A DNA stretch of 64,000 bases from Chryseobacterium sp. 36-9 (lineage in GTDB: Bacteria > Bacteroidota > Bacteroidia > Flavobacteriales > Weeksellaceae): the NCBI GenBank assembly GCA_001898785.1, contig MKVE01000019.1, positions 1 to 64,000 of the forward strand, given 5' to 3'. Below are positions 1 to 64,000 of the stretch, one piece after another; within the stretch, counting starts at the first letter, position 1, and every line of letters begins with the position of its first letter. The notes under the pieces were generated by a model, which was given only the letters and a program-made list of their open reading frames with translations, had not been told where the DNA came from and searched no databases. Made by a program: the position numbers and the translations under genes.

Positions 1-17
1 CGCCGGCTTTTTTAATA
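1..17 (+). terminator. 3' half of an upstream terminator (partial)
   Basis: The window opens with GCCGGC followed by a run of six to seven T. This looks like the descending arm and T-tract of a terminator whose ascending arm lies before the window. It would separate the first gene from its left neighbour. The upstream arm cannot be seen. Confidence 0.4.
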
Positions 18-27
18 TTTGATAACT

Positions 28-867
28 ATGAAAAAACTATTAATTAATTTATTTCTGATTTTAGGAATTTTAACAATTGCCCAGAATAAACGATTCATTT
101 ACGAATACAAGTTTATCCCGGATTCAACTAATATTGAAGATGTTAAAACTGAAATGATGTTTCTAGACACAACGAAAGATGGTTCCAAATACTACAGTTA
201 TACGGTATTTAATTCAGATTCATTAATGAAAGCTGATTTGGAAAGACAGTTGAAAGCAACAGGCTCTATTAATGTCAAATCAGATATGAGAAAAGGAAAT
301 GTCAGATATTCAGTAACGAAAACTTATCCCGATTATAAAATTAATCTGCATCGCAGGTTATCTATGGATGCTTATAATATCTCTGATGAACGAAAAATCA
401 ACTGGAAAATATTACCGGAAAAGGCAAAAATAGGAGAGTGGAATGCTCAGAAAGCGGAAGCTGATTTTGCAGGAAGACATTGGACGGCTTGGTTTTCCGC
501 TGAGATTCCGATTCAGGACGGACCATATAAATTTCACGGTTTGCCGGGATTAATTGTAAAGATTGAAGACAAAACCGGTTCTCACAAGTTGGAACTAAAA
601 GGGATAAAAAATATAACCGGAGAGCTTGATATCAATGTTTTTGAGGCTAAAGAAATTGCCGTTAATTCCAAACAATTCCAGAAGGTTGTCAAAGAGTATG
701 AAAATGATCCGACTAAAGGAATCAAACAATTGCAGATGGGAGGAGCAACCGTTATACTGACAGGAAAAGACGGCAACTCTGCAAAAGTTGCGAAGGAACA
801 AGAAGAGCGTCTTAGAAACCAGATAAAAAAAGATAATAATAAGATAGAACTGGATATCATTAAATAA
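28..867 (+). CDS. GLPGLI family protein
   Basis: A 279-residue secreted protein of the GLPGLI family, which is common in Bacteroidetes and has no assigned biochemical role. The family-defining GLPGLI hexapeptide is at residues 171-176, followed by an acidic, beta-rich stretch. The N-terminus (MKKLLINLFLILGILTIAQ) is a signal peptide with likely cleavage after Ala-Gln. I chose the ATG at 28. A TTG nine bases upstream is in frame but would only add MIT before the Lys-Lys of the signal peptide. The protein probably sits in the periplasm or outer membrane. No partner gene is visible because the window begins here. Confidence 0.85.
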   Translation: MKKLLINLFLILGILTIAQNKRFIYEYKFIPDSTNIEDVKTEMMFLDTTKDGSKYYSYTVFNSDSLMKADLERQLKATGSINVKSDMRKGNVRYSVTKTYPDYKINLHRRLSMDAYNISDERKINWKILPEKAKIGEWNAQKAEADFAGRHWTAWFSAEIPIQDGPYKFHGLPGLIVKIEDKTGSHKLELKGIKNITGELDINVFEAKEIAVNSKQFQKVVKEYENDPTKGIKQLQMGGATVILTGKDGNSAKVAKEQEERLRNQIKKDNNKIELDIIK

Positions 868-953
868 TTTTTTTTTCTAAATAAACTATTTACAGAACTT
901 ACTATACTCTTCATCTGCCTTTAACGATTACAAAAAACTCCTGTCTAAATGAT

Positions 954-961
954 TATCTTTG
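954..961 (+). promoter_or_regulatory. Flavobacterial -7 box TATCTTTG
   Basis: An exact match to the Bacteroidetes -7 element TAnnTTTG. It ends only four bases before the helicase ATG at 966, so the transcript should be leaderless or nearly so. Confidence 0.6.
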
Positions 962-965
962 CAGA

Positions 966-2273
966 ATGGAATTAGATTCGATCTATAAAAAACTGCAGAT
1001 TCAGGATATGAATCAAATGCAGAAGTCTATTTACAAAGCATCTGAAAATCAAAATGATGTTATTCTGCTATCACCAACAGGCTCCGGAAAAACATTGGGG
1101 TTTTTGTTCCCGGTTCTGAGAAATCTGAAATCTGATGTTAAAGGAATCCAAACACTCATTCTAGTTCCTGCAAGAGAATTAGCGTTACAGATTGAGCAGG
1201 TTTTCAAAGCGATGGGAACCGATTTCAAAGTATCCGTTTGTTATGGCGGGCACGATAAAAAAATTGAAGTTAATAATTTAATTGAAGCTCCTGCTGTATT
1301 GATAGGCACGCCGGGACGGGTTGTTTATCATCTTAGAAACAACAACTTTGATCCGGAAACAATTCGGACTTTGGTTTTGGATGAGTTCGATAAAGCTCTG
1401 GAGTTAGGTTTCCAGGAAGATATGGATTTCATCATTAATTCGTTGGGCCAGGTTAATCAGAGAATTCTGACTTCTGCAACTGCAATGGACGAGATCCCGG
1501 GTTTCACAGGATTAAAGAATGAAAAAGTTATTAATTTTCTTAAACTTAACGATACCAAACCAGATATTCAGCTAAAAAAAGTAATGACTATCCCGGAAGA
1601 AAAATTGAATATATTATTTAATTTAATCTGTAAAATAGGAAATAAAAGAACTCTGATTTTCTGTAATCACAGAGATGCAGTTGACCGTATTTCTGAACTT
1701 CTCAGAGAAAAGGGAATAGCCAGAGAAACTTTCCATGGTGGAATGGAGCAGGACGAAAGAGAACGTGCTCTTTTAAAATTCCGAAATGATTCTGCCAGAA
1801 TTCTGATTACGACAGATCTTGCTGCACGAGGCTTGGATATTCCTGAGATAGAATCCATTGTTCATTACCAGTTACCGCCAAAAGAAGACGCTTTCATCCA
1901 CAGAAACGGTCGAACAGCAAGAATGAACGCCAAAGGTTCTGCTTATCTGATAATGACGGAAGATGAGAATTTTCCTTTTATCAAAAATAATACGCCAGAG
2001 GAAAATGTAACGGGTTTTAATAAAGTTCCTGAACGAACTCCGAATCAAACGATATACATCAGCGCCGGAAAAAAAGATAAGGTCAACAAAGTGGATATTG
2101 TTGGTTATCTCATTAAAAAAGGTGGTCTTGAAAAAGACGACATTGGACTGATCGAGGTAAAAGACACTACATCTTATGTTGCTATAAACCGGAAAAAAAC
2201 CATTGACCTGCTCAAACAATTGGCCAACGAAAAACTGAAAGGTAAAAAAGTAAAAATAGAAATCGCTTATTAA
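966..2273 (+). CDS. DEAD/DEAH-box RNA helicase with DbpA-type RNA-binding tail
   Basis: ATP-dependent RNA helicase of 435 residues, probably acting in ribosome assembly or RNA remodelling. Walker A SPTGSGKT is at residues 36-43, motif II is DEFD (139-142) instead of DEAD, motif III TSAT is near 169-172, and motif VI HRNGRTAR is near 312-319. The last 70 residues resemble the DbpA RNA-recognition domain that binds 23S rRNA in the E. coli enzyme. The Q-motif is short (MNQMQKSIY, about residues 15-23). The gene is shorter than most flavobacterial DEAD-box paralogs and lacks a basic C-terminal extension. The helicase assignment is firm; the rRNA target is inferred from the tail. Confidence 0.9.
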   Translation: MELDSIYKKLQIQDMNQMQKSIYKASENQNDVILLSPTGSGKTLGFLFPVLRNLKSDVKGIQTLILVPARELALQIEQVFKAMGTDFKVSVCYGGHDKKIEVNNLIEAPAVLIGTPGRVVYHLRNNNFDPETIRTLVLDEFDKALELGFQEDMDFIINSLGQVNQRILTSATAMDEIPGFTGLKNEKVINFLKLNDTKPDIQLKKVMTIPEEKLNILFNLICKIGNKRTLIFCNHRDAVDRISELLREKGIARETFHGGMEQDERERALLKFRNDSARILITTDLAARGLDIPEIESIVHYQLPPKEDAFIHRNGRTARMNAKGSAYLIMTEDENFPFIKNNTPEENVTGFNKVPERTPNQTIYISAGKKDKVNKVDIVGYLIKKGGLEKDDIGLIEVKDTTSYVAINRKKTIDLLKQLANEKLKGKKVKIEIAY

Positions 2274-2283
2274 TAAGCGATTT
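2260..2283. terminator. Bidirectional terminator overlapping the helicase stop codon
   Basis: A 24-base perfect palindrome (AAATCGCTTATT and its complement) followed by T on the plus side and preceded by A on the other. It contains the TAA stop codon of the helicase (2271-2273) and lies between two convergent genes, so it can terminate both. Confidence 0.8.
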
Positions 2284-2284
2284 T

Positions 2285-3172
2285 TTATTTGGTTCCTGTA
2301 ACATTCATTTCTAAAGTATAAATAGATTTGGAAGCTGTAATGAATAAAGTAGAATTGTTTTTCCCACCGAAAGTCACATTGGATGTCCATTCTTCAGGAA
2401 TTGCGATGTTCGTAATTTTTTCTCCTTTTTGATTGAAAATCGTAACACCTTTCCCTGTCAGATAAAGATTTCCCTGGCTGTCCAGAGTCATTCCGTCCGA
2501 ACCCATTTCACAGAATAATTTCTTTTCCGATAATTTTCCTTCACCAACTATGTCATAGACATAAGTTTTACGAGCATCGATATCAGAAACAAAAAGCTTT
2601 TTCAGTCTTTCACTTCCGATAATTCCGTTGGGCTGAACAAAAGTATCGAGTTTGGAAATCGCGCCATTGCTTTTTCTGTAATAAAGATTTTTCTGAGGGA
2701 TTTCTTGCTTGAAACTCTTCCAATAATCTCTTTCGTATAAAGGATCCGTAAAATATATTCCGCCAAAATTGTCTATCCAGAGATCATTTGGACCATTCAA
2801 TCTTTTGCTGTTAAAGCCTTTGGACAAAACTTCGACATTTTTGCTTTTAGCTATTTTCCAGATTTCGCCGTTTTCATCAGAACAAGTGATCAGGTTATCA
2901 TTCTGATCAAAGTAAGTCCCATTTGCCCTTCCTGTTTTATCAAGGAACAGCTCAACTTGATTGGTTTTCCAATTCCAAAAAAAGATTTTATCATTGGGTT
3001 GATCTGTAAAATAAACATTTCCCGATTTGTCGGTTGCCGGTCCTTCGGTAAACGTAAAATGGTTTGATACTAACTTTGGCTGGCCATTAAATAATTGTTT
3101 ATGATTGTGAATCTGACAATTCATCAAAACCAACAATAATACTATCAAACCAAATCTCAAATATCTTTTCAT
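2285..3172 (-). CDS. SMP-30/gluconolactonase family lipoprotein
   Basis: A six-bladed beta-propeller of the SMP-30/gluconolactonase/LRE family, 295 residues. Members hydrolyse sugar lactones using a bound divalent metal. The N-terminus ends in the lipobox LVLMNC (Cys19), so it should be a lipoprotein. Motifs NGPNDLW and PNGI and the final blade GVTIFNQKGEKITNI fit the family. I chose the ATG at 3172, which begins the signal peptide MKRYLRFG. An upstream in-frame start would add eight residues that do not suit a signal peptide. It converges on the helicase gene and shares its terminator. The true substrate cannot be read from sequence. Confidence 0.85.
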   Translation of the reverse strand: MKRYLRFGLIVLLLVLMNCQIHNHKQLFNGQPKLVSNHFTFTEGPATDKSGNVYFTDQPNDKIFFWNWKTNQVELFLDKTGRANGTYFDQNDNLITCSDENGEIWKIAKSKNVEVLSKGFNSKRLNGPNDLWIDNFGGIYFTDPLYERDYWKSFKQEIPQKNLYYRKSNGAISKLDTFVQPNGIIGSERLKKLFVSDIDARKTYVYDIVGEGKLSEKKLFCEMGSDGMTLDSQGNLYLTGKGVTIFNQKGEKITNIAIPEEWTSNVTFGGKNNSTLFITASKSIYTLEMNVTGTK

Positions 3173-3228
3173 TCCACAAAATTTCCAATACCGCAATTTA
3201 CAATTTGTATAAACGAATTAAAAATAAT

Positions 3229-3236
3229 TATCTTTG
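3229..3236 (+). promoter_or_regulatory. Flavobacterial promoter, -7 box TATCTTTG
   Basis: TAnnTTTG match, with an upstream TTG at 3205-3207 (21-base spacing). It lies 18 bases before the MerR ATG. Confidence 0.6.
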
Positions 3237-3254
3237 AGAATTCGATTTTAATCA

Positions 3255-3587
3255 ATGAAACTTAATCTTCCTGACAAACTTTATTATTCTATTGGCGAAG
3301 TTGCCAAAGCTTTTGATGTTAACACTTCCTTGATTCGTTATTGGGAACAGGAATTTCCTATTATCAAGCCGAAAAAAAATAAAAAGGGAAATCGTTATTT
3401 TACCCCGGAAGACATTAAAAACCTTAAGATTATCTACCATCTCGTAAAAGAGAAAGGTTATACGCTTGACGGTGCCAGAGTCGCATTGACAACCAATTCC
3501 AGAATATCTGAAACCATTACTATTATTGATCGTCTGGAGTTTGTTAAAGCTGAGCTGCTTAAATTAAAAAATTCTTTAAACGATTAA
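3255..3587 (+). CDS. MerR-family transcriptional regulator
   Basis: A 110-residue DNA-binding protein with a MerR-type winged helix-turn-helix at residues 10-75 (YSIGEVAKAFDV, then IRYWEQEF, then RYFTPEDI). The short helical C-terminus lacks the Cys residues of metal sensors and has no effector domain. Short MerR proteins of this type are conserved in Bacteroidetes as single-domain regulators. It sits directly upstream of the helix-hairpin-helix protein, but that gene has its own promoter box. The target is unknown. Confidence 0.88.
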   Translation: MKLNLPDKLYYSIGEVAKAFDVNTSLIRYWEQEFPIIKPKKNKKGNRYFTPEDIKNLKIIYHLVKEKGYTLDGARVALTTNSRISETITIIDRLEFVKAELLKLKNSLND

Positions 3588-3627
3588 TTTTTTTTAATAA
3601 TTTGGTTAGGGATTTTCAGGCATTTTA

Positions 3628-3635
3628 TATATTTG
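3628..3635 (+). promoter_or_regulatory. Flavobacterial promoter, -7 box TATATTTG
   Basis: TAnnTTTG match 13 bases before the ATG at 3649, with a TTG at 3602-3604 (23-base spacing). Confidence 0.55.
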
Positions 3636-3648
3636 CCGAAAACACAAC

Positions 3649-4968
3649 ATGAAACCAAAATTACCTTTTCAAATCAGAAAAAGGCAATTTTACAGCCTCA
3701 TCTTTTTTGGAATCTTGATAATTGCTTTACAATTATCATTTTTAATTTACAAAAAAAATCAGGTTTATAAAATTCCTGATATCCAATTTGTTTCGGAGGC
3801 CAAATCTGAAATCATTTTAACCGAATTCAATCCCAATGTTCTGGATGAAAAGCAATGGTCAAATCTGGGATTCACAGATAGGCAAATCAAGACAATTCTA
3901 AAGTATAAAAAAATTATCGGCGGAAGTTTCCAATCAAAGCAACAATTCGGGAAATGTTATGCTATTTCTGCAGAAAAATATCGCTCCCTTGAAAGATATA
4001 TCCTGCTTCCGGAAACTAATTCCGAAAATCAGAAAAGTAACTCCGGTTTCAAAACTTACGAAAAGAAAAAACTGACTATCAAAGGAAAATTTAATCCTGA
4101 TAATTTTTCTCAGAAGGATTGGGAAAGCTTAGGTTTCTCCAATAAGCAGGCTGTGGCAATTCTAAAATATAAAAATTACCTCGGCGGAAGTTTTATCAGC
4201 AAAGAAAAGCTGAAAGAATGTTTTATCATCAATGAAGAGCAATTCTCACAAATGTTGCCTTATTTGATTTTACAAGACAAAACCCCAGGGATTTTTGCCA
4301 GAAACTTTGCAAATGCAAGTAGAAAAGAGGTCATAAAAGTCAGTCATTATTTCGATCCAAATTCTTTGAATGCAGAAGAATGGCAGCAACTTGGATTTTC
4401 TGAGAAGCAAGCGAATGTAATTGTCAATTATCGGGATAAAAATCTTAAAGGCTCATTCAGATCTTTGGAAGACATTCAGAATTGCTTTGTTATTTCCGAA
4501 GAAAAATTTGGAGAAATGAAACCATGGATCAAGCTTTCTTATCCTGAAAAGAAAGAAGAAAAACCAATGGCTTCCGAAAAAACCGATTTTGCGAAAATAG
4601 ATCTTAACCAAATTAATTTCAAACAATTATGTGAATTTGGCTTTTCTGAAAAAGATGCTGCGGGAATTTTAGCTTTCAGGAAAAAATTAGGCGGTTTTAT
4701 CAGCAAGCAACAACTTTTAGAGGCTTATGATATTGATAGAACTATGGGCGAAAAATTAATTTATTCTGTTCAAATCAATAATTCTAATGTTGCCAAATAT
4801 TCTCTTTCCGAGGCGCCAGAAGAATGGCTGAAAACGCATCCCTATTTCCGATATTCCGCTGACCGGATCATCTATTACAGAATTACAAATCCTGATGATA
4901 AAAAGATCTGGAAATTCTTAAAACTGAAGCCGGAATATGAGCAAAAAATGAGATTGTATGTTAAATAA
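3649..4968 (+). CDS. Helix-hairpin-helix repeat membrane-anchored protein (ComEA-like)
   Basis: A 439-residue protein with one N-terminal membrane segment (about residues 14-34) and four or five helix-hairpin-helix modules related to the ComEA DNA-binding domain. Each module has the pattern LGFSxKQAxxILxYKxxLGGSF. Modules begin near residues 65, 150, 245 and 320. ComEA-like HhH proteins bind double-stranded DNA non-specifically in the periplasm and can support DNA uptake. The array here is much longer than single-domain ComEA. The membrane topology places the repeats outside the cytoplasm. A role in DNA binding is inferred from the fold; no competence gene is adjacent. Confidence 0.8.
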   Translation: MKPKLPFQIRKRQFYSLIFFGILIIALQLSFLIYKKNQVYKIPDIQFVSEAKSEIILTEFNPNVLDEKQWSNLGFTDRQIKTILKYKKIIGGSFQSKQQFGKCYAISAEKYRSLERYILLPETNSENQKSNSGFKTYEKKKLTIKGKFNPDNFSQKDWESLGFSNKQAVAILKYKNYLGGSFISKEKLKECFIINEEQFSQMLPYLILQDKTPGIFARNFANASRKEVIKVSHYFDPNSLNAEEWQQLGFSEKQANVIVNYRDKNLKGSFRSLEDIQNCFVISEEKFGEMKPWIKLSYPEKKEEKPMASEKTDFAKIDLNQINFKQLCEFGFSEKDAAGILAFRKKLGGFISKQQLLEAYDIDRTMGEKLIYSVQINNSNVAKYSLSEAPEEWLKTHPYFRYSADRIIYYRITNPDDKKIWKFLKLKPEYEQKMRLYVK

Positions 4969-4970
4969 AA

Positions 4971-4994
4971 AAACCGCAGAGTAATCTGCGGTTT
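4971..4994. terminator. Bidirectional terminator
   Basis: Ten-base perfect stem AAACCGCAGA / TCTGCGGTTT with a GTAA loop, between two convergent genes. Confidence 0.8.
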
Positions 4995-5014
4995 AAGTTT
5001 ATTAAATAAGTTGA

Positions 5015-5650
5015 TTATTTTAAACCAAAGTTTTTAGAAATCCCAACTGTAATTCCTTTTCCGAATCCAAATCCAAATGTATTTGTTTTCATGTCAGAAT
5101 CTTTAATTTTTTCTGATTGATAACTGATTCCTCCGATATTGAAATTAAGCCCGAAAGAATTTTTGAAGTTGATGAAAAGATTGGGTGTAAAACCAATTCC
5201 AAACCCTGTTGACTTAGTAGTATTGGAATAAGAATATCCAGGAGCTGAAACGGTTGATTTACTGTTGTTAAATAATACATCAAGATCTCCAAAAACTGAG
5301 AACGTTTCGCTCAATGGCATTGTATATCTACCAAAAACGCCATATGTAAAACTGTTGGTTTTGATATTTGTAATACTTGTAACCATATTCATACCATTGA
5401 AATAGGTTTCATTGTAATCTTGCTTAGAAGAACCAACTCCAAATTTTACCCCCACTGTAAAGTGATCATCAAACTGATAACCAACCATCGGATTAAATTC
5501 GAAATTGTCAGTTTTCAAATCTCCTGCAGTAGAGAAATTCTTTTTAACTGTATTATCATAAGAAATATTCCCACCAACTAATAAGGTGTTTTTTTGAGCT
5601 GATACTAATCCGAAGGCAGCAACTGCACTGGCAATGATTAATTTTTTCAT
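5015..5650 (-). CDS. Outer-membrane beta-barrel protein
   Basis: A 211-residue small outer-membrane barrel of the OmpW/porin-like type. The signal peptide MKKLIIASAVAAFGLVSAQ is cleaved after Ala-Gln. The rest alternates polar and hydrophobic residues in about eight strands (VGYQFDDHFTVGVKFGVG, TYGVFGRYTMPL, GLNFNIGGISYQ). It ends GISKNFGLK. I chose the ATG at 5650; a longer in-frame start would put 18 extra residues before the signal peptide. Function is unknown. It is probably monocistronic, being flanked by a terminator and a divergent spacer. Confidence 0.8.
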   Translation of the reverse strand: MKKLIIASAVAAFGLVSAQKNTLLVGGNISYDNTVKKNFSTAGDLKTDNFEFNPMVGYQFDDHFTVGVKFGVGSSKQDYNETYFNGMNMVTSITNIKTNSFTYGVFGRYTMPLSETFSVFGDLDVLFNNSKSTVSAPGYSYSNTTKSTGFGIGFTPNLFINFKNSFGLNFNIGGISYQSEKIKDSDMKTNTFGFGFGKGITVGISKNFGLK

Positions 5651-5768
5651 TTGTTTGTAATAGTTTAATTTTTCAGGCTGCAAAGCTATGAAGTCCGGAA
5701 ACAATTCAGGCTATTAAAAAAATGATTTATATCAGGAAAATTACGTGGTTACAGTATAAGGCAAAATA

Positions 5769-6491
5769 TCAGTCAAATGTCTTGGTGGAATCTGATAATA
5801 GCTCATTCAGTTCCGAAAGTTCACCAGAAGTCAAATCTCTCCATTTTCCAACAGGCAGATCAAGCTTGATATTCATTATACGGATTCTCTTTAGCTTTTT
5901 GACTTCGTAACCCAGGTATTCGCACATTCTGCGGATCTGGCGATTAAGCCCTTGTGTCAATACAATCCGGAAGTTCATGGTATCAATTTTCTCAACTTCA
6001 CATTTTCTTGTAACGGTGTCAAGAATCGGAACACCATTTCTCATTTTTTCAAGAAATTTTTCCGTAATCGGCTTGTCAACTCTTACTAGGTATTCTTTCT
6101 CATGATTATTCTTAGCACGCAGGATTTTGTTGACTATATCGCCATCAGAAGTTAAAAGAATAAGTCCTTCACTTGGCTTATCCAAACGTCCAACCGGGAA
6201 AATCCTTTTGGGGTGACTGATGTAATCTATAATGTTGTTTTTCTCCCTTTTTACGTCCGTAGTACAAACGATTCCGACAGGTTTATTGAAAGCAATGTAC
6301 ACAAATTCTTCTTCAGTTTTTCTGATAGATTTTCCGTCGACAAAGATTTCGTCTTCATCAGAAACCTTTGTTCCCAGTTCCGGAATTTTTCCATTGATAG
6401 TAATGCGGCCTTCTTCCAAAAGCTTATCTGCGGCTCTTCTGGAACAATAGCCGACCTCGGATAAATATTTATTGATTCTTGTTTTTTCCAA
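5769..6491 (-). CDS. rluF: 23S rRNA pseudouridine synthase, RluF-like
   Basis: Converts a specific uridine of 23S rRNA to pseudouridine (U2604 in E. coli). It has 240 residues. An N-terminal S4 RNA-binding domain (residues 4-55, INKYLSEVGYCSRRAADKLL) is followed by the RsuA/RluB-type catalytic domain. The catalytic Asp104 lies in GRLDKPSEGL. The basic motif RQIRRMCEYLGY and the tail LKRIRIMNI with the final W/L-rich segment fit the RluF branch. The gene stands alone. The RluF subgroup assignment is a little less certain than the enzyme class. Confidence 0.88.
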   Translation of the reverse strand: MEKTRINKYLSEVGYCSRRAADKLLEEGRITINGKIPELGTKVSDEDEIFVDGKSIRKTEEEFVYIAFNKPVGIVCTTDVKREKNNIIDYISHPKRIFPVGRLDKPSEGLILLTSDGDIVNKILRAKNNHEKEYLVRVDKPITEKFLEKMRNGVPILDTVTRKCEVEKIDTMNFRIVLTQGLNRQIRRMCEYLGYEVKKLKRIRIMNIKLDLPVGKWRDLTSGELSELNELLSDSTKTFD

Positions 6492-6546
6492 TTCTTACCA
6501 ATATTTCAGCAAAGCTATGTTTTATTAAAATTGAATACAATAAAAA

Positions 6547-6570
6547 AAGCTCCACTTTTCAGTAGAGCTT
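6547..6570 (-). terminator. Terminator of the downstream T9SS gene
   Basis: Stem AAGCTC...GAGCTT extended by an ACT/AGT pair around a bulge, with a T-tract on the minus strand, just after the stop codon at 6591. Confidence 0.75.
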
Positions 6571-6590
6571 ATTAATCAATCAGAACTTAA

Positions 6591-7457
6591 TTATTTTTTG
6601 ATTACTTTCTTAGTATAAATTTTGTTATCAGCGTTTACTTTCAAAATATAGCTTCCTTTTGTAAGAGAAGAAATATTTACAGATTTAGTACCATCTTTCA
6701 CGGACTTAACCAATTTACCTGCCGCATCATAAACTTCAACAGAAGTCACTTTGTTTTGAAGATCAAAATTAACGACATCTGCAGTTGGGTTTGGATATAT
6801 AGTGAAAATGTCTTTTTTACCCGCTTCAGAAACCGCTAGTGTAGCGTCTTTAACTTGGATATTATCAACATTGAAATCGGAACCATAATTTTCTATAGAT
6901 ACATCTAAAAGAGAAAAATCTGTAGCACCCAATGTTGTTGAATAGATAACATCTCCATTAACATAATACTCAAGCGTATTATTTGCCTTATCGATTACTG
7001 CCTTGAAGCTATACCAAGTCGTAGCATCCCATTCCAGATCAGTCTCAACATAAGTTTCCTGGGCAGGGTCATAAACAACTACATTCCAGCTCTGATAGGT
7101 CAACCAGAAATCAGCAACTACATCGCCTTGCGCTGTGTATAATCCTACAGCATAATCAGAATCAAAACCATCAAAATAAACATCCGCAGAGATTTCAGTT
7201 TTACTATAACTTGGAATTGTCGTGTAAGCATTACTCCAATCTTCGCTGCCATCATCCTGAATATATAAAGAATTAACGCCGTCAGTTGCTCTGTTATTTG
7301 ATACTTTAAAATAAGAAGTTGCAGCGTCCCAATCTTTCTGTCCATCAATATTACCATTGGTATAACCTTCGGAACTTTCGAAAGAAATTTTTGTTTGTGC
7401 ATTGACAGAATAAAAAATTGCTGATGTAGCAAAAAAAGATAATAGAATTTTTTTCAT
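6591..7457 (-). CDS. Secreted protein with T9SS type A sorting tail
   Basis: A 288-residue exported protein with signal peptide MKKILLSFFATSAIFYSVNAQ. The middle (about 25-200) is a beta-sandwich of the concanavalin/laminin-G kind, with phrases such as SFESSEGYTNGNIDGQKDW, LYIQDDGSEDW and TWYSFKAVIDKANNTLEYYVNG. Residues about 215-288 are a Por-secretion tail (IYPNPTADVVNFD, then KGSYILKV and KKVIKK). It is expected to be sent across the outer membrane by the type IX system and anchored or released. Carbohydrate or matrix binding is inferred from the fold only. Confidence 0.85.
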   Translation of the reverse strand: MKKILLSFFATSAIFYSVNAQTKISFESSEGYTNGNIDGQKDWDAATSYFKVSNNRATDGVNSLYIQDDGSEDWSNAYTTIPSYSKTEISADVYFDGFDSDYAVGLYTAQGDVVADFWLTYQSWNVVVYDPAQETYVETDLEWDATTWYSFKAVIDKANNTLEYYVNGDVIYSTTLGATDFSLLDVSIENYGSDFNVDNIQVKDATLAVSEAGKKDIFTIYPNPTADVVNFDLQNKVTSVEVYDAAGKLVKSVKDGTKSVNISSLTKGSYILKVNADNKIYTKKVIKK

Positions 7458-7658
7458 ATTATTTATTTAAATTAAACATTCGTTTTAAAAAAGGATGGCT
7501 AAAGTAGGACATCTTTATTAAATAAACAATAGAATTAAACAGTAATTTAAATTTTAACTTATTGTTAAGATTAGCATAATAATTCGATTTTCAATATAAA
7601 ACGGTTGCTGTTTTAATGATTGTGAAATATGACTGTGGATTTAATAAAATAAAAAGAT

Positions 7659-8357
7659 TTAATTATTAAAATGAAATTCATTTTCAAGATAATCTGAGAT
7701 AGCATTCTCAACAGAATATTCTCCGATTTTGGTTCTTCTAAGTTGTGTGAGATAAGCACCAATGCCCAATTCCTGACCAATATCGTGCGCCAGACTTCTG
7801 ATGTAAGTTCCTTTTGAGCAACCCACCGTAAAGGAAACGAATGGCAAATTGATTTCGATATTATTAATATAGTGAATGGTAGTTTTTCTGGATTTCATTT
7901 CAACTTCTTCACCTTTTCTAGCAAGGTCATAGGCGCGATTACCATCAATTTTTATCGCCGAAAAAACTGGCGGTTTTTGATCGATCTCTCCAACAAATTT
8001 TTCTAAGACCTGGTTAATCCGGTTTTCTGTAATATGAGAATAATCGGTTGGTAGGATTTCCGGTTTCTCTGTGTCATAAGATTCGGTTTGAACACCTATT
8101 TTGATCTCTGTCCAATATTCTTTTGGAGCGTTCTGAATCTCAGGAATTTTCTTTGTGAATTTACCAGTGCAAACAATCAAAAGTCCTGTGGCTTTTGGAT
8201 CTAAAGTCCCTGCGTGTCCAATTTTGAATTTTTTCGGTAATTCTTTGAATTCTCTTTTGAGTTTATATTTCATCTTATTGACAGCCTGGAAACTAGTCCA
8301 ATCCAAAGGTTTGTCTAGTAAAAATATATGCCCGGATTGTAATTGTTCTGCTGTCAT
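7659..8357 (-). CDS. truB: tRNA pseudouridine(55) synthase TruB
   Basis: Makes pseudouridine 55 in the T-arm of elongator tRNAs. It has 232 residues. The catalytic motif GHAGTLDPKATGLL carries Asp53. The core is complete (KPPVFSAIKIDGNRAYDLARKGEEV, and SCSKGTYIRSLAHDIG-type SKGTYIRSL near the end). The C-terminal PUA domain of the E. coli protein is absent or reduced, as is usual in Bacteroidetes. It follows uppP with a 66-base gap, the common flavobacterial order ftsX-DUF3098-uppP-truB. Confidence 0.95.
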   Translation of the reverse strand: MTAEQLQSGHIFLLDKPLDWTSFQAVNKMKYKLKREFKELPKKFKIGHAGTLDPKATGLLIVCTGKFTKKIPEIQNAPKEYWTEIKIGVQTESYDTEKPEILPTDYSHITENRINQVLEKFVGEIDQKPPVFSAIKIDGNRAYDLARKGEEVEMKSRKTTIHYINNIEINLPFVSFTVGCSKGTYIRSLAHDIGQELGIGAYLTQLRRTKIGEYSVENAISDYLENEFHFNN

Positions 8358-8423
8358 TCTAAATATAAGAGGTTTTGAATTTTATGCTCGCTTTTTTAAG
8401 CAAAGGAAGCTGCCGGAATAATT

Positions 8424-9242
8424 TTATTTAAAGAAATAAAAATAGATCAACAAAGCCACACCAACAAAAATACGGTACCAACCCCAGGGTCTGAAACCAT
8501 ATTTATTAAGCAACGCGATAAAGGATTTGATAGCAATCCAAGCAACAACAAATGCCACTAGATTTCCAATTACAAAAATCAAAATATGATCCTGTGAAGC
8601 CATGATCATTTCGTAGCCTTTTTGCGGATTTGATGTTTCTTTTCCCCATGTTTTCACAAAAACGGAATAAACCGTGACTGCCAACATGGTTGGAACTGCC
8701 AGAAAAAATGAAAATTCGGCAGCTGCTTTTCTTGATAATCCCTGCGCCATTCCTCCGATGATAGAAGCTGCACTTCTGCTTGTTCCCGGCATCATTGCCA
8801 GACATTGCCAGAAGCCAATTGTTACTGCTTTTTTAATGGTAATTTCCTTTTCATCGTGAACTACCGGATTCTTGAACCAATTATCAGCAAATAACAAAAC
8901 AATTCCACCTAGAACTAATACAGATGAGATGGCAATCTGATTTCCAAGAACGGCTTCGATTTTATCATCTAAGAAAAATCCTATAATCAAGGCTGGTAAA
9001 ACTGCAAACGCCAATTTATAATAAAACTGAAGATTGCTAAAGTCAAAGAACTTTTTCCAATAGGCAACCACTACGGAAAGTATTGCCCCAAACTGAATGG
9101 ATACCTGAAACATCTTTAGAAACTCGGTTTCTTCCAGTCCCATAAGACTTGCTGCAAATCCCATGTGAGCAGTGGAAGATATAGGTAAATACTCTGTAAG
9201 ACCTTCTATTATAGCGATGATGATCGCTTTTACTAAATCCAT
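8424..9242 (-). CDS. uppP: Undecaprenyl-diphosphatase UppP (BacA)
   Basis: Integral membrane enzyme of 272 residues that dephosphorylates undecaprenyl pyrophosphate, recycling the lipid carrier for peptidoglycan and other wall polymers. Motif EGLTEYLPISSTAH (residues 13-26) and PGTSRSAASIIGGM (near 165) form the active site. About eight hydrophobic segments are visible. Overproduction of this family gives bacitracin tolerance in other bacteria. It is the first gene after a terminator, so uppP-truB probably form their own transcript. Confidence 0.95.
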   Translation of the reverse strand: MDLVKAIIIAIIEGLTEYLPISSTAHMGFAASLMGLEETEFLKMFQVSIQFGAILSVVVAYWKKFFDFSNLQFYYKLAFAVLPALIIGFFLDDKIEAVLGNQIAISSVLVLGGIVLLFADNWFKNPVVHDEKEITIKKAVTIGFWQCLAMMPGTSRSAASIIGGMAQGLSRKAAAEFSFFLAVPTMLAVTVYSVFVKTWGKETSNPQKGYEMIMASQDHILIFVIGNLVAFVVAWIAIKSFIALLNKYGFRPWGWYRIFVGVALLIYFYFFK

Positions 9243-9264
9243 AGTTTTGTAGTTTATTAAAAAA

Positions 9265-9295
9265 AACTTTGTCTCAGTTTGACCAAGACAAAGTT
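9265..9295 (-). terminator. Terminator between DUF3098 gene and uppP
   Basis: Perfect ten-base stem AACTTTGTCT / AGACAAAGTT with an 11-base loop and, on the minus strand, an eight-T tract. It ends the ftsX-DUF3098 transcript before uppP, so the conserved cluster is split into two units. Confidence 0.75.
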
Positions 9296-9319
9296 GTTAT
9301 TGTATTTCTTATTTAGCGT

Positions 9320-9628
9320 TTAATCTTTGTTTCTTTTCAGTATAGCAAAAATCTGGATTACAAATCCGGCAATGACCATAAGCGGGGCTAATCTGATTCT
9401 GCGGAACGAAAAAATATCCTCATTCCAATAACTGGGGTCAAATTTACCATCGGGAGTTGTATTGGCATCTGCACCCATCATTAGTACAAATCCTAATAGA
9501 ATAAGGCCTAGTCCAATAAGCATTAGTTTGAAATTCTTTTTCCCGAAGTAGAATGATTTTCTTTCAACAGATTCTTCAGATTTCCCAAACTGATCTGCAG
9601 AATATTTATTTTTTGCCTTCTTTGCCAT
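9320..9628 (-). CDS. DUF3098 membrane protein
   Basis: A 102-residue protein with two membrane helices (about 32-52 and 78-96) joined by a short loop containing DGKFDPSYWNEDIFSFRRI. The basic N-terminus is cytoplasmic. DUF3098 proteins are found almost only in Bacteroidetes and lie between ftsX and uppP, so a role in cell envelope or division is suggested by context alone. It starts two bases after the ftsX stop, so the two are probably co-translated. Confidence 0.85.
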   Translation of the reverse strand: MAKKAKNKYSADQFGKSEESVERKSFYFGKKNFKLMLIGLGLILLGFVLMMGADANTTPDGKFDPSYWNEDIFSFRRIRLAPLMVIAGFVIQIFAILKRNKD

Positions 9629-9630
9629 TG

Positions 9631-10530
9631 TTATGAGTAATATAAGTCATCTACGTTGCTTCGTAAGAATCTCCAGGTTGCAAAGATAGTACTTGCAACG
9701 GTTATAATAATACCTACCAGTAAAATTATAAACAACAATATCACATATTGATCTGTGTCCTGAACAAAAGGTGTCCCTATCTGGCTTGTAAAATAATACC
9801 AAACGCCACCCAAAGCCAAAATCCCGATGAATGCTCCAATCAGTCCCAAAACCAATGCTTCTCTGATAAATGGCATGAGAATGAATCTTCTTTTCGCACC
9901 TACCAATTGCATTGTTTTGATAATGAATCTCTTAGAGAAAATCTTCAATCTTATCGAGTTGTTAATCAAAACCATTGCAACAATCAAAAATAAAATCGAG
10001 AATGCTAAAATCCAGGTTAGAATTCTGTTCAGATTATTATAAACATCAATGGTTAATTGATTATCATTAACAACATCTTTAACACCATCAATCGCTTTTA
10101 GTTGATTAACGACACCATCTATTTTTGCAGGATCTACAAATTCCGGTTTAAGTGTAACTTCTACAGATGCCGGGAAAATATCTTCTTCAAAAAGTGCATC
10201 AGAATCGATCCCCAATTGTTTTTTTGCTAATACAGAAGCCTGTTGTTTGGAAATATATTGTGCTTGCTTTACGTAATTCTGCTGTTTGATTTTTGTGAAA
10301 GTTTCTTCCTGGAATTTCAGAGTCTTTGCAGAATCTCTCGGATCAAGATACTCATCAAAGTAAGCTTCTACTACAAGTTGCTCTTTGATATAATCCGAAT
10401 ATTTCTGAGCATTAATCAATATTAATCCAAATAATCCTACAAGGAATAAAACCAGTGAAATACTGATGACTACAGTAATATTACTGGATCTCAATCTGCT
10501 TTTATTAAAATCGTCAACGGTCTTTGGCAT
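9631..10530 (-). CDS. ftsX: Cell-division protein FtsX
   Basis: Permease-like partner of the ATPase FtsE. The FtsEX complex signals across the membrane to switch on peptidoglycan hydrolases at the septum. It has 299 residues. One helix (about 20-42) precedes a periplasmic domain (about 45-165). Three further helices follow, with the FtsX/MacB-type segment IFSKRFIIKTMQLVGAKRRFI between the first two. The ATG at 10530 (MPKTVDDFNK) is preferred over an in-frame TTG one codon earlier. ftsE is not next to it, which is usual in Flavobacteriia. Confidence 0.93.
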   Translation of the reverse strand: MPKTVDDFNKSRLRSSNITVVISISLVLFLVGLFGLILINAQKYSDYIKEQLVVEAYFDEYLDPRDSAKTLKFQEETFTKIKQQNYVKQAQYISKQQASVLAKKQLGIDSDALFEEDIFPASVEVTLKPEFVDPAKIDGVVNQLKAIDGVKDVVNDNQLTIDVYNNLNRILTWILAFSILFLIVAMVLINNSIRLKIFSKRFIIKTMQLVGAKRRFILMPFIREALVLGLIGAFIGILALGGVWYYFTSQIGTPFVQDTDQYVILLFIILLVGIIITVASTIFATWRFLRSNVDDLYYS

Positions 10531-10698
10531 CAAAAAAATTTTTGCTAAAATAGAAATTTTCGCTTAAAAAGCCTTGTTAGTCACTGTTAATAAAATCATA
10601 AAACATAATCTGTTTTTTCGTATTTTCTGAGTTATGGTAATTTTAAAAATTTCAAAATCGGCATTTTTATTGTAAAGGTCAATATCAAATATCAGTTT

Positions 10699-11685
10699 AT
10701 GAAACTCACACGCCAAGCGTCCGGAAAAAATTTTGTCTATATTGATAAAAACAAGGAAAAATTAAAAGATCCAGAAAAAATCGATTACATCAAATCTCTT
10801 GTGATTCCACCGGCTTGGACCAATGTTGAAATAACGACAAATAAACGGGCGAAGATCCTTGCAGTTGGGCGCGATCAGAAAGGTCGTAAACAATATATAT
10901 ATAACCCAAGATTCCGTGCGAAAAAAGATGCTGACAAATTTGACAGAATCCTTCATTTTGCAGAAAATCTTGAACACATGAGGCGTGTGACCGGTCAGCA
11001 TCTTAGAAAGAAAAAGATGAGCCGGGAAAAAGTTCTGGCAGCAATGGTAAGGCTTTTAGATTCAGCTTATTTTCGTCCTGGCAGCCCAAAGTACACCCAG
11101 CAAAACAAAAGTTACGGATTGACAACCATCCGAAAAAAGCATCTCAATATTGAAGGTGATGAAATGATTTTTTCCTACAAAGGAAAATCAGGAAAATTTC
11201 AGGAAAAACATATTATCAATTCGAAATTGACAAAAGTAATTTCTGATTTAGAGGATCTGCCGGGTTATCGGCTTTTCAAATATTATGATAAGGATAATAA
11301 TCTGATTACGGTTGAAAGTCAGGATCTTAATCAATACATCAAAGAGATCATGGGTGAAGAATTTTCTGCAAAAGATTTCAGAACATGGGCAGGAACGATG
11401 ATTGCGGCTGGAATCCTGGATGAATTGGGAATATGCGAAAAGCAGCAACAAAAAGAACTTAAAAAGAGAATCCGTAATGCAATTGTTGCCGTTTCTGAAA
11501 AATTAGGCAACACACCTTCCGTTGCGAGAGATTCTTACATTGATCCACGGATTTTTGAACATTATAAAAACGGACATACCATACAGTATTTTAAAAAAGA
11601 AATTAAAAAACTTTTGCGGAAAAATGAAAATCTTTCCGAAACCGAAGTTGGGGTTTTGTATATGCTGAAGTCTAAATTGCGTTAA
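10699..11685 (+). CDS. DNA topoisomerase IB (poxvirus-type)
   Basis: Relaxes supercoiled DNA through a transient 3'-phosphotyrosyl bond. The 328-residue length matches bacterial type IB enzymes. The N-terminal domain (LVIPPAWTNVEI, ARDQKGRKQYIYNPRFR-like VGRDQKGRKQY) is followed by the catalytic domain with YGLTTIRKKHL, the Arg-bearing RTWAGTMIAA segment and the nucleophile Tyr280 in ARDSYIDP. The enzyme is patchily distributed in bacteria. Its 3' end overlaps the converging nnr gene by four bases. Confidence 0.92.
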   Translation: MKLTRQASGKNFVYIDKNKEKLKDPEKIDYIKSLVIPPAWTNVEITTNKRAKILAVGRDQKGRKQYIYNPRFRAKKDADKFDRILHFAENLEHMRRVTGQHLRKKKMSREKVLAAMVRLLDSAYFRPGSPKYTQQNKSYGLTTIRKKHLNIEGDEMIFSYKGKSGKFQEKHIINSKLTKVISDLEDLPGYRLFKYYDKDNNLITVESQDLNQYIKEIMGEEFSAKDFRTWAGTMIAAGILDELGICEKQQQKELKKRIRNAIVAVSEKLGNTPSVARDSYIDPRIFEHYKNGHTIQYFKKEIKKLLRKNENLSETEVGVLYMLKSKLR

Positions 11686-13169
11686 TTCAGACTCTTGAAA
11701 ACTTCTCCTATTTTATTGATTAAATCAGTGGGTAGCATGGATTCTCTTGAGAATTCTTCAGCAGCAAAATCTCCTGCTTTTCCGTGAAGCCAAACGCTAA
11801 AAATGCTGGCTTCTTTGATCTCATATTTTTGAGAAATCAATGATGTAATTATTCCTGTCAAAACATCGCCGCTTCCGCCTTTCGCCATTCCGGAATTACC
11901 TGTAATATTATAATACACTTTTTTATCAGGCGTGATAATCGCAGTGTGATGATCTTTCAGTACGATAAAGATTTGTGATTCTTCTGCCTTTTCTTTTGCC
12001 AGTTCAATTCGGTCAAAAGAGTTTTCCGTTTTACCAAACAATCTTTCGAATTCCAAAGGATGCGGGGTAATTACAGAATGTTTTGGGATTAAATTTAAAT
12101 TTTGATTTTCTGCTAAAATATTTAAAGCATCTGCATCAAGAACTACAGGATTTTTATATGATTTCAAAAATTCTAATAAAGCTTTTTGGGTTTGTTTTTC
12201 TTTGCCTAATCCAGGACCAATCCCGTAAATCGCTTTATCCTGAATTTCAATTTTACCAATATAATTTTCGCCGGAGCTAATAAACATTGCTTCGGGAATT
12301 TGAGATTGTAAAATCAAATTGCCACAATCCGGCGCCATTGTAAAAGTCAATCCGCTACCTGTTCTCAGAGCTGATAATGATGACATCAAAACCGCACCTA
12401 TTTTACCATAACTTCCACCAACCAAAATACTTTTTCCGAAAGTGCCTTTGTTGCTGAAGTCTTCTCTCGGTTTGTAAATTTTTCGAATTATACTGTTGTC
12501 AATAACGAAATAATCTGTTTTTGCATCTTCTATAAATTTTGAATCCAAATCAATGTCCAAAACTTCGGTTTTTCCACAGAACCTTCCGGTTTCCGGATGA
12601 AGAAAACTTCTTTTATAAAACTGGAAAGTCAGTGTAAAATCAGCTTTGAAGACAACGGAATCTTTTTCAATTACTTTATCTGCGAACAACCCTGTTGGGA
12701 TATCAATAGAAACTTTCGGAAGTGTGGTTTGATTTAACGTTTCAACAAGATTTTTAACCTTTCCTGATAGTTTTCTGTTCAATCCATAACCAAAAAGAGC
12801 GTCAATAAGAACGGTTTTTTCTTTGATGGTTTTTGAGAAATCACCGAAGTCTTTAATTTCAATTCCACTGATTTTTTTGATTTTTCTGAAATTGATTTCT
12901 GCATCTGCCTTGAAATTTAAATTAGCTCTGTCGATATAAACCTCCACATCAAACCCTTTTTCATAAAGCATTCTTGCCATTGCCAAACCGTCGCCGCCGT
13001 TATTTCCCGTTCCACAGAATATTAAAAATCTGTTTGTAGTTTTAAAGTTCATTTCTATCCATTCCACGCATTTGGCAGCGGCACGTTCCATCAGATTTAA
13101 TGATGAGACTCCACTTTCAGTAGTTGCAATATCGCAGGATTTGATTTGTGAGGAAGACAGGATTTTCAT
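11682..13169 (-). CDS. nnr: Bifunctional NAD(P)HX epimerase/dehydratase
   Basis: Repairs hydrated NADH and NADPH. It has 495 residues in two domains. The YjeF-N epimerase (about 1-210) has GTGNNGGDGLAMAR. The C-terminal ADP/ATP-dependent dehydratase of the ribokinase-like fold (about 225-490) has GIGPGLGK, DADALN, TPHPLEFERL and KGGSGDVLTG. Both active-site regions are intact. The two-domain fusion is the usual bacterial form. Confidence 0.95.
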   Translation of the reverse strand: MKILSSSQIKSCDIATTESGVSSLNLMERAAAKCVEWIEMNFKTTNRFLIFCGTGNNGGDGLAMARMLYEKGFDVEVYIDRANLNFKADAEINFRKIKKISGIEIKDFGDFSKTIKEKTVLIDALFGYGLNRKLSGKVKNLVETLNQTTLPKVSIDIPTGLFADKVIEKDSVVFKADFTLTFQFYKRSFLHPETGRFCGKTEVLDIDLDSKFIEDAKTDYFVIDNSIIRKIYKPREDFSNKGTFGKSILVGGSYGKIGAVLMSSLSALRTGSGLTFTMAPDCGNLILQSQIPEAMFISSGENYIGKIEIQDKAIYGIGPGLGKEKQTQKALLEFLKSYKNPVVLDADALNILAENQNLNLIPKHSVITPHPLEFERLFGKTENSFDRIELAKEKAEESQIFIVLKDHHTAIITPDKKVYYNITGNSGMAKGGSGDVLTGIITSLISQKYEIKEASIFSVWLHGKAGDFAAEEFSRESMLPTDLINKIGEVFKSLN

Positions 13170-13255
13170 TTTACAGTTTAAAGATTAACATCAAATTTAG
13201 TTAATAAAACTTTTACAAAAAATGAAAAAATAAAGACTTTTAAAGGAAAAAATTA

Positions 13256-13263
13256 TATTTTTG
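13256..13263 (+). promoter_or_regulatory. Flavobacterial -7 box TATTTTTG
   Basis: TAnnTTTG match 26 bases upstream of the mscL ATG. Confidence 0.45.
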
Positions 13264-13288
13264 TTATATAACTATAAAAAATACAACT

Positions 13289-13675
13289 ATGGGATTTGTA
13301 AAAGAATTTAAAGAATTTGCTGTCAAAGGAAATGTACTGGATTTAGCAATTGGTGTAATAATTGGAGGTGCTTTTGGAAAAATAGTAACATCTATGGTTG
13401 ACGATATTATTACTCCTGCTATTCTAAACCCAGCTATGAAAGCTATAAATGCGGAAAATCTCTCTCAACTGGTTGTTCCGGGAACTGCCATTAAATATGG
13501 TAACTTTTTATCTTCGACTATTTCTTTCATTGTTATTGCGTTTTGTCTTTTTTTGGTTATCAAGGGTATAAATAAATTAAAAAAAGATGAACCAAAAGAA
13601 GTTGTTCCTGCGGGACCTTCATCTACAGATGCATTATTAATGGAAATACGTGATGAACTGAAGAAAAAACAATAA
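13289..13675 (+). CDS. mscL: Large-conductance mechanosensitive channel MscL
   Basis: Pentameric channel that opens under membrane tension and releases solutes during osmotic downshock. It has 128 residues, the normal family length. The N-terminal amphipathic helix GFVKEFKEFAVKGNV leads into TM1 (LDLAIGVIIGGAFGKIV). TM2 is near residues 70-92 (ISFIVIAFCLFLVIKGIN). The charged C-terminal bundle LLMEIRDELKKK ends the protein. It stands alone, with its own promoter and terminator. Confidence 0.96.
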   Translation: MGFVKEFKEFAVKGNVLDLAIGVIIGGAFGKIVTSMVDDIITPAILNPAMKAINAENLSQLVVPGTAIKYGNFLSSTISFIVIAFCLFLVIKGINKLKKDEPKEVVPAGPSSTDALLMEIRDELKKKQ

Positions 13676-13699
13676 TATCCGATTATTTTTTAATAAGAA

Positions 13700-13728
13700 A
13701 AGTTCTACCTTGTCGTAGAACTTTTTTT
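13700..13728 (+). terminator. mscL terminator
   Basis: Stem AAGTTCTAC / GTAGAACTT with a six-base loop and a T-tract. Confidence 0.85.
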
Positions 13729-13870
13729 GTTGTTTTAAACCTTTATCGTTTCGATATTAAATGATGACTTGAAAGTATGATAACTGAAGTTTGAATTTCT
13801 TTTCTTGTTAATTTTAATTTTGCCGTTGATTTTTAGAAAGTTATGATTTGTTTTGAAGTTTGTTAAGTTA

Positions 13871-13901
13871 TTGCTAGTTTCAAATAAAAAGCATATCTTT
13901 G
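13871..13901 (+). promoter_or_regulatory. rpsA promoter (TTG-N20-TATCTTTG)
   Basis: TTG at 13871-13873 and TATCTTTG at 13894-13901 with 20 bases between them, a full match to the Bacteroidetes housekeeping promoter. It predicts a leader of about 110 bases before the rpsA ATG. The rest of 13729-13870 shows no gene. Confidence 0.7.
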
Positions 13902-13910
13902 CACCACTTT

Positions 13911-14000
13911 TTGCGGAGCAGATTCAGAAAAGTAAACTATTAATAATTAACAACTTCCAATATTTTGATTCCGCAGTTTTTGAATCGTTAAGAATTGGAA
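13911..14000 (+). promoter_or_regulatory. Structured rpsA leader with competing hairpins
   Basis: The leader can pair TGCGGA (13912-13917) with TCCGCA (13970-13975). Alternatively it can pair TTCCAA (13955-13960) with TTGGAA (13995-14000), enclosing GATTC (13967-13971) paired with GAATC (13982-13986). The second fold uses bases needed by the first, so the two exclude each other. Autoregulation of S1 through its own leader is known in E. coli. Its presence here is inference. Confidence 0.4.
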
Positions 14001-14017
14001 TACAAATTTTTTAGAAA

Positions 14018-15808
14018 ATGTCAAAAGAGACAAATTCAGCAGAGGTTTTATTAAACCAAAACGTAGCACCAGAACAATTTGATTGGGAATCTTTCGAATC
14101 AGGACTTAATGCAGAGGACAGAAACGAGAAGAAAGAACTAGAAGAAATCTACAATGGTTCTCTTAATGATCTTACAGACAATGATGTAATCACTGGTAAA
14201 GTTGTAAGATTAACTGATAAAGAAGCTATCGTAGATATCAACTTCAAATCTGAAGGTGTTATTTCTCTTAACGAATTCCGTTACAATCAAGGTCTTAAAG
14301 TAGGTGATGTTGTAGAAGTAATGGTTGACAGAAGAGAAGACAAATCAGGTCAGTTACAGTTATCTCACAAAAAAGCGAGAACGCTTAAAGCTTGGGATAA
14401 AGTAAATGAGCTACACGAAACTGGAGAAATCGTTAACGGTTTTGTGAAATCCAGAACTAAAGGAGGTATGATCGTTGACGTACACGGAATCGAAGCATTC
14501 TTACCTGGTTCTCAAATTGATGTTAAGCCAATTAAAGATTACGATCAGTTCGTAGGTAAAACTATGGAGTTCAAAGTTGTGAAAATCAACCCAGAGTTCA
14601 AAAACGTAGTAGTATCTCACAAAGCATTGATCGAAGCAGATATCGAAGGTCAGAAAAAAGAAATCATCGCTCAGTTAGAAAAAGGACAGGTTCTTGAAGG
14701 TACTGTTAAGAATATTACTTCTTACGGTGTATTCATCGACTTAGGAGGTGTTGATGGATTGATCCACATTACAGACCTTTCTTGGTCTAGAGTGAACCAC
14801 CCATCTGAAATCCTTGAGGACGGACAGACTGTAAAAGTTGTTATCCTTGACTTTGATGATGAGAAAACAAGAATCCAGTTGGGTATGAAGCAATTAGAAG
14901 CTCATCCTTGGGACGCTCTTTCTGCTGACTTGAAAGTAGGTGATAAAGTAAAAGGAAAAGTAGTAGTTCTTGCTGACTATGGTGCATTCGTAGAAATCGC
15001 TCCGGGTGTAGAAGGATTAATCCACGTTTCTGAAATGTCTTGGTCTACTCACTTGAGATCTGCAGGTGACTTTGTAAAAGTAGGTGATGAAGTAGAAGCA
15101 GAAGTATTGACTTTGGACAGAGAAGACAGAAAAATCTCTCTAGGTATCAAGCAATTGAACAAAGATCCTTGGGAAAATATCGAAGCTAAATATCCTGTTG
15201 GATCTAAGCATGTAGGAACTGTAAGAAACTTTACTAACTTTGGTGTATTTGTAGAGTTAGAAGAAGGTATCGACGGATTGATCTACATCTCTGATCTTTC
15301 TTGGACCAAGAAAATCAAGCACCCATCTGAGTTCTGTGCAGTTGGAGATAAATTAGATGTTGTAGTATTGGAACTAGATACCCAGGCAAGAAGATTATCT
15401 CTAGGTCACAAGCAATTGACTGAAAATCCTTGGGATAAATTCGAAACTAAATACGCTGAAGGAACTGTACACACAGGAACTGCAGTAGAAGTTCACGATA
15501 AAGGTGCTTCTATCCAGTTCGAAGATCAGGAAGTTGAAGCATTCTGTCCATCAAGATTATTAGAGAAAGAAGACGGATCTAAAATCAAAAAAGGTGAAGA
15601 GGCTCAATTCAAAGTAATCGAATTCAACAAAGAATTCAAGAGAGTAGTAGTTTCTCACACAGGTATCTTCAGAGATGAAGAGAAGAAAAATGCTAAAGAA
15701 GCTTCTACAAGAAACGTAGCATCTTCTTCAAACAACGAAGAAAGATCGACTCTTGGAGATATCGATGCATTAGCAGAATTGAAAAGAAAAATGGAAGAAG
15801 GTAAATAA
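14018..15808 (+). CDS. rpsA: 30S ribosomal protein S1
   Basis: Binds mRNA on the small ribosomal subunit and helps start translation, which is important in Bacteroidetes, where Shine-Dalgarno pairing is weak. It has 596 residues with six S1/OB-fold repeats, recognisable as GxVxxxxxxGxxVDxxGxxGxxxxS units beginning near residues 55, 140, 225, 310, 395 and 480. Repeats three to five are nearly canonical (GVFIDLGGVDGLIHITDLSW, GAFVEIAPGVEGLIHVSEMSW). The N- and C-termini carry acidic and charged extensions. Codon use is strongly biased (AGA, GGT, AAA), as expected for a highly expressed gene. Confidence 0.96.
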   Translation: MSKETNSAEVLLNQNVAPEQFDWESFESGLNAEDRNEKKELEEIYNGSLNDLTDNDVITGKVVRLTDKEAIVDINFKSEGVISLNEFRYNQGLKVGDVVEVMVDRREDKSGQLQLSHKKARTLKAWDKVNELHETGEIVNGFVKSRTKGGMIVDVHGIEAFLPGSQIDVKPIKDYDQFVGKTMEFKVVKINPEFKNVVVSHKALIEADIEGQKKEIIAQLEKGQVLEGTVKNITSYGVFIDLGGVDGLIHITDLSWSRVNHPSEILEDGQTVKVVILDFDDEKTRIQLGMKQLEAHPWDALSADLKVGDKVKGKVVVLADYGAFVEIAPGVEGLIHVSEMSWSTHLRSAGDFVKVGDEVEAEVLTLDREDRKISLGIKQLNKDPWENIEAKYPVGSKHVGTVRNFTNFGVFVELEEGIDGLIYISDLSWTKKIKHPSEFCAVGDKLDVVVLELDTQARRLSLGHKQLTENPWDKFETKYAEGTVHTGTAVEVHDKGASIQFEDQEVEAFCPSRLLEKEDGSKIKKGEEAQFKVIEFNKEFKRVVVSHTGIFRDEEKKNAKEASTRNVASSSNNEERSTLGDIDALAELKRKMEEGK

Positions 15809-15832
15809 TCACCTCTTACCATTTTGAAATAT

Positions 15833-15860
15833 AAAGCCACCTACAAAAGGTGGCTTTTTT
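15833..15860 (+). terminator. rpsA terminator
   Basis: Perfect ten-base stem AAAGCCACCT / AGGTGGCTTT with a five-base loop and T-tract. Confidence 0.88.
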
Positions 15861-15894
15861 AGCCAAAGAAATAATTTATTATATCAAATAACCT

Positions 15895-16653
15895 ATGAAA
15901 AAAATTCTATTATCTTTAAGCTTAATCACAGCAGCTTTTTCATCAGCACAAATTAATGCGAGTGAAAGTTTTGAGTCTACGACTTATCCAGGTTTTACAA
16001 ATGTTTCATTTTTCCGTAGTAGTGTAGAAACACCATGTGCAGGGAGCTATGGCTTGACAAGAAATTTTTGGAGTGGCGGTACGTTAGGTTCTACAACTTA
16101 CTCATCTACATCATCTAATGGTGGAAAGCTGGATATCTCCTTCAAATACAAAACTTTTATATATAATAATGGATCTGTTAACGGAACTTTGAAAGTAGAG
16201 TATTCTATTGATGGTGGCCAAAATTATCAGACTCTACAAACTATTAGTTTAACATCTGTGGCAGGTTGCGCTACTTGGTCTGGTTCTTTGCAGCAAGGCA
16301 CGGTGCCAAATTCTGCAAACTTTAAATTAAGAGTTTCCGGCCAATGGACTTCTGGTGATTATTGGGTGATCTTGGATGATTTTAAATTAACACAATCCCC
16401 ATTTTTATCAGTTTCTGATATTTCTAAAAAAACGACTGAGGTTTATCCAAATCCGTTTAATGATGTCTTATTCTTAAATAATTCTGAGGATGTGGATAAT
16501 ATTTCGATTGCAGACATTTCCGGAAGAACTGTAAAAACAATCAATCAGGTTTCGAAAGAATTGAAACTTAATGACCTAAAAGCAGGTGTTTATGTAATCT
16601 CAATCATTTACAAAAACGGAACATCAACATCTGATAAGATTGTAAAAAAGTAA
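15895..16653 (+). CDS. Secreted protein with T9SS type A sorting tail
   Basis: A 252-residue exported protein with signal peptide MKKILLSLSLITAAFSSAQ. The mature part is a beta-sandwich (residues 22-165) rich in Ser, Thr and Gly, with SYDFESTTYP-like SFESTTYPGF and a WVILDDFKL strand typical of jelly-roll domains that bind sugars or protein partners. A sorting tail follows (VYPNPFNDVLFLN, KAGVYVISI, KIVKK). The native target is unknown. It lies between two strong terminators and is monocistronic. Confidence 0.85.
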   Translation: MKKILLSLSLITAAFSSAQINASESFESTTYPGFTNVSFFRSSVETPCAGSYGLTRNFWSGGTLGSTTYSSTSSNGGKLDISFKYKTFIYNNGSVNGTLKVEYSIDGGQNYQTLQTISLTSVAGCATWSGSLQQGTVPNSANFKLRVSGQWTSGDYWVILDDFKLTQSPFLSVSDISKKTTEVYPNPFNDVLFLNNSEDVDNISIADISGRTVKTINQVSKELKLNDLKAGVYVISIIYKNGTSTSDKIVKK

Positions 16654-16676
16654 AAATAAATTATCTTTTCTAATAA

Positions 16677-16708
16677 AAACATTCCAAATTTTTGGAATGT
16701 TTTTTTAT
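16677..16708 (+). terminator. Terminator after T9SS gene
   Basis: Stem AAACATTCCAAA / TTTGGAATGTTT with a two-base loop and a long T-tract. Confidence 0.85.
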
Positions 16709-16775
16709 ATTTTGCTGATATTTAGTTTATTTTTAATAAATTCGATTGATTTTTTAATTAAATGCGAAATTTATT

Positions 16776-19376
16776 ATGAAGAAAAGAAAACTACCTCTTA
16801 TTGTTGCGGTTGTTTCTTTGCTCACTGTTAATTCTGTTTTTGGACAGAATTATAAAAGTGTGATAGAAAACTACCTGAAAACATCAGTAGGCAAAAATGC
16901 CGTTAACAAAGATTTTTTGATCTCTTCCGAAGATCCCTCCAAATCTTTAAATGCTACTGTTGTAAAGATACAGCAGACTTATAATGGAATTCCAGTATTT
17001 GGTAATTCTTCCACACTATTAATCAGAGATAACAGCGTATTGAATTTTACTGGAGATTTTACATCTAGTATAGCTAGATCCTCAAATATTTCCCAGGTAC
17101 AGGATGCAGCAACAATTCTTACAAAAGTTGTAGAAAATCTTAAGTTGCCTAACGCCCAGGTTTACAATGCTTCTCTTGGTACGGGTGAAATAAAAACGCC
17201 TGCTTTAGTATATTATGATAATGGTTCTGATCTGGTTCTTTCTTATGAAATAGAATTTTATGAGCAAAAATCCAGTAATCTTTGGCACATCATTGCAGAT
17301 GCTAAAACGGGAAAAATCTACGATCAGAATAACTTAACGAATTCTTGTAATTTTGCTGAAGAAGCCTACGGAAGAGAACATAACCATAATGGAGAGGTTC
17401 TAAATCATACAGTTGCATATCCTCAGAATAATAGCAACAAAGGGATATCTCTATTGGCAAATAATGCTTCTTACAGAGTTTTTCCTTTTCCGGTAGAAGC
17501 TCCAACTTTCGGCGACAGGTCATTACTTACTAATCCATGGGATTTATCAGCATCTTCACTTGGATGGCAAAATGATAATACTACAGAATATAATATTACA
17601 AGAGGAAATAATGTACATACTTATCTGGATGAAGGCAGTACCAATGCCATTGGAGCATCAGCAGATGGTGGGACTTCTCATATCTTTGATTTTCCTTTTG
17701 ATCCGGCAAATGGATTGGAAAGTTATAAAAATGCATCTATTACCAATCTGTTCTATGTAAATAACAGGGTTCATGATGTTTTGTATAAATTTGGATTTAC
17801 GGAAACATCAAAAAACTTCCAGGCATATAATTTCGGAAAGGGTGGATCTCAAAATGATTATGTTTTAGCAGAAGCGAGAGACGGTGCAGGTGTAGCCGAT
17901 TTATCTCTGGGATATTATAATAATGCAAACTTCTCAACCCCTTCCGATGGATCAAAACCAAGAATGCAAATGTATATTTGGTTAGGTGCTCAACCATATT
18001 TTTCATTTAATGGGCCTTCCAGTGTTGCGGGAACTAGCATTCCTTCTATTGGTTTAGGTTATTTCGGAACACCGTTGTGGAAACAGTCTGTAACTGGAGA
18101 TGTGGCAATCTCTCCAATTTTGGATGCTTGTACAGCGCTTCCTGCAGGATCGCTTACGGGTAAAATAGGTATTGCGCAAAGAGGGACTTGTAACTTTATT
18201 TTAAAAGTAAAAAATATTCAGGATGCCGGAGCAATTGGAGCTATTATTTATAATTCACCAGATGCAGCAACCAATCCTGGAGAAGCCATCAGTAACATGT
18301 CAGGAGATGGGACTACTCCGGTTACTATCCCTTCTGTTTTCCTTCCGCAATCTAGAGGCGAAGCGATTAATGCATTAATTAATGGAGGACAAAATGTAAA
18401 CGTGACACTTAAGATTCCGGTAAAAGATGGAAGTCTTGATAACGGTATTATCAGCCACGAATATGGTCACGGATTATCGACAAGATTAACAGGTACTTCC
18501 GTTAGTTGTTTAAGCTCCAGTGCAGATAAAGAACAAATGGGAGAAGGATGGTCAGATTTCTTGGCATTAATGCTGACAATGAAACCTACAGATAATGCTT
18601 CCGTTGCGAGAGGTATAGGAACTTATGCTACGGATGAGCCAACAACCGGTGATGGTATCAGGCCAGCTAAGTATTCTCCTGATACATCAATCAACAGTTA
18701 CACTTATGGAGATACCAATGGTATGGAATATACAAACTCTAGTGGTGCATTGGTTCCGGATGTACACTCAATTGGTTTTGTTTGGGCTACGATTCTTTGG
18801 GATCTTCATTGGAAGTACGTAGAAAAATATGGTTTCAACAATGATATCACTGCAGATGCTAATTCCGGATCTGCAAGGGTTTTCCAAGCTGTTGTTGACG
18901 GACTTAAGTTACAAGGATGCTATCCGACCTTTATCATGGGAAGAGATGCTATTATTGCGGCTGATCAGGCTTCAACAGGCGGAAGTAACAAATGCCTTAT
19001 CTGGAATACTTTTGCTAAGCGAGGGGTTGGAGTTAATGCAAGTGCAGGCTCAAAAACCAATATCAATGATCAGGTTGAGGATTTTACAGTACCAGCAGAA
19101 TGTGCTTTAGCAACAAATGAGGTGACAGCTGCAAAAGGATTCAGTATTTATCCTAATCCTGCTAAAAACGAATTTTACTTAAACTTCAAAAACAATATTT
19201 TGGGTAAAGTAAATGTTGAAATCTATGACGCATCTGGAAAATTGGTTTCCAACCAACAGATTGATCCGTCTGCCAGAGAAGCTATCAATACACAGAAGTT
19301 ACCAAATGGAGCTTATGTTGTAAAAGCATCTGGGATTGGACTTAACTATAGTTCTAAAATGATTATCAATAAATAA
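16776..19376 (+). CDS. M36 family (fungalysin) metalloprotease with PA domain and T9SS tail
   Basis: Secreted zinc endopeptidase of 866 residues. The order is: signal peptide (1-23), FTP-type propeptide (about 40-190), M36 catalytic domain, an inserted protease-associated domain (about 440-545, GKIGIAQRGTCNFILKV), the zinc site HEYGH at 561-565, the third ligand Glu590 in GEGWSDF, and a Por-secretion tail (about 785-866, FSIYPNPAKNEFY, ending in MIINK). Zinc-binding and catalytic residues are intact. It probably digests external protein for nutrition. Flanking terminators make it monocistronic. Confidence 0.93.
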   Translation: MKKRKLPLIVAVVSLLTVNSVFGQNYKSVIENYLKTSVGKNAVNKDFLISSEDPSKSLNATVVKIQQTYNGIPVFGNSSTLLIRDNSVLNFTGDFTSSIARSSNISQVQDAATILTKVVENLKLPNAQVYNASLGTGEIKTPALVYYDNGSDLVLSYEIEFYEQKSSNLWHIIADAKTGKIYDQNNLTNSCNFAEEAYGREHNHNGEVLNHTVAYPQNNSNKGISLLANNASYRVFPFPVEAPTFGDRSLLTNPWDLSASSLGWQNDNTTEYNITRGNNVHTYLDEGSTNAIGASADGGTSHIFDFPFDPANGLESYKNASITNLFYVNNRVHDVLYKFGFTETSKNFQAYNFGKGGSQNDYVLAEARDGAGVADLSLGYYNNANFSTPSDGSKPRMQMYIWLGAQPYFSFNGPSSVAGTSIPSIGLGYFGTPLWKQSVTGDVAISPILDACTALPAGSLTGKIGIAQRGTCNFILKVKNIQDAGAIGAIIYNSPDAATNPGEAISNMSGDGTTPVTIPSVFLPQSRGEAINALINGGQNVNVTLKIPVKDGSLDNGIISHEYGHGLSTRLTGTSVSCLSSSADKEQMGEGWSDFLALMLTMKPTDNASVARGIGTYATDEPTTGDGIRPAKYSPDTSINSYTYGDTNGMEYTNSSGALVPDVHSIGFVWATILWDLHWKYVEKYGFNNDITADANSGSARVFQAVVDGLKLQGCYPTFIMGRDAIIAADQASTGGSNKCLIWNTFAKRGVGVNASAGSKTNINDQVEDFTVPAECALATNEVTAAKGFSIYPNPAKNEFYLNFKNNILGKVNVEIYDASGKLVSNQQIDPSAREAINTQKLPNGAYVVKASGIGLNYSSKMIINK

Positions 19377-19397
19377 TCAAAAATCAGATTCAAATAA

Positions 19398-19428
19398 AAA
19401 ACCGGAAATTAATTTCCGGTTTTCGTTT
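19398..19428. terminator. Bidirectional terminator
   Basis: Perfect 13-base stem AAAACCGGAAATT / AATTTCCGGTTTT with no unpaired loop base, between convergent genes. Confidence 0.85.
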
Positions 19429-19438
19429 TTATTCAGCT

Positions 19439-19675
19439 TTATTCAGCCGATTGCTGAGCTTCGTTTTTAAAATCTTCAGCTTTATTTTTCAGCTGATCTA
19501 CTGTTTGTGTCGCTTTATCCTTCAGATCATTTCCGAATTTCGTCAGATTATCTTTTGCGTTATTGATCGTGTCTTTCACCTTTTGCTGATCTTCAGGAGA
19601 AGATTTTTTGTACTTCCACCAAGCAAGCGCTCCTAATCCTAACAAAGCCAACAGGCCATTTGTTTTGTTTCCCAT
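19439..19675 (-). CDS. YtxH-like small coiled-coil protein
   Basis: A 78-residue protein with a short hydrophobic N-terminal helix (GLLALLGLGALAWWKY) and then an amphipathic, charged helix with heptad-like repeats of Lys, Asp and Asn (INNAKDNLTKFGNDLKDKA). This layout matches YtxH/general-stress proteins and LEA-like helices. Such proteins often rise under osmotic or stationary stress, but nothing here proves this. It stands alone. Confidence 0.7.
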   Translation of the reverse strand: MGNKTNGLLALLGLGALAWWKYKKSSPEDQQKVKDTINNAKDNLTKFGNDLKDKATQTVDQLKNKAEDFKNEAQQSAE

Positions 19676-19762
19676 GATATAATTTTTTATATTAATATTT
19701 GATTACTAAGTTAGTAGAAAAATTTATGCCACAGATTAATTTTAACGAAAAATATTTTTGAG

Positions 19763-19887
19763 ACGTGCCCCTTTCCAAAGCTTTTCCTACGCTCGGGTCG
19801 CGCTGTCCACTATTATCTTTTGTCGCCATTGCTTTCCTTTCCAGACAAAAGGATAGCCGCTACCATCGCTCACGCGCTGCGCCAATT
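19763..19887. repeat. GC-rich interspersed repeat-like island
   Basis: About 125 bases of markedly higher GC content than the flanks, without an open frame that continues. It includes an imperfect inverted repeat, TATCTTTTGTC near 19831 and GACAAAAGGATA near 19853, and a CGCTCACGCGCTGCGCC end. Similar GC-rich motifs are known to recur between genes in Bacteroidetes; only one copy is in this window. The rest of the 19676-19974 spacer shows nothing. Confidence 0.45.
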
Positions 19888-19974
19888 AGAAAATTGACGA
19901 CATTTCATAAAAAGATTCATTCCCAATAAGTTTTCATCATGAAACGGTTAAACAAGTGGAAACAATAATTATTC

Positions 19975-21357
19975 TTAAATCAATTGTTCCAAAATCTCAG
20001 AAAGCTTATACGTAAGTTCTCGTCTGCTGAACTCATTAATATCGGCAGAATTCTCAATAGATTTTCCGCTTTTCCAATCCTCATAAAGCGATAAGATATA
20101 ATCTTTGATCCCCACCACTTCCGAATAATCAAAATGTTTTCCCGCATTGGTTTTATGAAGAATCGTCTCAACATCAGCATCTTTTGGACCAAATGAAATA
20201 ATCTTTTTACCTGTCGCCAAGTATTCAAACAGCTTTCCGGGAATAATGCCTTTTGAGCTTTCTTCCGGGAAATTAGTAATCAAAAGCAAATGAGAATTCT
20301 GCATTTCATTCACAGAATCTTGGTGAGCCAAATAGCCCAGATTTTTAATATTATTTTTTAAAACCGAGGTGTCAATCTCACTCAGAATCTTATCATCAAT
20401 TCTTCCAACTAATTTTAGCTCAAATTCTTTCGCAAAGTCAGGATACTTTTCACACAATTCAGTTAAAGCTTTCCAAAGATTTTCAGGATTTCGTAATTGT
20501 TCCAAAACCCCGACATAACTTAATGTGAACTTGAGTTTATTGGTTTTAGAGTTTGAATGTTTTAAAGTTTGATGGTATTCTTCTGGCGTTCTTATGCTTT
20601 CAGAGCTTCCGGCGTTCAGACCTTCCAATTCTCCAGCTTTTGAATTCTCTGACACGTCAAATCCATTCGTGATACAAAAAGAATTCGCACCATTTTTTTT
20701 GAAGTTATCTGCATCAGTATAACTCGTTGCCAAAGTAATATCGGACGTTTGAAAAACTGATTGCTCCAGTTGCCTGTGTTTTTTATCAGCGGCTGAAGTT
20801 AATTTCAAATGTTTATAATAGGATATTTCTGTCCACGGATCACGGAAATCAGCAATCCATTTCAGATTTGGTAATTCTTTTTTTAAGGCCAATCCAATTA
20901 GGTGTAAGCTGTGTGGTGGTCCGGTTGTAATCAGGACGTTAATATTGTTTTCCTTGAGATATTGCTTCAAAAACTTTACAGAGGGCTTGATCCAGAATTT
21001 CCTTGCATCAGGAATGAAAAAATTCCCCCGGATAAAAATCGAAAGCTTAGATAAAAATGATTGATTCTTGCCTACATCAAACTGCCCTCCTTTGAATTTT
21101 TGATTACTCTTGCTAAATTTTTCCGCAATCTGATAAGGTTCCCAAATATTGGTTTTAACAACCTTGAGTTTCTTCGGAACTTCATTATTGAGTGTCTTAT
21201 CAATTAAAGGATAACTCGGATTTTCTGGAGTATATATAATGGGTTCCCAACCAAATTCCGGCAGGTATTTGGCAAACTTCAGCCAGCGTTGAACGCCGGG
21301 TCCACCAGCGGGCGGCCAATAATAAGTAACAATTAAAACTTTCTTTGTTTTTTCCAT
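19975..21357 (-). CDS. Glycosyltransferase family 4-like protein
   Basis: A 460-residue cytoplasmic GT-B glycosyltransferase. The N-terminal Rossmann domain begins VLIVTYYWPPAGGPGVQRWLKF. The C-terminal domain has LSYVGVLEQLRNPENLW and the nucleotide-sugar site GIIPGKLFEYLATGKKII. Related flavobacterial proteins act in surface polysaccharide or lipopolysaccharide synthesis. Donor and acceptor are unknown. Residues about 234-272 form a Ser/Glu/Lys-rich hydrophilic insert between the two domains that looks like a recent in-frame addition. It is not in an obvious polysaccharide cluster. Confidence 0.85.
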   Translation of the reverse strand: MEKTKKVLIVTYYWPPAGGPGVQRWLKFAKYLPEFGWEPIIYTPENPSYPLIDKTLNNEVPKKLKVVKTNIWEPYQIAEKFSKSNQKFKGGQFDVGKNQSFLSKLSIFIRGNFFIPDARKFWIKPSVKFLKQYLKENNINVLITTGPPHSLHLIGLALKKELPNLKWIADFRDPWTEISYYKHLKLTSAADKKHRQLEQSVFQTSDITLATSYTDADNFKKNGANSFCITNGFDVSENSKAGELEGLNAGSSESIRTPEEYHQTLKHSNSKTNKLKFTLSYVGVLEQLRNPENLWKALTELCEKYPDFAKEFELKLVGRIDDKILSEIDTSVLKNNIKNLGYLAHQDSVNEMQNSHLLLITNFPEESSKGIIPGKLFEYLATGKKIISFGPKDADVETILHKTNAGKHFDYSEVVGIKDYILSLYEDWKSGKSIENSADINEFSRRELTYKLSEILEQLI

Positions 21358-21501
21358 TTTTAAACTTAACGGTCCTGTAAATTTATTTGTTTTTAAAGCG
21401 ATTTCAAAATGATTCTAAACTTAAAATGAAATATCCATTTCTGGTCAGATTCTCTAGTGGTATTATCTTTGTTGAGGCTTATTGTTTTTAAAATATAAAA
21501 T

Positions 21502-22020
21502 ATGAAAAGGTTGATATTTTTATTCGTATTGACAACTACAAGTTTCACTACGAATCTTTTTAAGGCACAGGTTAATGTAAATATTAATATAAATAGCCAG
21601 CCGGAATGGGGTCCAAGAGGTTATAATTATGTTGAGTCTTATTATTTACCAGAATATGATATTTACTATAACGTCCCAAAACGCAGGTATTATTATTTTT
21701 CCGGTAATAGATGGTTGTACTCAACAGCTTTACCAGTCAGATATCGCCATATCAATCTTTATCAGACTCACAAAATTGTATTGGTTGATAGATATCCTTT
21801 CAAGAAACATAAAATTCATTATAAACAATATGCCAGATATAGGAATAATCCTCACGGATTGATTGTAAGTAACTATGGTCATCACTACAAATCTAAACCA
21901 ATAAAAGATAAGCATTACAATTTTGCGAAAGTTGGTCCGCCATCAAAAAAAAGCTTTCATCAGAAAAACCATTTTAGACAAAATAAACATCATAAGGGAG
22001 GACCAAACAAGCATAAATAA
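21502..22020 (+). CDS. Secreted basic Tyr/His-rich protein, unknown function
   Basis: I do not recognise a functional family. The 172-residue protein has a signal peptide (MKRLIFLFVLTTTSFTTNLFKAQ). The mature part starts with a short beta segment rich in Asn and Ile, then a Tyr-rich region (YLPEYDIYYNVPKRRYYYF), then a Lys/His-rich tail ending in KHHKGGPNKHK. Similar short Tyr-rich envelope proteins are common in Flavobacteriia. It could bind surface polymer or metal, but nothing here shows it. It is followed by its own terminator. Confidence 0.75.
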   Translation: MKRLIFLFVLTTTSFTTNLFKAQVNVNININSQPEWGPRGYNYVESYYLPEYDIYYNVPKRRYYYFSGNRWLYSTALPVRYRHINLYQTHKIVLVDRYPFKKHKIHYKQYARYRNNPHGLIVSNYGHHYKSKPIKDKHYNFAKVGPPSKKSFHQKNHFRQNKHHKGGPNKHK

Positions 22021-22024
22021 GATA

Positions 22025-22055
22025 AAAACCTCAATTTTCTTTTGAGGTTTTTTGA
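22025..22055 (+). terminator. Terminator
   Basis: Stem AAAACCTCAA / TTGAGGTTTT with a seven-base loop and T-tract. Confidence 0.85.
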
Positions 22056-22149
22056 TTTTAAATAATCTATCATTATTTTTAAAATTTCCAATACATAATT
22101 TCTGCATACTCCAACTATTCTGTAATTTTATATGCTCAAAACTATTACA

Positions 22150-22716
22150 ATGATGTATGAAACAGGGAAAAATTTTTCCTCAAAAAATTATAAACCAGAG
22201 CAAATAGAGCATGGTGATTATGAAGATTGCATGTTCATGGGCATCAATTTTTCCGGGTACAACTTTTCGGATTACAGATTTTCCAGTTGTGACTTTAAGG
22301 ACTGTGATCTCAGCAACGTCAAAATCCATAAAGCGGCCTTGCGGGAAATTGTATTCAAAAATTGTAAGTTAATCGGAATTAATTTTGAAGATGCACATCC
22401 ATTCAATTTGTCATTCAGATTCGAAGATTGCATTCTGAACCATTCGTCATTTTATAAGCTGGATATTAGGAAAACGGTTTTCAAAAATTGCAGTCTGAAT
22501 GAAGTCGATTTCACAGAAACTGATCTTTCAAATTCGGTTTTTCAAGGCTGTGATTTGACAAGTGCTGTTTTTGACAGAACAATTTTAGAAAGCTCGGATT
22601 TTAGAAATGCCAGTAATTTTTCCATTAATCCAAATCACAACCAACTTAAGAAAGCAAAATTCTCCAGAAACAATCTTGCGGGATTATTATCAGGATTTCA
22701 AATTACAATAGAATAA
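22150..22716 (+). CDS. Pentapeptide-repeat protein, Qnr-like
   Basis: A right-handed quadrilateral beta-helix of pentapeptide repeats, 188 residues from this start. The A(D/N)LxX pattern runs through most of it (CDFKDCDLSNVKIHKAALRE, VDFTETDLSNSVF). A short disruption near residues 75-85 resembles the loops of Qnr proteins, which protect DNA gyrase by mimicking DNA. Start choice: ATGs at 22132, 22150 and 22153 are possible. The last two are preferred because the first lies directly on a TAATTTTA promoter-like box. It overlaps the ggt start codon by one base. Gyrase protection is inference from family. Confidence 0.75.
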   Translation: MMYETGKNFSSKNYKPEQIEHGDYEDCMFMGINFSGYNFSDYRFSSCDFKDCDLSNVKIHKAALREIVFKNCKLIGINFEDAHPFNLSFRFEDCILNHSSFYKLDIRKTVFKNCSLNEVDFTETDLSNSVFQGCDLTSAVFDRTILESSDFRNASNFSINPNHNQLKKAKFSRNNLAGLLSGFQITIE

Positions 22717-24401
22717 TGAAAAAAATATTTTATGCAAGTTTACTTTTATCAGTAACACTTTCTGCACAGTATACCGACTTCAATATCTTAAAAGAAATAA
22801 AAGTTAAGAACAAAGGTGTTGTCGTCTCGGCACATCCATTGGCCAGCGAGGCTGGGGCAAAAATGCTTAAACAGGGTGGAAATTCCTTTGATGCTGTAAT
22901 TGCAACACAATTGGCTTTAGCTGTGGTTTATCCTCAGGCGGGTAATATCGGAGGAGGCGGTTTTCTTGTGGCTACAACCTCTGACGGGAAAAAGTTGGCT
23001 TTGGATTACCGCGAAACCGCACCTTCCAAAGCATCATTTGATATGTATTGGGACAAGAACGGAAATGCGAATACCGATTTATCTCAAAACGGAAGATTAG
23101 CGGTTGGCGTCCCTGGAAGTATATCAGGTATGTTCGAAACTATAAAATATGCGAAACTTCCTTTTTCAAAACTGATAGAACCTGCTATAGATCTAGCGGC
23201 AAAAGGTTTTGCAATCACAGAACAGGAAGCAGGATTACTCAATTCTCACAAACAGGATTTTCTTAAGCATAATAAAAATAAGATTGCTTTTGTGAAAGAT
23301 CAGAATTGGAAAGCGGGAGATCTTTTGATTCAGCCGGAACTTGCAGAAACACTAAAAAGGATTCAGAAAGTGGGAGAGAAGGAATTCTATGAAGGAAGAA
23401 CATCTCAGTTAATTGTTTCTGAAATGAAAAACGGAAACGGAATCATCCAGTCTCAGGATCTTAAAAATTATAAAGCAAAAGAAAGAAAACCTCTAGTGTT
23501 TGATTACAAAGGACATCAGATTGTATCCATGCCAATGCCTTCAAGCGGAGGAACTTTACTGGCTCAGATGCTGAAAATGGCTTCGTATGAGGATCTTTCA
23601 AAATACCAGCTCAATTCCGAAGAAGCGGTTCAGATTATGGTAGAAGCAGAGAGAAGAGCTTATGCAGATAGAGCAGAATATATGGGTGATCCCGATTTTA
23701 TTGAAGATAAAACTACAATGTTGATTTCGGATGACTACCTTAAAAATCGTTGGAAGTCTTATAATCCTAATTTAGCAACACCAAGTAAAGATGTAGGCAA
23801 AATCATTAATGCTCAAAAAGAAAGTACGGAAACTACCCACATTTCAGTTTTGGATAAATTTGGAAATGCAGTCTCTGTAACGACGACTCTCAATGGATTA
23901 TATGGAAGTAAAACGGTCGTTTCCGGAGCTGGATTTTTACTGAACAATGAGATGGATGATTTTTCTATAAAACCCGGCGTGCCCAATATGTTTGGTGCGG
24001 TTGGAGGTGAAGCGAATAAGATCCAGGCCGGCAAAAGAATGCTGTCGTCTATGACGCCTACAATCGTTCTTAAAGATAACAAAATCAAAATGGTTGTGGG
24101 AACACCCGGTGGAACTACAATTCCAACATCTGTTTTTCAAGCCATTGTTGATGTCGTTGATTTTAAACAGGATGCTAATTTCTCAGTTAATGCACCAAAG
24201 TTTCATCACCAATGGTTACCGGAAGTTGTGAAAGTTGAGAATAATTTCCCTGAGACCACAATCAAAGCTTTGGAAAAAAAGAATTACAAATTTGATAAAA
24301 TCAAACAGATTGGAAGAACGGAACTAATCTTGGTTGATGATAATCAAAATATCCATGCCGTTGCAGACGGAAGAGGCGATGATTCTGTTGGGGTAGAATA
24401 A
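22716..24401 (+). CDS. ggt: Gamma-glutamyltransferase
   Basis: Cleaves or transfers the gamma-glutamyl group of glutathione. It has 561 residues made as an autoprocessed precursor. A signal peptide (MKKIFYASLLLSVTLSAQ) sends it to the periplasm. The large subunit contains GGGGFLV (about residue 85) and DYRETAP. The processing and catalytic threonine is Thr373 at the start of TTHISVLD, which opens the small subunit. The oxyanion segment RMLSSMTPTIVL and GTPGGTTIPTSVFQ are present. It overlaps the upstream pentapeptide gene by one base (TAATG), suggesting co-translation. Confidence 0.95.
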   Translation: MKKIFYASLLLSVTLSAQYTDFNILKEIKVKNKGVVVSAHPLASEAGAKMLKQGGNSFDAVIATQLALAVVYPQAGNIGGGGFLVATTSDGKKLALDYRETAPSKASFDMYWDKNGNANTDLSQNGRLAVGVPGSISGMFETIKYAKLPFSKLIEPAIDLAAKGFAITEQEAGLLNSHKQDFLKHNKNKIAFVKDQNWKAGDLLIQPELAETLKRIQKVGEKEFYEGRTSQLIVSEMKNGNGIIQSQDLKNYKAKERKPLVFDYKGHQIVSMPMPSSGGTLLAQMLKMASYEDLSKYQLNSEEAVQIMVEAERRAYADRAEYMGDPDFIEDKTTMLISDDYLKNRWKSYNPNLATPSKDVGKIINAQKESTETTHISVLDKFGNAVSVTTTLNGLYGSKTVVSGAGFLLNNEMDDFSIKPGVPNMFGAVGGEANKIQAGKRMLSSMTPTIVLKDNKIKMVVGTPGGTTIPTSVFQAIVDVVDFKQDANFSVNAPKFHHQWLPEVVKVENNFPETTIKALEKKNYKFDKIKQIGRTELILVDDNQNIHAVADGRGDDSVGVE

Positions 24402-24424
24402 AATAACCAATATAGACCAAGACA

Positions 24425-24452
24425 AAAGGCTTCCAAATCTCTGGAAGCCTTT
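24425..24452. terminator. Bidirectional terminator
   Basis: Perfect 11-base stem AAAGGCTTCCA / TGGAAGCCTTT with a six-base loop, between convergent ggt and rny. Confidence 0.85.
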
Positions 24453-24475
24453 AATATTTTATTATAAAGTATGAG

Positions 24476-26047
24476 TTATCTCGCGATATTCACAGCTCTA
24501 GTTTCTCTGATCACAGTTACTTTAACCTGACCAGGGTAAGTCAATTCATTCTGGATCTTTTCAGAGATATCATAAGACAATTGATAAGCATTTTCGTCAT
24601 TCACTTTTCCGCTTTCTACCATTACTCTTAATTCTCTGCCGGCTTGGATTGCATACGCACTCGAAACGCCTTCAAAACTTAAAGCAGCAGCTTCCAGATC
24701 TTTTAGTCTTTGGATATAAGATTCCAAAACTTGTCTTCTTGCACCTGGTCTTGCTCCGGAAATAGCATCCGCAACCTGGATAATTGGTGATAGGAGAGAA
24801 GTCATTTCGATCTCATCGTGGTGAGCACCAATGGCGTTAATTACTTCAGCATTTTCACCATATTTCTCAGCCCATTGCATACCAAGAAGTGCGTGTGGCA
24901 ATTCAGATTCCTGTTCAGGAACTTTACCGATATCGTGTAATAAACCAGCTCTCTTAGCTAGTTTAACATTCAATCCTAATTCTGCAGCCATGGTTGCAGC
25001 GATGTTAGCAACCTCACGAGAGTGTTGCAATAGATTCTGACCATATGAAGAACGGAATTTCATTCTACCAACAATCTTAACCAATTCTGGATGCAGACCG
25101 TGAATGCCAAGATCAATAATTGTTCTCTTACCAACTTCTATGATCTCTTCCTCGATTTGTTTTCTTGTTTTTTCAACCACTTCTTCGATTCTCGCCGGGT
25201 GAATTCTGCCATCGGTTACCAATCTATGAAGAGATAATCTTGCGATTTCCCTTCTTACAGGATCAAAGCAAGATAAAAGAATCGCTTCCGGCGTATCATC
25301 AACAATAATTTCAACCCCAGTTGCAGCTTCCAGCGCACGGATGTTTCTACCTTCACGTCCGATGATTCTACCTTTGATCTCGTCAGATTCTATATTAAAT
25401 ACAGATACAGAGTTTTCTACCGCTTGTTCCGTTCCAATTCTCTGAATGGTCTGGATAACGATTTTTCTGGCTTCATTCTTCGCATTCAGTTGTGCTTCTT
25501 CCATGATGCTCTGAACGTGGGCCTGAGCTTTGGTTTTAGCTTCAGCTTTCAAAGATTCTACCAGCTCGTTCTTGGCTTCTTCCGCAGAGTAGTTGGAAAT
25601 TTTTTCAAGCATTTCTACTTTCTGAGCGGTAGCAACATCCAGATCGTGTTGTTTTTTCTGAAGAACTTCCAGCTTTTTGTTATAATCATTAATCTGTTTT
25701 TCAAGATCTTTTTCTAATTTTCCGGCTTTGCTAAGCTCATCATTAAGCTTATTTTCCTTATCTTTTGTACGCTTTTCAGCCTCCTGCATTTTTTTCTCTC
25801 TAGATTGGATATCTGCATCATGCTGGGATTTCAGTTCCAGAAATTTTTCTTTCGCCTGAAGTTGCTTTTCTTTTTTAACGGCTTCTGCCTGTACATTGGC
25901 TTTTTCTATAATGTTTTCGGCGCTTTTCTTAGCATCTTCGATCATATACTTCGCTTTTGAATTGATAGAGCTTTTCCCGAAGAAAAGTCCGCCAACAGCT
26001 CCTATAAGAAGTGCTACAACACCGATAATAATGGTAATTGTGTCCAT
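24476..26047 (-). CDS. rny: Ribonuclease Y
   Basis: Membrane-anchored endoribonuclease that starts mRNA decay. It has 523 residues. One N-terminal helix (3-22) is followed by a long charged coiled coil (about 30-205), a KH RNA-binding domain ([15 protein letters not shown], near 230) and an HD phosphohydrolase domain with HDIGK near 372. All catalytic elements are intact. It lies downstream of zapA and the 6S-like RNA, the usual flavobacterial order. Confidence 0.95.
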
Positions 26048-26169
26048 AAATTTATATATATTGAGTTTTAATTGTCTCTTCTTTCATTTGTAAAAAGTAC
26101 AATGTAATATGTACAATGACTTTTCAATTTAATCTTAATACTTTATGCATTTATTTTTTACAAAGCATA

Positions 26170-26335
26170 AAAAAACCTACAACAGTTCAGTTATAGAGTA
26201 AACTCCATAAAAACACGATTTGAACTTATTTTCATTTTCTGTAATCTGCGCAGGGCAGCACGCCATCAAATGAACTTTCGTCCGGTAATTTTTAATTGTT
26301 GAGTTTACTTCTTTGTGTTAGAACTATTGTAGGCA
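26170..26335 (-). ncRNA. ssrS: 6S RNA (6S-Flavo type), candidate
   Basis: No protein frame fits this spacer between zapA and rny, but it folds as a long hairpin on the minus strand. The closing stem pairs 26321-26333 with 26176-26188 (12 of 13 bases). An inner perfect eight-base stem pairs 26301-26308 (GAGTTTAC) with 26198-26205. A further ATTTGA/TCAAAT stem leads to a GC-rich tip (CTGCGC...), leaving large internal bubbles. The rod shape, length near 160 bases, T-run after the 3' arm and position beside zapA are hallmarks of 6S RNA, which mimics an open promoter and holds sigma-A RNA polymerase. Strand is inferred from the T-run and neighbours. Confidence 0.75.
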
Positions 26336-26351
26336 ACTTGTAACCGGAAAA

Positions 26352-26639
26352 TTACTTTTCCAGCTGTTCCAAAAGCGCATTAATCTTATTGATACGCTCG
26401 TTTGTATTTTTAATATTTTTATCGTTGTTTAAAGAATATACCTCTGCATTGGTTCCCAGTTTCAAAGCGCACATCGCAAGAGCATCCTGTTTGTCTCTTA
26501 CATCAAAGCTGGCTTCGAAATCCTTGATCATACTTTCTATCTGTTTTCCTACTTTACGAAGCGTTTCTTCTTCGGCAGCAGGTACATTCAGCGGATAATT
26601 TCGTCCGGCAATATTGATTGTTATTCTTCTAAAATCCAT
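26352..26639 (-). CDS. zapA: Cell-division protein ZapA
   Basis: Small protein that bundles FtsZ filaments. It has 95 residues. The N-terminal globular part (RITINIAGRNYPLNVPAAEEETLRK) and C-terminal coiled coil (about 55-95) match ZapA. I chose the ATG at 26639, giving MDFRRITINI. The longer in-frame version runs into the preceding gene. It starts two bases after the coiled-coil gene stops, so the pair is probably co-translated. A 6S-like RNA follows it. Confidence 0.88.
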   Translation of the reverse strand: MDFRRITINIAGRNYPLNVPAAEEETLRKVGKQIESMIKDFEASFDVRDKQDALAMCALKLGTNAEVYSLNNDKNIKNTNERINKINALLEQLEK

Positions 26640-26641
26640 CT

Positions 26642-26944
26642 TTATAAACCGCTGTTTTGTAGTTCGGACACGCACATATCAATTTCTTTTACCAATCTGT
26701 TGATGTGATTCTTCATCAGCCGGTTGTGTTCTGCGTTTCCGGATATTGCTGAATAGAGCTTTAATTCTTTATTTTCTTCTACTAAAATCTGGTTTCTGCG
26801 TTTTTCCTCATCATAATCTGCCTTCAGCTTTTGTAGCTCATCAGATAATTCTGCGTGTTTTTCCGAAAGATTCTTGTGCTTCTTGTAAAGACTGAGAATC
26901 TTTTTTTCCAAAACAGAAAAATTATTTTCTAATTCACTTAACAT
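26642..26944 (-). CDS. Coiled-coil protein upstream of zapA (ZapB-like)
   Basis: A 100-residue protein that is almost entirely one coiled coil (LSEKHAELSDELQKLKADYDEEKRR and on to VEENKELK), with the small tail VSELQNSGL. ZapB proteins have this shape and bind ZapA at the division ring. The sequence itself is not strongly ZapB, so the link rests on shape and the two-base spacing to zapA. The gene often upstream in Flavobacteriia, pheT, is missing here. Confidence 0.7.
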   Translation of the reverse strand: MLSELENNFSVLEKKILSLYKKHKNLSEKHAELSDELQKLKADYDEEKRRNQILVEENKELKLYSAISGNAEHNRLMKNHINRLVKEIDMCVSELQNSGL

Positions 26945-27147
26945 AACCAGAGTTAAATTCTAACTTTTACAAAAATAGGAAAAATTAATGATGAATTAAC
27001 AGGATATTATTGTTTTCTGAAAAACTAGCGGTTTTTGTTTGATTTATAAGGAATTAAAGTTTTACCAATTATTTTTTACGTTAGGATAATGCTATGTTTT
27101 AGGGTAAAACCATCTACTTTTACATAGTTGTAAAAAAAAGTTTGTCG

Positions 27148-27168
27148 CCTAACAGAGCGGGTGTTAGG
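27148..27168. repeat. Perfect short hairpin in spacer
   Basis: CCTAACA and TGTTAGG (seven bases each) around GAGCGGG. It lies in an otherwise empty spacer of about 270 bases (26945-27212) and has no T-tract, so it is not an evident terminator. Confidence 0.4.
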
Positions 27169-27183
27169 TAGATTGCTGAAAAT

Positions 27184-27204
27184 AGAGCTTCCTTGGAAAG
27201 CTCT
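27184..27204 (-). terminator. porT terminator (weak)
   Basis: Stem AGAGCTT / AAGCTCT with partly paired CC/GG inside, directly after the porT stop. The T-tract on the minus strand is only four bases. Confidence 0.55.
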
Positions 27205-27212
27205 GTTATTTT

Positions 27213-28022
27213 TTATTCAAATTTCAGGACAAACATGAATGCTCTGGATTGCAACATAGAAATAGCAGGTGTCCAATACGGAGAGGTTGTTGATTTGTCC
27301 TGGACGATCTCATTGTTTGTGAAAAATGTTCCACGGATGGCCGGTGTCAACTTAAATCTGCTGAAGTAAAACTGAATTCCCAATTCTGCAGACCAGCCAA
27401 AGTTGTGCGTTGTTGACCGAAAGGTATTTAATTGGTTGTCGTTTTCTGATGTTTGGTTGGATTGTAAATTTACCAGATAATTGATACCCGCAGCAGCGTA
27501 AGGGCGGGAATTATACCAACGATCTCCATGAATTTCTAACATGATAGGAATATCTACATAAGTAGATTTTACAATTTTCTTAATATCAACATCGGTTGGT
27601 TCAGTTATGACTGTTGTAGAACTTCCATCTGGTAAAGGAAAACCTCCAGGATATAATTCATTGATGTGATCAAAAGTCTTAAAGGTCAAATCTCTCTGTA
27701 CAAAATGCAAACCCGGCTCTATCCTGAGATCAAGGAATTCATTAAGTCTCATTTTTCCAATTAATCCTGCTCCAAAACTGTAAGTGGATTTGGATTCGAC
27801 AAGACTCTGATTGCCATCCATCCCATAAGTAGGATTAAGGACCATTTTATAATCAAAATTATTACCAGCCAGGAAAAATCCCCAGCTAAATTTTTGCAGA
27901 TCAAAGTCTTCCAAATTATCTGGTCTGTCCTTTGTCCTGAAAAGATTATTGAAAGTCTGAGCATTAAAATTACTGCTCAAAAGTACTGCAAATGATAAAA
28001 TTTTGATAAAACGCTGCTTCAT
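27213..28022 (-). CDS. porT: T9SS outer-membrane barrel protein PorT
   Basis: Component of the type IX secretion system. It has 269 residues, with a signal peptide ending in NFNAQ, and an eight-stranded barrel with strands such as GAGLIGKMRLNEFLDLRIEPGLHF and AELGIQFYFSRFKLTPAIRG. Its start codon lies one base after the menG stop. The menG-porT pairing is the known arrangement in Flavobacterium johnsoniae and relatives, which strengthens the identification. It ends in an aromatic Phe-rich strand (MFVLKFE), as outer-membrane barrels do. Confidence 0.85.
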   Translation of the reverse strand: MKQRFIKILSFAVLLSSNFNAQTFNNLFRTKDRPDNLEDFDLQKFSWGFFLAGNNFDYKMVLNPTYGMDGNQSLVESKSTYSFGAGLIGKMRLNEFLDLRIEPGLHFVQRDLTFKTFDHINELYPGGFPLPDGSSTTVITEPTDVDIKKIVKSTYVDIPIMLEIHGDRWYNSRPYAAAGINYLVNLQSNQTSENDNQLNTFRSTTHNFGWSAELGIQFYFSRFKLTPAIRGTFFTNNEIVQDKSTTSPYWTPAISMLQSRAFMFVLKFE

Positions 28023-28023
28023 T

Positions 28024-28749
28024 CTATTTCGTAGCTTTATAAATGGTGGCTATCCCTAAACTTAGTTTTTTGTATTCTACTTTTTTGAAACCTGTATTCA
28101 GAAGAATGGTTTTCATTTTTTCTCCAAAAGGAAAAGCGTTTACAGAATCCGGAAGATAAGAGTAGGCTCTGTTATCTTTAGAAACCAAACGCCCGATTGC
28201 AGGCAAAATGTTCTTGAAATAGAACATGTAGAAAGGTCCTAAAAATCCTTCAACTTTTGAAAACTCTAATATATAAATACTTTTGTTCTCTTTCACTACT
28301 CTTCTCAGTTCTGCTAATCCTTTTTCCAGGTTTTCAAAATTTCTTACTCCAAATGCAACGGTAACTCCATCAAATTTATTGTCCTCAAACGGAAGTTGTT
28401 CCGCATCACCTTTCTGCATCGTAATTTTATTGTCAAGATTCTGTTTCTTGATTTTCTCGATCCCAACGTTCAGCATTTGTTGTGAAAGGTCAAGCCCGAC
28501 AACATTTGCACCGGTTCCTTTTTGTACAGTGATCGCCAAATCTCCTGTTCCTGTTGCAACATCTAAAACCAACTCCGGCTTATCTTGTTTCAACATTTCC
28601 ACCAGTTTATTTCTCCAGATCACATCAATCTTCATAGATAAAACATGATTTAGGAGATCATATTTTGGCGCAATATTGTCAAACATATCTTCAACCTGGC
28701 TTTTCTTGCTGTTGTCAGAATTATATGGTGTTACTTTGTTGTGTTCCAA
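28024..28749 (-). CDS. menG: Demethylmenaquinone methyltransferase
   Basis: SAM-dependent C-methyltransferase that makes menaquinone from demethylmenaquinone (the UbiE/MenG family). It has 241 residues. The SAM motif LDVATGTGDLA is near residue 62. UbiE signature segments are YDLLNHVLSMKIDVIWR (about 30) and the conserved RVVKENKSIYILEFSKVE. The fold is complete. Bacteroidetes respire with menaquinone, so MenG is the relevant activity. It is transcribed with porT. Confidence 0.93.
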   Translation of the reverse strand: MEHNKVTPYNSDNSKKSQVEDMFDNIAPKYDLLNHVLSMKIDVIWRNKLVEMLKQDKPELVLDVATGTGDLAITVQKGTGANVVGLDLSQQMLNVGIEKIKKQNLDNKITMQKGDAEQLPFEDNKFDGVTVAFGVRNFENLEKGLAELRRVVKENKSIYILEFSKVEGFLGPFYMFYFKNILPAIGRLVSKDNRAYSYLPDSVNAFPFGEKMKTILLNTGFKKVEYKKLSLGIATIYKATK

Positions 28750-28796
28750 TGTTATAAATTATGGTAAGTTAATATGAGAATATAAATTCAGGGGAG

Positions 28797-29369
28797 TTAG
28801 AATTTATAATAATTGTTATAATAATTGATGAAATCCTGCTTTCTGAAAATCTTTGATCTGCTTTCTACTTTCGCTACGTTTTTGATAACCCGGTCATAAT
28901 CTTCGTCAAGGTTGTAGTAAAAGTCTTCGGAATAAAGCTTGTTCATTTTTTTAACATCGCCAAGATATTGCTTTTTATCAATCTGGATTCCTGGTTTTGT
29001 GGCCATCAACGAATCTTTGTTCAGACCATAACCGTAATATTGATTGTTAATGTAATAGTCTTTGTGCGTGATATTCAGAAGCCCTCTTAATTTATTAACC
29101 GTAAAAGTTGAATCGTAAAGCATCTGTTTATTTTGATCAAAAACTTTCACGCTGTTTTTTCCTTTGTTGAGATCAACTTTCAGATATTGTCCTGCGGATA
29201 GTATTTTTTCCTCACCATTATTGATTTTGAAATAATAAGTTTCCGGTGTAGGATTGTCTACGAGATAATAATTCGGTTTTGCCAAAAACAAAAAGTAAAT
29301 CGCAAAAGCAAATCCCATTGCCAACAAAGAAAAAATCAAACCTTTTACTGGTGCACTCAGATTTTTCAT
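28797..29369 (-). CDS. Membrane-anchored protein of unknown function
   Basis: I do not recognise a family. It has 190 residues, with one N-terminal membrane helix (about 10-31), then an exported beta-rich part (LVDNPTPETYYFKINNGEEKI, about 36-75) and a helical C-terminus rich in Tyr, Asp and Asn (SEDFYYNLDEDYDRVIKNV, ending NYYNNYYKF). It lies between ribD and menG on the same strand, with gaps of about 50-60 bases, so it may share their transcript. No enzymatic motif is evident. Confidence 0.75.
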   Translation of the reverse strand: MKNLSAPVKGLIFSLLAMGFAFAIYFLFLAKPNYYLVDNPTPETYYFKINNGEEKILSAGQYLKVDLNKGKNSVKVFDQNKQMLYDSTFTVNKLRGLLNITHKDYYINNQYYGYGLNKDSLMATKPGIQIDKKQYLGDVKKMNKLYSEDFYYNLDEDYDRVIKNVAKVESRSKIFRKQDFINYYNNYYKF

Positions 29370-29430
29370 AGAATGAAAATCAAATTAAAGATGCGAATTT
29401 ACGGATTTTTTCTGAGCTGTAATTCTGATA

Positions 29431-30483
29431 TTAATCAAGACTTCCGTTACTGAAAAATAACACTTCGGTGTCTCTCAGGTTTTGAGTTTTCTCAGGTTCA
29501 AAATCAAAATTAGGAGCTTGTGTCCCTGTTTTTAGATTTAAGTTCGGATTTTTAAAAATCAGGGCTTCATCCCAAAGATTTTTATTGATGGATTCTTGTA
29601 GTGTAAATCTTCCGCCTTCGATAATCACAGATTGAATTTGCAATTCATACAGTTTTTCTAAAATCTGACTGATTGAGTTTTCTCTTTCGATCCTGATGAA
29701 TTTCAGATTGTTATCTTCGACGTTTTTAACCGAATTAAAAATAATTGTTTTAGCTTCGTCATTATAAATATTAGAATTTTCAGAGACTTCGAGATTGAAA
29801 TCAATCAAAATTCTAATAGGATTTTTCCCTTCAATTTCTCTTACAGTCAAACTCGGGTTGTCATGAAGTGCCGTGTTTTTTCCAATTAGAATAGCGTGCT
29901 CTTCACTTCTCATCTGATGAACCAATTGCTTTGAAAGAGAATTACTGATTGGATAAGGTCTGAAGTCTTTATCCATAAAGCCATCTGCGGACTGCGCCCA
30001 TTTCAAAATGATGAAAGGCCTTTTTCTCTCATGATAAGTGAAAAATTGTTTATTGAGTCGTCTGCATTCGTCTTCGAGAATTCCGGAAATAGCTTCAATT
30101 CCTGCATCGGTAATGATTTTTTTTCCTTTGCCATTCACTTTGTCATGGCTATCCATTGCACCGATTACTACTTTTTTGAACCCCAGTTCTTTAATCTTAA
30201 GAGCGCAGGGTGGCGTTTTTCCAAAATGAGCACAAGGTTCCAGTGAAACGTAAATAGTGGATTCCGGGATCAGATGTTGGTCTTCGTCTTTAATCGAATT
30301 AATTGCATTGATTTCTGCGTGAGGTTCGCCTGCTTTCTTGTGAAAGCCTTCGCCGATAATTCGGTCATTATAAACGATTACCGAACCGACTAAAGGATTC
30401 GGGTAAGTTTTCCCCAAGGCTTTTTCGGCTAATTCTATACAACGTTTGATGTAAAACTCATCATCATTTTTAACTTCTGACAT
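29431..30483 (-). CDS. ribD: Bifunctional riboflavin deaminase/reductase RibD
   Basis: Performs two steps of riboflavin synthesis: deamination of the pyrimidine intermediate and reduction of its ribosyl group. It has 350 residues. The N-terminal deaminase has the zinc site GEPHAEINAI plus EPCAHFGKTPPC (about 53-90). The C-terminal reductase (about 155-345) has KWAQSADGFMD and a VIIEGG segment. The reductase is slightly divergent, as is usual in Bacteroidetes. No FMN riboswitch is visible upstream. Confidence 0.93.
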   Translation of the reverse strand: MSEVKNDDEFYIKRCIELAEKALGKTYPNPLVGSVIVYNDRIIGEGFHKKAGEPHAEINAINSIKDEDQHLIPESTIYVSLEPCAHFGKTPPCALKIKELGFKKVVIGAMDSHDKVNGKGKKIITDAGIEAISGILEDECRRLNKQFFTYHERKRPFIILKWAQSADGFMDKDFRPYPISNSLSKQLVHQMRSEEHAILIGKNTALHDNPSLTVREIEGKNPIRILIDFNLEVSENSNIYNDEAKTIIFNSVKNVEDNNLKFIRIERENSISQILEKLYELQIQSVIIEGGRFTLQESINKNLWDEALIFKNPNLNLKTGTQAPNFDFEPEKTQNLRDTEVLFFSNGSLD

Positions 30484-30507
30484 CTTTAATCTAACTTCAA
30501 ATTAAAT

Positions 30508-31161
30508 TTATTTCTTCGGTTCTACAGCTGTCGGTTTATAAGTTACAGTGGGAATTGCAGTTGTGATAACAGCTTCCATCAATTTGTTTCTTTCTTTGGA
30601 TAGGGCTTTGCTGGAATATTTCAAATCACCGGCAATTCTTTTTGAATAAGAAAAAATCAGGAAAGATTTTTTACCGTTGGTATCAAAATTTTTGAATCGA
30701 TCAATATTATATTCTGCATAAGATTCGCCTTCTTTTGGAACAACCGTTACGAGATAATCTACAATAATTTCCTTACCATCAGGACTTTCGGTCACGCTAA
30801 CAAATGAATATTTGTCCTGAGTCCTTTCTTTTCTATTCTCAACGTATTCTACTTTTTGTTTAACAGCCATTTCGATATCAATCTCTTTATCGAAGTAAGA
30901 GATATTGATAAGTTCTTTGTAATTGTTGAAATCGTCGTCCCTTAAAATATATTGCTGCTGCGCCCAGGTTGCCGAATTTTGTTTGCTCCAGGTTAGGAAA
31001 TATTCATTGCCATTGAAGGTTAATGGTCCCGGAATATTAAGTCTGTCAATCACTTCAACAGGAGCAGGAGCTGTAGTTTCTTCTGTTTTAGTTTCCTGAG
31101 AGTGAATAAGGGATGAAAAAGCTAAGCCGATTGAAATAGCAAGTAGGTTTCTGATTTTCAT
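30508..31161 (-). CDS. Secreted protein of unknown function
   Basis: A 217-residue protein with a signal peptide (MKIRNLLAISIGLAFSSLIHSQ) followed by a Glu/Thr/Pro linker. A single alpha/beta domain (about 45-205) includes GPLTFNGNEYFLTWSKQ, SFVSVTESPDGKEIIVDYLV and KSFLIFSYSKRIAGDLKYSSK. I do not recognise the family. No metal or nucleophile motif stands out. It precedes ribD by 24 bases on the same strand and may share its promoter without sharing function. Confidence 0.72.
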   Translation of the reverse strand: MKIRNLLAISIGLAFSSLIHSQETKTEETTAPAPVEVIDRLNIPGPLTFNGNEYFLTWSKQNSATWAQQQYILRDDDFNNYKELINISYFDKEIDIEMAVKQKVEYVENRKERTQDKYSFVSVTESPDGKEIIVDYLVTVVPKEGESYAEYNIDRFKNFDTNGKKSFLIFSYSKRIAGDLKYSSKALSKERNKLMEAVITTAIPTVTYKPTAVEPKK

Positions 31162-31201
31162 ATATTTTAGATTTGTTGTTTGTATCTAATTACCTTCTAA
31201 T

Positions 31202-31891
31202 TTATTTTTCAGAATCAATTTCCTTTAGGATTTGATTAATCTGATTTAATGCATTTTGATATTCATCGATCAAGCCTTTACTATTATAACTCAAATTAGA
31301 ATAATTAGACTGCATTCTTTGACTTTTATAAAAATCGGATAAATTAAGATTACCGGGATCCGCATCTTTTATTTTCAGTTGTTCAGAATTTAGAAAATTA
31401 ACTCTGAATGTCAGATTAGGTAAAGTTTGTTGATAATATGCCAAAATTTGGTTCTTTAAAGAATCGTTTTCTATTGTTCCAATTTTACCACTCGATTTGA
31501 AACCTTCATATCTTCCAACATTGAAAGCAGAGCCCAAAAGATAAAAATTTGAATGAGAACCTACCAAACTATCTGTTACAGGTATTTTTTGGTTTTTTAA
31601 AGAGAGAATAAATTTATAATCACTATCAAGACTTGACAATATTTTTTTATTTTCTTCAATCAGTTTTGCATCTGCTTCCAGATCAGTTTTCAGTTCTTTT
31701 AGAAATTTGTTAGATTCTTTTTGCTCGTGTCTGTGCTCGCTCCAGCCGTGAAGCCAAATAGAAAGTGATACTGCAAAAACAATAATAAAGATTTCGACAA
31801 TGATTTCTTTAATTTTTTCGTTGACTGTATGTTTTGGATTTTTTACAGTTTTATAAATTTTTCTGGAATGTTTGCTGATTTCTTCTTGCAT
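31202..31891 (-). CDS. DUF6090 family membrane protein
   Basis: A 229-residue protein with a cytoplasmic, charged N-terminus, one membrane helix (about 30-52, EIFIIVFAVSLSIWLHGW) and a helical extracytoplasmic part. The stretch WSEHRHEQKESNKFLKELKTDLEAD is the family signature of DUF6090, found mostly in Bacteroidetes. Function is unknown. It stands between the secreted gene and nadE on the same strand. Confidence 0.8.
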   Translation of the reverse strand: MQEEISKHSRKIYKTVKNPKHTVNEKIKEIIVEIFIIVFAVSLSIWLHGWSEHRHEQKESNKFLKELKTDLEADAKLIEENKKILSSLDSDYKFILSLKNQKIPVTDSLVGSHSNFYLLGSAFNVGRYEGFKSSGKIGTIENDSLKNQILAYYQQTLPNLTFRVNFLNSEQLKIKDADPGNLNLSDFYKSQRMQSNYSNLSYNSKGLIDEYQNALNQINQILKEIDSEK

Positions 31892-31927
31892 AAACTATTG
31901 TTTTTGTAGTTGTCAAAAAATTAAATT

Positions 31928-32719
31928 CTATTTTAATTCTTGCGGAATCTCACAAACAGGAATTGGATTCATCTTATGTTGAGTTGCTCTGTTGAATCTC
32001 AGATAAATTTCCATCACTTCTTTTTCTCTCCCGCTAAAATCTTCTGCATTTTTTCCTGCGATCTGCTGTTCCATTGCCCATTCCAATTCCGGATAAGTAG
32101 CGCCAATTTGATCTTCATCCGTTCTTTCAACTTCCCAAAGTCCGTCTGTTGGTTTTGCTTTTTGAATACTTTCAAGAATTCCTAATTCTTTTGCAATTTC
32201 GTAAACCTGAGTTTTATAAAGATCAGCAATAGGAGAGATGTCAACACCACCGTCGCCATATTTTGTGAAAAATCCGACTCCGAAATCCTCCACTTTATTT
32301 CCTGTTCCGGTTACCAATAATCCGTTGATTTGACCATAATAATAAAGCGTTATCATTCTCAGTCTTGATCTCGTGTTGGCTTCAGCCAGATTTTTATTAG
32401 GTGAGTCATCTTTGTAACCTTCCGTCGTTTTTTCAAAACTTTCAAAGGTCGGTGTTAGGTTAACAGTAAAGCCTTCAACATTGGAGAAATTGGATTTGAG
32501 GAAATCGATGTGATCTTGTGCTCTATCTACCTGATCGGGCTTTTGACGGATTGGCATTTCCAGGACCAAAGTTTGTAATCCGGTTTTTGCTGCTAAAGTT
32601 GAAACAACTGCCGAATCAATTCCTCCGGAAACACCGACAACGAAACCTTTTGAATTAGCTTTGATTGCATAATCTTTTAGCCAGTTAACGATATGATCTA
32701 TTACTTTTTGTGTCTGCAT
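31928..32719 (-). CDS. nadE: Ammonia-dependent NAD+ synthetase
   Basis: Last step of NAD synthesis: amidation of deamido-NAD with ammonia. It has 263 residues and lacks the N-terminal glutaminase domain, so it must use free ammonia. The P-loop pyrophosphatase motif GVSGGIDSAV is near residues 28-37. The NAD-site segments NTRSRLRMITLYYYG and GTGNKVEDFGVGFFTKYGDGGVDI are complete. In Flavobacteriia it commonly lies beside gldB/gldC, as here. Confidence 0.95.
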   Translation of the reverse strand: MQTQKVIDHIVNWLKDYAIKANSKGFVVGVSGGIDSAVVSTLAAKTGLQTLVLEMPIRQKPDQVDRAQDHIDFLKSNFSNVEGFTVNLTPTFESFEKTTEGYKDDSPNKNLAEANTRSRLRMITLYYYGQINGLLVTGTGNKVEDFGVGFFTKYGDGGVDISPIADLYKTQVYEIAKELGILESIQKAKPTDGLWEVERTDEDQIGATYPELEWAMEQQIAGKNAEDFSGREKEVMEIYLRFNRATQHKMNPIPVCEIPQELK

Positions 32720-32724
32720 TATTT

Positions 32725-33255
32725 TTATTTTCTATTATTTTTTTCTAATTCGTACCAATTACAAATATCACCTTTATCAAGAAAAGTTCCTTTATTTTCA
32801 AAACCTAATTTTGTGAGAATACGATTGGAAGATTCATTTCCAACATCAGCGTAAGCATAGATTTTATCAGTATTCAGTTGATTGAAGCCAAGATCTAATG
32901 AAGCTATTGCTGATTCAGTTGCGTAACCTTTTCCCCAAAATTCGGGCAGAAAACGATAGCCTAATTCATATACATTTTTGAAGCCGTTCACTTCCTCTGT
33001 CAAAAGTTTAATTCCGCTCCAGCCAATAAACTGATTGCTTTCTTTTTCAATAACTGCTAATCTCCCTGTTCCGTTTTTTTCGTATTGATTCAGAATATTA
33101 TTAATCATTTTTGCGGATTCTTGTTTGTTGGTCACAGGCGGAACTCCAACATATTTCATCACTTCAGGATTGCTGTCAAGTAAGAAAATGTTGTCAATAT
33201 CTTTCTGTGCTAATTTTCTTAACATCAATCTTTCTGTAATTATTGGGAGCTTCAT
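32725..33255 (-). CDS. GNAT N-acetyltransferase (RimJ/RimL type)
   Basis: A 176-residue acetyltransferase of the RimJ/RimL branch, which often modifies ribosomal proteins or small amines. ITERLMLRKLAQKDIDNIF opens the fold. The acetyl-CoA motif GYRFLPEFWGKGYATES (about 113-129) and the SSNRILTKLGFENKG segment are intact. Its start overlaps divergently with the region before gldB. It ends five bases before nadE begins on the same strand. Substrate is unknown. Confidence 0.87.
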   Translation of the reverse strand: MKLPIITERLMLRKLAQKDIDNIFLLDSNPEVMKYVGVPPVTNKQESAKMINNILNQYEKNGTGRLAVIEKESNQFIGWSGIKLLTEEVNGFKNVYELGYRFLPEFWGKGYATESAIASLDLGFNQLNTDKIYAYADVGNESSNRILTKLGFENKGTFLDKGDICNWYELEKNNRK

Positions 33256-33266
33256 CTATTAAAATT

Positions 33267-33274
33267 GTATTTTT
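33267..33274 (+). promoter_or_regulatory. Flavobacterial -7 box TATTTTTG
   Basis: TAnnTTTG match 28 bases upstream of the gldB ATG. Confidence 0.5.
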
Positions 33275-33302
33275 GCTTTTCGAAAATCTTAATGTAAAAA
33301 TA

Positions 33303-34286
33303 ATGAAGTTTTTCAGATATATCACGATTTCTACGGTTTTAGTTTTTGGATTGATTTCCTGCAAAAAAGAAAATGAAAACCAATGGAATATCGAAATCAA
33401 AAATCCTGTCAAAAAAATAGAAATCACAGATCTGTCCGGTGAATTTTACAATTCATCAGTGAGTTTGGACAATTTCAAAGCAAAATATCCCTGGTTTCAA
33501 GGCTCAGTTCCGGATTCTGAATATGGTGAAAGAAGAAAAGATACAATGGAAGTTCGGATTTATAAAGAAGCGATTTCCAAGATTGATAAAACTAAGTTAA
33601 ATAAAGATTTAATCGATCTTTTTTCACGAATCAAAAACTATTTTCCGAATTTTATTCCACCCCATATTTATTTATATTCATCAGTTATTGATCCGCAAAA
33701 TGTAACGGATCCGATATTCCTGAGAGAAGATCAGAATATGCTTTTTGTTGATATCACAGGTTTTCTAGGAAATGGAAACAAGAACTACAAAGGTTTGGAA
33801 TTATATTTTCAAAAATCGATGAATCCGGAAAATTTGGTTCCTAAAATTTCGGCATTTTTTGCTGCGAGATTAGTTCCTGTGCCTTTGGATCAACAGAAAT
33901 TTCTTGATCAAATGGTTTATCAGGGAAAGATTCAGATTCTTCAGGATGCATTTTTACCTAATGTTCCGGATTATTTGAAAATCAATTATACCAAAGAACA
34001 ATACGATTGGGCGGTTGCTAATGAAGCCAACATCTGGAATTATTTTGTAGAAAGCGATTTGTTGTTCAGTGCAGACCCGAATCTTTCCGAAAGATTCATC
34101 ACGCCTGGACCATTTTCAAAATTCTATACGGAAGTCGATAGGGAAAGCTCTCCGCAGATTGCGATCTGGACAGGCTGGCAGATTTGTAAACATTATCTGA
34201 AAGCTCATCCTGAAGAAAAACTACAAGTGTTTTTGAAAAAGAATGCAACAGAAATCTTCAATGGCTCAGAATACAGACCAAAATAA
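33303..34286 (+). CDS. gldB: Gliding motility lipoprotein GldB
   Basis: Lipoprotein required for gliding in Flavobacterium johnsoniae. It has 327 residues. The signal peptide ends in the lipobox GLISC (Cys at about 19). The body is all-helical with the family segments KWP-like YPWFQGSVPDSEYGERR, IYLYSSVIDPQNV and SPQIAIWTGWQICKHYLKAHPEE. I chose the ATG at 33303, which starts the lipoprotein signal peptide. gldC follows 86 bases later. Many non-gliding Chryseobacterium species keep gldB, so motility is not implied. Confidence 0.87.
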   Translation: MKFFRYITISTVLVFGLISCKKENENQWNIEIKNPVKKIEITDLSGEFYNSSVSLDNFKAKYPWFQGSVPDSEYGERRKDTMEVRIYKEAISKIDKTKLNKDLIDLFSRIKNYFPNFIPPHIYLYSSVIDPQNVTDPIFLREDQNMLFVDITGFLGNGNKNYKGLELYFQKSMNPENLVPKISAFFAARLVPVPLDQQKFLDQMVYQGKIQILQDAFLPNVPDYLKINYTKEQYDWAVANEANIWNYFVESDLLFSADPNLSERFITPGPFSKFYTEVDRESSPQIAIWTGWQICKHYLKAHPEEKLQVFLKKNATEIFNGSEYRPK

Positions 34287-34372
34287 TTATTAGTTATGAA
34301 TTATTAATTATGAGTTTCATTTTCAGAATCACTTAATTTCTAAATATTTAAAATTTTATAAGAATAAAATCA

Positions 34373-34699
34373 ATGAAAAAAACAAAAATAGTTATAGATG
34401 TGGAACTGGACGATAATCACGTTCCGGAAAAAATGTTTTGGAAAGCCGAAGATGGCGGCATCAAGAGACAGGAAACCAAAGCTGCGATGATTTCCGTTTG
34501 GGACAGCAAAGCTATGGAAGCACTTAGAATCGATCTTTGGACAAAAGATATGCCTGTTGACGAAATGAAAAGGTTTTTCCACCAAATCTTAGTTTCCATC
34601 GGACATACTTACGAAAGAGCAACCAGTGAAGAAGATGTAGCGCAATGGATTGGAGAAATGGCTGAGGAATTTGCTGTGAAGTCGGCGATAAAAATGTAA
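34373..34699 (+). CDS. gldC: Gliding motility protein GldC
   Basis: A 108-residue cytoplasmic protein matching GldC, which aids GldB function in Flavobacterium. It has the characteristic stretch IDVELDDNHVPEKMFWKAEDGG and TYERATSEEDVAQWIGEMAEEFA. There is no signal peptide and no membrane segment. It follows gldB, and the pair is probably one transcript. Confidence 0.87.
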   Translation: MKKTKIVIDVELDDNHVPEKMFWKAEDGGIKRQETKAAMISVWDSKAMEALRIDLWTKDMPVDEMKRFFHQILVSIGHTYERATSEEDVAQWIGEMAEEFAVKSAIKM

Positions 34700-34709
34700 A
34701 AAAATAATG

Positions 34710-34773
34710 TACCAATGTAAACGTATAACAATGTAACAATCTTTAAGCATTGGTAAACTGATACATTGTTATA
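34710..34773. repeat. AT-rich intergenic inverted repeat before metB
   Basis: A perfect 12-base inverted repeat (34724-34735 TATAACAATGTA with 34762-34773) and a nested perfect eight-base one (TACCAATG near 34710 with CATTGGTA near 34748). The two foldings overlap, so they alternate. It fills the spacer between gldC and metB. Confidence 0.5.
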
Positions 34774-34792
34774 TTGCTAAATTATAAATAAT

Positions 34793-35947
34793 ATGAAATT
34801 CAATACAAAAGTTATACACGGTGGACAACACCACGAACCAGCGACTGGAGCGGTCAATGTTCCTGTTTTTTTAACATCAACATTTGCACAAAAAAGCCCG
34901 GGACAATTGCTTTCCGGCTACGAATATTCCAGAGGAGCAAACCCAACAAGACAAGCTCTGGAAGATTCTTTAGCAAGCATCGAAAACGGAGCGAGAGGTT
35001 TGGCTTTCGGTTCCGGTTTGGCTGCTATCGATTGTGTTCTGAAATTGCTAAGTCCTGGCGATGAAGTCATTGCTGTAGATGATCTTTACGGTGGTTCATA
35101 CAGGATGTTCACAAGATTATTCGAAAAGTATCAGTTGAAATTTACATTCATCGGTTTTGATAATGTTGAGCAATTGGAAAGTGTTATTACTGATAAAACC
35201 AAATTAATCTGGCTAGAAACGCCAACCAATCCTTTGATGAAATTGGTAGATATTAAAATGGTTTCTGATGCTGTGAAAGGGAGAGATATATTAGTGGCGG
35301 TTGATAACACATTTGCAACGCCTTATATTCAGAAACCATTGGATTTGGGTGCAGATATTGTGATGCATTCCGCAACCAAATATTTGGGCGGACATTCTGA
35401 TGTGATTGCCGGCGCTTTGATTGCAAAAGATTCGGAATTAGGAGAAAAATTACATTTCATCCAGTTTGCAAGTGGCGGAATTTTAGGACCTCACGATTCT
35501 TATTTGGTGTTGAGAGGAATCAAAACTTTGGCGCTTAGAATGCAAAGACATTCTGATAATGGTTTCGAAATCGCTAAGTATCTTGAGAATCATTCTTTGG
35601 TCGATAAAATTTTCTATCCGGGATTGTCGTCTCATCCACAGTATGATTTGGCGACAAGACAAATGACGGAATTTGGTGGAATGGTTTCTTTCACTTTCAA
35701 ATCCGGTAAAAAAGAGGATGCGATTAAATTCTTAGAAAATGTAAAAGTTTTCACTTTGGCAGAATCTTTGGGTGGCGTAGAATCATTAGCAAATCTTCCT
35801 GCAATGATGACGCACGCTTCAATCCCCGAAGACAAAAGAGCGGTTCTCGGAATCACTGATGATTTGGTGAGATTAAGCGTTGGAATCGAAGATGCAGAAG
35901 ATCTGATTGCCGATTTGGAACAAGCATTTAACTCAATAAATGATTAA
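34793..35947 (+). CDS. metB: Cystathionine gamma-synthase/lyase family PLP enzyme
   Basis: PLP-dependent enzyme of the Cys/Met metabolism family, 384 residues, cytoplasmic. The PLP lysine is Lys196 in SATKYLGGHSD. Substrate-side motifs include YEYSRGANPTRQALE (about 44-58) and SLGGVESLANLPAMMTH (about 323-339). The length and the SRGANPTR form favour cystathionine gamma-synthase, but cystathionine gamma-lyase is similar and cannot be excluded. No SAM riboswitch is visible upstream. Confidence 0.85.
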   Translation: MKFNTKVIHGGQHHEPATGAVNVPVFLTSTFAQKSPGQLLSGYEYSRGANPTRQALEDSLASIENGARGLAFGSGLAAIDCVLKLLSPGDEVIAVDDLYGGSYRMFTRLFEKYQLKFTFIGFDNVEQLESVITDKTKLIWLETPTNPLMKLVDIKMVSDAVKGRDILVAVDNTFATPYIQKPLDLGADIVMHSATKYLGGHSDVIAGALIAKDSELGEKLHFIQFASGGILGPHDSYLVLRGIKTLALRMQRHSDNGFEIAKYLENHSLVDKIFYPGLSSHPQYDLATRQMTEFGGMVSFTFKSGKKEDAIKFLENVKVFTLAESLGGVESLANLPAMMTHASIPEDKRAVLGITDDLVRLSVGIEDAEDLIADLEQAFNSIND

Positions 35948-35991
35948 TGATAAATGATTATTGATTGAGAATATGATAAAATCATTTATCA
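35948..35991. repeat. AT-rich intergenic hairpin
   Basis: Perfect 12-base inverted repeat TGATAAATGATT (35948-35959) and its complement (35980-35991), loop of 20 bases. It starts immediately after the metB stop codon and lies just upstream of the acetyltransferase start. Confidence 0.5.
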
Positions 35992-36019
35992 ATCATCATT
36001 CATCAACTATAATAAAAGT

Positions 36020-36517
36020 ATGACTTTTCGTGATGCGACTTTAGATGACCTTCCGAAGATTGTGGAAATTTATAATTCTACGGTTTCATCACGCTTGGTC
36101 ACTGCTGATTTGGAGCCTGTTTCTATCGAGAGCAAACTCGCTTGGTTTCATCAGCATAATTCTGAATTTCGTCCGCTTTGGATGGTCGAGGACTCTCAAA
36201 AAAATACCATTGGCTGGGTTAGTTTTCAGGATTTTTACGGAAGACCGGCTTATCAGAAAACGGCTGAAATCAGTATATATCTTTCTGAGCAATCTCGTGG
36301 GAAAGGCTACGGAAAGCAGATTCTGGAATCTTGTATCGAAAAAGCGTCAAATCTCGGAATCGAAAATCTTCTCGCATTTATTTTTGCTCATAATCTTCCG
36401 AGTTTGACTTTATTCGAAAAATTTGGTTTTGAATTGTGGGCGAATCTCAAAAATATCGCTGAACTTGACGGCGAAAAAAGAAGTTTGATTATTCTCGGGA
36501 AAAATATTAAGAATTAA
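36020..36517 (+). CDS. GNAT N-acetyltransferase (phosphinothricin acetyltransferase-like)
   Basis: A 165-residue acetyltransferase resembling the Pat/Bar and MddA branch, which acts on phosphinothricin, methionine sulfone or related amines. FRDATLDDLPKIVEIYN opens the fold; SIYLSEQSRGKGYGKQIL (about 89-106) is the acetyl-CoA site; NLPSLTLFEKFGFE follows. It starts 72 bases after metB and ends five bases before the next gene. Substrate is not known. Confidence 0.85.
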   Translation: MTFRDATLDDLPKIVEIYNSTVSSRLVTADLEPVSIESKLAWFHQHNSEFRPLWMVEDSQKNTIGWVSFQDFYGRPAYQKTAEISIYLSEQSRGKGYGKQILESCIEKASNLGIENLLAFIFAHNLPSLTLFEKFGFELWANLKNIAELDGEKRSLIILGKNIKN

Positions 36518-36522
36518 CTTAA

Positions 36523-37593
36523 ATGGAAAGTATCACACACTGTTTGTATTGGGTCATTTCCGTTTTAGCGATTCTGTCGGTGCTGATTCCGGCTATCAGA
36601 AACACTTACTGGGCTTTTCGCGTTTTTGATTATCCACGTTTTCAGAAATTTATTATCCTTTTAATTCTCATTTTCGCATGGTTTTTCGCCTTCGAAAATC
36701 CAAATATTTATGAGCAGATTATTCTAGCTGTTGAGATTATTTGTGCCGGCTATTTGTTTTACATCATTCTTCCTTACACAGATTTTGGGAAAACGATGAT
36801 TGATAAAGCCGAGCCAAATTCTGATGAAAAGGTTTTGGATATTCTTGTTTGTAACGTTTATCAACATAACCGGAATTATCAGAAATTAATTGATTTGGTT
36901 AAAAAGGAAAATCCGTCGGTCTTATTTTTTCTGGAGACTGATGAAGAATGGCAAAATGCCTTAAAAACGGTTACAAAAAATTACGAATACAAAATTGAAG
37001 TTCCTTTAGCCAACACTTATGGACTTTTGTTTTACAGTCATTTTCCGGTTAAAAATTACGAAGTCAATTATTTGATTGATGATGATATTCCGTCAATTGT
37101 TGCAGATTTGGAATACAATAATCAGATTGTACGATTGTTCGGGATTCATCCAACACCACCGGTTCCTCAGGAAAATCCTGAAAGTACGGAACGTGATGCG
37201 GAGATTCTTTTGGTAGGGAAAAAAGCGAAAGAATTTGGAAAACCAGCCATTGTTTTCGGAGATTTGAATGATGTCGCCTGGTCCAGAACAACTAAATTAT
37301 TTCTAAAATCCAGTGGAATGCTTGACCCACGACGCGGACGGGGAATGTTCAATACCTTTCACGCCAAATATTGGTTTCTGCGTTGGCCTCTTGACCATTT
37401 TTTCGTGAGTCCACATTTTCGGTTGGTCGATATGAAAGTGATGAAATCTGTTGATTCTGACCATTTTCCGATTTGGATTTCGTTGGTTGTAAGAAACGAG
37501 GACAAAGAAGACCAATTCGATATTTCTAATGAGGAACAAGAAGAGGTTTTTGAAAAAATCGAAGAAGGTATCGAAAAAGGTGATGCTAACTAG
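36523..37593 (+). CDS. Membrane-anchored endonuclease/exonuclease/phosphatase family protein
   Basis: A 356-residue protein with three N-terminal membrane helices (about 8-28, 42-60, 65-85), then an endonuclease/exonuclease/phosphatase fold (about 100-330). Family motifs are DILVCNVYQHN, FFLETDEEW, FGIHPTPP, VFGDLNDVAW and the final SDHFPIW, which supply the divalent-metal and catalytic Asp/His residues. The acidic tail EEQEEVFEKIEEGIEKG is low-complexity. Substrate could be nucleic acid, a phosphodiester lipid or inositol phosphate. It follows the acetyltransferase by five bases. Confidence 0.85.
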   Translation: MESITHCLYWVISVLAILSVLIPAIRNTYWAFRVFDYPRFQKFIILLILIFAWFFAFENPNIYEQIILAVEIICAGYLFYIILPYTDFGKTMIDKAEPNSDEKVLDILVCNVYQHNRNYQKLIDLVKKENPSVLFFLETDEEWQNALKTVTKNYEYKIEVPLANTYGLLFYSHFPVKNYEVNYLIDDDIPSIVADLEYNNQIVRLFGIHPTPPVPQENPESTERDAEILLVGKKAKEFGKPAIVFGDLNDVAWSRTTKLFLKSSGMLDPRRGRGMFNTFHAKYWFLRWPLDHFFVSPHFRLVDMKVMKSVDSDHFPIWISLVVRNEDKEDQFDISNEEQEEVFEKIEEGIEKGDAN

Positions 37594-37640
37594 ATTATTA
37601 GTTTATATTTTGAGATGAGGATTAATATTCAGATTTTAGG

Positions 37641-38198
37641 ATGAAATTAATAGATTTGAAAAATTCAAATTCCAAAATGAATATTATTGATTGGAAAAAA
37701 TTTACTAATTGTTTTATTGTAACAATTATCATATTTTTTATTTATGCAGTGATTGTCTTTTCGCAAAAAGAAAAAATACTTGCTTTCATTAATTATCTTT
37801 TTAATTCAGATTATAGTATATATTCAAAAGCATTTGCTGGATTTACCTTTTTTCCATTTCTCATTATTGCTTTAATGTTTTTTATTTTGCTTCAACATTA
37901 CTTTGGCAAAATACGGTTGTATGAATTTAAAGGAACAAAATTAAAAATTAAGACAACTTTTTTAATTACTATTGACATTTCGCAAATAATCAAAATTTCA
38001 GTTTTAGAAAAAGATAAAAATATAACTGAGATCAAATTAACGACACATTCAAACAAATATTCTGTTTTTCATCCGGTAGAAAATTTTGTTAATGATATTA
38101 AAAATTATCTCAATCTTAAGGACGATTTTTCAATTGAATATAATCAAGGTTCAAAAACATTGAAGAAGACTTATATTCTTAATAAAAATACCAATTGA
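37641..38198 (+). CDS. Two-helix membrane protein of unknown function
   Basis: A 185-residue protein with two membrane helices (about 24-44 and 68-90) and a C-terminal cytoplasmic beta-rich part (YEFKGTKLKIKTTFLITIDISQIIKISVL, then ITEIKLTTHSNKYSVFHPVENF) that resembles a bacterial PH-like domain. I do not recognise a named family. An alternative ATG lies 12 codons downstream. Base composition is more AT-rich than its neighbours. No functional clue comes from context. Confidence 0.65.
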   Translation: MKLIDLKNSNSKMNIIDWKKFTNCFIVTIIIFFIYAVIVFSQKEKILAFINYLFNSDYSIYSKAFAGFTFFPFLIIALMFFILLQHYFGKIRLYEFKGTKLKIKTTFLITIDISQIIKISVLEKDKNITEIKLTTHSNKYSVFHPVENFVNDIKNYLNLKDDFSIEYNQGSKTLKKTYILNKNTN

Positions 38199-38243
38199 TA
38201 AAGGTTTTGTATTTTTATTAGTTTAAAATTAAATCAAATTTTT

Positions 38244-38687
38244 ATGAAAAAGCTGATTCTTGCTTTGGCAATCTTCTTTTGTGTTCAATTTTCTTTTGCT
38301 CAGAAATCTGAAGTCAATCCAATTTACATTGTTGATAATGTGATTGTTTCTAATATTTTGCTTCATAGTTTCAATCCAAATGATATCGAAAGTGTTCAGG
38401 TTTACAAATCGCCGTCTTCGCAAATCGAACAATATGACGACCTTGTGAAGAATGGATTGATTAATATCATCATGAAAAAGCCTATGAATCTCGAAAAAGT
38501 AACAGTTTCCGAAGCCAAGAAAAGATTAAATCTCACTTCAGAATCAAGATTTTTTCTGAATGATATCGAAGTTCATAACGAATCGATTCTGATTGCCGAA
38601 GACCTTTTGAAAAGAGCCAGAATTCTACAACCTGATAGGAATTTCAATAATTATAAAGTTCCTGCAATCAGCATAGAAACTAATTAA
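38244..38687 (+). CDS. Secreted protein with orphan TonB-plug-like segment
   Basis: A 147-residue protein with a clear signal peptide (MKKLILALAIFFCVQFSFAQ). Residues about 24-75 (NPIYIVDNVIVSNILL, NPNDIESVQVYKS, GLINIIMKKP) resemble the plug-domain segment of TonB-dependent receptors, in which a sequence of the form PLYVVDGV...DIESIEVLKG...GVILITTK recurs. No barrel follows, so this is a stand-alone plug-like protein. Function is unknown. A related orphan segment occurs in the gene at 60226-60840. Confidence 0.7.
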   Translation: MKKLILALAIFFCVQFSFAQKSEVNPIYIVDNVIVSNILLHSFNPNDIESVQVYKSPSSQIEQYDDLVKNGLINIIMKKPMNLEKVTVSEAKKRLNLTSESRFFLNDIEVHNESILIAEDLLKRARILQPDRNFNNYKVPAISIETN

Positions 38688-38836
38688 ATTTTAATGAAGT
38701 TGAAATCTTTGCACCTTACAACGTAATTTTCATTTTGAAGGATTTTGTGCCTTTGAGTTAAAACTAATTGTAGCCTAACCAATTTGCTTTTCCCTTTCTG
38801 AATCGTTAGTTTTGTAGAAATCGATAAAATTTCAAT

Positions 38837-39619
38837 ATGATTTTCACTAAAGCAAAATTATTCTTTAGCGCATTATTCTTAGTTTTAATTTCAAATTCTT
38901 TTTCCGCGCAAGACCGAATCAGTAATCACAACAACATTGGCTGGTACGTTTACAGCGGAACATTTAAATTAGATTCAAAATTCTCCATCCACACCGAATA
39001 CCAATGGCGAAGAAATGATTATATCACGACCTGGCAGCAGAGTCTTTTACGTTTGGGAATCAATTATCAGGTAAATCCGAATCTGCAATTACGACTTGGT
39101 TACGCTTGGGCAGAGACTTTTCCTTACGGTGAAATCCCTTTGAATGGAATGGGGAAAGATTTCACAGAACATAGGATTTATGAGATGGCAACTGTAATCG
39201 ACAAGATTGGAAAAATCGATTTGTCGCATCGTTTTATGCTGGAACAGCGTTGGGTTGGGCGATATTCTAATGCTAATCTGACTTCCGAAGACCAATTTCC
39301 ATTTATGAACCGAGCACGGTATATGATTCGTTTGCAAATGCCTTTGAAAGGAACTTCAATTGCAGCGAAAACGCCTTATGTTGCGGTTTATGATGAGGTG
39401 ATGATTGGGTTTGGAAAAAATGTTGGCGAGAATATTTTTGATCAGAATAGAATCGGAGTTTTGTTAGGCTATAAATTCAATGATTTGGTAAGAGTAGAAG
39501 GTGGTTATCTGAACCAGATTGTGCAGTTGGGAAGGGAAGTGGAAGGTAAAAATGTATTCCAATACAACAATGGTTTTATCGTAAGCGCCAACTTTAATTT
39601 TGATTTCTCTAAAAAGTAA
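38837..39619 (+). CDS. DUF2490 outer-membrane protein
   Basis: A 260-residue outer-membrane barrel of the DUF2490 family. The signal peptide (about 1-24) ends in SFSAQ. Strand-rich segments include IGWYVYSGTFKLDSKFSIHTEYQWR, LQLRLGYAWAETFPYGEIP and LSHRFMLEQRWVGRY. It ends in a Phe-terminal strand (FIVSANFNFDFSKK). Its function is not known. It precedes pheA by about 180 bases with no shared operon evident. Confidence 0.83.
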   Translation: MIFTKAKLFFSALFLVLISNSFSAQDRISNHNNIGWYVYSGTFKLDSKFSIHTEYQWRRNDYITTWQQSLLRLGINYQVNPNLQLRLGYAWAETFPYGEIPLNGMGKDFTEHRIYEMATVIDKIGKIDLSHRFMLEQRWVGRYSNANLTSEDQFPFMNRARYMIRLQMPLKGTSIAAKTPYVAVYDEVMIGFGKNVGENIFDQNRIGVLLGYKFNDLVRVEGGYLNQIVQLGREVEGKNVFQYNNGFIVSANFNFDFSKK

Positions 39620-39752
39620 TTAACCACAAATCGCAGATTCGACTTAGTCAAAAAGCACAAAAGATTTTCTTCTCTATGTTTTCAAAAGTTCAAAAAGCTT
39701 GTAATTCTTAACGTTTCGTTTTTGCACTCGATTATAAAATAATTTCAATATT

Positions 39753-39760
39753 TACTTTTG
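39753..39760 (+). promoter_or_regulatory. Flavobacterial -7 box TACTTTTG
   Basis: TAnnTTTG match 36 bases before pheA. No well-spaced TTG lies upstream. Confidence 0.4.
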
Positions 39761-39796
39761 TGCCTTTGTGGTTCAAAAATTCTTTAATTTCGCAGA

Positions 39797-40645
39797 ATGA
39801 AAATAGCATTCTTAGGACCCGAAGCCTCTTTTACGCAGTTGACCGCAACACAATTATTCCCAAACGAAGAATTGATTCCAAAAGCCAATATTTTAGATTG
39901 CTTTTTGGCGGTTCAAAATAATGAAGTGGATAAAGCGGTTGTGCCGTTGGAAAACTCTATAGAAGGAACGGTTTCTATGACGTTGGATTATCTTTATCAG
40001 ACGCCGGAAATCAAGGTTGAAGCCGAAGCTGTAATGCCGATTGCACATCATCTGATGATTCATCCAGGTCAGGAAAATGATGCTCAAATTGAGAAAATCT
40101 ATTCTCATCCGCAGGCACTTGCGCAGAGTTTTCATTTCCTGAATGACAAATACCCCGACGTTCCAAAGCAGGATTTTGCATCAACTGCAGCAGCAGCAAA
40201 ACGTGTTTCCGAAAATCCTGACAGAAAAATTGCAGCGGTTGCAAACAAATTTGCTGCAAATCTGCACGGCTTAAAAGTCATCCATGAAAATATTCACGAT
40301 GTCGAGGAAAATCATACGAGATTCATTGTTATTTCTAAAACCGAGAATTCATATGAAAATGAAATGCAAAGTATCGGGAAAAAAACAGCGCTTCTGATTA
40401 CATTACCTCAAGACCACGCTGGTGGACTTCATCAGGTTTTGTCGGTTTTTGCGTGGCGAAATATGAACCTTAGCAAAATCGAATCCCGAACTTTGAAAAC
40501 CAAATTGGGAAACTATTTCTTTTTTGTGACCGTTGTTGGCGGTTGGGATGATGTTTTATACATCAATTCGATTGATGAGTTAAGAGCGATTGGTGCTGAG
40601 GTTAAGTTTTTGGGGAATTATAAGGAGTTTTTGTTGGAATCTTAA
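39797..40645 (+). CDS. pheA: Prephenate dehydratase
   Basis: Converts prephenate to phenylpyruvate in phenylalanine synthesis. It has 282 residues. The periplasmic-binding-like catalytic domain (about 1-180) begins KIAFLGPEASFTQLTA and has the conserved STAAAAKRV and NHTRF motifs. The C-terminal ACT domain (about 195-275) has the phenylalanine-binding ESRTLKTKLGNYFFFV segment. It is a mono-functional enzyme; chorismate mutase is not fused. Its end overlaps the converging parE by four bases. Confidence 0.95.
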   Translation: MKIAFLGPEASFTQLTATQLFPNEELIPKANILDCFLAVQNNEVDKAVVPLENSIEGTVSMTLDYLYQTPEIKVEAEAVMPIAHHLMIHPGQENDAQIEKIYSHPQALAQSFHFLNDKYPDVPKQDFASTAAAAKRVSENPDRKIAAVANKFAANLHGLKVIHENIHDVEENHTRFIVISKTENSYENEMQSIGKKTALLITLPQDHAGGLHQVLSVFAWRNMNLSKIESRTLKTKLGNYFFFVTVVGGWDDVLYINSIDELRAIGAEVKFLGNYKEFLLES

Positions 40646-40941
40646 TCTTTTATTCTTGATTTAAAATCCATATTAGCACCAATGATTCTTGTGATTTCTA
40701 TTTCATTGACATTTAAAATTCGGTAAAAAATAATATGCCGATTGGCAAGAAATCCAAAAATGTCAGAAGCAATTTCGCTATAATTTTTACCAATAGTCGG
40801 ATTTTCTGAAAGCATTTGACAGAATCTGATTAGTTCTTCATAATATTTATCAGCTTGATTTTCTGACCAAGATTGAAAAGTGTATTCATAAATATTTGAA
40901 AGGTCTTCTACAGTTTTGTTCGTGAAGAAGTATTTAGCCAT
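40642..40941 (-). CDS. parE: RelE/ParE family toxin
   Basis: Toxin of a type II toxin-antitoxin pair. It has 99 residues, with the ParE/RelE fold. KTVEDLSNIYEYTFQSWSENQADKYYEELIRFC is the usual helical hairpin start; RHIIFYRILNVNEIEITRIIGANMDF forms the C-terminal strands. ParE toxins act on DNA gyrase; the RelE branch cuts mRNA at the ribosome. The sequence is closer to ParE. Its ATG lies inside the end of the antitoxin gene (eight-base overlap), so translation is coupled. Confidence 0.87.
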   Translation of the reverse strand: MAKYFFTNKTVEDLSNIYEYTFQSWSENQADKYYEELIRFCQMLSENPTIGKNYSEIASDIFGFLANRHIIFYRILNVNEIEITRIIGANMDFKSRIKD

Positions 40942-41182
40942 TTTTCATTTTTGCTTTTAGTGAAGCAAGATGACTTTTTGGTTCAAAATCTTTTGCAATT
41001 CCACTTTTGATGCCTTCTTGAACAGCATTTTTCAAAAACTGCAATTTATTTTCTTCCTCTTCCAAAAGTCTCAATCCGGCACGAATCACTTCACTTGCGT
41101 TTTTAAATCTACCTTGAGAAATTTTTTCATCCACAAAGTCTTCAAAATGATTTCCTAAAGAAACAGATGTATTGCGTCCCAT
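40934..41182 (-). CDS. parD: ParD-type antitoxin
   Basis: Antitoxin and repressor of the ParDE pair. It has 82 residues. The N-terminal ribbon-helix-helix domain (NTSVSLGNHFEDFVDEKISQGRFKNASEVIRAGLRLLEEEE, residues about 3-43) binds DNA. The rest, LKNAVQEGIKSGIAKDFEP, is the toxin-neutralising tail. I chose the ATG at 41182 (MGRNTSV). A longer in-frame start would run through the operator palindrome 41205-41223. Confidence 0.87.
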   Translation of the reverse strand: MGRNTSVSLGNHFEDFVDEKISQGRFKNASEVIRAGLRLLEEEENKLQFLKNAVQEGIKSGIAKDFEPKSHLASLKAKMKNG

Positions 41183-41204
41183 TTTTATTTTTTTACAAAT
41201 CAAA

Positions 41205-41223
41205 GTTACCAAATTTTGGTAAC
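41205..41223. promoter_or_regulatory. Operator palindrome of parDE
   Basis: A 19-base perfect inverted repeat (GTTACCAAA and its complement around one central T), centred about 31 bases upstream of the parD start. ParD ribbon-helix-helix repressors bind such sites and control their own operon. Confidence 0.65.
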
Positions 41224-41294
41224 AAATAAAATTTATTTTTCGCTTAACTCTTTTTGTAAAATTCTGAATTAAAATAATTTCCTGCCTTTAAAAC

Positions 41295-41665
41295 TTATTT
41301 TGCATTAGAAAATTTAATATTCTCATTTTCAATTTTTAAGATTTTTTCATTGTCGAAAAAATAAACTGCATTGTAAATTTTTTGCATTTCTGATTTTGAA
41401 TTCCAATCTTCAATTTCTATAGTAGCTTTAATGAATTTCTTATTATGGTAATAACAAGTCTTTTTATAATAGAAATCCTCCTTTTATACCTCCTTTTTTA
41501 TTTGAAATTTCTCCCTCTGAAATTCCTTCTATCAAATGTTTCCATCAATGGAATTAGCAATACTATCTATTTTTTTACTATTAATTCAGGTTGTAAACCT
41601 TGAGAAAAGACAAATGCGGAAAACAATAAAACTAATAAAAATTTAATCTTCGTTAATATTTTCAT
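41295..41665 (-). pseudogene. Frameshifted remnant of a small secreted-protein gene
   Basis: The spacer between parDE and the permease reads, on the minus strand, as one protein broken over three frames. It starts with an ATG at 41665 and a good signal peptide (MKILTKIKFLLVLLFSAFVF then SQGLQPELIVKK) before a stop. The frame shifts to KIDSIANSIDGN, then to LIEGISEGEISNKKGGIKGG, then to FYYKKTCYYHNKKFIKATIE and on to ENIKFSNAK with a stop at 41295. The seams lie at a run of seven A, near ACATTTGATAG, and after GGAGG. The start overlaps the permease stop by about 20 bases. A family is not recognised. Confidence 0.7.
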
Positions 41666-43052
41666 TAGTATTTACACTTTTCTTATTAATAAAAAAATAA
41701 ACAGGCAACCCAAGCAAAATCAATCCCAATCCCGGCCAGGTATATTGAGGTTTATAAATGAATAACAGAATACAAAATCCGGTTCCAATCAAAAGATAAA
41801 GAATAGGCGTAAAAGGATAAAGAAACGTTTTGTAACCTCTTTTCATCTCAGGTTTTTTAATTCTAAGATAGATTACGCCAAAAACGGTAATCATATAAAA
41901 CAAAACAATCACAAAAGAAATCATATCCAGCAAATCACCGTATTGTCCGCTAAGACAAAGCAAACTTGCCCAAATTCCCTGCATCCAAAGTGATTTCGCA
42001 GGAACGCCGTTTTTATTATTTTCAACTGCAGATTTTAGAAACAATCCATCTTTTGCCATTGTCTGGAAAACTCTTGCTCCGGCTAGAACTATTCCGTTCA
42101 CGCAACCAAAAGTCGAAATCATCACAAGAACTGCAATAATTATTGTTCCAGCATTTCCAAACATTTTTTCGGCAGCAGCAACGGCAACACGGTCATTCGC
42201 TGCAAAAGCGATAGAATCTCTGTCGAGTGCGTTGAGGTAAACAAAATTCACTAAAAGATAAAGAATCATCACTGCAGAAGTTCCCAGAATCATTGCTTTG
42301 ACCACATTCTTTTTCGGATTTTCGATTTCTCCGGAAATGAAAGTCACATTTTCCCAAGCCACAGAACTGAAAACCGAACCAACCATCGCAGCGGCAATTC
42401 CGCCAAGAATAGTTGCTCCGGAAATACTTTTCCATTCGTTTTGTTTCAGATTTTGGAAAGCGTCCCAGCCAAAGCTCATATTAGAGTTCCAATTGGATTG
42501 AGAAATGAGAACAAAACCAAGAATGATCAAACCGAGAAGCGCAATAATTTTGGATGAGGTAAAAATATTTTGGAGAAGTTTTCCGCTTTCTACACCGCGA
42601 GTATTGACAAAAGTCAGAAACAAAATCACAACAATCGCCAGAATCTGAATCCAGGTTATCTTAAAGTCACCATTTTGAAAAATGGGAGCAGCGTCATTAA
42701 GTGCCGGAATGAGGTAGGCCGTAAATTTCCCAAATGCAACCGCAACTGCAGCAATTGTTCCGGTTTGGATAGCAGTGAACATTCCCCAGCCGTAGAGAAA
42801 TCCCATTGGCTTCCCAAAAATCTCCGTGATGTAAGTATATTGTCCACCGGCTTTTGGAAATATTGCCGATAGTTCGCCATAACTTATTGCTGCTGCCACA
42901 GTCATAACTGCAGTGATTAGCCAAACGACAATCAGCCAATAACCAGAACCAAGATTCCGCATGATGTCTGCGCTTACAATAAAAATTCCGCTTCCTATCA
43001 TCGAGCCCATTACGATCATCACGGCGTCCCAAAGTTTGAGTTTTTTCTCCAT
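41643..43052 (-). CDS. APC-family amino-acid permease
   Basis: A 469-residue inner-membrane transporter of the amino acid-polyamine-organocation superfamily, close to the LAT/basic-amino-acid subgroup. About twelve hydrophobic helices are visible. The conserved start GSMIGSGIFIVSADIM (helix 1, about 16-31) and GELSAIFPKAGGQYTYI (helix 2 and following loop) are substrate-site hallmarks. The Asn/Asp-rich C-terminus (KSVNTNENINED) is cytoplasmic. The true substrate is not readable. Confidence 0.9.
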   Translation of the reverse strand: MEKKLKLWDAVMIVMGSMIGSGIFIVSADIMRNLGSGYWLIVVWLITAVMTVAAAISYGELSAIFPKAGGQYTYITEIFGKPMGFLYGWGMFTAIQTGTIAAVAVAFGKFTAYLIPALNDAAPIFQNGDFKITWIQILAIVVILFLTFVNTRGVESGKLLQNIFTSSKIIALLGLIILGFVLISQSNWNSNMSFGWDAFQNLKQNEWKSISGATILGGIAAAMVGSVFSSVAWENVTFISGEIENPKKNVVKAMILGTSAVMILYLLVNFVYLNALDRDSIAFAANDRVAVAAAEKMFGNAGTIIIAVLVMISTFGCVNGIVLAGARVFQTMAKDGLFLKSAVENNKNGVPAKSLWMQGIWASLLCLSGQYGDLLDMISFVIVLFYMITVFGVIYLRIKKPEMKRGYKTFLYPFTPILYLLIGTGFCILLFIYKPQYTWPGLGLILLGLPVYFFINKKSVNTNENINED

Positions 43053-43257
43053 AGTTTTTCTTTGAAATCAAATATATAAAAACTAATGATATCTTTTTCG
43101 GATGAATTATACCCGATAATTTCCCCTGAAACTTAAAATTTTTTGGTCCAGAACTTATTTTAGTAAAAATAAAAGTAAATTATTCTTAAAAATTTTCTAT
43201 AAAATGAACCTTTTGTTAAGCTTTTGATAATGATTTGTGAATCAGCATAGAAATATT

Positions 43258-43265
43258 TAATTTTG
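43258..43265 (+). promoter_or_regulatory. Flavobacterial -7 box TAATTTTG
   Basis: TAnnTTTG match 20 bases before the HAD-like gene ATG, with a TTG at 43235-43237 (20-base spacing). Confidence 0.55.
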
Positions 43266-43285
43266 CAAACTTAATTTTGAACCCG

Positions 43286-43687
43286 ATGGAATTAGAATAC
43301 ATAGAACATCTGAGCCCGATGCTGAAAGGTGATATTAAAAACTACCTGATCGATATTGATGGAACGATTACGGATGATGTTCCGAATGAAGAACCGGAAA
43401 GAATGATAACCTGCGAACCTTTTCCGGATGCGTTGGAAACAATCAACAAATGGTATGATGAGGGTCATCAGATTTGCTTCTTCACTTCCAGAACCGAGGA
43501 TCTCAGACAGATTACAGAAGAATGGCTGGACAAACACGGATTCAAATATCACAGTGTGCTGATGGGCAAACCAAGAGGCGGGAACTACCACTGGATAGAC
43601 AACCACCTTGTAAAAGCAACAAGATACAAAGGGAAATTCACGGATATGGTTGAAAAACAAGTGACCATAGAAGTTTTCCGTGACTAA
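43286..43687 (+). CDS. HAD-like phosphatase domain protein
   Basis: A 133-residue single-domain protein of the HAD superfamily. The first motif is YLIDIDGTITDD (the Asp nucleophile), followed by FFTSRTEDL (motif II) and a GKPRGGNYHWIDNH segment where motif IV should lie. Some databases label close homologues phosphoheptose isomerase; I see no isomerase feature and would treat it as an unassigned HAD phosphatase. The ATG at 43286 is preferred over an in-frame TTG nine bases upstream. It lies upstream of serA, separated by a hairpin. Confidence 0.8.
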   Translation: MELEYIEHLSPMLKGDIKNYLIDIDGTITDDVPNEEPERMITCEPFPDALETINKWYDEGHQICFFTSRTEDLRQITEEWLDKHGFKYHSVLMGKPRGGNYHWIDNHLVKATRYKGKFTDMVEKQVTIEVFRD

Positions 43688-43696
43688 CAATATCAA

Positions 43697-43764
43697 TGAT
43701 AAACGATTGAATGATGAATGATTTAGTAATTCGGAATCAATTCATCATCAATAATCATTTATCA
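43697..43764. repeat. AT-rich intergenic hairpin before serA
   Basis: Long imperfect inverted repeat: GATAAACGATT with AATCATTTATC outside, ATGATGAATGATT with AATCAATTCATCAT inside. It resembles the hairpin after metB in sequence and position (just before a start codon). Confidence 0.5.
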
Positions 43765-43782
43765 ACTATCAATTATAATACT

Positions 43783-44739
43783 ATGAAAGTACTTGCAAAT
43801 GACGGATTGACACAGTCCGGAATAGATGCGCTTAAAGAAAACGGATTCGAGGTAATTACGGATAAAGTGCCTCAGGAAAATCTAATTACTTATATCAATG
43901 AAAATCAAGTCACGGTTTTGCTTGTAAGAAGTGCAACAAAGGTGACGAAGGAAATGATAGATAACTGTCCAAGTCTGGAAATCATCGGTAGAGGAGGCGT
44001 TGGAATGGACAATATCGAAGTGGCCTATGCAAGAGAAAAAGGAAAGCATGTGATTAATACGCCTGCAGCTTCTTCGGAATCTGTTGCGGAATTGGTATTT
44101 GCTCATCTTTTCTCAGGAAGCAGATTTCTTCAGGATTCGAACAGACAGATGCCTGTGAAAGGAAATACTGAGTTTGCAAAACTGAAAAAAGCTTACGAAA
44201 AAGGTGTTGAGCTGAGAGGTAAAACTATCGGAATTGTCGGAATCGGAAGAATCGGGCAGGAGGTTGCAAGAATCGCTCTTGGATTGGGAATGAAAGTGAT
44301 CGCTTCTGATACCAGAATAGGAAAGGCAAGTGTACGCGTAGATTTCTACAATCAGCAATATATTAATGTGGAGATTGAAACAGAGCCGTTGGAGCAGTTG
44401 ATCCAGCATTCTGATTTCATCACACTTCACGTTCCTGCTCAGAATGGGCCAATTATCGGTAAAGCAGAACTGGATAAAATGAAAACCGGTGCCGCGATTG
44501 TAAACTGTGCAAGAGGCGGCGTAATTGATGAGGAAGCTTTGATTGAAGCTTTAGACTCCGGAAAATTGGCGTTTGCAGGTCTTGATGTTTTCGAGAATGA
44601 ACCGACACCTTTCGAAAAAATCCTGACACACCCAAAAATATCCTTAACGCCTCACACCGGCGCAGCAACAGAAGAAGCCCAGGACAGAATCGGAACCGAG
44701 TTGGCTAATCAGATTGCCAGCATCCTTTTGGTTAAATAA
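43783..44739 (+). CDS. serA: D-3-phosphoglycerate dehydrogenase
   Basis: First step of serine synthesis: oxidation of 3-phosphoglycerate with NAD. It has 318 residues, the short form without the C-terminal ACT domain, usual in Bacteroidetes. The NAD site is GIVGIGRIGQEVARIA (about 146). Catalytic residues lie in CARGGVIDEEAL (Arg), FENEPT (Glu) and LTPHTGAATEEA (His). The ATG at 43783 (MKVLAND) is chosen; a longer in-frame start reads through the hairpin spacer. A terminator follows. Confidence 0.92.
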   Translation: MKVLANDGLTQSGIDALKENGFEVITDKVPQENLITYINENQVTVLLVRSATKVTKEMIDNCPSLEIIGRGGVGMDNIEVAYAREKGKHVINTPAASSESVAELVFAHLFSGSRFLQDSNRQMPVKGNTEFAKLKKAYEKGVELRGKTIGIVGIGRIGQEVARIALGLGMKVIASDTRIGKASVRVDFYNQQYINVEIETEPLEQLIQHSDFITLHVPAQNGPIIGKAELDKMKTGAAIVNCARGGVIDEEALIEALDSGKLAFAGLDVFENEPTPFEKILTHPKISLTPHTGAATEEAQDRIGTELANQIASILLVK

Positions 44740-44759
44740 TTTAACTTAAATATAAAATT

Positions 44760-44788
44760 AATGCTCGTTTTTAAACGGGCATTTTTTA
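44760..44788 (+). terminator. serA terminator
   Basis: Stem ATGCTCGTTT / AAACGGGCAT (one G-T pair), short loop, T-tract. Confidence 0.8.
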
Positions 44789-44812
44789 TTTTTCCGATTC
44801 ATATTAAAATTT

Positions 44813-44820
44813 TACTTTTG
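44813..44820 (+). promoter_or_regulatory. Flavobacterial -7 box TACTTTTG
   Basis: TAnnTTTG match 84 bases before ansA, giving a leader of about 75 bases. No clear TTG partner. Confidence 0.35.
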
Positions 44821-44904
44821 CTGAGGTTTTTATGGCTGCTTAATTGGCATGGGTTTATCCTGAGAAAGTAGGCTGCAGTTTTGACCTTCGAATCAAATTA
44901 TTAT

Positions 44905-45921
44905 ATGAAAAGAAAAGTTCTATTGATCTATACCGGCGGAACCATCGGGATGGAAAAGGATTACACCACAGGCAGTCTCGTTCCGTTTGATTTTTCTACC
45001 ATTTTCAAAAGAATCCCGGAAATGAATCTTTTGGAATGTGAAGTCTCGGTTCATCCATTCGAAAATCCTGTAGATTCTTCTGATATGGGACCGAAAGAGT
45101 GGCGGATGATTGCGGAATGGATTCATAAGAATTACGACACATTTGATGGGTTTCTGATTCTTCATGGGACAGATACAATGTCGTACACGGCTTCTGCATT
45201 AAGCTTTATGCTGAAAAATTTGGGCAAGCCAGTGATTTTAACAGGTTCTCAATTGCCAATCGGAGATTTACGAACCGATGCTAAGGAAAATCTTCTGACA
45301 AGTCTATATTATGCAAGTCTCTATGAAAATGATGAAGCGGTTATAAAAGAAGTGGCTGTCTATTTCGAATACAAAATTCTCCGGGGAAACCGAAGTCTGA
45401 AATATTCTGCAGAATTTTTTGATGCTTATCAAAGTCCCAATTATCCTATTCTTGGACAATCCGGTGTTCATCTTAATATTGAAAAAGATTTGCTGTGGAA
45501 ACCGAAAGGCGAATTCGAATTGGATACTTATCTCAATGAAAATGTTCTGTTCTACAGAATCTTTCCTGGAATGAACTTCGAATCTTTACTGGAGCTAAAA
45601 ACACCCGAAGCTATTGTTTTGCAGGTTTTTGGTTCGGGAACAATTTTCAATAGCGATAAAACACGATCGGTACTTCAGGAATTAAGAAGCCGTGGAATCG
45701 AGATTGTAGTGATAAGTCAGTGCATATCGGGAGGTATTAGTTTCGGAAAATACAGCAATAGTAATATTTTTACGGAGATAGGTGCAATCAGTGGAAAAGA
45801 TATGACCGCAGAATCTGCTATTACCAAAGTCATGCATATTCTCAAAAATCCTAAATATGAACAGGCTTTCCCGGAAATCTTTAGTGAAAATATTTGTGGC
45901 GAAATTACAGAAGAGTTTTAA
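44905..45921 (+). CDS. ansA: L-asparaginase (type I)
   Basis: Hydrolyses asparagine to aspartate and ammonia. It has 338 residues. The first catalytic threonine lies in YTGGTIGMEKD near residue 10. The second set is GTDTMSYTASALSF (about 91), with the Lys-bearing DAKENLLTSLYYA segment. It has no signal peptide, so it is cytoplasmic (type I). The ATG at 44905 (MKRKVLLIYTGG) is chosen over a TTG eight codons upstream. Confidence 0.9.
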   Translation: MKRKVLLIYTGGTIGMEKDYTTGSLVPFDFSTIFKRIPEMNLLECEVSVHPFENPVDSSDMGPKEWRMIAEWIHKNYDTFDGFLILHGTDTMSYTASALSFMLKNLGKPVILTGSQLPIGDLRTDAKENLLTSLYYASLYENDEAVIKEVAVYFEYKILRGNRSLKYSAEFFDAYQSPNYPILGQSGVHLNIEKDLLWKPKGEFELDTYLNENVLFYRIFPGMNFESLLELKTPEAIVLQVFGSGTIFNSDKTRSVLQELRSRGIEIVVISQCISGGISFGKYSNSNIFTEIGAISGKDMTAESAITKVMHILKNPKYEQAFPEIFSENICGEITEEF

Positions 45922-45928
45922 TAATATT

Positions 45929-45957
45929 TTGCAAATCCGGATATTTCATTATATTTG
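45929..45957 (+). promoter_or_regulatory. tRNA-Ser promoter (TTG-N18-TATATTTG)
   Basis: TTG at 45929-45931 and TATATTTG at 45950-45957, followed by the tRNA 11 bases later. A full match to the Bacteroidetes promoter. Confidence 0.7.
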
Positions 45958-45968
45958 CAACCTCAATT

Positions 45969-46055
45969 AGAAAGGTGTCCGAGTGGTTGAAGGAGCTACC
46001 CTGGAAAGGTAGTATACGGGTAACTGTATCGAGGGTTCGAATCCCTTCCTTTCTG
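45969..46055 (+). tRNA. tRNA-Ser (anticodon GGA)
   Basis: The seven-base acceptor stem pairs AGAAAGG (45969-45975) with CCTTTCT (46048-46054). The anticodon stem CTACC/GGTAG encloses the loop CTGGAAA, which gives anticodon GGA and reads TCC and TCT. A long variable arm (class II, as expected for serine) follows, then GGGTTCGAATCCC as T-arm. The discriminator is G; CCA is not encoded. Confidence 0.95.
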
Positions 46056-46059
46056 CAAA

Positions 46060-46087
46060 AAAGCGTTGATTTTCAACGCTTTTTTAT
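46060..46087 (+). terminator. tRNA-Ser terminator
   Basis: Perfect ten-base stem AAAGCGTTGA / TCAACGCTTT with a three-base loop and T-tract. Confidence 0.85.
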
Positions 46088-46126
46088 TTTATAAATAAAT
46101 TATATTTTGGTCGATAATTACCAAAA

Positions 46127-47110
46127 TCAATGTTTTATCAATTTCTTGATGATTGTTCTTTCCAATTTATTTTTAAATTCTATGAGATAGTTTCCTTCGG
46201 GAAGGCTTTTGAGATTAATAGTTTTTGAAGTGGTAAATTCCAAAATTCTTTTACCGGACATATCTTTTATCATTATATCAGAAACTTCTTCGGAAAGATT
46301 TAGAATATCTTTTACAGGATTTGGGTAAAGCACAATTTCTTTTTTATAGTAATCTTTTACGTCCATAAAATTACAATCCGTACTATAACTGGCGGTTACG
46401 TCTTTTGCCCAATTGATTTTACTGTTACTCTCTTCCACATTATCCACCTGAATACAGCTAAGATTGCTGTTGCCTCTTGCCAACATTACCTGCAAAATCG
46501 AGTTCTTGCCATTTTTAAGGTTCAGTTGTTTTAGCTGATTCCAGCCACAGGATAATTCTTTTAAGGCAAGATTTCCGCCTATATCCAAATTAATCAGTTG
46601 ATTTAATCCGCAATCCAAGCGTTCAAGATTCTTATTCAGATGTAAATCCAAATTGACCAAATTGTTTTCGTAACAGGCTAAATATCGTAATTCAAGGTTT
46701 TTGCTCAAATCTAATACAGCAATTTTATTAGCAGCGCATAACAAAGTTTTCAGTTTCACATTATGGCTTGTATCGAGGTTTTTCAGTTGATTGTAATCAC
46801 ATCGCAAGTCTTCCAAATTAACATTTTGGCTAAGGTGCAAAGTGGTCAAATCGTTTTTATAGCACCATAATTTTGTAATGTTGACAAACATCTCAATCCC
46901 TGTTAAATCAAAAATATTAGAATCACTGCAGTCAATTGTCCCGGTAAAGGCAACCGCTTCTGAAACCTGAATCTCATTATCACTATTTGTATTGATGTCA
47001 GGATTTCCAACAAGATAGGATTTAAAATTAATATCCGGAATATTAACTATTTGGGCATTGAGATAGTTTAAAATTGAACTGATAATTATTAGGAAAGCTA
47101 TTTTTTTCAT
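46127..47110 (-). CDS. Leucine-rich-repeat T9SS-exported protein (327 residues)
   Basis: A secreted protein with signal peptide (about 1-19), an N-terminal cap (VNIPDINFKSYLVGNPDINTNSD...) and about six 21-residue leucine-rich repeats of the form LxxLxCxxNxLxxLDLSxNxx. Each repeat carries a Cys in the LxC position. A T9SS sorting tail follows (LYPNPVKDILNLS, ending IIKKLIKH). It is a shorter paralog of the next gene upstream, 43 bases away, and the pair could be cotranscribed. The family resembles internalin-like surface proteins; the binding partner is unknown. Confidence 0.87.
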   Translation of the reverse strand: MKKIAFLIIISSILNYLNAQIVNIPDINFKSYLVGNPDINTNSDNEIQVSEAVAFTGTIDCSDSNIFDLTGIEMFVNITKLWCYKNDLTTLHLSQNVNLEDLRCDYNQLKNLDTSHNVKLKTLLCAANKIAVLDLSKNLELRYLACYENNLVNLDLHLNKNLERLDCGLNQLINLDIGGNLALKELSCGWNQLKQLNLKNGKNSILQVMLARGNSNLSCIQVDNVEESNSKINWAKDVTASYSTDCNFMDVKDYYKKEIVLYPNPVKDILNLSEEVSDIMIKDMSGKRILEFTTSKTINLKSLPEGNYLIEFKNKLERTIIKKLIKH

Positions 47111-47153
47111 TTTTAATTTCAGAAGTCTGTAAGGTTTTTATTTTTTTGGAATT

Positions 47154-48581
47154 TTAATTCTTTATCAGTTTTTGAATAATCATATTTCCCGATTTGTTTT
47201 TGAAAGAGATAATGTAAATTCCCTTCGAAAGACTTTCTGTGCTTATATTTTTTGAAGAATTAGAAATCTGCTTTATTGTTCTCCCGGACATATCGATAAT
47301 TTTAATATCTGTCATGTCTTCGGAAAAATTGAGAATGTCTTTTACTGGATTTGGAAAGATTTTGATGGGATTTCTTGCATTGTTGTCAGCAGATAGAACA
47401 AAACCGCAATTGGTATTGTAGCTGGCAATTCCGTCTCTTTTTATCCAATTGGCTTCCGAATAGACGGCGTCATCTACCTGGATGCAAGTAAGCGAAGTGT
47501 TTTTAGTGGAATCAAATTCGTAAACATTAGTGTTGTTTCCATTTTTGACATTCAGGGATTGCAGTTGGTTGAAAGAACAATTCAGGCTGGACAGTAAAAT
47601 ATTATTGCTTAAATCCAAAGACTGCAGATTATTTTTATGACAAGATAAAAGTGATAAACCAGTATTCTTTCTTAAATCCAGAGAAGTCAATTGATTATCA
47701 TAGCACATCAGCCATCCAAGATTCAGGTTTTGACTTAAATCCAAATTGGTCAACTGATTTTCATAACAGTCCAGCGCAAAGAGATTCGTATTTTTTGACA
47801 TATCAAGAGTTGTCAGTTTGTTCGAACCGCATTGTAAATAGACTAATCCTGTATTTTGACTCACATCCAGACTGCTGATGAGATTGAGTTCGCATTGCAA
47901 TACATTGAGATTTAGATTCTTGGTAACATCCAGATTCGTTAGTTTGTTTCCTGCACACTTTACAAAATCGAGATTCAGATTTTTTGTAATGTCAAGGTTA
48001 GTAAGTTTATTAGAAGAACAGTCAAAAGTCATCAATATCAGATTTTTGCTGACATCAATTGTATTCAATAGATTTTCATAACAATACAGCATTGTAAGAT
48101 TTGTATTCTTGCTAATGTCGAGATTAGTAAGATGATTGAGATAGCATTTCAAATTGCCCAAATTTGTGTTTCTTGTAACATCTAAAGAAGTCAGCAGATT
48201 GGTACTGCAATCTAATTCGGTTAACTTTGTATTTTTACTGACGTCCAGATTAGCAATCCAGTTCTGAGAGCAATTCAATATTGCTAATTCTTTGTTTTTG
48301 CTGACATCCAGCGACTGAATCTTATTGGTATTACACCAGAGAACGGTTAGATTTATGAAAGCTTCTATTCCTGTCAAATCTTTGATGTCCATATTAGCAC
48401 AATTGATAACACCAGTAAAAGCAGCCGCTTCGGACACCTGAATTTCAAAGTCGCCATTGGTATTGATTTCAGTATTGTATATTAAATAAGATTTGAAATT
48501 GGCATCAGGAATATTAACATTTTGTGCCTTAGAAATATGAAGCGTCAGTAAAAGGAAGACAAATAGTAGTTTTTTAAGCAT
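47154..48581 (-). CDS. Leucine-rich-repeat T9SS-exported protein (475 residues)
   Basis: Same layout as its neighbour but with thirteen repeats (about residues 65-340). The unit is about LTNLDVSKNTNLTxLxCxxN, 21 residues. Nearly every unit has a Cys at the same place, so the Cys residues should form a line along the solenoid. The N-terminal cap (VNIPDANFKSYLIYNTEINTNGD) and the C-terminal tail (IFPNPVKDILNFSED, then MIIQKLIKN) match the paralog. Repeat-number difference suggests expansion or contraction by recombination after duplication. Confidence 0.88.
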   Translation of the reverse strand: MLKKLLFVFLLLTLHISKAQNVNIPDANFKSYLIYNTEINTNGDFEIQVSEAAAFTGVINCANMDIKDLTGIEAFINLTVLWCNTNKIQSLDVSKNKELAILNCSQNWIANLDVSKNTKLTELDCSTNLLTSLDVTRNTNLGNLKCYLNHLTNLDISKNTNLTMLYCYENLLNTIDVSKNLILMTFDCSSNKLTNLDITKNLNLDFVKCAGNKLTNLDVTKNLNLNVLQCELNLISSLDVSQNTGLVYLQCGSNKLTTLDMSKNTNLFALDCYENQLTNLDLSQNLNLGWLMCYDNQLTSLDLRKNTGLSLLSCHKNNLQSLDLSNNILLSSLNCSFNQLQSLNVKNGNNTNVYEFDSTKNTSLTCIQVDDAVYSEANWIKRDGIASYNTNCGFVLSADNNARNPIKIFPNPVKDILNFSEDMTDIKIIDMSGRTIKQISNSSKNISTESLSKGIYIISFKNKSGNMIIQKLIKN

Positions 48582-48685
48582 AAGATTTTATTTTTTAATT
48601 TTTTAGAAATCGAAAAAACAGCACAGGCTTTACCAGCCTACAAGTTTTCTCCAGGTTAATTGATGATGAATTTTGAGTTTTAAAA

Positions 48686-48711
48686 AGCAGACAGATAGAT
48701 AGCTGTCTGCT
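48686..48711 (-). terminator. Terminator of the lipoprotein gene
   Basis: Perfect nine-base stem AGCAGACAG / CTGTCTGCT with an eight-base loop and five-T tract on the minus strand. Confidence 0.8.
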
Positions 48712-48739
48712 CAGAATTAAAATAGTATGATGAAAATGA

Positions 48740-49582
48740 TTACTTGTTCATTATGTAGAAATAATATTCGTTTGGAGATAGCAGTCCGTTTTCATAATTG
48801 CCGGAGCCACCATCCGGACGGAAATAATATTCAGCATTTGGAGTAAAAGTATCCGGATTTCCAATTCCCAGATGCACAGATTGGCTTATCCCATTTTTCA
48901 TACTGGAAGCGGTAATTTTATATTTCGTTGCAGGAATATCATTGATGTAATAAACCTGTCCCACGCCAGAAGCAATGATGAATTTCTTTTGTACAATTTT
49001 TCCTTCTGCTGACGTTCCATCGAGATATTTTGCACCAGATGCAGGAGTTAAAGTTATAGTAACCTCAGTTCCAGAAGGCATCTCATCAGCAAAAGAATTG
49101 TAATTGATGAACTTGACACTTCCTCCAAAATATCCTGTTCCATTTTGTGCGCTGACGGTTCTATCAGGGATTCTTCCATTTAGTTTCCACACAAAATTCT
49201 TAACGATACCACTTGCAGGAACGCTGAAAGCATCATAATCCTCATCTTTTTCCATACCCATTCTCAGCTGATAAGTGCCATTTTCCGTTGTTACTTCTTT
49301 CCACGCATACATTTTATATCCGCCGATGGCACTCATGGTTACGCTGTATTTGCCAGCCTCATCTGTAGTTGTGGTGTAATGTATATTGTTTCCGTTTGGA
49401 TTTTCTACCCTGATTCTTGCACTTTTTATGGCATTTCCTGCACCGTCTTTCACGGTTCCTTGTATAGTGTATGGTTTTTCCGTTACATTATTTCCAGTGT
49501 CTGTTTCTGTAAGTGTATCGCCTTCTGTACAAGATATCAGAAGTGCTGCGAATAATAAGAGTATCATTTTTATTTGTTTCAT
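48740..49582 (-). CDS. Lipoprotein with carboxypeptidase-regulatory-like domain
   Basis: A 280-residue lipoprotein (lipobox LLISC, Cys18). Residues about 40-110 form a carboxypeptidase regulatory-like beta-sandwich (YTIQGTVKDGAGNAIKSARIRVENP, TTTDEAGKYSVTM). The second half (about 150-275) holds further beta-rich sequence ending in ENGLLSPNEYYFYIMNK. Such domains often stabilise or anchor surface proteins. It lies just downstream of the S41 protease gene (20 bases), so the two may form a unit. No enzymatic residues are seen. Confidence 0.78.
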   Translation of the reverse strand: MKQIKMILLLFAALLISCTEGDTLTETDTGNNVTEKPYTIQGTVKDGAGNAIKSARIRVENPNGNNIHYTTTTDEAGKYSVTMSAIGGYKMYAWKEVTTENGTYQLRMGMEKDEDYDAFSVPASGIVKNFVWKLNGRIPDRTVSAQNGTGYFGGSVKFINYNSFADEMPSGTEVTITLTPASGAKYLDGTSAEGKIVQKKFIIASGVGQVYYINDIPATKYKITASSMKNGISQSVHLGIGNPDTFTPNAEYYFRPDGGSGNYENGLLSPNEYYFYIMNK

Positions 49583-49601
49583 TTTTTATAAATTTTGGTT
49601 G

Positions 49602-50645
49602 TTATTTTTGTTTCAAATATTCTATTGCTTTTTTTACTGCCTTATCATAATTGATGTTATTAAAGCTTTCATTACCTCTGATATAGACATCGGGCTTGAT
49701 GATTTCCGGAAATTTTTTCTTTTTAGAATCGGCAATGTATGCTGTCGATATGCGGAAGTAAGTCTTATTATGATTAAAGACAAAACCATTGGTCGCATTG
49801 GCAAGTCCTGCTGTATCATCGCCAATTAGAATAGTATTATTTCTTTTGCTGAAAACCGCTGCGGTTATTTCTCCGGAGCTTCCTGTGCCGGAACCAGTTA
49901 GAACTGCAACTTGGGCATCGGGAAAATTTGGAATTTTATTATTAATTTGAACCTGTACTTTGCCATCCATCAAAAAGTCTCCGTCTCGGAAAGAAGATTC
50001 ATCCTCGGATTGACCTTTGTTATTGATGTAATAGCTTATGATTCCATCTTTGAAAAATGGTGCCAGCCCAGCCAGCATCGGTCTGATATTACCACCGCCA
50101 TTTAGTCGGAGGTCAATTATCCATCCTTTTGGGTTGAGATTCTTGAGTTTCGCAACTTCATTATACAGCCAATTCCCATAACTGTTGATTTGTTCCTGCT
50201 TGGTAACGCCGATGTAAGGAACACGCAGATAAGCTATTTGACCAAGCATTTTTCCTTCGATGCGAGGTCCGCTTTTCCACCCAGCTTTTATAGAATCTGT
50301 ATATCTGCTGATGAGATTTTTATTTTCAAGAACGTAGGATTGGTCAAGATGATAATAGGCGGCGTGCATATCTCCCAACGCATCGAAGGCGATTTTCATT
50401 GCTTCAAAAGCTTCCGATTTGTTTTTTGCAGTTTTAGCTTTCTCAAATACTTTTTTCTGAATTGATTTCCAGTTCACACGTTTGCTATACAGTGAATTGT
50501 CTTTTAAAATATGCAGACAGGAATCTAGATGTACACGTACAGAATCAGAAATCTGTGCTTTTGCATAAGAACAAAATCCACTAAAAAGTAACAATTGAAA
50601 AAAAGTAATAAAATAAAAATTGCTTGTATTTTTTCGAAGTTTCAT
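49602..50645 (-). CDS. S41 family serine peptidase
   Basis: A 347-residue exported peptidase of the S41 (Tsp/CtpA) family. The N-terminus has a signal-type hydrophobic segment (about 8-30). The peptidase core has the strand AYLRVPYIGV, then KGWIIDLRLNGGGNIRPM (about 175), and the catalytic Ser in LTGSGTGSSGEI (about 250). No PDZ domain is evident, unlike CtpA. The substrate is unknown. The lipoprotein gene follows it. Confidence 0.87.
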   Translation of the reverse strand: MKLRKNTSNFYFITFFQLLLFSGFCSYAKAQISDSVRVHLDSCLHILKDNSLYSKRVNWKSIQKKVFEKAKTAKNKSEAFEAMKIAFDALGDMHAAYYHLDQSYVLENKNLISRYTDSIKAGWKSGPRIEGKMLGQIAYLRVPYIGVTKQEQINSYGNWLYNEVAKLKNLNPKGWIIDLRLNGGGNIRPMLAGLAPFFKDGIISYYINNKGQSEDESSFRDGDFLMDGKVQVQINNKIPNFPDAQVAVLTGSGTGSSGEITAAVFSKRNNTILIGDDTAGLANATNGFVFNHNKTYFRISTAYIADSKKKKFPEIIKPDVYIRGNESFNNINYDKAVKKAIEYLKQK

Positions 50646-50735
50646 ACTCGTTTTTTTCTGAGTACAAAATTATTTTGATTGCAAGTGCTGTACAATGAGC
50701 GCTTTTACTCAAATTTCTGGGTAGTATTGCTTAGG

Positions 50736-51383
50736 CTATGAATTCAGGTGCTCGATAGCAAATCGCAGCAAGCTGTTTTTACCACTTAAATCGAGTTTTT
50801 TCGCAATGTTCATCCTGTGGTTGGAAACTGTTTTTTCACTCACGAAGAGTTCTTCTGCTATTTCTTTTGTCGATTTGTATTGCGATATTTTTTCCATTAT
50901 TTTTTTTTCCGATGGTGTGAGAAGCTCCAGTTGTAAGGTCGAATCATTACGATTCCTGTTTTTATTGTTTAGTAAATAGGAAGACATCTCCGGGCTGATG
51001 TAAGACTGAAATTTGTTGACTGCCGAAATCGCACTGATGATATCAACAACAGCATTTTCTTTCAAAACATAACCAGAAATACCAATTTCCAAAGCCTTCA
51101 AAAAAGTATCTTTTGCTTTGTGCATCGTCAGTAAAATGATGGCAACGCCAGGTTTTTTCGCCAGAATTTGTTCGGCAACCTGTAATCCGTTTGCACCCGG
51201 CATATCGATATCCAAAATAGCGATATCAATTTCATTTTTCAAAGCAAGGTCAATCGCATCAGTTCCGTTGTCGGCTTTATGTACAACCTCCAGATTATCT
51301 GCATCTTCCAATACTTCCTGCAAACCTTTCAAGAAAATGGGATGGTCGTCTGCTATTAATATTTTTATTTTTTCAATATTCAT
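50736..51383 (-). CDS. LuxR/NarL-type response regulator
   Basis: A 215-residue two-component response regulator. The receiver domain (about 5-120) has the acidic pair DD near 12, the phosphoacceptor Asp58 in IAILDIDMPG and the Lys in the last strand. The LuxR-type HTH is near residues 150-205 (LTPSEKKIMEKISQYKSTKEIAEELFVSEKTVSNHRMNIAKKL). The ATG at 51383 (MNIEKIKI) is chosen over an in-frame TTG six bases upstream. It starts 13 bases after the kinase stop. Confidence 0.93.
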   Translation of the reverse strand: MNIEKIKILIADDHPIFLKGLQEVLEDADNLEVVHKADNGTDAIDLALKNEIDIAILDIDMPGANGLQVAEQILAKKPGVAIILLTMHKAKDTFLKALEIGISGYVLKENAVVDIISAISAVNKFQSYISPEMSSYLLNNKNRNRNDSTLQLELLTPSEKKIMEKISQYKSTKEIAEELFVSEKTVSNHRMNIAKKLDLSGKNSLLRFAIEHLNS

Positions 51384-51396
51384 TTTCAATAATTGT

Positions 51397-53208
51397 TTAT
51401 TGCAGAGGAATCAGAAATTCGAAAAGACTTCCTTTATTAAAATTAGAATCTACATTCATTGTTCCACCCAATATTTGTAAACGTTCTTTGATTCCCTTCA
51501 AACCGAAACCCATTTTATTTTCATCGGAACTAAACCCGATACCATCATCAGTAATGGTAATTTTGATTTGATTATCAATTTTTTTTATAATGATATAGAT
51601 ATTCTTTGCATCAGCGTGTTTGATAATATTATGAATGCATTCTTGTATGATTCTGTAAATGTTGATTTGGGCTTCATTATCAAAAAAGCTGTCGATATTT
51701 TGCAAATCAATGTTGTAATCAATTTCTGTGGTGTCAAAACTATCTTCCGCCATACTTTTAATTGAGCTTGTAAGACCTAATAGGTCTAATTGATAAGGCC
51801 TTAATCCGTAAGAAATATTCCGGATTTCCTGAATGGCATCTGCAACATTCTGAGTCAATGTGTCCTCTGATAGTTGTTGTGTTTCTTTTGTCTCTGATAA
51901 TGATGTCTTGAGAATTTTGTTTTTTATTAAGACCAATTTCTGTCCCAGACTGTCGTGCAGTTCGGAAGCGATTCTTTTTCTCTCTGCTTCCTGCATACTG
52001 ATGAGCTCGCGTGAAAAGCGTGTTGCCTGCTGATAAGCCTCATTTTGTAGCCGTTCTTTTTCCTTCTTGTAGAAATTAAATTTGTTGGCTAGTGCGAAGG
52101 ACAAAATCACGGATTCTATTGCGACTCCAATAAAAAGAGATGAGTCTGTCCAGTAATTCTCCGGGAGCAAACCTTTCATTTTCAATTCGTAAACGATACT
52201 TACAACAACTAAAATACCATAGCCACCAAGATAAAATGCTGCCGGCGCAAGACCGTTTCTATATGCGATAATTCCGGCAATAACCCAATAGATACAAAGC
52301 ATAAAAATCAAAGTAGCGGATTGTAATATAGCAATTCTGTACCAGCCCAATGCGTAACAAATCAATGGGATAATGCATATTAATAATAGCGGTAAGCGAA
52401 ATTTGTAAATCAATGGAGCATATTCTTTGGATTGTAGAAATGAATTGGTGAAAAGAATACTGAAAAAACACATTACCGGAAGAACTGTAGTTGTATTGAT
52501 CCAATCCGGAAATGGCAAAGCCGCCTGTATGTATCCGGCAACCAGATTGTTATGCAGTATCGCTATAGAAATATATCCGATATAATGCAGATAAACTTTT
52601 TCCCTTAGCATAAAATATACAAACAGGTTATATAATAACAGCGCAACAGCAATTGCTGTAAAAAATCCGTCACCAAAAGATGTGAAAGTTTTATCTTCAT
52701 ACAACTTTTGCATAGTTCCAATGCTCATAGAAGTCCTGATGAGCGTTTTGCTGGTGGAACGTATAAAGATTGTTTTTTCTGAGTTTTTGAGTATAGTAAT
52801 TGGAAATATAAGATTATTGGACGCCACAGATTTATGCTTGCTGTGATTATTGACGTTCAAAGTGAGAGATTTTACGCTGCCATCTTCATTGATTTGGTAA
52901 ATAGAAATGTTATGCATAAATCCCGCTTTCACTTCCAAAAACCATTGAGTTTCATTGGTTTTGTTAGAAATATTGAAACGGTACCATATAGCGTCTGAGA
53001 GATTGCCTAAAAAATCAGGAACTTTATCTTCTGCTTTTACAAAAGTCTTACTTACGACACTCTCGAAATTCAATGATGCATCTTTGTCTTCAAGGTAATA
53101 AGGATAATCAACATCGTATTTTTTCAGCGTATCCGAAAGCACGATGCGCTGCGCAGAAACAGGCAGGCAAAACATTATCAGGAGCAGAGAAAAAATAGAT
53201 ATTTTCAT
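51397..53208 (-). CDS. 7TMR-DISM sensor histidine kinase
   Basis: A 603-residue sensor kinase. After a signal peptide come a 7TMR-DISM extracellular beta domain (about 30-165) and seven membrane helices (about 175-385). A coiled coil and a HisKA_3 dimerisation domain follow, with phosphoacceptor His418 in ASELHDSLGQ. The HATPase domain has KHADAKNIYIII, DDGIGF and GFGLKGIKERL. NarL-type partners are expected and the response regulator follows immediately. DISM domains are thought to sense carbohydrates or other small ligands, but the signal here is unknown. Confidence 0.92.
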   Translation of the reverse strand: MKISIFSLLLIMFCLPVSAQRIVLSDTLKKYDVDYPYYLEDKDASLNFESVVSKTFVKAEDKVPDFLGNLSDAIWYRFNISNKTNETQWFLEVKAGFMHNISIYQINEDGSVKSLTLNVNNHSKHKSVASNNLIFPITILKNSEKTIFIRSTSKTLIRTSMSIGTMQKLYEDKTFTSFGDGFFTAIAVALLLYNLFVYFMLREKVYLHYIGYISIAILHNNLVAGYIQAALPFPDWINTTTVLPVMCFFSILFTNSFLQSKEYAPLIYKFRLPLLLICIIPLICYALGWYRIAILQSATLIFMLCIYWVIAGIIAYRNGLAPAAFYLGGYGILVVVSIVYELKMKGLLPENYWTDSSLFIGVAIESVILSFALANKFNFYKKEKERLQNEAYQQATRFSRELISMQEAERKRIASELHDSLGQKLVLIKNKILKTSLSETKETQQLSEDTLTQNVADAIQEIRNISYGLRPYQLDLLGLTSSIKSMAEDSFDTTEIDYNIDLQNIDSFFDNEAQINIYRIIQECIHNIIKHADAKNIYIIIKKIDNQIKITITDDGIGFSSDENKMGFGLKGIKERLQILGGTMNVDSNFNKGSLFEFLIPLQ

Positions 53209-53287
53209 ACGCCTCAAAGATAATGAATAAGCCTAATTGCTTTTATGGGTAGTATTTCTCATTTTTGTGAGAAAACGATAAAATCTC

Positions 53288-53833
53288 TTATTTCACTTTT
53301 TCTAAAAGATAAAGCTTAGCTCCGGAAAAAGCTAGTTTAGGCATCAGGTTACCTTCCAGGATCATTGTTTTGCTGTTGATGTCGATGACAGATATATAAT
53401 TGCTGGAATTGTACTCGATGTAGTTTTCTTTTTCTTTGGTCAAAGGATTTTTTCCAAATTCGAAATCATATTTCTGCCAGTCTTCTTTCTCGGTGCTGCA
53501 ATGTACCGGTTTGAATTTGGATTTTTTGGAGTTGAAGATAATTTGGTCAAAACCTTCTGCACAATCACTATTAAAGGAACTGTCAGGGGCTTGGTCATTG
53601 CTGAAGGTTTCAAACGAACCTTTGTAAACACCGACAACTTTCCAGGTTCCGTCGATACGGTCTTCATCAAGTTTTCCGTTGGCTTTGCTTACCGCCCAGC
53701 TTACACCTTTCACCGTTCCTTTTACCGTTTTGTAACCAACTTTTGCAACACCTTTTACTACCTTTGCAGCAGTAGAAACAACACACGACTGCAAAATTGC
53801 AACGGTACAAACAGAAAGAATTATTTTTCTCAT
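53288..53833 (-). CDS. Lipocalin-like lipoprotein, unknown function
   Basis: A 181-residue lipoprotein (MRKIILSVCTVAILQSC, Cys17). Residues about 20-55 hold a KVVKGVAKVGYKTVKGTVKG repeat-like amphipathic stretch. Then comes a beta-rich domain (IDGTWKVVGVYKGSF to EGNLMPKLAFSG) of the lipocalin-like kind, with two Cys (about 95 and 112) that could form a disulfide. I do not recognise a named family. The next gene upstream is 398 bases away and divergent. Confidence 0.75.
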   Translation of the reverse strand: MRKIILSVCTVAILQSCVVSTAAKVVKGVAKVGYKTVKGTVKGVSWAVSKANGKLDEDRIDGTWKVVGVYKGSFETFSNDQAPDSSFNSDCAEGFDQIIFNSKKSKFKPVHCSTEKEDWQKYDFEFGKNPLTKEKENYIEYNSSNYISVIDINSKTMILEGNLMPKLAFSGAKLYLLEKVK

Positions 53834-54231
53834 AACATCAGTTTTGTTTTACGAATATAGATACTTTATCGTCGCAATTCAAAAAAAATAAATTATTGTC
53901 AGTCATTATTTAATTTTCATTGTGTAATGAAGTATTATAAATTGTCTGTAATTTAAATGGTTATATTTTTAATAAAATTTATTTTACAATTAAATCTCTC
54001 ATTCATTACGAATCTTTAATTTTCAGATTTTAACGGCCTTCACTATTGTATTTGTTTATATCATTGCATTTTTTTATAATTTAATTTTGTTATTGTTAAT
54101 TATTTTAGTTATAAAGTTGTAATGTTTGACTAATTTGTTAATTAAGGTATTTTATTGATAGTCATAATAGATTAATTTTTTGTTTTATGGAATAGATGTT
54201 GTTGCGGATATAATTATAAAAAATAATTGTT
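53834..54231. other. Very AT-rich divergent spacer
   Basis: 398 bases between divergent lipoprotein genes. I see no protein frame, RNA fold or long repeat, only AT-rich sequence that must hold promoters for both sides. Confidence 0.5.
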
Positions 54232-54438
54232 ATGAAAAATTTAATGTTCACAATTCTCGGAATAATGATATTTGTCCTGAGTTGTTCAAAAAAAGACACA
54301 GGCTATCAAAACAGCGGCGTTGACTCTAGTACTGTCACACAGGATAATGCAGCCACTAACAATCAAGCAGGTGCAGATACAGCATCTATTAGAAATGATA
54401 CAGCGACAACTCGAGTCGATTCTGTTCAGAGACGTTAA
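54232..54438 (+). CDS. Small lipoprotein of low complexity
   Basis: A 68-residue lipoprotein with lipobox VLSC (Cys18). The rest is Ser/Thr/Asp/Ala/Asn-rich and probably disordered (QDNAATNNQAGADTASIRND). I do not recognise a family. It has a typical start and stop, and no terminator is obvious. It precedes the Crp/Fnr gene by about 100 bases. Confidence 0.7.
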   Translation: MKNLMFTILGIMIFVLSCSKKDTGYQNSGVDSSTVTQDNAATNNQAGADTASIRNDTATTRVDSVQRR

Positions 54439-54544
54439 GCAGTCGTTATCCTAAAGGATATACACTCAATCAAATCATATTTTCTCCTGATTTCACCAGT
54501 TGTGAAGAATTCTAAAATCATAAGAAAATTAAAATTAATCTATT

Positions 54545-55141
54545 ATGATTATCAACGAAAACATTTTACAAGCAATGGGTGCGGAAATTGAAAATTACAA
54601 TATTTCCGAAAACATATTCTCAGAAGGAGATACCCCGAACCATTATTATCAGATTGTTGAAGGTAAGGTAAAACTGAATAATTACAACGAAGAAGGTAAA
54701 GAGATTCTCCAGAACATCCTTGAAAAGGGACAAAGTATTGGAGAGTCTTTACTTTTCATGGATAAAAGTTATCCTATGAATGCAGTTACCACAACAAATT
54801 GCAAAATACTCAAGTTACCGAAAGCTCAGTTTTTCAAAATGTTGGAAAAATATCCGGAGACTTGGATGGATATTAACAGATTTATTTCTGAAAATTTGTA
54901 TTTCAAGCAAATAATGACACAGAATATGTGTTCACAAAGTCCTGCTGTTAAACTGAAAATCCTTATGGATTATCTTAAAAGTTCTAACCGGGCCAAAGAA
55001 CCTTTTTCTTACCAGATTCCTTTTACAAGGCAACAAATGGCAAATCTAACCGGCCTTTGTGTGGAAACAACAATAAGGACATTGAAGGTAATGGAAAAGA
55101 AAAATATCCTGAAAATTCGTAATAGGAAAATATTATATTAG
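54545..55141 (+). CDS. Crp/Fnr-family transcriptional regulator
   Basis: A 198-residue regulator. The N-terminal cyclic-nucleotide-like domain (about 15-130) includes GDTPNHYYQIVEGKVKLNNYNEEGKE and GESLLFMDKSYPMNAVTTT. The C-terminal HTH_Crp has FTRQQMANLTGLCVETTIRTLKVMEKK (about 155-185). The cAMP-contacting Arg/Ser pair of E. coli Crp is not evident, so ligand binding cannot be assumed. It is followed by two palindromes and a strong promoter box that could be its own targets. Confidence 0.88.
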   Translation: MIINENILQAMGAEIENYNISENIFSEGDTPNHYYQIVEGKVKLNNYNEEGKEILQNILEKGQSIGESLLFMDKSYPMNAVTTTNCKILKLPKAQFFKMLEKYPETWMDINRFISENLYFKQIMTQNMCSQSPAVKLKILMDYLKSSNRAKEPFSYQIPFTRQQMANLTGLCVETTIRTLKVMEKKNILKIRNRKILY

Positions 55142-55157
55142 AATTTATTTTCATTGA

Positions 55158-55203
55158 TATGATTTGGATCATAAACTGACAAATGTCATGTTTTGTAACT
55201 TTG
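55158..55203 (+). promoter_or_regulatory. Crp/Fnr-like operator and promoter upstream of 55389 gene
   Basis: TATGAT-TTGG-ATCATA (55158-55173) is a perfect six-base inverted repeat. TGACA-AA-TGTCA (55177-55188) is a second one. TAACTTTG (55196-55203) matches the -7 box TAnnTTTG. If transcription starts near 55208, the first palindrome is centred about 42 bases upstream, the classic class II activator position. The regulator gene is immediately upstream. Confidence 0.5.
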
Positions 55204-55388
55204 GAATACAATAATAGAAAGTCTCTTTTTTTAAGAGAAATGAAATGCACTTTATTATGCGTCTTCGTTTAATGACCGAGATGTATAAGTTACAACAGAC
55301 TCTTATCAATCCATTCTTTTTCGAGGTTGCCTCTCATCAACATTGGTTGGGAGGCAGTCTCTTCTTACTTCCAAAAAAAAACAGAACT
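55204..55388 (+). promoter_or_regulatory. Long structured leader with candidate leader peptide
   Basis: The predicted 5' leader is about 180 bases. It has a small hairpin TCTCTT/AAGAGA (about 55222-55238). A ten-codon reading frame starts at 55240 (MKCTLLCVFV then stop). A branched hairpin TGCCTC/GAGGCA (55328-55333 with 55351-55356) holds an inner CAAC/GTTG. The downstream hairpin precedes the gene start by about 30 bases. A regulatory role is inference. Confidence 0.4.
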
Positions 55389-55688
55389 ATGAACTGTGAA
55401 AAACTACAAAAATCCCTGAAATCCGAAAGCTTTCTGAATGTAATCAACAACGGAAAAAAGTTTGAAAAAGAAGCTATTGTATATGCGAAGGAAATAAATC
55501 ATAATATATTTCTCTTATTTGTGATTCTTAAAGGTTTAGACATCAACAAAATATACGCATCTATTGCAAATTTTGATTGCTTTGAAAGTATAGGTTGTAA
55601 AGATCCGATCCAATTGATGTTTCATTTGACGATAAACAAGAAGGAAGATTTTCATTATTTTGAAAAATATGTTAATGTCTCTATTTAA
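55389..55688 (+). CDS. Small protein of unknown function
   Basis: A 99-residue protein from the ATG at 55389 (MNCEKLQKSL). A longer in-frame start at 55245 would translate the hairpin leader and give an unlikely N-terminus. It is helical and basic-acidic, with KKFEKEAIVYAKEINHNIFLLFVILKGL and two Cys in FDCFESIGCKD. There is no signal peptide or membrane helix. I do not recognise the family. Control by the neighbouring Crp-like regulator is suggested by the promoter layout. Confidence 0.6.
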   Translation: MNCEKLQKSLKSESFLNVINNGKKFEKEAIVYAKEINHNIFLLFVILKGLDINKIYASIANFDCFESIGCKDPIQLMFHLTINKKEDFHYFEKYVNVSI

Positions 55689-55756
55689 CATAATCTGGCA
55701 AAGCTTTTGTTAGGCAGAAATAGATAATATATATAATTACACAAAAAATCAAACTT

Positions 55757-56269
55757 ATGGAATTTCCAAAGATACTATTAGACAAAATCAGCTATTATCT
55801 GATCGACAGAAATGAGACAATTTCTATTGCAGAAAGCGTAACATCGGGATTCGTGCAGCTGGCTTTTTCTCAGATGCCTGATGCAGAACGGTTTTTCAGA
55901 GGAGGATTAACGGCATATACTCTGGAAGAGAAAGTAAAACATCTTGGTATCGATCCGGAGCAGGGCAGATCCGCCAACTGTGTTTCAAAAGAGATCACGG
56001 ATGCAATGGCGCTTAATGTGGCCAAAAAATTCGGTACAGATTGGTCTATCGCAACAACGGGTTATGCAACGCCGGTTCCCGAGTCTGGTGAAGAGATCTT
56101 TGCTTATTACAGTATTTCTTATTTAGGCGAGATTGTCCACTCTGACAAGATTGAATTACACCCGCTGACCAAAGCAATAGACGCTCAAAATTATTTTACA
56201 GAATGTATACTGAGCTGTTTGCGATGCGAAGTCAAAACACATCTTTTGCAATTGGCTTTTAAAAATTAA
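55757..56269 (+). CDS. CinA family protein (PncC-like NMN amidohydrolase)
   Basis: A 170-residue protein corresponding to the C-terminal CinA domain (PncC), which deamidates nicotinamide mononucleotide. The conserved start SIAESVTSGFVQLAFSQMPDAERFFRGG (about residues 20-47) includes the catalytic Ser. The core ATTGYATPVP follows near residue 100. There is no N-terminal COG1058 domain. A terminator follows. Confidence 0.85.
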   Translation: MEFPKILLDKISYYLIDRNETISIAESVTSGFVQLAFSQMPDAERFFRGGLTAYTLEEKVKHLGIDPEQGRSANCVSKEITDAMALNVAKKFGTDWSIATTGYATPVPESGEEIFAYYSISYLGEIVHSDKIELHPLTKAIDAQNYFTECILSCLRCEVKTHLLQLAFKN

Positions 56270-56291
56270 TCTTTTCTTTCTTCTTCATAAG

Positions 56292-56327
56292 AAACCTCTG
56301 GCAGAATATTCTTTCAGAGGTTTTTTT
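56292..56327. terminator. Bidirectional terminator
   Basis: Stem AAACCTCTG / CAGAGGTTT with a 14-base loop and T-tract, between the convergent CinA and LptF/G genes. Confidence 0.8.
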
Positions 56328-56329
56328 AT

Positions 56330-57781
56330 TTATTGATAACGTTGGTGTTCTTTCGGTTTGGAGAACTTTTCAATAATCGGTTTAAAAAGTGCTCTGTACT
56401 TTTCAATATCGAATAGCTGTGAGTCAGTCAGGGCTTTATAAGTCAGCCAGACACTGAACGGGAATAAAACCATATTCGGGATCCAGGTTGCAAGATAAGG
56501 GTTCATAGATCCTTTCCATGACAAGTTTTCTACAGACAAATTCAAAACGTAAAAGATGATGAAAATGACAATTGCAATGATAACTGGTAGTCCCATTCCT
56601 CCCTTTCTGATGATTGACCCCAGGCTGGCGCCGATCAAAAAGAAGATAACACATGTGAAGGAATATGAAACAATCCTTTGTTGATAGATAACAATCTTGT
56701 TGTGTTGTTTTACAGTATCTCTGATCGAGTTCTCATTAGAATCTATACTTGTTTTCAGGGCTTCTATTTTGTTGTAGGCGCCCCAAAGCACTTCTAGTTT
56801 TTTATCTTTTTTAAGTGTATCTATTTTATAAGGTTCCTTGATTTTATTTTTCGCTTTCGTTTTATCGATGTATTGAACATAATTATTGGTTTGCGAAATA
56901 ACAGGCGAAGCAATAGAAGTTAGGGTTGTAATATTATCTTTCCTGTTTTTTTCCAGAGTTTTTGCAACTTCATTATAAGTCTGGAAACGATAATCGTCCG
57001 TAATTTTTTCTTTCTCGATTGCATTGTTAATCAGCTCACTTATGTCAAAATGATTCACCAGGCTATCGAATCTCACCGATTGATTCGGTTGTTTCAGTCT
57101 GTCATTATAAGACTTGTTAGAGATGTCATCTGTAAAAACATAGCCATCATAGAGAATCAGTTTCAGATAATTTCTGTCAACTGCAGGCGCAAATTTTCCC
57201 TTTTTTGCAATAATAGTTTGCTGATCATCATAAGCACTTGCGTTCTTATGAAGAAAAACACCTTCCAATTTTTCACCCTTTTCACCATAGATTTTATCAA
57301 ATTTTACCGAGTAACCCGAAATCTGATCTATGAAAACACCAGGAGTAAAATTGATCGCAGGTTTGGAAGAGATTATATTGAACATCATATTCTTCGCTTT
57401 TCTCTGAAAATCAGGAATAATGTTATTGGAAAAGAAGAAGAGGGCGACAGAAAGCATGGATACCGTTACGAAAAGCGGCATCATTACACGCACAAGCGAG
57501 ATTCCCGCAGCTTTCATCGCGGCCAGCTCATAACGTTCTCCAAAATCTCCAAAGGTCATGATAGAAGATAGTAGAATGGTAAGTGGCAAAACCATACTCA
57601 CAACACTGATTCCCAGATAGAAAAGAAACTTGGTGATTTCCCAATAGGTAAGACCTTTTCCTGTAAGCTGCGACATCTGAGTCCAGATAATGTTCACAAT
57701 GAAAATGAAAAACAATACACTGAAAATAAACAGAAATGGCCCGAAAAAAGTCTTGATGATATATTTGTCTAATTTTTTCAA
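56330..57781 (-). CDS. LptF/LptG family permease
   Basis: A 483-residue inner-membrane permease of the YjgP/YjgQ family, part of the lipopolysaccharide transport machine LptBFGC. Three helices lie at the N-terminus (about 12-35, 60-82, 100-120) and three at the C-terminus (about 375-465), with a periplasmic beta-jellyroll-like region between (about 140-290). The LptF/G coupling segment FGERYELAAMKAAGISL (about 77) is intact. The middle has a Lys-rich, probably coiled linker (about 300-360) longer than in E. coli. F or G cannot be told apart here. Confidence 0.88.
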   Translation of the reverse strand: MKKLDKYIIKTFFGPFLFIFSVLFFIFIVNIIWTQMSQLTGKGLTYWEITKFLFYLGISVVSMVLPLTILLSSIMTFGDFGERYELAAMKAAGISLVRVMMPLFVTVSMLSVALFFFSNNIIPDFQRKAKNMMFNIISSKPAINFTPGVFIDQISGYSVKFDKIYGEKGEKLEGVFLHKNASAYDDQQTIIAKKGKFAPAVDRNYLKLILYDGYVFTDDISNKSYNDRLKQPNQSVRFDSLVNHFDISELINNAIEKEKITDDYRFQTYNEVAKTLEKNRKDNITTLTSIASPVISQTNNYVQYIDKTKAKNKIKEPYKIDTLKKDKKLEVLWGAYNKIEALKTSIDSNENSIRDTVKQHNKIVIYQQRIVSYSFTCVIFFLIGASLGSIIRKGGMGLPVIIAIVIFIIFYVLNLSVENLSWKGSMNPYLATWIPNMVLFPFSVWLTYKALTDSQLFDIEKYRALFKPIIEKFSKPKEHQRYQ

Positions 57782-57882
57782 TTCAGAAATTTAGACTTCA
57801 AAAATACTGCAAAAAAAACAATACTGAAATCGAATCCGGAATTTTAGCAATTTTTTATAAACTGCTATAACATATAAATAAA

Positions 57883-57908
57883 ATCCGCAGCTAATCTCAA
57901 CTGCGGAT
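57883..57908 (-). terminator. Terminator of the aldehyde dehydrogenase gene
   Basis: Stem ATCCGCAG / CTGCGGAT with a ten-base loop, after the stop at 57951. Confidence 0.65.
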
Positions 57909-57950
57909 AGAATTTGAAAGGTCTAAAGCCAGAAATAGATCTGGCATTTT

Positions 57951-59576
57951 TTAGAAAATATAATCGGTACTCAGGAAGTTAGAATCATGGTCTCTGACAA
58001 TCGTGTTCAAAAGTTCTTTATTAGAATCGGTGATTTTTGCCGCTACCAATGACCGGATTGAGAAAGATCTCAATGCATCAAAAACAGACAACGTTCCTTC
58101 CGCACTATCTTTTCTTCCTGTGAAAGGAAAAACATCTGGCCCACGTTGAGCCTGACAATTGATGTTCACACGGCTAACAAGATTCACAAAAGGATCAATC
58201 AGTTTTGAAACTTCCATTGCATCTTCACTGAAGATACTGACCTGCATCCCATGGTCTGCGTTTACTTGGTAATCAATTGGTTCTTCAATCGTTTCAAACG
58301 GCACAACAGGAATCACCGGACCGAATTGCTCTTCGTGGTACAATTTCATTTGATCATTAACCGGATAAACCACTGCTGGGAAAACAAAAGAAGCTTCGTT
58401 GTAACCACCATTTTCGTTCAGTACTTTAGCCCCTTTTGAAACGGCATCTGCGATACATTCTTCCAGATAAGGCGGTTTGTTCACTTCAGGCAGTGGTGTG
58501 ATTTTCACATCTTTTTCCCAAGGCAATCCTCCTTTCATTGCAGAAACGGCTGCCGTTAATTTTTGAGTGAATTCTTCCGCCACATCTTTCTGAACAAATA
58601 TCAGTTTCAAAGCTGTGCATCTTTGTCCATTGAACGATAGCGAACCTAAAATACATTCGCTGACAGCAACATCCAGATTGGCGTTTTTGGTAACGATTGC
58701 CGCATTTTTAGCATCAAGACTTAGAATTGCTCTCAATCTGTTCACTTTTGGATGCAGTTTTTTCAAACCATTTGCGACTTTACTTGATCCGATGAAAGCC
58801 AGAACATTCACTTTACCGCTTTCCATAATCGGCGTTATGATTTCTGAGCCTTTTCCGTACAATGTGTTTACAGTTCCCTTTGGAAAGGCTTCCTGGAAAG
58901 CTTTCAATAAAGGATAATGCGCAAGAACACCGTGCTTTGGAAGTTTAAACAAAATCGTATTGCCCATAATCAAAGCAGGAATCAACGTAGTGAAGATCTC
59001 ATTCAATGGATAATTAAATGGTCCCATACTTAGAACTACGCCAAGTGGCGCTCTACGGATTTGAGCAATTGTTCCTTCTGCTTGTTGGAAACGAGATGAT
59101 TCTCTATCCAGATCTTTTAAAGCATCAATGGTTTGGTTGATATAATCTACAGTTCTGTCAAATTCTTTAGTAGAATCGGGTAGGGTTTTGCCGATTTCCC
59201 ACATTAGTAATTTGATAACGAGATCACGCTCTTTGATCATTAGGTAAACAAACCTCTGCATACACTTGATTCTGCCTTCCACAGACATGGTCGGCCATTC
59301 GCCAAGTCCATTGTCATAAGCTTTTACACAAGCGTCTAAAACATCAAGGGCTTCTTTTGGTCCAATATTCGGGATGCTGCCTAGCAACTTTCTTTCCAAA
59401 CCGTTTTCCGTAGGGATGCAAACCGGCGAATAGATTTCTGTCACGTCGCCATTCCATTGAACCAGTTCTCCGTTGAGAAGGTATTCTCTCTGATGAATTA
59501 TTGGGACCTTATATTCTTCCGGGATTTCGTTTTCTGATTTGAATAAATTGTTAAAATTGGATTGTATTGAACTCAT
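57951..59576 (-). CDS. NADP-dependent glyceraldehyde-3-phosphate dehydrogenase-type aldehyde dehydrogenase
   Basis: A 541-residue aldehyde dehydrogenase close to the non-phosphorylating, NADP-dependent GAPDH branch (GapN/ALDH11-like), which turns glyceraldehyde 3-phosphate into 3-phosphoglycerate and yields NADPH. The catalytic Cys is in SFNGQRCTALK (about 320). The nucleotide-site GSSKVANGL (about 262) is complete. The general-base motif of the superfamily, usually LELGGKN, reads LSLDAKNA here, so the Glu is not in its usual place. The other motifs (EEQFGPVIPV, NINCQAQRGPD, FPFTGRKDS) are intact. Confidence 0.82.
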   Translation of the reverse strand: MSSIQSNFNNLFKSENEIPEEYKVPIIHQREYLLNGELVQWNGDVTEIYSPVCIPTENGLERKLLGSIPNIGPKEALDVLDACVKAYDNGLGEWPTMSVEGRIKCMQRFVYLMIKERDLVIKLLMWEIGKTLPDSTKEFDRTVDYINQTIDALKDLDRESSRFQQAEGTIAQIRRAPLGVVLSMGPFNYPLNEIFTTLIPALIMGNTILFKLPKHGVLAHYPLLKAFQEAFPKGTVNTLYGKGSEIITPIMESGKVNVLAFIGSSKVANGLKKLHPKVNRLRAILSLDAKNAAIVTKNANLDVAVSECILGSLSFNGQRCTALKLIFVQKDVAEEFTQKLTAAVSAMKGGLPWEKDVKITPLPEVNKPPYLEECIADAVSKGAKVLNENGGYNEASFVFPAVVYPVNDQMKLYHEEQFGPVIPVVPFETIEEPIDYQVNADHGMQVSIFSEDAMEVSKLIDPFVNLVSRVNINCQAQRGPDVFPFTGRKDSAEGTLSVFDALRSFSIRSLVAAKITDSNKELLNTIVRDHDSNFLSTDYIF

Positions 59577-59680
59577 AGTTTTTGATTTGAATTAAAATCG
59601 ATTTTTCGAAGTATAAATTTAGAGTTTAAAATTCATTTTGGAAATAAAAGAATTATTGATTTATTCTATTCGAAAATAAA

Positions 59681-59703
59681 AAACTCAACTTAATGCTGAG
59701 TTT
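59681..59703 (-). terminator. DoxX gene terminator
   Basis: Seven-base stem AAACTCA / TGAGTTT with a nine-base loop and T-tract on the minus strand. Confidence 0.7.
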
Positions 59704-59722
59704 ATAATGGATTCCAATAGTA

Positions 59723-60106
59723 TTAATCTGTTGATTTGATTGCCCAAAGTAACAATAATGGCTGCATAAATAATCTGGCAAATCTTTTATTATCGGTATT
59801 AAGGCCAAAGGCGTTTCTCCTTTCTTTGTATTGGGTGTAATTTCCGGGAAAAACAGCTGTAAATAGTCCTGCCGCAACTTTCCCCACTAGAGATTCATAT
59901 TTCTTTGGAGCAGCAATAATAGCCGTTCCCATTGCAATTTCCACAATGCCGGAATAGACAACGGTATCATCTTTTTCCAACGGAACCCATTCCGGGACCT
60001 GTGCCTGGAATTCTTTTCTTGCGAATGTGAGATGCCCGATTCCTGCGGAAATCAGCATTGCACCTAATCCGTATTTTGCGATAGTTTTGATTGTATTGGC
60101 TTCCAT
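59723..60106 (-). CDS. DoxX-family membrane protein
   Basis: A 127-residue protein with the four-helix DoxX/MauE-like layout. The first helix (LGAMLISAGIGHLTF), then FQAQVPEWVPLEKDDTVVYSGIVEIAMGTAII and the final WAIKSTD are seen. DoxX-like proteins in Bacteroidetes are small membrane proteins of unclear redox role. It has an intact start (MEANTIKTI) and its own terminator. Confidence 0.8.
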   Translation of the reverse strand: MEANTIKTIAKYGLGAMLISAGIGHLTFARKEFQAQVPEWVPLEKDDTVVYSGIVEIAMGTAIIAAPKKYESLVGKVAAGLFTAVFPGNYTQYKERRNAFGLNTDNKRFARLFMQPLLLLWAIKSTD

Positions 60107-60225
60107 AATGAACTATTTTATAGATTAGGTTCAAGAATGATTCCAAAGGTTGGGATGAGGGTGTTAAGATTTTATAAATGTTGTGTTGATGAGAATGCGT
60201 TTTTGTCATTTAGTTTTGTATGAAA

Positions 60226-60840
60226 TTACCTCACTTTACTCTTGCTATTCTTCGGTTTTTCTTTCAAGGTAATGATCACGGCCCCGTATTTTGCCTTTGA
60301 ACCATATATTACCATTGCGGATTCGCCCTTAAGAACATCGATTCTCTCAATTGTGTTTTGGTCTAGGCTCTTCATTTTTCTTTCAGTAATGATTTTTCCT
60401 TCCAGAATGTAAAGTGGTTCTTTTGTATCATTTGGCATTTGGATAAATTTCCCTAACATTCTTAAGGAGTCATTCTTTGGAAATGGAATATTTGCAACCT
60501 CGCCTTTAACTCGGTTAGTAAACGTATCCTTTTTCACTTCACAAATTTGCTTCGGTTGTGTCTGAGCAGAAACAATACCTCCGGAAGTGAGTACAAAACC
60601 GACCGCAAACTTTGCAAACAAAGAATTGATAAAAGAATGGCTGAGGTTTCTGTCCAGCTGATCTACCCGAAAATTTCCGCAGATATTGGATTGGGCGGAG
60701 AGATCCTGTATAATATCGAAGTCGGAGGATCTGGTAAAATCTCTTACACTCTTGGAACAGACCTGGCAGAATCTGCCTTTTTCCTCGGGTGTCATATCTG
60801 CCCAGTTTTCGTGACACGGTTTTGGGATGGTAACTATCAT
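60226..60840 (-). CDS. Cys-knuckle membrane protein with TonB-plug-like tail
   Basis: A 204-residue protein in three parts. The cytoplasmic start has a likely metal knuckle, KPCHENWADM...FCQVCSKSVRDF (Cys9, Cys24, Cys27). One membrane helix lies near 68-90 (FAKFAVGFVLTSGGIVSAQ). The outer part (about 130-195) resembles the plug segment of TonB-dependent receptors (LYILEGKIITERKMKSLDQNTIERIDVLKGE, GAVIITLKEK). No barrel follows. The Cys-knuckle N-terminus recurs in Chryseobacterium membrane proteins. Function is unknown; a signalling or anti-sigma-like role is only a guess. Confidence 0.7.
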   Translation of the reverse strand: MIVTIPKPCHENWADMTPEEKGRFCQVCSKSVRDFTRSSDFDIIQDLSAQSNICGNFRVDQLDRNLSHSFINSLFAKFAVGFVLTSGGIVSAQTQPKQICEVKKDTFTNRVKGEVANIPFPKNDSLRMLGKFIQMPNDTKEPLYILEGKIITERKMKSLDQNTIERIDVLKGESAMVIYGSKAKYGAVIITLKEKPKNSKSKVR

Positions 60841-60901
60841 ATTAATTCATTTTATAATAAAGATGCATAATCCTGAAAAAGGTTGGAAATGATTTGAACT
60901 A

Positions 60902-61660
60902 TTACAAATGAAAATACCGCGGATCGGGATATTGAAACTCAAAATCCAATTCTTGAATCAGCTTTTCGGGCGAAATGGTTCTGCCTTTGGTAGCGCGCCC
61001 ACCAGAGTAGGAGAGCCCTTTCTGGGCATTGATGACTTCTTCTTTACTGGGATGGATAGGCGCTACGATGTTGTAAACCTTGGATTGGGATTTTTGCTTC
61101 AGCATTTTTTCGATGGCGGAACAGATATCGGCGTAATGGATGTGGTTTACCAACTGATCGGGATTGGAGATGTTGTAATTCTTGAGGAGTCTATTATCGC
61201 CCATCAAACCAGCCAATCTCAGGATATTGGTTTGAGGGAATCTTTCCAGAATAAAACTTTCACTTTCCACTTCCTGTGCGGGCAGGTCTTCCTCTATAAA
61301 TTCTTTTTCAATCTGAGGATAAACGCCGGTCGAACTCATTAAAAACAATTGACCTTTGTAATTGCCAAGGAAATTGAGGAGGTTCTGGCGTTTGTGACTC
61401 ATTGGAATCTGTGCGCCCCGGATTCCGGAAAACGGAACGCTGATGATGATGGCGTCCAGATCTTTGGCGACTGTCCAAGGTTGCATCTCAGCATCTAACG
61501 TATCAGGAAAACTGGTCAGAGTGGCGTGGTAGCCTTTATTGTTGAGTTCTTGTGCTTTGGCAGGTGTTGTTGTGGTGGCGAAGATTTTATATCTGCCCAA
61601 TAGTCTTTCTGCGATGTGATTGCCGAGCCAGCCGAAGCCTATTATTCCTAGGTTTTGCAT
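60902..61660 (-). CDS. NAD(P)-binding Rossmann protein (YeeD/SDR-like)
   Basis: A 252-residue protein of the extended SDR/epimerase superfamily. NLGIIGFGWLGNHIAERLL (about 3-21) is the dinucleotide site. Further family segments are LFLMSSTGVYPQ and ILRLAGLMG. The conserved YxxxK of true SDR enzymes is not obvious. Homologues include YeeZ-like proteins. Substrate unknown. Base composition is a little more GC-rich than its neighbours. Confidence 0.82.
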   Translation of the reverse strand: MQNLGIIGFGWLGNHIAERLLGRYKIFATTTTPAKAQELNNKGYHATLTSFPDTLDAEMQPWTVAKDLDAIIISVPFSGIRGAQIPMSHKRQNLLNFLGNYKGQLFLMSSTGVYPQIEKEFIEEDLPAQEVESESFILERFPQTNILRLAGLMGDNRLLKNYNISNPDQLVNHIHYADICSAIEKMLKQKSQSKVYNIVAPIHPSKEEVINAQKGLSYSGGRATKGRTISPEKLIQELDFEFQYPDPRYFHL

Positions 61661-61742
61661 TGTTTTGATTACATTACGCTACTTGAACGGACGAGGAGCT
61701 TTAATATTAAGACTTCAAAAATATCAATTAAAATCCATACAG

Positions 61743-61822
61743 TTTGTCATCCCATAGGTATCTCAAGTCTTAAAAGAATAGCTTGGGAAAATTTAGAGCT
61801 TAGATCCCCTAGGGATGACAAA
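61743..61822. repeat. REP-like imperfect inverted repeat
   Basis: TTTGTCATCCC...ATCT (from 61743) is matched inversely by AGATCCCCTAGGGATGACAAA (61802-61822). It forms an 80-base stem-loop of the kind that recurs as a repetitive palindrome in flavobacterial genomes. Only this copy is in the window. Confidence 0.5.
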
Positions 61823-61854
61823 AATGATGGTTGAAGTGCTTGTTCAGAACAAAA

Positions 61855-61876
61855 AACTCAGCATTGCGCTGAGTTC
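61855..61876 (-). terminator. DUF6261 gene terminator
   Basis: Perfect eight-base stem AACTCAGC / GCTGAGTT with a five-base loop and a six-T tract on the minus strand. Confidence 0.8.
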
Positions 61877-61881
61877 GTGGA

Positions 61882-62589
61882 TTATGGATTGTTGCCCTGG
61901 TCATTATCTTTCGGTTTCTGATCCGAGTTCTTGGCGGCCTTCACCAGCTCATTGGTGTCGCTGTAGAGCAGTTCCCAACCCGGAACCTCTTTCATCACCG
62001 TCAAAAGATTAAGATACGCTTTCAGATTTTTCTCCAGATCTTTCCGGATGGCAGAGGCGCTGGTCATCTGTCTCAGGTCTGCGTTGGCTTCTGCCTGATC
62101 AGCGAATAACGTTTCGAAAGCCTCGTGCTTGCTCTTCATCTCTCCGAATGCTGCATCCAGGGAAAGGTTTTTCAGCTTCTGTATATTTTCTGCTGTTTCC
62201 AGGGTCTCTATCAGCTTTTTCATCTGGGCTGTTTGGGAAGAATAGCTCAAACGGTCGAGGTCCAGTCCGAAGGTTTTGAAGATACCATACAGATCCACCG
62301 CTGACTGATAATTGGATGCGGAAGGCAGTTGTCTGTAACCATTGAGAAACGCTTTCAGATTTTTGTAGGCAACATCCCGCTCATGGTCCACCGTGGCAAC
62401 ATCTTTTCCTTTTCCGCTGTAGATCTGCTTGGTATAGACCAGGTCATAACTGGCGTAGGAGGTCTGCAAAGTCGCCGTAAGAGGGTGGTTGGTGATCACA
62501 GGATATTTCCCTGACTGGATGTTGCTGAGAATTCTCTGAGCCAAAGTCGCAAGGTCTTTGGTGCTCAGCTTAGTGAGTGCAATTTTCAT
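61882..62589 (-). CDS. DUF6261 family protein
   Basis: A 235-residue, nearly all-helical cytoplasmic protein of the DUF6261 family. The start IALTKLSTKDLATLAQRILSNIQSG is the family signature. The body contains long amphipathic helices (VDHERDVAYKNLKAFLNGYRQLPSA, then TLETAENIQKL). The Pro/Asp/Asn tail is disordered. By eye its codons are richer in G and C than those of neighbouring genes, which suggests transfer. The family lies mostly in Bacteroidetes, often in multiple copies, and its role is unknown. A tandem-repeat array begins about 65 bases upstream. Confidence 0.8.
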   Translation of the reverse strand: MKIALTKLSTKDLATLAQRILSNIQSGKYPVITNHPLTATLQTSYASYDLVYTKQIYSGKGKDVATVDHERDVAYKNLKAFLNGYRQLPSASNYQSAVDLYGIFKTFGLDLDRLSYSSQTAQMKKLIETLETAENIQKLKNLSLDAAFGEMKSKHEAFETLFADQAEANADLRQMTSASAIRKDLEKNLKAYLNLLTVMKEVPGWELLYSDTNELVKAAKNSDQKPKDNDQGNNP

Positions 62590-62654
62590 CTGTTTGTATT
62601 TTTTGATTAATTAATTAAACCAAATATATAAAAACTTCTTTAATTACAAACAAG

Positions 62655-62876
62655 CTTGTTTCAAATCAACGGAGCCTTCCGGAAGTCAAAAACACTATTG
62701 TTTTAAATCAAAAAAGTCCTCCGGAGGTTTCCCGCAACTTGCAGGAGACTTCCGGAGGACTACGGAAGTTACAAATAGGATTGTTTTAAATCAACGGAGG
62801 TATTGGGAGATTTCCCGCAACTTTTGGGAGATTTCCGTAGGACTACGGAAGGAATAAACATAATTGTTTTAAAACA
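62655..62876. repeat. 83-bp tandem repeats upstream of DUF6261 gene
   Basis: ATTGTTTTAAATCA recurs at 62697, 62780 and (slightly changed) 62863; the two full units are 83 bases each. A short first unit of about 42 bases begins at 62655. Each full unit holds a TTTCCCGCAACTT core and a hairpin near TTCCGtAGgaCTACGGAA. In the first full unit, AGTCCTCCGGA (62715-62725) pairs perfectly with 62751-62761. It is not a CRISPR: the units abut with no unique spacers. The gap 62590-63181 contains only repeats. Confidence 0.7.
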
Positions 62877-62888
62877 AATAAGAGCTTT

Positions 62889-62956
62889 CGGTGGCGCGAG
62901 CTTCTAGCTCGTGTATTTATTTATTTTTGGGTACGAGCAAGATGCTCGCACTAGCG
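62889..62956. repeat. REPIN-like pair of palindromes
   Basis: CGAGCT-TCT-AGCTCG (62897-62911) and CGAGCA-AGA-TGCTCG (62934-62948) are two hairpins whose flanks (GCGCGAG, CTCGTG and GTACGAG, CTCGCAC) match in inverted order. Two REP-type palindromes facing each other form a REPIN. Confidence 0.55.
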
Positions 62957-62980
62957 GGGGTTATCATAATCAATTCAACA

Positions 62981-63010
62981 GATTGCTTCGTCGTTCCTCC
63001 TCGCAATGAC
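62981..63010. repeat. Interspersed palindromic repeat (GATTGC...GCAATGAC)
   Basis: GATTGCTTCGTCGTTCCTCC followed by TCGCAATGAC. The ends ATTGC and GCAAT pair, with a partly paired interior. This motif is a recurrent genomic palindrome in several bacterial groups. Confidence 0.5.
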
Positions 63011-63025
63011 GTCTCAAACAAACGC

Positions 63026-63061
63026 TCATCCACAAAATTTTGCAGCGTCACTTTTCAAATT
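63026..63061 (-). pseudogene. Displaced fragment of the hutU 3' end
   Basis: This segment matches 63716-63750, the last codons of hutU, at about 27 of the first 30 bases. It reads KVTLQNFVDERL against KVTLPNFVDESL in the intact gene. The two copies lie 690 bases apart in the same orientation and enclose the DUF559 element. Confidence 0.65.
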
Positions 63062-63075
63062 ATACCACGGCTGGG

Positions 63076-63147
63076 AATTCCCCTCCTTTGGAGGGGTGGC
63101 AGAAATTCAGAGAATTTCTGACGGGGTGGTTCTCAATTTCTCCACCT
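63076..63147 (+). repeat. Left terminal inverted repeat, three hairpins
   Basis: Hairpins are CCCCTCC-TTT-GGAGGGG, AGAAATTC-AGA-GAATTTCT and GGTGG...CCACC. The first 56 bases match the inverted right end except in the second hairpin and one base of the first loop. Confidence 0.7.
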
Positions 63148-63181
63148 GAAAGAAAAAACTTAAATTCATAAAAAAATACAA

Positions 63182-63601
63182 ATGTCAGGAAAAGAAATGC
63201 TAACCCAAATTGAGGGTATTATCATCTACCGCAATTTTGTGGAAAACCTACCTTACAATCCGCTCCTGAAAGCTTTGACCAAAGAAAAAAGAAAATTGAG
63301 AATTCTGTCTGAAGTCTTATTCTGGAAACAGGTTCGAAACAGAACATTCCACAACATTGATTTTGACAGACAAAGGATTATTGGCAACTATATTGTCGAT
63401 TTTTATGTAAAAACGTTGGGACTTGTGATTGAGATTGATGGGTTCAGTCACGACCTTAAACAAGAATATGACCTGGAAAGGACAAAGTTTCTGGAAAGTC
63501 TGGGTCTGAAAGTTTTTAGAATTACGGACTGGGATGTGAAGCACAATCTTTCTGTGGTGATGAAGGAATTGGAAGATTTTATTATTGAAAATTATAGTTG
63601 A
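63182..63601 (+). CDS. DUF559 domain endonuclease-like protein
   Basis: A 139-residue protein of the DUF559 family, related to the Vsr-type PD-(D/E)XK nuclease fold. The start LPYNPLLKALTKEKRKLRILSEVLFWKQVRN leads into FDRQRIIGNYIVDFYVKTLGLVIEIDGFSHD (about 57-87), which supplies the Asp and the Glu-x-Asp of the metal site. The tail RTKFLESLGLKVFRITDWDV is also typical. Family members are thought to cut or process DNA, but activity is unproved. The gene is bracketed by inverted repeats, which argues for mobility. Confidence 0.85.
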   Translation: MSGKEMLTQIEGIIIYRNFVENLPYNPLLKALTKEKRKLRILSEVLFWKQVRNRTFHNIDFDRQRIIGNYIVDFYVKTLGLVIEIDGFSHDLKQEYDLERTKFLESLGLKVFRITDWDVKHNLSVVMKELEDFIIENYS

Positions 63602-63619
63602 AATTTCTCTGAGCTAATA

Positions 63620-63698
63620 GGGTGGTTGGATTCATTCACGATAACCACCCCGTCAATTCGCCTTTGGCGAATCGCCACCCCTCCAGAGGAGGGGAATT
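63620..63698 (-). repeat. Right terminal inverted repeat, three hairpins
   Basis: Inverse of the left end. GGGTGGTT (63620-63627) pairs with AACCACCC (63643-63650), AATTCGCC-TTT-GGCGAATC is the variable hairpin, and CCCCTCC-AGA-GGAGGGG is the outer one. The last bases adjoin the hutU stop codon at 63700. Confidence 0.7.
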
Positions 63699-63699
63699 T

Positions 63700-64000
63700 T
63701 CAGCTTAATAGACTTTCATCCACAAAATTCGGCAACGTCACTTTTAGATTCGGTTCTGCTTCCATGGCTCTTTTGATAGCGAAAACAGCACCTTCATTTC
63801 TTGCCCAGCTTCGTCTTGAAATTCCGTTATTTACATCCCAGAAAAGCATTGATTTTAACCTTCTGTCAGCATCATCGCTTCCATCCAATAACATTCCGAA
63901 ACCACCATTAATGACTTCTCCCCAGCCAACACCGCCGCCGTTGTGAATGGAAACCCACGTCGCACCACGGAAACTGTCACCAATGACATTATGAATTGCC
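63700..64000 (-). CDS. hutU: Urocanate hydratase, C-terminal part (cut by window edge)
   Basis: Only the last 100 codons are in the window. The enzyme adds water to urocanate in histidine breakdown, using a bound NAD. The visible part holds GATWVSIHNGGGVGWGEVINGGFGM and LLDGSDDADRRLKSMLFWDVNNGISRRSWARNEGA, the conserved C-terminal motifs of HutU. It ends KVTLPNFVDESLLS. The stop codon TGA lies two bases beyond the end of the DUF559 element, so insertion may have fixed the last codons. Its upstream part lies beyond 64000. Confidence 0.93.
   Translation of the reverse strand, partial: AIHNVIGDSFRGATWVSIHNGGGVGWGEVINGGFGMLLDGSDDADRRLKSMLFWDVNNGISRRSWARNEGAVFAIKRAMEAEPNLKVTLPNFVDESLLS

Follow-up and report, generated by a model that had tools for sequence, protein, structure and literature searches.

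REP/RAYT systems pair GTAG-tagged REP sequences with a Y1 HUH transposase. Another group of palindromes, the CGTC-tagged REPs, occurs in Bacteroidetes and other phyla and is described, in the part of the source available to us, as lacking a dedicated transposase; its members have a CGTC tag, a stem of 8–9 bp, a loop of 4–5 nt and a CCA tail (Di Nocera et al. 2013, PMC3733652). A further group, the TM_ECO repeats, folds into an intrastrand triplex in vitro, and 3610 copies were counted in 262 proteobacterial genomes (Holder et al. 2015, PMC4666352). DMS footprinting gave no stable triplex in vivo, instability was found at the repeat loci, and the accessible text of that paper names no partner, origin or function for the triplex repeats (PMC4666352). 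Here, we describe a DUF559 gene that lies between two repeats of triplex layout in Chryseobacterium sp. 36-9, and a survey of similar genes that makes DUF559 a possible partner for this widespread repeat family of unexplained origin and function. The literature, covered largely at the level of titles and the beginnings of abstracts, yielded no link of DUF559, COG2852 or ycjD to triplex repeats.

The DNA analysed, hereafter the window, is a stretch of 64,000 nt of contig MKVE01000019.1. The unit and its immediate surroundings have the following features:

63017–63055, minus strand: degenerate repeat of the hutU 3′ end, across the unit from hutU itself, a candidate long target duplication
63076–63131, plus strand: left end, 56 nt (direct reading and repeat search)
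63080–63086: left-end pyrimidine arm, CCCCTCC
63090–63096: left-end purine arm, GGAGGGG
63100–63120: left-end hairpin in the second loop, 9 bp with a 3-nt loop
63123–63129: left-end third strand, GGGGTGG
63182–63601, plus strand: DUF559 gene, 139 aa, between both ends (Pfam profile match)
63643–63698, minus strand: right end, inverted, 56 nt (direct reading and repeat search)
63645–63651: right-end third strand
63654–63674: right-end hairpin in the second loop
63678–63684: right-end purine arm
63688–63694: right-end pyrimidine arm
63707–63745, minus strand: hutU 3′ end, the matching copy beside the right end

An earlier note on this DNA had described 56-base inverted ends around a single DUF559 gene, and these were confirmed at 63076–63131 and 63643–63698; the local alignment of left and right end scores 54, with a maximum of 25 in 20 shuffles. 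The inner hairpin has, at both ends, the three-base loop and the differing sequences that had been noted before, but nine pairs instead of eight. Each end alone folds into two hairpins, with predicted single-stranded DNA folding energies of −15.0 (left) and −15.3 kcal/mol (right) and z values of −5.0 and −4.2, and none of 200 shuffles was as stable. The unit's gene is the sole PF04480 match of the genome at E ≤ 0.001, and the strict end pattern is found once per strand, only within the unit; two more hits came from a relaxed 23-nt search, a degenerate end with 1 mismatch on contig C27 and a weak match with 3 mismatches. Rfam gave no match to the ends and two weak sub-threshold matches elsewhere.

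Other repeats are found next to the unit. Three adjacent 83-nt repeats, 60–73% alike, with TCCGGAGG-type palindromes lie at 62670–62918, and an inverted GCGAGCTTCTAGCTCGTG / ACGAGCAAGATGCTCGC repeat lies at 62886–62955, with a similar repeat near hutU at locus L132. At 62982–63017, on the minus strand, the repeat CGTCATTGCGAGGAGGAACGACGAAGCAATCTG is found, which begins with CGTC, is possibly a CGTC REP and recurs next to the hutU copies of G101 and G008.

The earlier note missed that the ends are, by their layout, triplex motifs and not hairpins only. They read CCCCTCC-nnn-GGAGGGG-(variable hairpin)-GGGGTGG, and the G-rich strand mirrors the purine arm, with T opposite A, as expected for a purine-motif intrastrand triplex; judged by sequence, arm, complementary arm and mirror third strand are all present, with G opposite G-C and A or T opposite A-T. 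The third strand was taken as the first GGGG past the duplex whether or not it fitted, and 99 of 114 ends could be scored in this way. The third-strand base matches the duplex pair in 98 of the 99 scored ends of the host family. At position 7, C-G is found with G in 75 ends, T-A with T in 23 and C-G with C in one, and neither C-G with T nor T-A with G occurs at all; the 75/23 split tracks groups of related genomes, so that the independent events are fewer than 98. The inner loop occurs in 75 distinct sequences with a mean longest helix of 7.2 bp, compared to 4.3 bp after shuffling (maximum mean of 200 shuffles, 4.7 bp), and a helix of at least 5 bp is present in 73% of them. Third-strand covariation and inner-loop helices together point to a triplex as the selected structure, in most cases with its second loop folded into a hairpin, and support the previous claim that the fold is kept while the sequence changes. 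Plain hairpins were ruled out as a description of the ends, the GGGG block beside the inner hairpin being in mirror order and covarying with the arms. We regard the triplex covariation as a solid computational result; inside the cell, the ends would presumably fold in the same way.

The window protein matches the Pfam family DUF559 (PF04480) with an E value of 2.5e-25 and 88.9 bits (cut-off 20.6). Its family, YcjD/DUF559 (COG2852), had been predicted to be a PD-(D/E)XK nuclease (PMC1189080, available in part), and the structure model (pLDDT 87.9) predicts such a nuclease with the Vsr/I-Bth0305I fold. The top Foldseek matches are 3HRL and 3R3P, the latter being the catalytic domain of the homing endonuclease I-Bth0305I, which is also matched by profile (E 1.3e-4); 1VSR is a weaker Foldseek match, with a probability of 0.98 but an E value of 0.06. 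These matches agree with the Vsr-like nuclease proposed before. In an alignment of 51 rows D73, G87, H90 and D97 are invariant and E84 and D86 nearly so, and these residues are compatible with a nuclease site. Compared with the gene of G111, dN is 0.053 and dS 0.549 (dN/dS about 0.1); the gene is under purifying selection. PADLOC found no convincing anti-phage system; its matches were weak, the best of the window protein having an E value of 3e-4.

A search of 197 genomes of the host family with PF04480 gave matches in 102, and 82 loci with scores of about 43–108 bits were examined. The gene type was defined by a relaxed IDFDRQRIIGNYIVDF motif, which is present at 72 of the 82 loci and, together with the window, gives 73 genes; ten loci without the motif were dropped. 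Under a strict rule (ends within 400 nt) ends are found on both sides of 57 of the 73 genes, on one side of 9 and on neither side of 7. Six of the latter seven were read, and five (L091, L101, L103, L104 and L110) have both ends, with C or A in place of T after the hairpin and, at one of the five, a mismatch in each hairpin. Altogether, 62 of the 73 genes of this type are flanked by both ends (57 by the strict rule, 5 by eye), in support of the earlier note, which had asked whether such ends flank most flavobacterial DUF559 genes, and several of the loci without both ends sit at contig ends. The 73 genes are distributed over 67 genomes and are therefore mostly single-copy.

No full end is found anywhere at the higher-scoring DUF559 loci L006–L033 of the family (both ends at 0 of 28), a set that is defined by score and does not imply one clade, with many proteins of more than 1000 aa and three that are truncated. 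Among its 25 full-length loci, 7 have a triplex motif with at most one mismatch within 350 nt. No such hairpin or triplex was present at any of 30 Y1_Tnp loci, and a RAYT/Y1 transposase as local partner of the ends was ruled out on this count. One convergent pair of ends without a DUF559 match (L274) has no open frame of more than 84 codons between the ends.

The strict end pattern is present in 84 of the 197 family genomes, and a reversed control pattern gave zero in every row. Gene and ends are found together in 60 genomes, the gene only in 7, ends only in 24 and neither in 106. Since the units supply ends of their own, two ends were subtracted per unit, which is a crude step; extra ends then remain in 42 of the 67 genomes with the gene versus 24 of the 130 without (odds ratio 7.4, kinship of the genomes uncorrected). 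Ends in these 24 genomes that lack the gene are one half of what had been named beforehand as speaking against a mobile DUF559 unit, and this half was found. Eight loci with listed ends were read; one end is present at six of them and two ends at the other two, and these dispersed ends lie between longer open frames. Eight ends of the same orientation lie within 4.4 kb in a genome without a DUF559 match (G098, locus L276), and BIME-like local arrays of ends with a regular spacing of about 108–112 nt were seen at L062, L075 and L105.

The pairing of DUF559 genes with repeats, as judged by computation, extends beyond flavobacteria, which had also been missed before. In a plasmid collection, 5 of 10 DUF559 loci have clear inverted ends of the same kind (Sphingomonas twice, Sphingobium, Novosphingobium and Qipengyuania), two are borderline (Neisseria and Synechocystis), and those of Methylobacterium, Azospirillum and Photobacterium have no flanking inverted repeats above shuffles. 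At least 579 relatives were found in a protein-based scan of named genomes, and the analysis was continued with the best 80. Flanking inverted repeats that exceed shuffles are present at 44 of 76 of these loci, compared to 0 of 57 far controls and 19 of 76 cross-locus controls, the latter number arising because ends of different loci resemble each other. Pyrimidine/purine hairpins number 138 in 59,022 bases near the genes versus 16 in the 95,672 bases of the far windows. The mirror third strand is complete after 71 of the 138 near hairpins and 7 of the 16 far ones; shuffled tails gave a mean of 1.5 and a maximum of 5 in 200 shuffles. For asymmetric arms the mirror order beats the direct order by 57 to 14, with 47 ties, in a comparison that lets the offset of the third strand vary; with the third strand fixed at a poor offset only 17 of 66 were perfect, and mirror stood at 22 versus direct at 19. 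A first end detector (n = 78; left-inward 51, right-inward 31, left-outward 31, right-outward 31) was superseded by explicit triplex scoring.

A perfect triplex motif lies within 350 nt of 59 of 77 DUF559 loci that were picked by protein alone, and in 0 of 54 far windows of 370 nt and 8 of 54 of 700 nt. With one mismatch allowed, the numbers are 63 of 77 loci versus 2 of 54 far windows (370 nt). A general excess of the motif in these genomes was judged unlikely, with 0 or 8 of 54 far windows compared to 59 of 77 loci. Sorted by record titles, loci with a perfect motif belong to ten phylum-level groups: Cyanobacteria (8 of 8 loci), Proteobacteria (18 of 20), delta/Desulfo groups (6 of 6), Planctomycetota (5 of 5), Chloroflexi (7 of 10), Bacteroidota (7 of 16, among the weaker groups), Patescibacteria (2 of 2), Nitrospirae (1 of 2), Methylomirabilota (1 of 2) and Latescibacterota (1 of 1); three of three unassigned loci have it as well, and Binataceae and Zipacnadia gave 0 of 1 each. 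The orientation of the motif is inconsistent in this wide sample, with an inward pair at 16 and an outward pair at 13 of the 77 loci, and the second loop measures 1–6 nt in 98 of 135 motifs and more than 15 nt in 29. The association of gene and repeat is, like the covariation, a solid computational result.

Escherichia coli K-12 holds both a DUF559 gene, ycjD (1351407–1351760), and 23 mapped repeats. One of these published repeats, TM_ECO no. 9, is located at 1351204–1351239 (PMC4666352, available in part), and its distance to ycjD is 168 bp. By reading, an inward triplex-like motif directly follows ycjD in E. coli KE47, with a second one further on; in K-12 the first motif appears to be degenerate, and the final codons of ycjD lie within it. 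The upstream side of ycjD has no triplex. The downstream repeats carry a non-pyrimidine base and are therefore rejected by the detector, which demands a pure pyrimidine arm, so that the link between ycjD and the repeats rests on reading and on the published table. ycjD is present in 3365 of 5426 E. coli genomes, and within phylogroups D and E its presence varies. Repeat places were counted in 60 E. coli rows drawn at even steps from a ranking: with ycjD, genomes have 12–27 matching places (median 19, n = 37) and without it 1–18 (median 4, n = 23), three ycjD-positive rows (H159–H161, with 12, 14 and 13) not being above several ycjD-negative ones (11–13, one 18). Since the repeat number in E. 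coli follows the phylogroup, according to the accessible part of PMC12817139, the link to ycjD is suggestive only. Five strains without ycjD have a TetR regulator and efflux genes beside fabI. These are the eef operon (PMC12817139, as far as its accessible part goes), and the ycjD-less strains therefore offer no simple empty site.

In the window, the right end of the unit abuts the last codons of hutU, and the direct repeat of 39 nt at 63017–63055 and 63707–63745 is 82% identical. In the genus of the window, all 13 such genes are found no more than 2.4 kb from hutU. Among the 70 listed gene pairs of highest similarity, both flanks are shared by 52 and one flank or more by 69, and the lone pair without a shared flank is cut by a contig end. 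Apparently, the units are mostly inherited vertically at fixed sites. The claim of the earlier note that the protein moves the unit was not borne out, the genes being mostly single-copy and their flanks mostly common to the nearest relatives. Its proposed search for empty sites gave one reasonable comparison of an occupied with an unoccupied site, at hutU, and no clean empty site elsewhere: in G101, the hutU 3′ copy directly joins a sequence that in the window and in G008 lies past the unit; in these two the unit intervenes at this junction, with about 50 nt of hutU duplicated. For L049, a unit with perfect 46-nt repeats abutting both ends, a search of 36 genomes of its genus with the flank gave only partial matches outside its own genome. 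Significant flank repeats were found in 14 of 57 units, some of low complexity or holding other ends. This pattern fits rare insertion with long duplications, or local amplification of repeats. The region downstream of hutU is variable in the window's genus (window 63017–63745; L149, L133); in G101 and G111 other genes and then hutU 3′ fragments follow hutU, and three of these fragments start close to one and the same GACGAAGC site, some 125 nt ahead of the stop.

The best explanation, towards which we lean rather than away from it, is a nuclease-repeat system of the REP/RAYT kind with an unrelated enzyme of the Vsr/I-Bth0305I fold and another DNA fold. The ends would be intrastrand triplex repeats of the purine motif, most of them with an additional hairpin in loop 2, that fold when a strand is exposed, for example at the replication fork. 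The DUF559 protein would recognise the folded repeat and nick it at its foot, and in the repair of the nick a copy of the repeat, with or without the gene, would occasionally end up elsewhere; this would give rise to dispersed single repeats, local arrays and the long direct duplications seen next to some units. Reading and cutting of the fold by the enzyme would best explain the data, and movement of the repeats by it is a likely inference. Against active mobility stand the mostly single copies, the fixed sites and the ends without a gene. The inconsistent orientation in the wide sample and the DMS footprint without a stable triplex in vivo (PMC4666352) also count against this explanation. 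In untreated wild-type DNA, a band was seen just before the repeat and was lacking with a mutated repeat, which the authors read as a polymerase stop (PMC4666352, available in part); it could possibly be a nick instead. It is tempting to speculate that DUF559 nucleases are the dedicated enzymes of bacterial intrastrand-triplex repeats and thus a second, independent class of repeat nucleases beside RAYT, present in a large part of the bacteria; a Vsr-like enzyme would here read three-stranded DNA, spread the repeats and cause the instability nearby. This wider proposal is tentative, and we doubt it somewhat more than we believe it.

The instability at repeat loci reported by Holder et al. (PMC4666352, in its accessible part) and a gene that is mostly single-copy, vertically inherited and selected would also suit a caretaker, a nuclease that opens or trims folded repeats and so limits instability without spreading them, the ends being autoregulatory or docking sites. 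Extra ends are commoner, not rarer, in genomes with the gene, however, and long direct duplications lie beside some units, which makes this unlikely. We give rather less credit to homing, in which the nuclease would cut gene-less pairs of repeats and repair would copy the gene in, as with I-Bth0305I, its closest solved mobile relative. Units would then be bordered by direct R-X-F copies, and in a relaxed search 6 of 57 units had R-type ends beyond their left end together with F-type ends beyond their right end; at L049, perfect 46-nt repeats (X) abut both ends. These units are a minority, and the opposite orientation is nearly as frequent (left, R 10 and F 9; right, F 9 and R 7). The X segments of L070 are local to the neighbourhood and not dispersed in three of five genomes searched. 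Vsr is among the fold matches, and the protein might be a mismatch nickase of the Vsr type, as proposed for Caulobacter VsrA, with the nearby repeats serving another purpose; this is improbable, as it leaves the repeats beside the gene at 59 of 77 loci unexplained. Slightly less can be said for a gene that has no functional link to the ends, being cargo of a repeat moved otherwise or lying between its own RNA or terminator elements. The gene is small and ends do occur alone, but Y1_Tnp genes with such ends number 0 of 30, the end pair without DUF559 encloses no open frame of more than 84 codons and the ends have no Rfam match; this reading we consider the least probable. If the fold is indeed read by the enzyme, as favoured here, this would be a triplex-specific nuclease of natural origin, and the problem solved by RAYTs would have been solved a second time. 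With a nuclease gene beside triplex repeats in several phyla the question becomes testable, also in E. coli K-12.

In comparison with the TM/TM_ECO repeats, as far as the accessible text of Holder et al. (PMC4666352) describes them, the ends share the pyrimidine arm, the purine arm and the mirror third strand, and both are dispersed, intergenic and conserved, with copy numbers that vary greatly from strain to strain. They differ in the second loop, which here is an insert of 8–32 nt, usually a hairpin, whereas it is 3 nt in TM_ECO and was limited to 1–6 nt in the published search (PMC4666352). With stems of 7 nt and a loop of 26 nt, the window's ends are thus not TM_ECO in the sense of Holder et al., which has 9-nt stems and a 3-nt loop, and they have a partner gene, whereas the accessible text reports no mobility functions near the motifs (PMC4666352). 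As in the CGTC REPs of Di Nocera et al. (2013; PMC3733652, available in part), a hairpin follows CGTC here too, namely the loop-2 hairpin on the other strand; the resemblance is by reading only, and the CGTC letters are partly those of the third strand. The DUF559 protein belongs to the YcjD family and is related in fold and sequence to the Vsr and I-Bth0305I endonucleases, but its gene, unlike that of I-Bth0305I, is not intron-borne. From REP/RAYT, the unit differs in an unrelated PD-(D/E)XK enzyme that matches DUF559 and not Y1_Tnp, and in ends of triplex layout in which no GTAG tag was noticed. The host genome itself has only the two full ends of the unit and one degenerate end, and the inverted repeats with dispersed copies that are typical of REP/RAYT are found in genomes of the family. 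The resemblance noted at the outset therefore holds in the layout: a mostly single-copy nuclease gene, inverted structured repeats around it and further copies of these repeats in many genomes.
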